DNA from: Dehalococcoidia bacterium
GTDB taxonomy: Bacteria > Chloroflexota > Dehalococcoidia > SZUA-161
Length of the DNA stretch: 8,419 nucleotides
Assembly: GCA_030619685.1 (NCBI GenBank)
Contig: JAUXAX010000075.1
Coordinates: forward strand, 1 to 8,419
Direction: 5' to 3'
Both the position numbers and the translations under genes were made by a program. Within the stretch, counting starts at the first letter, position 1. Each line of letters begins with the position of its first letter. A model generated the notes under the pieces. That model was not told the origin of the DNA and did not search any database. It saw nothing but the letters and a program-made list of their open reading frames with translations. Below, in pieces: positions 1 through 8,419 of the stretch.

Positions 1-1
1 G

Positions 2-820
2 CACAAGGTCACGCTCTGCGATCAAAATCCAAGGCCAGGGGGTGCGCTACTCCTGGCATCTATTACCAACAGACGAATGGAGCCAGTGCTCAACTATATG
101 AAAAGAGAGATCGAAAAGCTCCCGATCGAGGTCAAGCTGAATACCCAGGTGACACCTGCCCTGGTTGAGAAAATGAAACCAGATGTGGTCGTTCTAGCAC
201 TGGGCGGGGCCGCTTCCGCCCCGGAGGTGCCAGGCGGCAGTGATATCGTACTTGACCGGGGTGATGTGCAGGCAATCCTTGGTGGCCATCCTATCCCGAA
301 AGGTGGCTTTCTAAGAAAACTTGTCTTCTACCTGGGCGCCCTATTCGTCAGGTACTTCTATAGACCATCGGTCATAAGGTGGCTTTTGAGGTTTAGTTTC
401 CCCTTTAAGAAACGCGTCGTAGTAGTGGGTGGCAATTTTGCCGGCTGCGAGCTTGCGGAAACGCTGGTGGATCGAGGGAAGAAGGTAACGATCATAGAAG
501 AGTCCGGGCGATTGGGTTCGGACATCGAAATCACTCACAGGTGGGTGTTTCTAGATAAGTTAAGAAAGGCCGGCACTAAAATGTTCAAAGAGGCCAAGGT
601 AACGGAGATAACTAACAAAGGAGTAAAGATAAGCCAAGCGGGTTCCACAGAGTTCATCGAGGCAGATACTGTTGTAAAGGTAGGAATAACAACCAACACC
701 GGCCTTGCTCAGGAACTGGAAGGAAGAGTTCCAGAACTTCATCTCGTTGGCGATTGCGCTGAGCCCGGCAAGCTTATGGAGGCCATCGCATCTGGATTCC
801 TTGCCGCTCAGAAGATCTAG
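2..820 (+). CDS. Old-yellow-enzyme-like FAD/NAD(P)-dependent oxidoreductase, C-terminal part (5' end outside window)
   Basis: The reading frame is open from base 2, and the 25 residues before the first ATG (77) are family-like (HKVTLCDQNPRPGG), so ATG 77 is internal and the gene begins left of the window. The visible 272 residues match the FAD/NAD(P)-binding half that follows the flavin TIM barrel in 2,4-dienoyl-CoA and 2-enoate reductases. The end of the first Rossmann unit (PGG near visible residue 12) is followed by VVVLALGG, a second dinucleotide-binding fold (VVVVGGNFAGCELAE, from about 139) and the C-terminal FAD motif LHLVGDCAEP (about 246-255). Such enzymes usually reduce an activated C=C bond with NAD(P)H through FMN, an Fe-S cluster and FAD; that N-terminal half is not visible here. 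An unusual stretch rich in aromatic, hydrophobic and basic residues (about 104-137) lies between the two folds. Family is secure; substrate is unknown. Confidence 0.85.
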   Translation, partial: HKVTLCDQNPRPGGALLLASITNRRMEPVLNYMKREIEKLPIEVKLNTQVTPALVEKMKPDVVVLALGGAASAPEVPGGSDIVLDRGDVQAILGGHPIPKGGFLRKLVFYLGALFVRYFYRPSVIRWLLRFSFPFKKRVVVVGGNFAGCELAETLVDRGKKVTIIEESGRLGSDIEITHRWVFLDKLRKAGTKMFKEAKVTEITNKGVKISQAGSTEFIEADTVVKVGITTNTGLAQELEGRVPELHLVGDCAEPGKLMEAIASGFLAAQKI

Positions 821-2308
<1,488 letters not shown>

Positions 2309-2349
2309 ACCCTCGCCTTCAAAGAGGGAGTGGCTTCTCTGGGCGTTTG

Positions 2350-2378
2350 TTGACAGTCGGGTGTGCCCTTGCTAAAAT
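2350..2378 (+). promoter_or_regulatory. Sigma70-type promoter with extended -10, upstream of the acyl-CoA operon
   Basis: The -35 box TTGACA (2350-2355) is a perfect consensus. It is followed by a 17-base spacer and the -10 box TAAAAT (2373-2378), one mismatch from TATAAT. A TGC immediately before the -10 (2370-2372) fits the extended -10 motif TGn. Transcription would begin near 2385, leaving a leader of about 110 bases. It sits in the largest intergenic gap of the window, directly before the CoA-transferase-like genes. The match is by eye; no activity is shown. Confidence 0.7.
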
Positions 2379-2395
2379 GCTCACGGCCTTGCTGT

Positions 2396-2452
2396 CCCCT
2401 GACTAGACTTAGTTTTACTTCTTCGAGGTTCAAAAGCAAAAAGGTCAAGGGG
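2396..2452 (+). promoter_or_regulatory. Possible leader hairpin in the 5' untranslated region
   Basis: CCCCTGAC (2396-2403) can pair with GTCAAGGGG (2444-2452), giving an 8-bp stem with one bulged A (2447). The enclosed stretch of about 40 bases is A/T-rich, and its flanks (TTTT near 2413 and AAAA near 2438) could pair further. The element lies between the predicted transcription start and the ribosome binding site at 2484. I recognise no known riboswitch class in it, and it does not mask the ribosome binding site. It may be a chance structure. Confidence 0.25.
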
Positions 2453-2497
2453 CCACACCAAGTAAACTGTACAGAATCCACCGAAAGGAGACGATGT

Positions 2498-3394
2498 ATG
2501 CCCAGTGAGAACAAGGTTGCGAAGTTAAGCGACATTACCAAGATCATCAAGGAGGGGGATAAGGTTGCTGTAGGTGGTTCCTGGCTGGGCAGCCATCCGA
2601 TGGCAATAATACGTGAGATCATTCGCTCTAGAATAAAGAACCTTACGGCCATAACCGTGGTAGGAAGCATAGATATCGACATGCTCATCGGTGCCGGCTG
2701 CTTGAGCAGGCTGATGTTTTCCTTCGTCAGCATGGAGGCCTTCGGGCTGGCGCCCAACTTCCGCAGAGCGATCGAGAAAGAGGGTCTGCCGTACGATGAG
2801 ATTACCGGCCTTGCCGTAATCATAGGACTGGAGGCGGGTGGAAGGAATATTCCGTTTCTTCCCTACCGGGGGCCCTTCGGCTCTGATTTGGTGAAGTATC
2901 GGCCAGGGTTTTATAAGAACATAAAGTGCCCCTTCACCGGAGAGGACCTGATAGCTGCGGCTGCCATAGTGCCGGATGTAGCTATCATCCACGCAACCAG
3001 GGCTGACCATGCGGGTAATGTCCAGATCGAAGGGACTTCGGGAACAGATATAGAGATGATGAGGGCCGCGAAGAAGCGAATTGTCTCGGTAGAGGAGATA
3101 GTGACCGATGAGGAGATACGGAAGCATCCTGAAAAGACCAAGATTCCAAAGTTCCAGGTGGATATGGTCATAGAGGCTCCTCTGGGCGCGCACCCCTGTT
3201 CCTGCGCGCCTGACTACGTGTTTGACCCGTGGCACATAATGAAATACATGCAGGCGGCAACCAGCCCGGAGACCTTCAAGCAGTATCTCGATGAGTATGT
3301 GATGAAGCCGGAATTTGAATACCTTGAAGCTATAGGGGGCATGAGGCAGGCTGCCATACTTCGAAGACTAGCACGGGAGGTGAAGTTCCTATGA
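2498..3394 (+). CDS. Family I CoA-transferase-like alpha subunit (glutaconate CoA-transferase A / IpdA-like)
   Basis: The protein has 298 residues starting at ATG 2498, which has AAAGGAG (2484-2490) 7 bases upstream. The longer in-frame reading from GTG 2363 is rejected because it would start inside the promoter and adds 45 unrelated residues. The body matches subunit A of glutaconate-type CoA-transferases: an N-terminal glycine-rich strand (KVAVGGSWLGSHP, about 22-34), a central GLEAGGRNIPFLPYRGP (about 110-126), a nucleotide-pocket-like IHATRADHAGNVQ, and the late GAHPCSC signature. GGSW...NHP/SHP and LEAGGR...PFLP are also features of IpdA, which with IpdB hydrolytically opens a steroid-derived ring. 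Glu112 could correspond to the catalytic Glu of IpdA, but I cannot align it firmly. It overlaps the next gene by 4 bases (ATGA), which implies translational coupling and a fixed stoichiometry. CoA-transferase or CoA-ester hydrolase both remain possible. Confidence 0.85.
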   Translation: MPSENKVAKLSDITKIIKEGDKVAVGGSWLGSHPMAIIREIIRSRIKNLTAITVVGSIDIDMLIGAGCLSRLMFSFVSMEAFGLAPNFRRAIEKEGLPYDEITGLAVIIGLEAGGRNIPFLPYRGPFGSDLVKYRPGFYKNIKCPFTGEDLIAAAAIVPDVAIIHATRADHAGNVQIEGTSGTDIEMMRAAKKRIVSVEEIVTDEEIRKHPEKTKIPKFQVDMVIEAPLGAHPCSCAPDYVFDPWHIMKYMQAATSPETFKQYLDEYVMKPEFEYLEAIGGMRQAAILRRLAREVKFL

Positions 3395-4245
3395 CACAAT
3401 ATGCGAAAGATTATTCCATTGGCGAGTTGATGTGCGTGACTCTGGCCAAGGAGATCGAAGACGGCGACGTTGTAGTTCTAGGGTCTTTCACCCCTCTTGC
3501 CTACGCTAGCTACATCCTGGCAAAGATTACGCATGCTCCAAACATCACGTTGCTCGCCTACGCCTCGGTTGATACCAGGCCATTCTAGCTATCGTTTACT
3601 CGGGCGGAGGCGGCAGCAACGAGAGGAGCGGCGCTTATGTGGACCATGCTGGAGGACCTCAACTCCGTTCATCTGAAAGGAAGGGGGGATGTCGAGGCAA
3701 TATCGAGCATCCAGGCGGACCAATATGGGAACATCAACCTTTCGGCGGTTGGAGAGTATGACGCGCCGAAGTTGCGCGGACCTGGGGGGGCTGGAGCCCC
3801 TGAGGTGATTAAGATGCATCGCAAGATGATAGGGTATTTCCCGAGTCATACCACGAGAACTTTCGTCCCCAAGGTCGATGTCATAACAGGTACCAGGTAC
3901 GTCATTGGCGCGGAAGAGCGAGTGAAGTCTGGTTACAGGCCCGGCCCCATAAGGTACATCACAAACCTTGCTGTTATCAGCAAAGAGGAGAAAGATAAGC
4001 CGTTCAAGATAGACTCCTTGCACCCAGGCGTCAGCGCTGAGCAAGTGATTGAGAACACCGGTTTTGAACTTGCGGTGCCCAAGGATATACCAGAGACAGA
4101 GAAACCTACGAAGGAACAGGTCAGGCTAATACGAGAGGAGGTTGATCCCTACGGCACGATAGCCTTTGACTTCAAGCCAGGTAGGGAGAGACTGGAATAC
4201 CTGAACGAGATTCTGCAAAAGGAGCTTGAGTCTATCGGCTATTAG
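3391..4245 (+). pseudogene. Family I CoA-transferase-like beta subunit (glutaconate CoA-transferase B / IpdB-like), interrupted by an in-frame TAG
   Basis: Two open stretches, 3391-3588 (65 codons) and 3637-4245 (202 codons), lie in the same frame with one TAG (3586-3588, codon 66) between them. Reading through gives 284 codons, the usual beta-subunit length. The 16 codons after the stop (LSFTRAEAAATRGAAL) look like continuous protein, so this is a single nonsense change, not a frameshift. Family marks are APNITLL near residue 50, IQADQYGNINLS, PGGAGAP and SLHPGVSAEQVIENTGFEL followed by LIREEVDP. The start ATG overlaps the alpha-subunit stop and has GGAGG at 3376-3380. The usual catalytic Glu after the PN(I/L) strand (E-S/A-G in GctB) is not present; YAS is there instead, as in IpdB-like hydrolases. 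A sequencing error, real inactivation, readthrough, or reinitiation at ATG 3637 are all possible. Confidence 0.8.
3621..3639 (+). promoter_or_regulatory. Possible internal ribosome binding site and restart codon after the TAG
   Basis: GAGAGGAG (3621-3628) lies 8 bases before ATG 3637, 48 bases after the in-frame stop. Reinitiation here could make a separate 202-residue C-terminal piece of the beta subunit. The purines also encode ATRGA in the continuous reading, so the match may be accidental. Confidence 0.25.
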
Positions 4246-4305
4246 AGTTCAAATCAAGAACTTTCTGAGGTTCGGTAACAATCCTGGAAGAAAGGGGAAC
4301 GCCAC

Positions 4306-5070
4306 ATGGAATTCGAGACTATACTGCTGGATAAGAAAGACCAAATAGCCACCATTACCTTTAACCGCCCCGAAAAAATGAATGCCGCTAGCCCTGCCAT
4401 GTTTAGCGATCTCGATGCCGCCTTGACCGACATCGAGAAAGACGATGACATAAGAGTGGTGATTCTGACCGGCAAAGGCGAGGCCTTCAGCGCTGGGGCT
4501 GATGTAGAGAAGTTTGAGTTCGATAAGATTATCAATGGAATAGAGTTCATAGAGAACGTTGCGCGGCCATTCATGCATTTCGAGTACTTACCGAAACCTG
4601 TGATAGCCGCCGTTAACGGGTACGCCTATGGTTTCGGCACGGGAATTACCCTTGCCTGTGATATCGTCATCGCCTCGGACAAGGCAAGGTTTAGCACCAG
4701 AGAGGTCAACTGGGGACAGATCCCCATAGAGACATTGCTTCGCGGCGCTGAGATCCTCGGTAAACGCACCATAGCCTATATGGCCCTCACAGGGGCTACC
4801 TTCACTGCTGAAGAGGCAAAGGCTGTGGGGCTGGTAAACAGGGTGGTTCCCCATGAGCAGTTGATGGAAGAGGTGATGAAGACCGCCGAGGGGATAAAGA
4901 AAGGCGCGCCGCTGGCGCAAAAGATGATAAAGAAAGTGCTTAACCGCAAATGCCGTGAGGATTGGGACTGGACTATTGCGATGATGCCGACGCTCTTTGC
5001 CAGTGAGGATGTGGCTGAGGCGAGGGCAGCGTTTATGGAGAAGCGAAAACCGGAGTTCAAAGGCAGATAG
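4306..5070 (+). CDS. Crotonase-superfamily enzyme resembling hydroxycinnamoyl-CoA hydratase-lyase
   Basis: The protein has 254 residues; ATG 4306 follows AAAGGGG (4291-4297). Crotonase features in order are TFNRPEKMNA (18-27), the first oxyanion-hole motif FSAGAD (61-66), PVIAAVNGYAYGFGTG (98-113) and the trimerisation-type C-terminus EKRKPEFKG. Of the two catalytic glutamates of enoyl-CoA hydratase, the second is kept (Glu133 in TREVNWG) while the position of the first is occupied by Gly113. This pattern, with E-V/I-NWG followed by P and the CRE...W segment near 216-222, resembles 4-hydroxycinnamoyl-CoA hydratase-lyase, which hydrates and then cleaves its substrate by retro-aldol chemistry. 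The similarity is recalled, not computed. It lies 60 bases after the beta subunit and 24 bases before the mutase, so it probably acts on an intermediate of the same route. A hydrolase or isomerase role is also possible. Confidence 0.85.
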   Translation: MEFETILLDKKDQIATITFNRPEKMNAASPAMFSDLDAALTDIEKDDDIRVVILTGKGEAFSAGADVEKFEFDKIINGIEFIENVARPFMHFEYLPKPVIAAVNGYAYGFGTGITLACDIVIASDKARFSTREVNWGQIPIETLLRGAEILGKRTIAYMALTGATFTAEEAKAVGLVNRVVPHEQLMEEVMKTAEGIKKGAPLAQKMIKKVLNRKCREDWDWTIAMMPTLFASEDVAEARAAFMEKRKPEFKGR

Positions 5071-5094
5071 TTGCCAGGACAAAGGAGGTAGGAT

Positions 5095-6795
5095 ATGTTC
5101 GACGAGAAAACTCTAGGAGCGGCGCGAACCCATCAGGAGCAGTGGGAACAAGCTCTCGCCAGATACGAGGGCAGAGACTTCTCTTCAAAGACGAGCTCCG
5201 GCATCCCAATAAAGCCGGTCTACACACCGCTCGATATACAAGATATTGACTACGAAGAAGATATTGGGATGGTGGGCGCTTATCCTTACATGAGAAGCAA
5301 TTATCCCATTCACTACCAGTTCCAGCCCTGGGTAAACCAGCCAGTGCATGGTTATGGATTGCCTGAGGATACCAGAGAGCGAATGGATGCGCTAACCAGG
5401 GCTGGGATGGAAGCCTACTTTGGGGCTAGAGCCTACAACCTGGTATGGGATTACCCGGGGTATTTTGGCATCGACCCAGATGACCCCGATGCCGAGGGTT
5501 ACGTAGGAAAAGACGGGGTTACCTGCAATACGGACGAGGACTTTGCCCGTATGCTCGACGGCATAGACCTGGCCAAGAACAACATCGTGCTCATAAACGG
5601 CGATACGCTTCCGATGTTTGCGATATACATTGCCTACGCCGAGAGCCAGGGTATACCACGGGCCGACCTGCGCGGCAATACAATGAACTGGGTGTTCACA
5701 GCCTGGTACGCCCCCAACTTTATGTGGGAGACTGAGGACGCGCTGAAACTGGCTACCGACAATATCTACTTCTGCGTCAACGAGATCCCGCGCTGGAACC
5801 ACACTAATATACAGGGGCATGCAATTTCGGAGACGGGTGCTGATGCCATCCACCAGATGTCCTTTTGCTTGGCTACTGCTGTCGCAGTTGCCGACTCCTG
5901 TAAGGCCGCCGGCCTGGACCCCAACGCCTTCATGACAGGCATAGGCTTTCAGATAGCTCAGTGTAACGATTTCTTCGAGTATATCTGCATGTTCAGGGCA
6001 TGGAGAAAGCTGTGGGCTGCGATTGCTCGCGAGAGGTATGGCTGCACCAGGCCAGCCGCCATGCACTTGAGGACGCACACCAATACCTCGTGTTTCGAAT
6101 TGATCAAGCAGCAGCCGCTGAACAATATTATTCGCAGCGCCTATCATGCTCTGGGAGCGGCTCTTTCAGGCACGACTGCTATGCAGGTCCCCGCATATGA
6201 CGAGCCTATCGGCATTCCTACCGAGGAATCGGCTATCTTGACTCTCAGGACACAGCAGGTTCTCGTCCATGAGACAGGTGTGACCAGGGTTAGCGACCCG
6301 CTAGCGGGGTCGTACTACGTAGAGTGGTTGACACACACAATTGAGGAGGAGGCCAAGAAGGTCTTGAAGGAGATAGAGGACGCAGGGGGGTTCGTCAAAG
6401 CCCACAAGGATGGCATGCTCGCGCGTGTCCTGCGGAAGGGTTGTGACCAGTGGAGGGAAGATATTGAGACCGGGAAGAGAATAGTTGTCGGCTGGAACAA
6501 ATACGCAACGGAGGAAGACTTGAAGGTGAAGGCCTTCAGGCCCGACCCAGAGGTAGCCAGGACCTCAATCGAGCGAATCAAAGACTATAAGGTGCGAAGA
6601 GACCAGGCGAAAACCGATGCGGCTCTTAATGGAGTAGTGGCAGCATGTGAGAGGTTGAAGAAAGGTGAGTGGGGGCACGTGATGCCGGCATGCATTGAAG
6701 CAGCCAAGGCTAAGGCTACCGCTGGGGAGCTATCGAAGGCGCTAAGGAAAGTCATGAGGTGGGGGCCAGAATACAACGTAATGCTGAAGTATTAG
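5095..6795 (+). CDS. B12-dependent acyl-CoA mutase, large (catalytic) subunit, substrate unassigned
   Basis: The protein has 566 residues; ATG 5095 is preceded by AAAGGAGG (5081-5088). It is a methylmalonyl-CoA mutase-type TIM-barrel subunit without a fused B12 domain, the size of IcmA and HcmA. Family marks include IPIKPVYTP (37-45), YPYMRSNYP (63-71), INGDTLPMFAIYIAYAE (167-183), MHLRTHTNTS (323-332), YDEPIGIPTE (368-377), TGVTRVSDPLAGSYYVE (394-410) and the C-terminal MPACIEAAKAKATAGELS. Adenosyl-contacting Glu370 is kept. By eye alignment to Propionibacterium methylmalonyl-CoA mutase, Tyr89, Gln197, Arg207 and His244 are replaced by Val84, Met197, Pro207 and Ala243, and the usual RQYAGF reads PVHGYG. 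Loss of the Arg that binds the substrate carboxylate argues against methylmalonyl-CoA. The reaction is probably a radical carbon-skeleton rearrangement of another acyl-CoA, with the B12 subunit encoded next door. Confidence 0.88.
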   Translation: MFDEKTLGAARTHQEQWEQALARYEGRDFSSKTSSGIPIKPVYTPLDIQDIDYEEDIGMVGAYPYMRSNYPIHYQFQPWVNQPVHGYGLPEDTRERMDALTRAGMEAYFGARAYNLVWDYPGYFGIDPDDPDAEGYVGKDGVTCNTDEDFARMLDGIDLAKNNIVLINGDTLPMFAIYIAYAESQGIPRADLRGNTMNWVFTAWYAPNFMWETEDALKLATDNIYFCVNEIPRWNHTNIQGHAISETGADAIHQMSFCLATAVAVADSCKAAGLDPNAFMTGIGFQIAQCNDFFEYICMFRAWRKLWAAIARERYGCTRPAAMHLRTHTNTSCFELIKQQPLNNIIRSAYHALGAALSGTTAMQVPAYDEPIGIPTEESAILTLRTQQVLVHETGVTRVSDPLAGSYYVEWLTHTIEEEAKKVLKEIEDAGGFVKAHKDGMLARVLRKGCDQWREDIETGKRIVVGWNKYATEEDLKVKAFRPDPEVARTSIERIKDYKVRRDQAKTDAALNGVVAACERLKKGEWGHVMPACIEAAKAKATAGELSKALRKVMRWGPEYNVMLKY

Positions 6796-6838
6796 GAGCG
6801 ACCAGCTCAATAGACTATCTCGAAGGGGGTTTAGAGAA

Positions 6839-7237
6839 GTGTCCAAGAATGGGAAACCAAGAGTTCTGCTGGTCAAGCATTGGATTGATATCCACGATCG
6901 GGGCCTGAGGCTGATTGCGTCTCGCTGCAAGAATGCGGGCTTCGAGGTGGTGTATGCCAGTTACAGTCAGCCGGAGGAAGTGGTGAAAATGGCCGTTCAG
7001 GAGGACGTGGACGTTATTGGCATGAGCTTCTTCACAAGTGCCTATGAGGAGCACCTGCCGAAGGTGGTGAAAGGCTTAAAGGAAAACAAAATGGATAATG
7101 TGATTGTGGTTCTTGGAGGGGTTATCCCCGATGAGGACCACGATATGCTAAAGGCACAGGGTGTCAGCCAAATATACGGTCCCGGGTCAGATGTAAACCA
7201 GTTCATAGAGCTGATAAGAACAGAGGTTCGCAAGTAA
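6839..7237 (+). CDS. B12-binding small subunit of the acyl-CoA mutase
   Basis: The protein has 132 residues from GTG 6839, with AAGGGGG (6823-6829) 9 bases upstream; the start gives MSKNGKPRVLLVKHW, the normal N-terminus of the domain. It is a stand-alone cobalamin-binding Rossmann-like domain of IcmB/HcmB size. The DxHxxG motif is present as DIHDRG (17-22), with His19 expected to replace dimethylbenzimidazole as the lower cobalt ligand. It is followed by GFEVVYASYSQPEEVV, the S-x-x segment GMSFFTS and the GG motif VVLGGVIPDED. The conserved run before the His is unusual: most relatives have KxGLDGHDRG, while here it is KHWIDIHDRG. It lies 43 bases after the large subunit, which lacks its own B12 domain, so the two very likely form one heteromeric enzyme that uses adenosylcobalamin. 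Confidence 0.92.
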   Translation: MSKNGKPRVLLVKHWIDIHDRGLRLIASRCKNAGFEVVYASYSQPEEVVKMAVQEDVDVIGMSFFTSAYEEHLPKVVKGLKENKMDNVIVVLGGVIPDEDHDMLKAQGVSQIYGPGSDVNQFIELIRTEVRK

Positions 7238-7281
7238 GTAGTGCGTAGCTTCCCGCACCGAATCAGTACAAGGAGGATGTA

Positions 7282-8079
7282 ATGGCGTTTGAGACGATCA
7301 TCCTGGAGAAAAAGGACGGGGTTGCCAGAATAACATTCAACAGACCAGAGGTATTGAATGCGTTTAACCCCAAAATGTCTGATGAACTCAAGGAAGCTGT
7401 AAAGGATATAGCTGCTGACAAGGATGTCAGGGTTGTAGTTATCACCGGTGCAGGCGACCGGGCCTTTATGTCAGGGGCGGACATCGACAAGACGATATTG
7501 GCGTGGGTGGAAATGACGAAGAAGGGTAGAAGAGTCATGGACGATCACAAGGCATACTTCTCACCCACTATGCTTGAAGAGTTACCACAACCGGTGATAG
7601 CAGCAGTCAATGGGTTTGCCATGGGCATGGGCTGCGAGATCGCATTGGGCTGCGACATAAGGATAGCCGCGGATAATGCTCAGTTTGGCCAGCCGGAGAT
7701 AAGACTGGGGATCATGTGCGGCGGCGGCGGCAGCGTGAGGTTGACGCGCCTGGTAGGAAAGGGCAAGGCCATGGAGATGTGCCTCACGGGAGACCCGATC
7801 GATGCCCAGGAGGCATATCGCGTCGGTCTGGTCAACCAGGTGGTGCCCGCCGCAGAGCTGGAGAATGCCGTCAATGCCATGGTAAAGAGGTTGATATGGA
7901 AGGGCGCCGTAGCCCTGGACTCCACCAAGAAGAGCATTAACGCCACCATGGAGATGGGGGTGAAAGAGGCTATCGAAAACGAGGCAGAACTGTTCTCCGA
8001 CATCTTCAAGACCGAAGACGCAGAGGAGGGAGCAAAAGCCTTCCTCGAGAAGAGAAGGCCTGAGTTCAAAGGTAAGTAA
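7282..8079 (+). CDS. Enoyl-CoA hydratase/isomerase (canonical crotonase)
   Basis: The protein has 265 residues; ATG 7282 has AAGGAGG (7270-7276) 5 bases upstream. It has both catalytic glutamates of enoyl-CoA hydratase: Glu119 in GMGCEIALGCD and Glu139 in FGQPEIRLG. The first oxyanion motif is FMSGAD (62-67), and the glycine-rich loop CGGGGSVRLTRLVG (146-159) matches the GAGGTQRL loop of the rat enzyme. It should hydrate a trans-2-enoyl-CoA to a 3-hydroxyacyl-CoA in beta-oxidation. Its ends (MAFETIILEKKDG and LEKRRPEFKGK) closely resemble those of the crotonase at 4306-5070, so the two look like diverged paralogues with different active sites. It is the last gene of the operon and begins 44 bases after the B12 subunit. 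Acyl chain preference cannot be read from the sequence. Confidence 0.93.
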   Translation: MAFETIILEKKDGVARITFNRPEVLNAFNPKMSDELKEAVKDIAADKDVRVVVITGAGDRAFMSGADIDKTILAWVEMTKKGRRVMDDHKAYFSPTMLEELPQPVIAAVNGFAMGMGCEIALGCDIRIAADNAQFGQPEIRLGIMCGGGGSVRLTRLVGKGKAMEMCLTGDPIDAQEAYRVGLVNQVVPAAELENAVNAMVKRLIWKGAVALDSTKKSINATMEMGVKEAIENEAELFSDIFKTEDAEEGAKAFLEKRRPEFKGK

Positions 8080-8082
8080 AAG

Positions 8083-8118
8083 TAGGGTGGGTGAAGTGAA
8101 ACGAAACCCACCACCCTA
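8083..8118. terminator. Hairpin after the operon, possible terminator
   Basis: TAGGGTGG (8083-8090) pairs with CCACCCTA (8111-8118) around a 20-base loop; an alternative 7-bp stem is GGTGGGT (8086-8092) with ACCCACC (8106-8112). It begins 4 bases after the last operon gene. On the plus strand no T-run follows (AAAATG), so it is a weak intrinsic terminator for the operon. On the minus strand the stem is followed by C and TTTT, so it could back up the minus-strand terminator at 8158-8190. Confidence 0.4.
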
Positions 8119-8157
8119 AAATGTGGCCAACAAACAGTAGTACAATCGTCGCAAGTG

Positions 8158-8190
8158 AAAAAGGCAGGTCAACGGATTGTAGACCTGCCT
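8158..8190 (-). terminator. Rho-independent terminator of the minus-strand gene
   Basis: AGGCAGGTC (8162-8170) and GACCTGCCT (8182-8190) form a perfect 9-bp stem with an 11-base loop. Read on the minus strand the stem is followed by a T-run (complement of AAAA, 8158-8161, continuing from the last stem T). It lies about 22 bases beyond the stop of the minus-strand gene ending at 8213, the expected position. On the plus strand no T-run follows. Confidence 0.75.
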
Positions 8191-8212
8191 CTTCATCAAT
8201 TCGCCCGTAAAC

Positions 8213-8419
8213 CTATTCACGCTTCGGCAATGACGTTCTGAATTCGGCGAAGTACTCGTCCTCGGTCTTTCCCGTGATGCGCTCGAAGTATTTGTCCGGC
8301 CTGATGCCGACAACAGTCTCCGCTATTTCCTTTTTGGCTTCGAGGTTTCCTCGCCTCTGGATCATCATCTTCTGCGCCTGTGGTGAGCCGGCACCGTGGA
8401 GCGCCTCTGGCAGACCCGC
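8213..8419 (-). CDS. C-terminus of a 4-hydroxyphenylacetate 3-hydroxylase / 4-hydroxybutyryl-CoA dehydratase family protein (5' end outside window)
   Basis: The minus strand is open from the right edge to a TAG (complement of 8213-8215), giving 68 visible residues. The segment begins GLPEALHGAGSPQAQKMM, followed by QRRGNLEAKKEIAETVVGI and a charged tail ending in PKRE. HGAGSPQAQ followed by a helix ending near GI is, from memory, the C-terminal signature of the flavoprotein family that includes 4-hydroxybutyryl-CoA dehydratase/vinylacetyl-CoA isomerase and HpaB-type hydroxylases. This reading is supported by the terminator placed just after the stop. The flavin- and Fe-S-binding parts lie outside the window, so dehydratase and hydroxylase cannot be separated. 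It is convergent with the acyl-CoA operon and therefore separately transcribed. Confidence 0.65.
   Translation of the reverse strand, partial: AGLPEALHGAGSPQAQKMMIQRRGNLEAKKEIAETVVGIRPDKYFERITGKTEDEYFAEFRTSLPKRE

Follow-up and report, generated by a model that had tools for sequence, protein, structure and literature searches.

The window analyzed here is an 8,419-nucleotide stretch of DNA from a Dehalococcoidia bacterium and holds eight genes, all on the same strand (Table 1). Central to this work are a mutase large subunit (MUTL) and the B12-binding small subunit that follows it (MUTS), whose KHWIDIHDRG stretch we take to be the cobalt-binding loop motif. Close relatives of MUTL are a 95% identical copy in genome G245 (locus L094, from the class of contig L001), a "Dehalococcoidia bacterium" protein (P0003, 85%), and a copy on L001 itself, a "Chloroflexi bacterium" contig (83%). 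One member of the same clade lies beyond the Chloroflexota (P0023, 70%, named Thermodesulfobacteriota). A search of a plasmid collection with MUTL returned 426 records, every one <60% identical.

Table 1. Genes and mutase residues of the window (residue numbers are those of MUTL)
Feature	Position	Strand	Evidence or remark
OYE-type FMN/FAD reductase, C-terminal part, truncated by the window start	2..820	+	Profile matches; full-length relative at L104:6603-8648 with PF00724
CrtI/phytoene-desaturase-like FAD enzyme	824..2308	+	Profile matches; relatives upstream in four loci (L100, L101, L104, L110)
IpdA/GctA-like CoA-transferase-fold subunit	2498..3394 (likely start 2498 inside ORF 2363-3394)	+	PF01144, 1.6e-28; 1poi_A, 6.2e-34; 6con_A, 1e-32
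IpdB/GctB-like subunit	3391..4245	+	One in-frame stop in window copy; Tyr replaces the GctB catalytic Glu
Crotonase ECH1	4306..5070	+	Tyr at one of the two crotonase Glu
Mutase large subunit MUTL	5095..6795	+	566 aa, ATG start, MCM fold, substituted substrate pocket
Val84 at MCM Tyr89	5344..5346	+	Alignments
Met197 at MCM Gln197	5683..5685	+	Alignments
Pro207 at MCM Arg207	5713..5715	+	Alignments
His242-Ala243 at MCM Tyr243-His244	5818..5823	+	Alignments
Gly282 at MCM Arg283	5938..5940	+	Clade-specific loss within superclade sample
Glu370 kept	6202..6204	+	Alignments
B12-binding small subunit MUTS	6839..7237	+	132 aa; PF02310, 67 bits over 32.1; TIGR00640, 123.8 bits over 57.45
KHWIDIHDRG Lys-Asp-His motif in MUTS	6875..6904	+	K-x3-D-x-H-x2-G present
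Crotonase ECH2	7282..8079	+	Retains both Glu, of the usual enoyl-CoA hydratase type

MUTL belongs to the MCM/acyl-CoA mutase superfamily, as it matches PF01642 at 456.2 bits (cut-off, 22.1; E value, 1.8e-136) and TIGR00641 at 419.5 bits over 303.8; it has the mutase TIM-barrel fold, and the B12 domain of its partner carries DxHxxG. In phmmer comparisons, MUTL aligned end to end with HCM (4r3u_A; E value, 1.3e-86), human MCM (3.9e-82), and Propionibacterium shermanii MCM (1e-70), compared to 7e-21 for bacterial MCM beta chains and 7e-31 for fused IcmF. HCM is also the nearest solved structure, with a TMq of 0.92 versus 0.68 for the beta chain 1req_B. The NCBIfam cut-offs for IcmF (1500) and MCM (876) were missed by MUTL, as they are by canonical separate large subunits, since these models span the whole longer chain. 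The fused IcmF architecture (B12 domain, GTPase, and mutase in one chain) is absent, the two subunits being separate ORFs. NCBIfam gave no ICM, HCM, or ECM name to any of ten scanned family members, and such labels are motif based; the ICM-like and ECM-like row labels in our trees rest on motifs that we assume to be diagnostic.

Residues outside Table 1 are given in P. shermanii numbering taken from the alignment, in which Tyr89, Gln197, Arg207, Tyr243, Arg283, His328, and Glu370 fall in the expected columns. We take Tyr89 and Arg207 to form the carboxylate side of the MCM pocket, His244 and Gln197 the thioester side, and Arg82, Arg87, and Arg283 the CoA contacts. An initial annotation made by eye had placed Val84, Met197, Pro207, and His242-Ala243 opposite the MCM residues Tyr89, Gln197, Arg207, and Tyr243-His244, with Glu370, RTH, and the DPLAGSYYVE region retained. 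All five substitutions hold in the phmmer and MAFFT alignments, which also bear out the retained elements; His328 is kept as well. The register is agreed upon by phmmer pairs (4r3u_A, human MCM, mycobacterial MCM, and 1e1c_A) and by MAFFT alignment of 124 sequences. A shifted register restoring the His and Arg was ruled out: the HMMER pairs concur with both of two MAFFT alignments, and the preceding glycine and the following glutamate (E247) pin the motif (GHAISE versus GYHMQE). A pseudogene, artifact, or sequencing slip was likewise ruled out by dN/dS (0.04 to 0.05 for the window MUTL against L094, L089, and L096), by 13 further Chloroflexota copies, and by residue conservation.

To place these substitutions within the family, residues were counted in two samples. 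Among the 40 closest proteins (P0001 to P0040) of the 120 best of 6384 database matches, Met197, Gly283, and Glu370 are each present in 40/40; position 207 is Pro in 34, Ser in 4, and Ala and Val in 1 each (neither Arg nor Gln in 40/40), while position 244 is Ala in 24, Gly in 15, and Cys in 1. The second sample was a family alignment of 164 rows, including 138 of 162 mutase ORFs (distinct and of at least 420 aa) and 22 of the 120 listed proteins. It comprises 22 rows of the window clade, 23 further rows of an enclosing superclade, and 119 others, one of which is 1e1c, the P. shermanii H244A mutant chain, whose Ala244 was left out of the natural counts. The initial annotation had described the catalytic His as widely kept, which holds only in part: outside the superclade, 91 of 118 natural rows carry His244 (15 of the 27 rows lacking it come from a single genome, G397), and within it none does (0/45 rows). 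Therefore, loss of the His marks a large uncharacterized branch and not MUTL alone. Arg or Gln occupies position 207 in 89/119 rows outside the superclade, whereas Gln207 occurs in one of the 45 superclade rows, itself outside the window clade. Certain changes are specific to the window clade: Arg283 is Gly in 22/22 rows (Arg in 23/23 for the rest of the superclade), Tyr243 is His in 21/22, Gln361 is Thr in 22/22, and Asn366 is Pro in 20/22 (Pro or Ala overall). Further changes in the window clade are Arg82 to Gln (20 rows) or Met (1 row), Arg87 to Gln, Ser114 to Asn, Asp199 to Trp, and Ser285 to Gly. In all, nearly every residue taken to hold the substrate is exchanged.

The superclade received a FastTree support of 1.00 (45/164 rows). 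IQ-TREE, run with a mixture model and a quick search on 44 of the 164 rows (root not inferred, long branches present, and RcmA, PCM, and alkylsuccinyl-CoA mutase absent), gave SH-aLRT values of 100 for both the superclade (24/44 rows) and the window clade (12 rows). On this quick tree, AU tests that united the window clade alone with HCM-type rows or with MCM rows rejected both unions (p values of 3.4e-88 and 2.3e-14). In the trees, the window clade also stands apart from the motif-labeled ICM-like and ECM-like rows. The proposal that MUTL falls outside the known set is thus supported in part, for the MCM and HCM clades by AU test and for the ICM-like and ECM-like rows by position, and the substrate-side residues match none of these four. 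As for the further suggestion of a new substrate or mechanism, the cofactor side is kept (the B12 motif of the small subunit, His328, and Glu370), as would be expected of a radical mutase that runs its usual chemistry on a different substrate. A literature search that included the accessible portions of PMC6759758, PMC5395668, PMC11599936, PMC7888143, and PMC5736913 yielded no published name for the superclade, which does not prove that none exists.

The window clade was found in 9/393 genomes from the class of G001, in a survey that scored at most three candidates per genome and may have missed copies; 13 of its 14 matches at E values of ≤1e-200 fall within the clade (L083 does not). A 395-genome sample of the phylum of G397 gave one clade copy, in G580 (1126 bits; 64% identical), with MUTS adjoining and with IpdAB and crotonase absent alongside. 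A B12 subunit adjoins the mutase in 14/14 other copies. Two operon types, A and B, co-occur in G080, G095, G110, and G245; operon contents are given here as annotated genes, many ORFs near the clade copies being unannotated. At its fullest, type A (9 copies plus the window) reads IpdA-IpdB-ECH1-MUTL-MUTS-ECH2, and several copies are preceded by CrtI-like and OYE-type genes. Type B (4 copies; MUTL at 71 to 74% identity) consists of MUTL and MUTS, with ECH1 in two; in the flanks examined, ECH1 is missing from the other two and ECH2 from all four. An IpdB-like gene lies upstream in 10/13 Chloroflexota copies; in the remaining three, the contig starts within ECH1 (L001), the contig is short (L087), or the upstream region is different (L093). 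Near some type B operons are an AMP ligase, a FabK/NMO-like flavoprotein, and an acyl-CoA-dehydrogenase-like protein, the last labeled by eye. No glycyl-radical enzyme was recognized among the annotated ORFs beside the window clade.

Several features of type B were observed in passing. The IpdA-like and IpdB-like proteins are fused on one 596-aa ORF at L103:14198-15985 and L108:4607-6394. The small subunits read ECHDRG for DxHDRG, with Glu replacing the conserved Asp, in 4/4 copies (L087:825-1217, L098:15730-16125, L103:11156-11551, and L108:8188-8583). In addition, a second, different mutase pair, divergently transcribed, adjoins two of the four operons (L103:8993-11132 and L098:13499-15647).

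The CoA-transferase fold of the IpdAB-like pair also occurs in the decarboxylase AibAB, chains of which (5mzw/5n00) were among the matches. The IpdA-like protein scored 120.7 bits against glutaconate CoA-transferase A and, about equally, 116.7 bits against IpdA. In the IpdB-like protein, Tyr stands at the GctB catalytic Glu position in 7/7 intact type A copies and is readable in the window copy, too. That gene carries its in-frame stop in the first third, and its seven relatives are intact; the stop could be an assembly error, a sign of a decaying gene, or real variation. The Glu in IIVESG of GctB was taken as Glu54 of PMC5380842, chain index 54 being two residues later. Class I CoA-transferases require a glutamate at this position. 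The steroid C/D-ring IpdAB, too, has lost it (Gly57beta) and is listed as a ring hydrolase, its genes adjoining that of the ring-opening crotonase EchA20 (PMC5380842). One of the two crotonase glutamates is missing from ECH1 in 6/6 retrieved rows, and both are present in ECH2 in 6/6. The best solved match of ECH1 is 3-hydroxypropionyl-CoA dehydratase, with no special closeness to MenB-type ring-closing/opening crotonases. Taken with the mutase, the IpdAB-like pair, which is not a classical CoA-transferase, and ECH1/ECH2 suggest a ring- or branch-opening pathway; the flavin enzymes of the window also fit the breakdown of alicyclic or quaternary-branched acids.

Beyond the observed fold, register, residue changes, conservation, tree placement, and operon, we infer the activity, substrate class, anaerobic lifestyle, and pathway place of MUTL. 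Judging from sequence, there is roughly an even chance (about 0.5) that MUTL and MUTS form an AdoCbl-dependent mutase for a bulky, mainly hydrophobic acyl-CoA, working in the breakdown of alicyclic or quaternary-branched acids. As in the rest of the family, the enzyme would homolyze the Co-C bond, abstract H from the substrate, carry out the 1,2-shift of a carbon group, and return the H. Pro207 and Val84 abolish the MCM carboxylate site, and therefore the substrate would carry no free carboxylate at that point. The pocket, with Met197, Trp199, Ala243, and Gly282, would be hydrophobic, devoid of the usual thioester-carbonyl donors, and remade for a bulky acyl-CoA. The CoA-ester enzyme families next door make a bulky alicyclic or quaternary-branched acyl-CoA the best guess. 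Adjoining a ring- or chain-opening step, the mutase may relieve a block to beta-oxidation by shifting the acyl group away from the blocking carbon, much as pivalyl-CoA mutase does on a small substrate. MCM carrying the H244A exchange (structure 1e1c) reportedly retains weakened activity, and so loss of His244 alone need not abolish the reaction. A bolder version, which we regard as unlikely, is that the clade has given up the thioester and CoA-phosphate recognition of its family and performs a radical rearrangement of an alicyclic intermediate coupled to an IpdAB-like ring-opening enzyme, whereby an acyl group might leave a quaternary ring carbon or the ring might contract or expand. Counting against a role in ring breakdown are the parity of the IpdA-like protein with GctA, an ECH1 that is not MenB-like, the crotonase gaps in type B, the context in G580, and the stop in the IpdB-like gene.

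MUTL could instead be a strongly diverged enzyme for a known reaction (on the methylmalonyl, isobutyryl, 2-hydroxyisobutyryl, ethylmalonyl, or pivalyl ester), with other residues substituting for the lost ones. The common fold and the proximity to HCM among solved structures favor this, as does a precedent in PMC7176365, where RcmAB has 2-hydroxyisobutyryl-CoA mutase activity though only distantly related to HcmAB. We nonetheless consider such a reaction improbable, given the rejected unions with HCM and MCM and a position 207 that is neither Arg nor Gln throughout the 40 closest of 6384 matches. Moreover, three host genomes already carry MCM-like and two ICM-like copies, and neither a ligase nor a MeaB/MeaH-type chaperone is among the eight genes of the window.

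The pocket changes admit two further readings. CoA binding by MUTL is uncertain because Arg82, Arg87, and Arg283, taken here as CoA contacts, are lost, and a mutase-fold enzyme without the classical CoA-thioester pocket would act on a non-CoA substrate or hold a CoA ester in another orientation. That is doubtful, as the immediate neighbors (a CoA-transferase fold and two crotonases) belong to CoA-ester enzyme families and the lost residues are assigned their contact roles by assumption rather than from a structure. Least probable is a noncatalytic or regulatory paralogue comparable to the beta chain of bacterial MCM, to which the many lost pocket residues and the second mutase pair that accompanies two of the four type B copies might point. 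MUTL is matched by the catalytic chains of MCM and HCM far better than by beta chains or IcmF, its TMq likewise favors HCM over 1req_B, Glu370 and His328 are invariant, a B12 subunit is adjacent in all 14 other copies, and purifying selection is strong. Of the readings weighed, we favor an active mutase acting on a bulky, mainly hydrophobic acyl-CoA, and its substrate is probably new.

In biology, B12 acyl-CoA mutases are a main means of relocating carbon branches within saturated acids; to our knowledge, few of their substrates are known. Together, the clade and superclade represent a large uncharacterized portion of this family in which the pocket has been rebuilt, and the operon that goes with it lends itself to expression and assays. 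Should the substrate be alicyclic or quaternary, the enzyme would supply a missing step in the mineralization of recalcitrant ring carbon by uncultured bacteria and a scaffold from which B12 mutases could be engineered for new substrates. Were the alicyclic rearrangement true, it would constitute a new type of step by which uncultured Chloroflexota degrade steroid-, hopanoid-, or terpenoid-like carbon.

The wider family holds many similar cases. In the sample of the phylum of G397, 217/297 genomes had a match, most of those listed having 1 to 8 first-look candidates and some 10 to 16 (at most four scored per genome). PF01642 matched 30 proteins in G397 (2.8 Mb) and 29, 25, 25, 19, 19, and 17 in six other genomes. 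These mutase-rich genomes (G397 [L114 to L138], G473, G610, G587, G506, G535, and G437), of 1.9 to 3.1 Mb with 17 to 30 MCM-family large subunits each, exceed nearly all other sampled genomes of the phylum, and many of their large subunits have altered active-site residues. In G397, His244 is missing from 19/30, and neither Arg nor Gln is at position 207 in 19/30. Uncharacterized mutase space is therefore broad.

Superclade mutases at L114, L116, L178, and L179 adjoin 2-hydroxyacyl-CoA-dehydratase/benzoyl-CoA-reductase-like pairs, glycyl-radical enzymes, or acyl-CoA dehydrogenases. The glycyl-radical enzymes at L116 and L178 both score under every named NCBIfam cut-off listed; that at L178 matches glycerol dehydratase best (2.5e-148) and also 1-methylalkylsuccinate synthase MasD (4e-123), leaving room for an alkylsuccinate (fumarate-addition) role there. 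A superclade mutase with MeaB was also seen on a plasmid typed as conjugative in Sphingobium sp. WTD-1 (L081:10940-21047; NZ_CP119128.1), neighbored by a biotin-dependent carboxylase, an AtuA-family protein, and an AMP-binding protein; acyl-CoA dehydrogenases lie farther upstream. With this strain, the superclade could be tested in a cultured organism.

The steroid C/D-ring (HIP) pathway of IpdAB and EchA20 resembles the window in its adjacent IpdA, IpdB, and crotonase and in the lost transferase Glu, and differs in that neither "methylmalonyl" nor "mutase" occurs in the main text of PMC5380842. MCM (human 2xij; P. shermanii 1req) shares the fold, Glu370, His328, and the B12 motif with MUTL/MUTS at 27 to 30% identity, but its Tyr89/Arg207 and Gln197/His244 are replaced. 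HCM (HcmAB, 4r3u; 30% identity) keeps Arg82, Arg87, Gln197, Gln207, Tyr243-His244, and Arg283, whereas MUTL does not. Fused IcmF (4xc6; 5cjw with pivalyl-CoA) has the common fold and takes acyl-CoA substrates lacking a free carboxylate, yet is 23 to 24% identical and a single chain; Phe89/Gln207, which we take as the isobutyryl-CoA mutase signature, is lacking in MUTL. Closest are the "NxMN" superclade sisters (the Sphingobium plasmid copy, Burkholderiales L002, Desulfatitalea L004, and others; 38 to 49% identity), which likewise lack His244, mostly have Met197, and have Arg82 replaced in nearly all. Unlike MUTL, these sisters keep Arg283 (23/23) and mostly Tyr243 (20/23), and their neighbors are carboxylase, AtuA, and MeaB or dehydratase-like genes.
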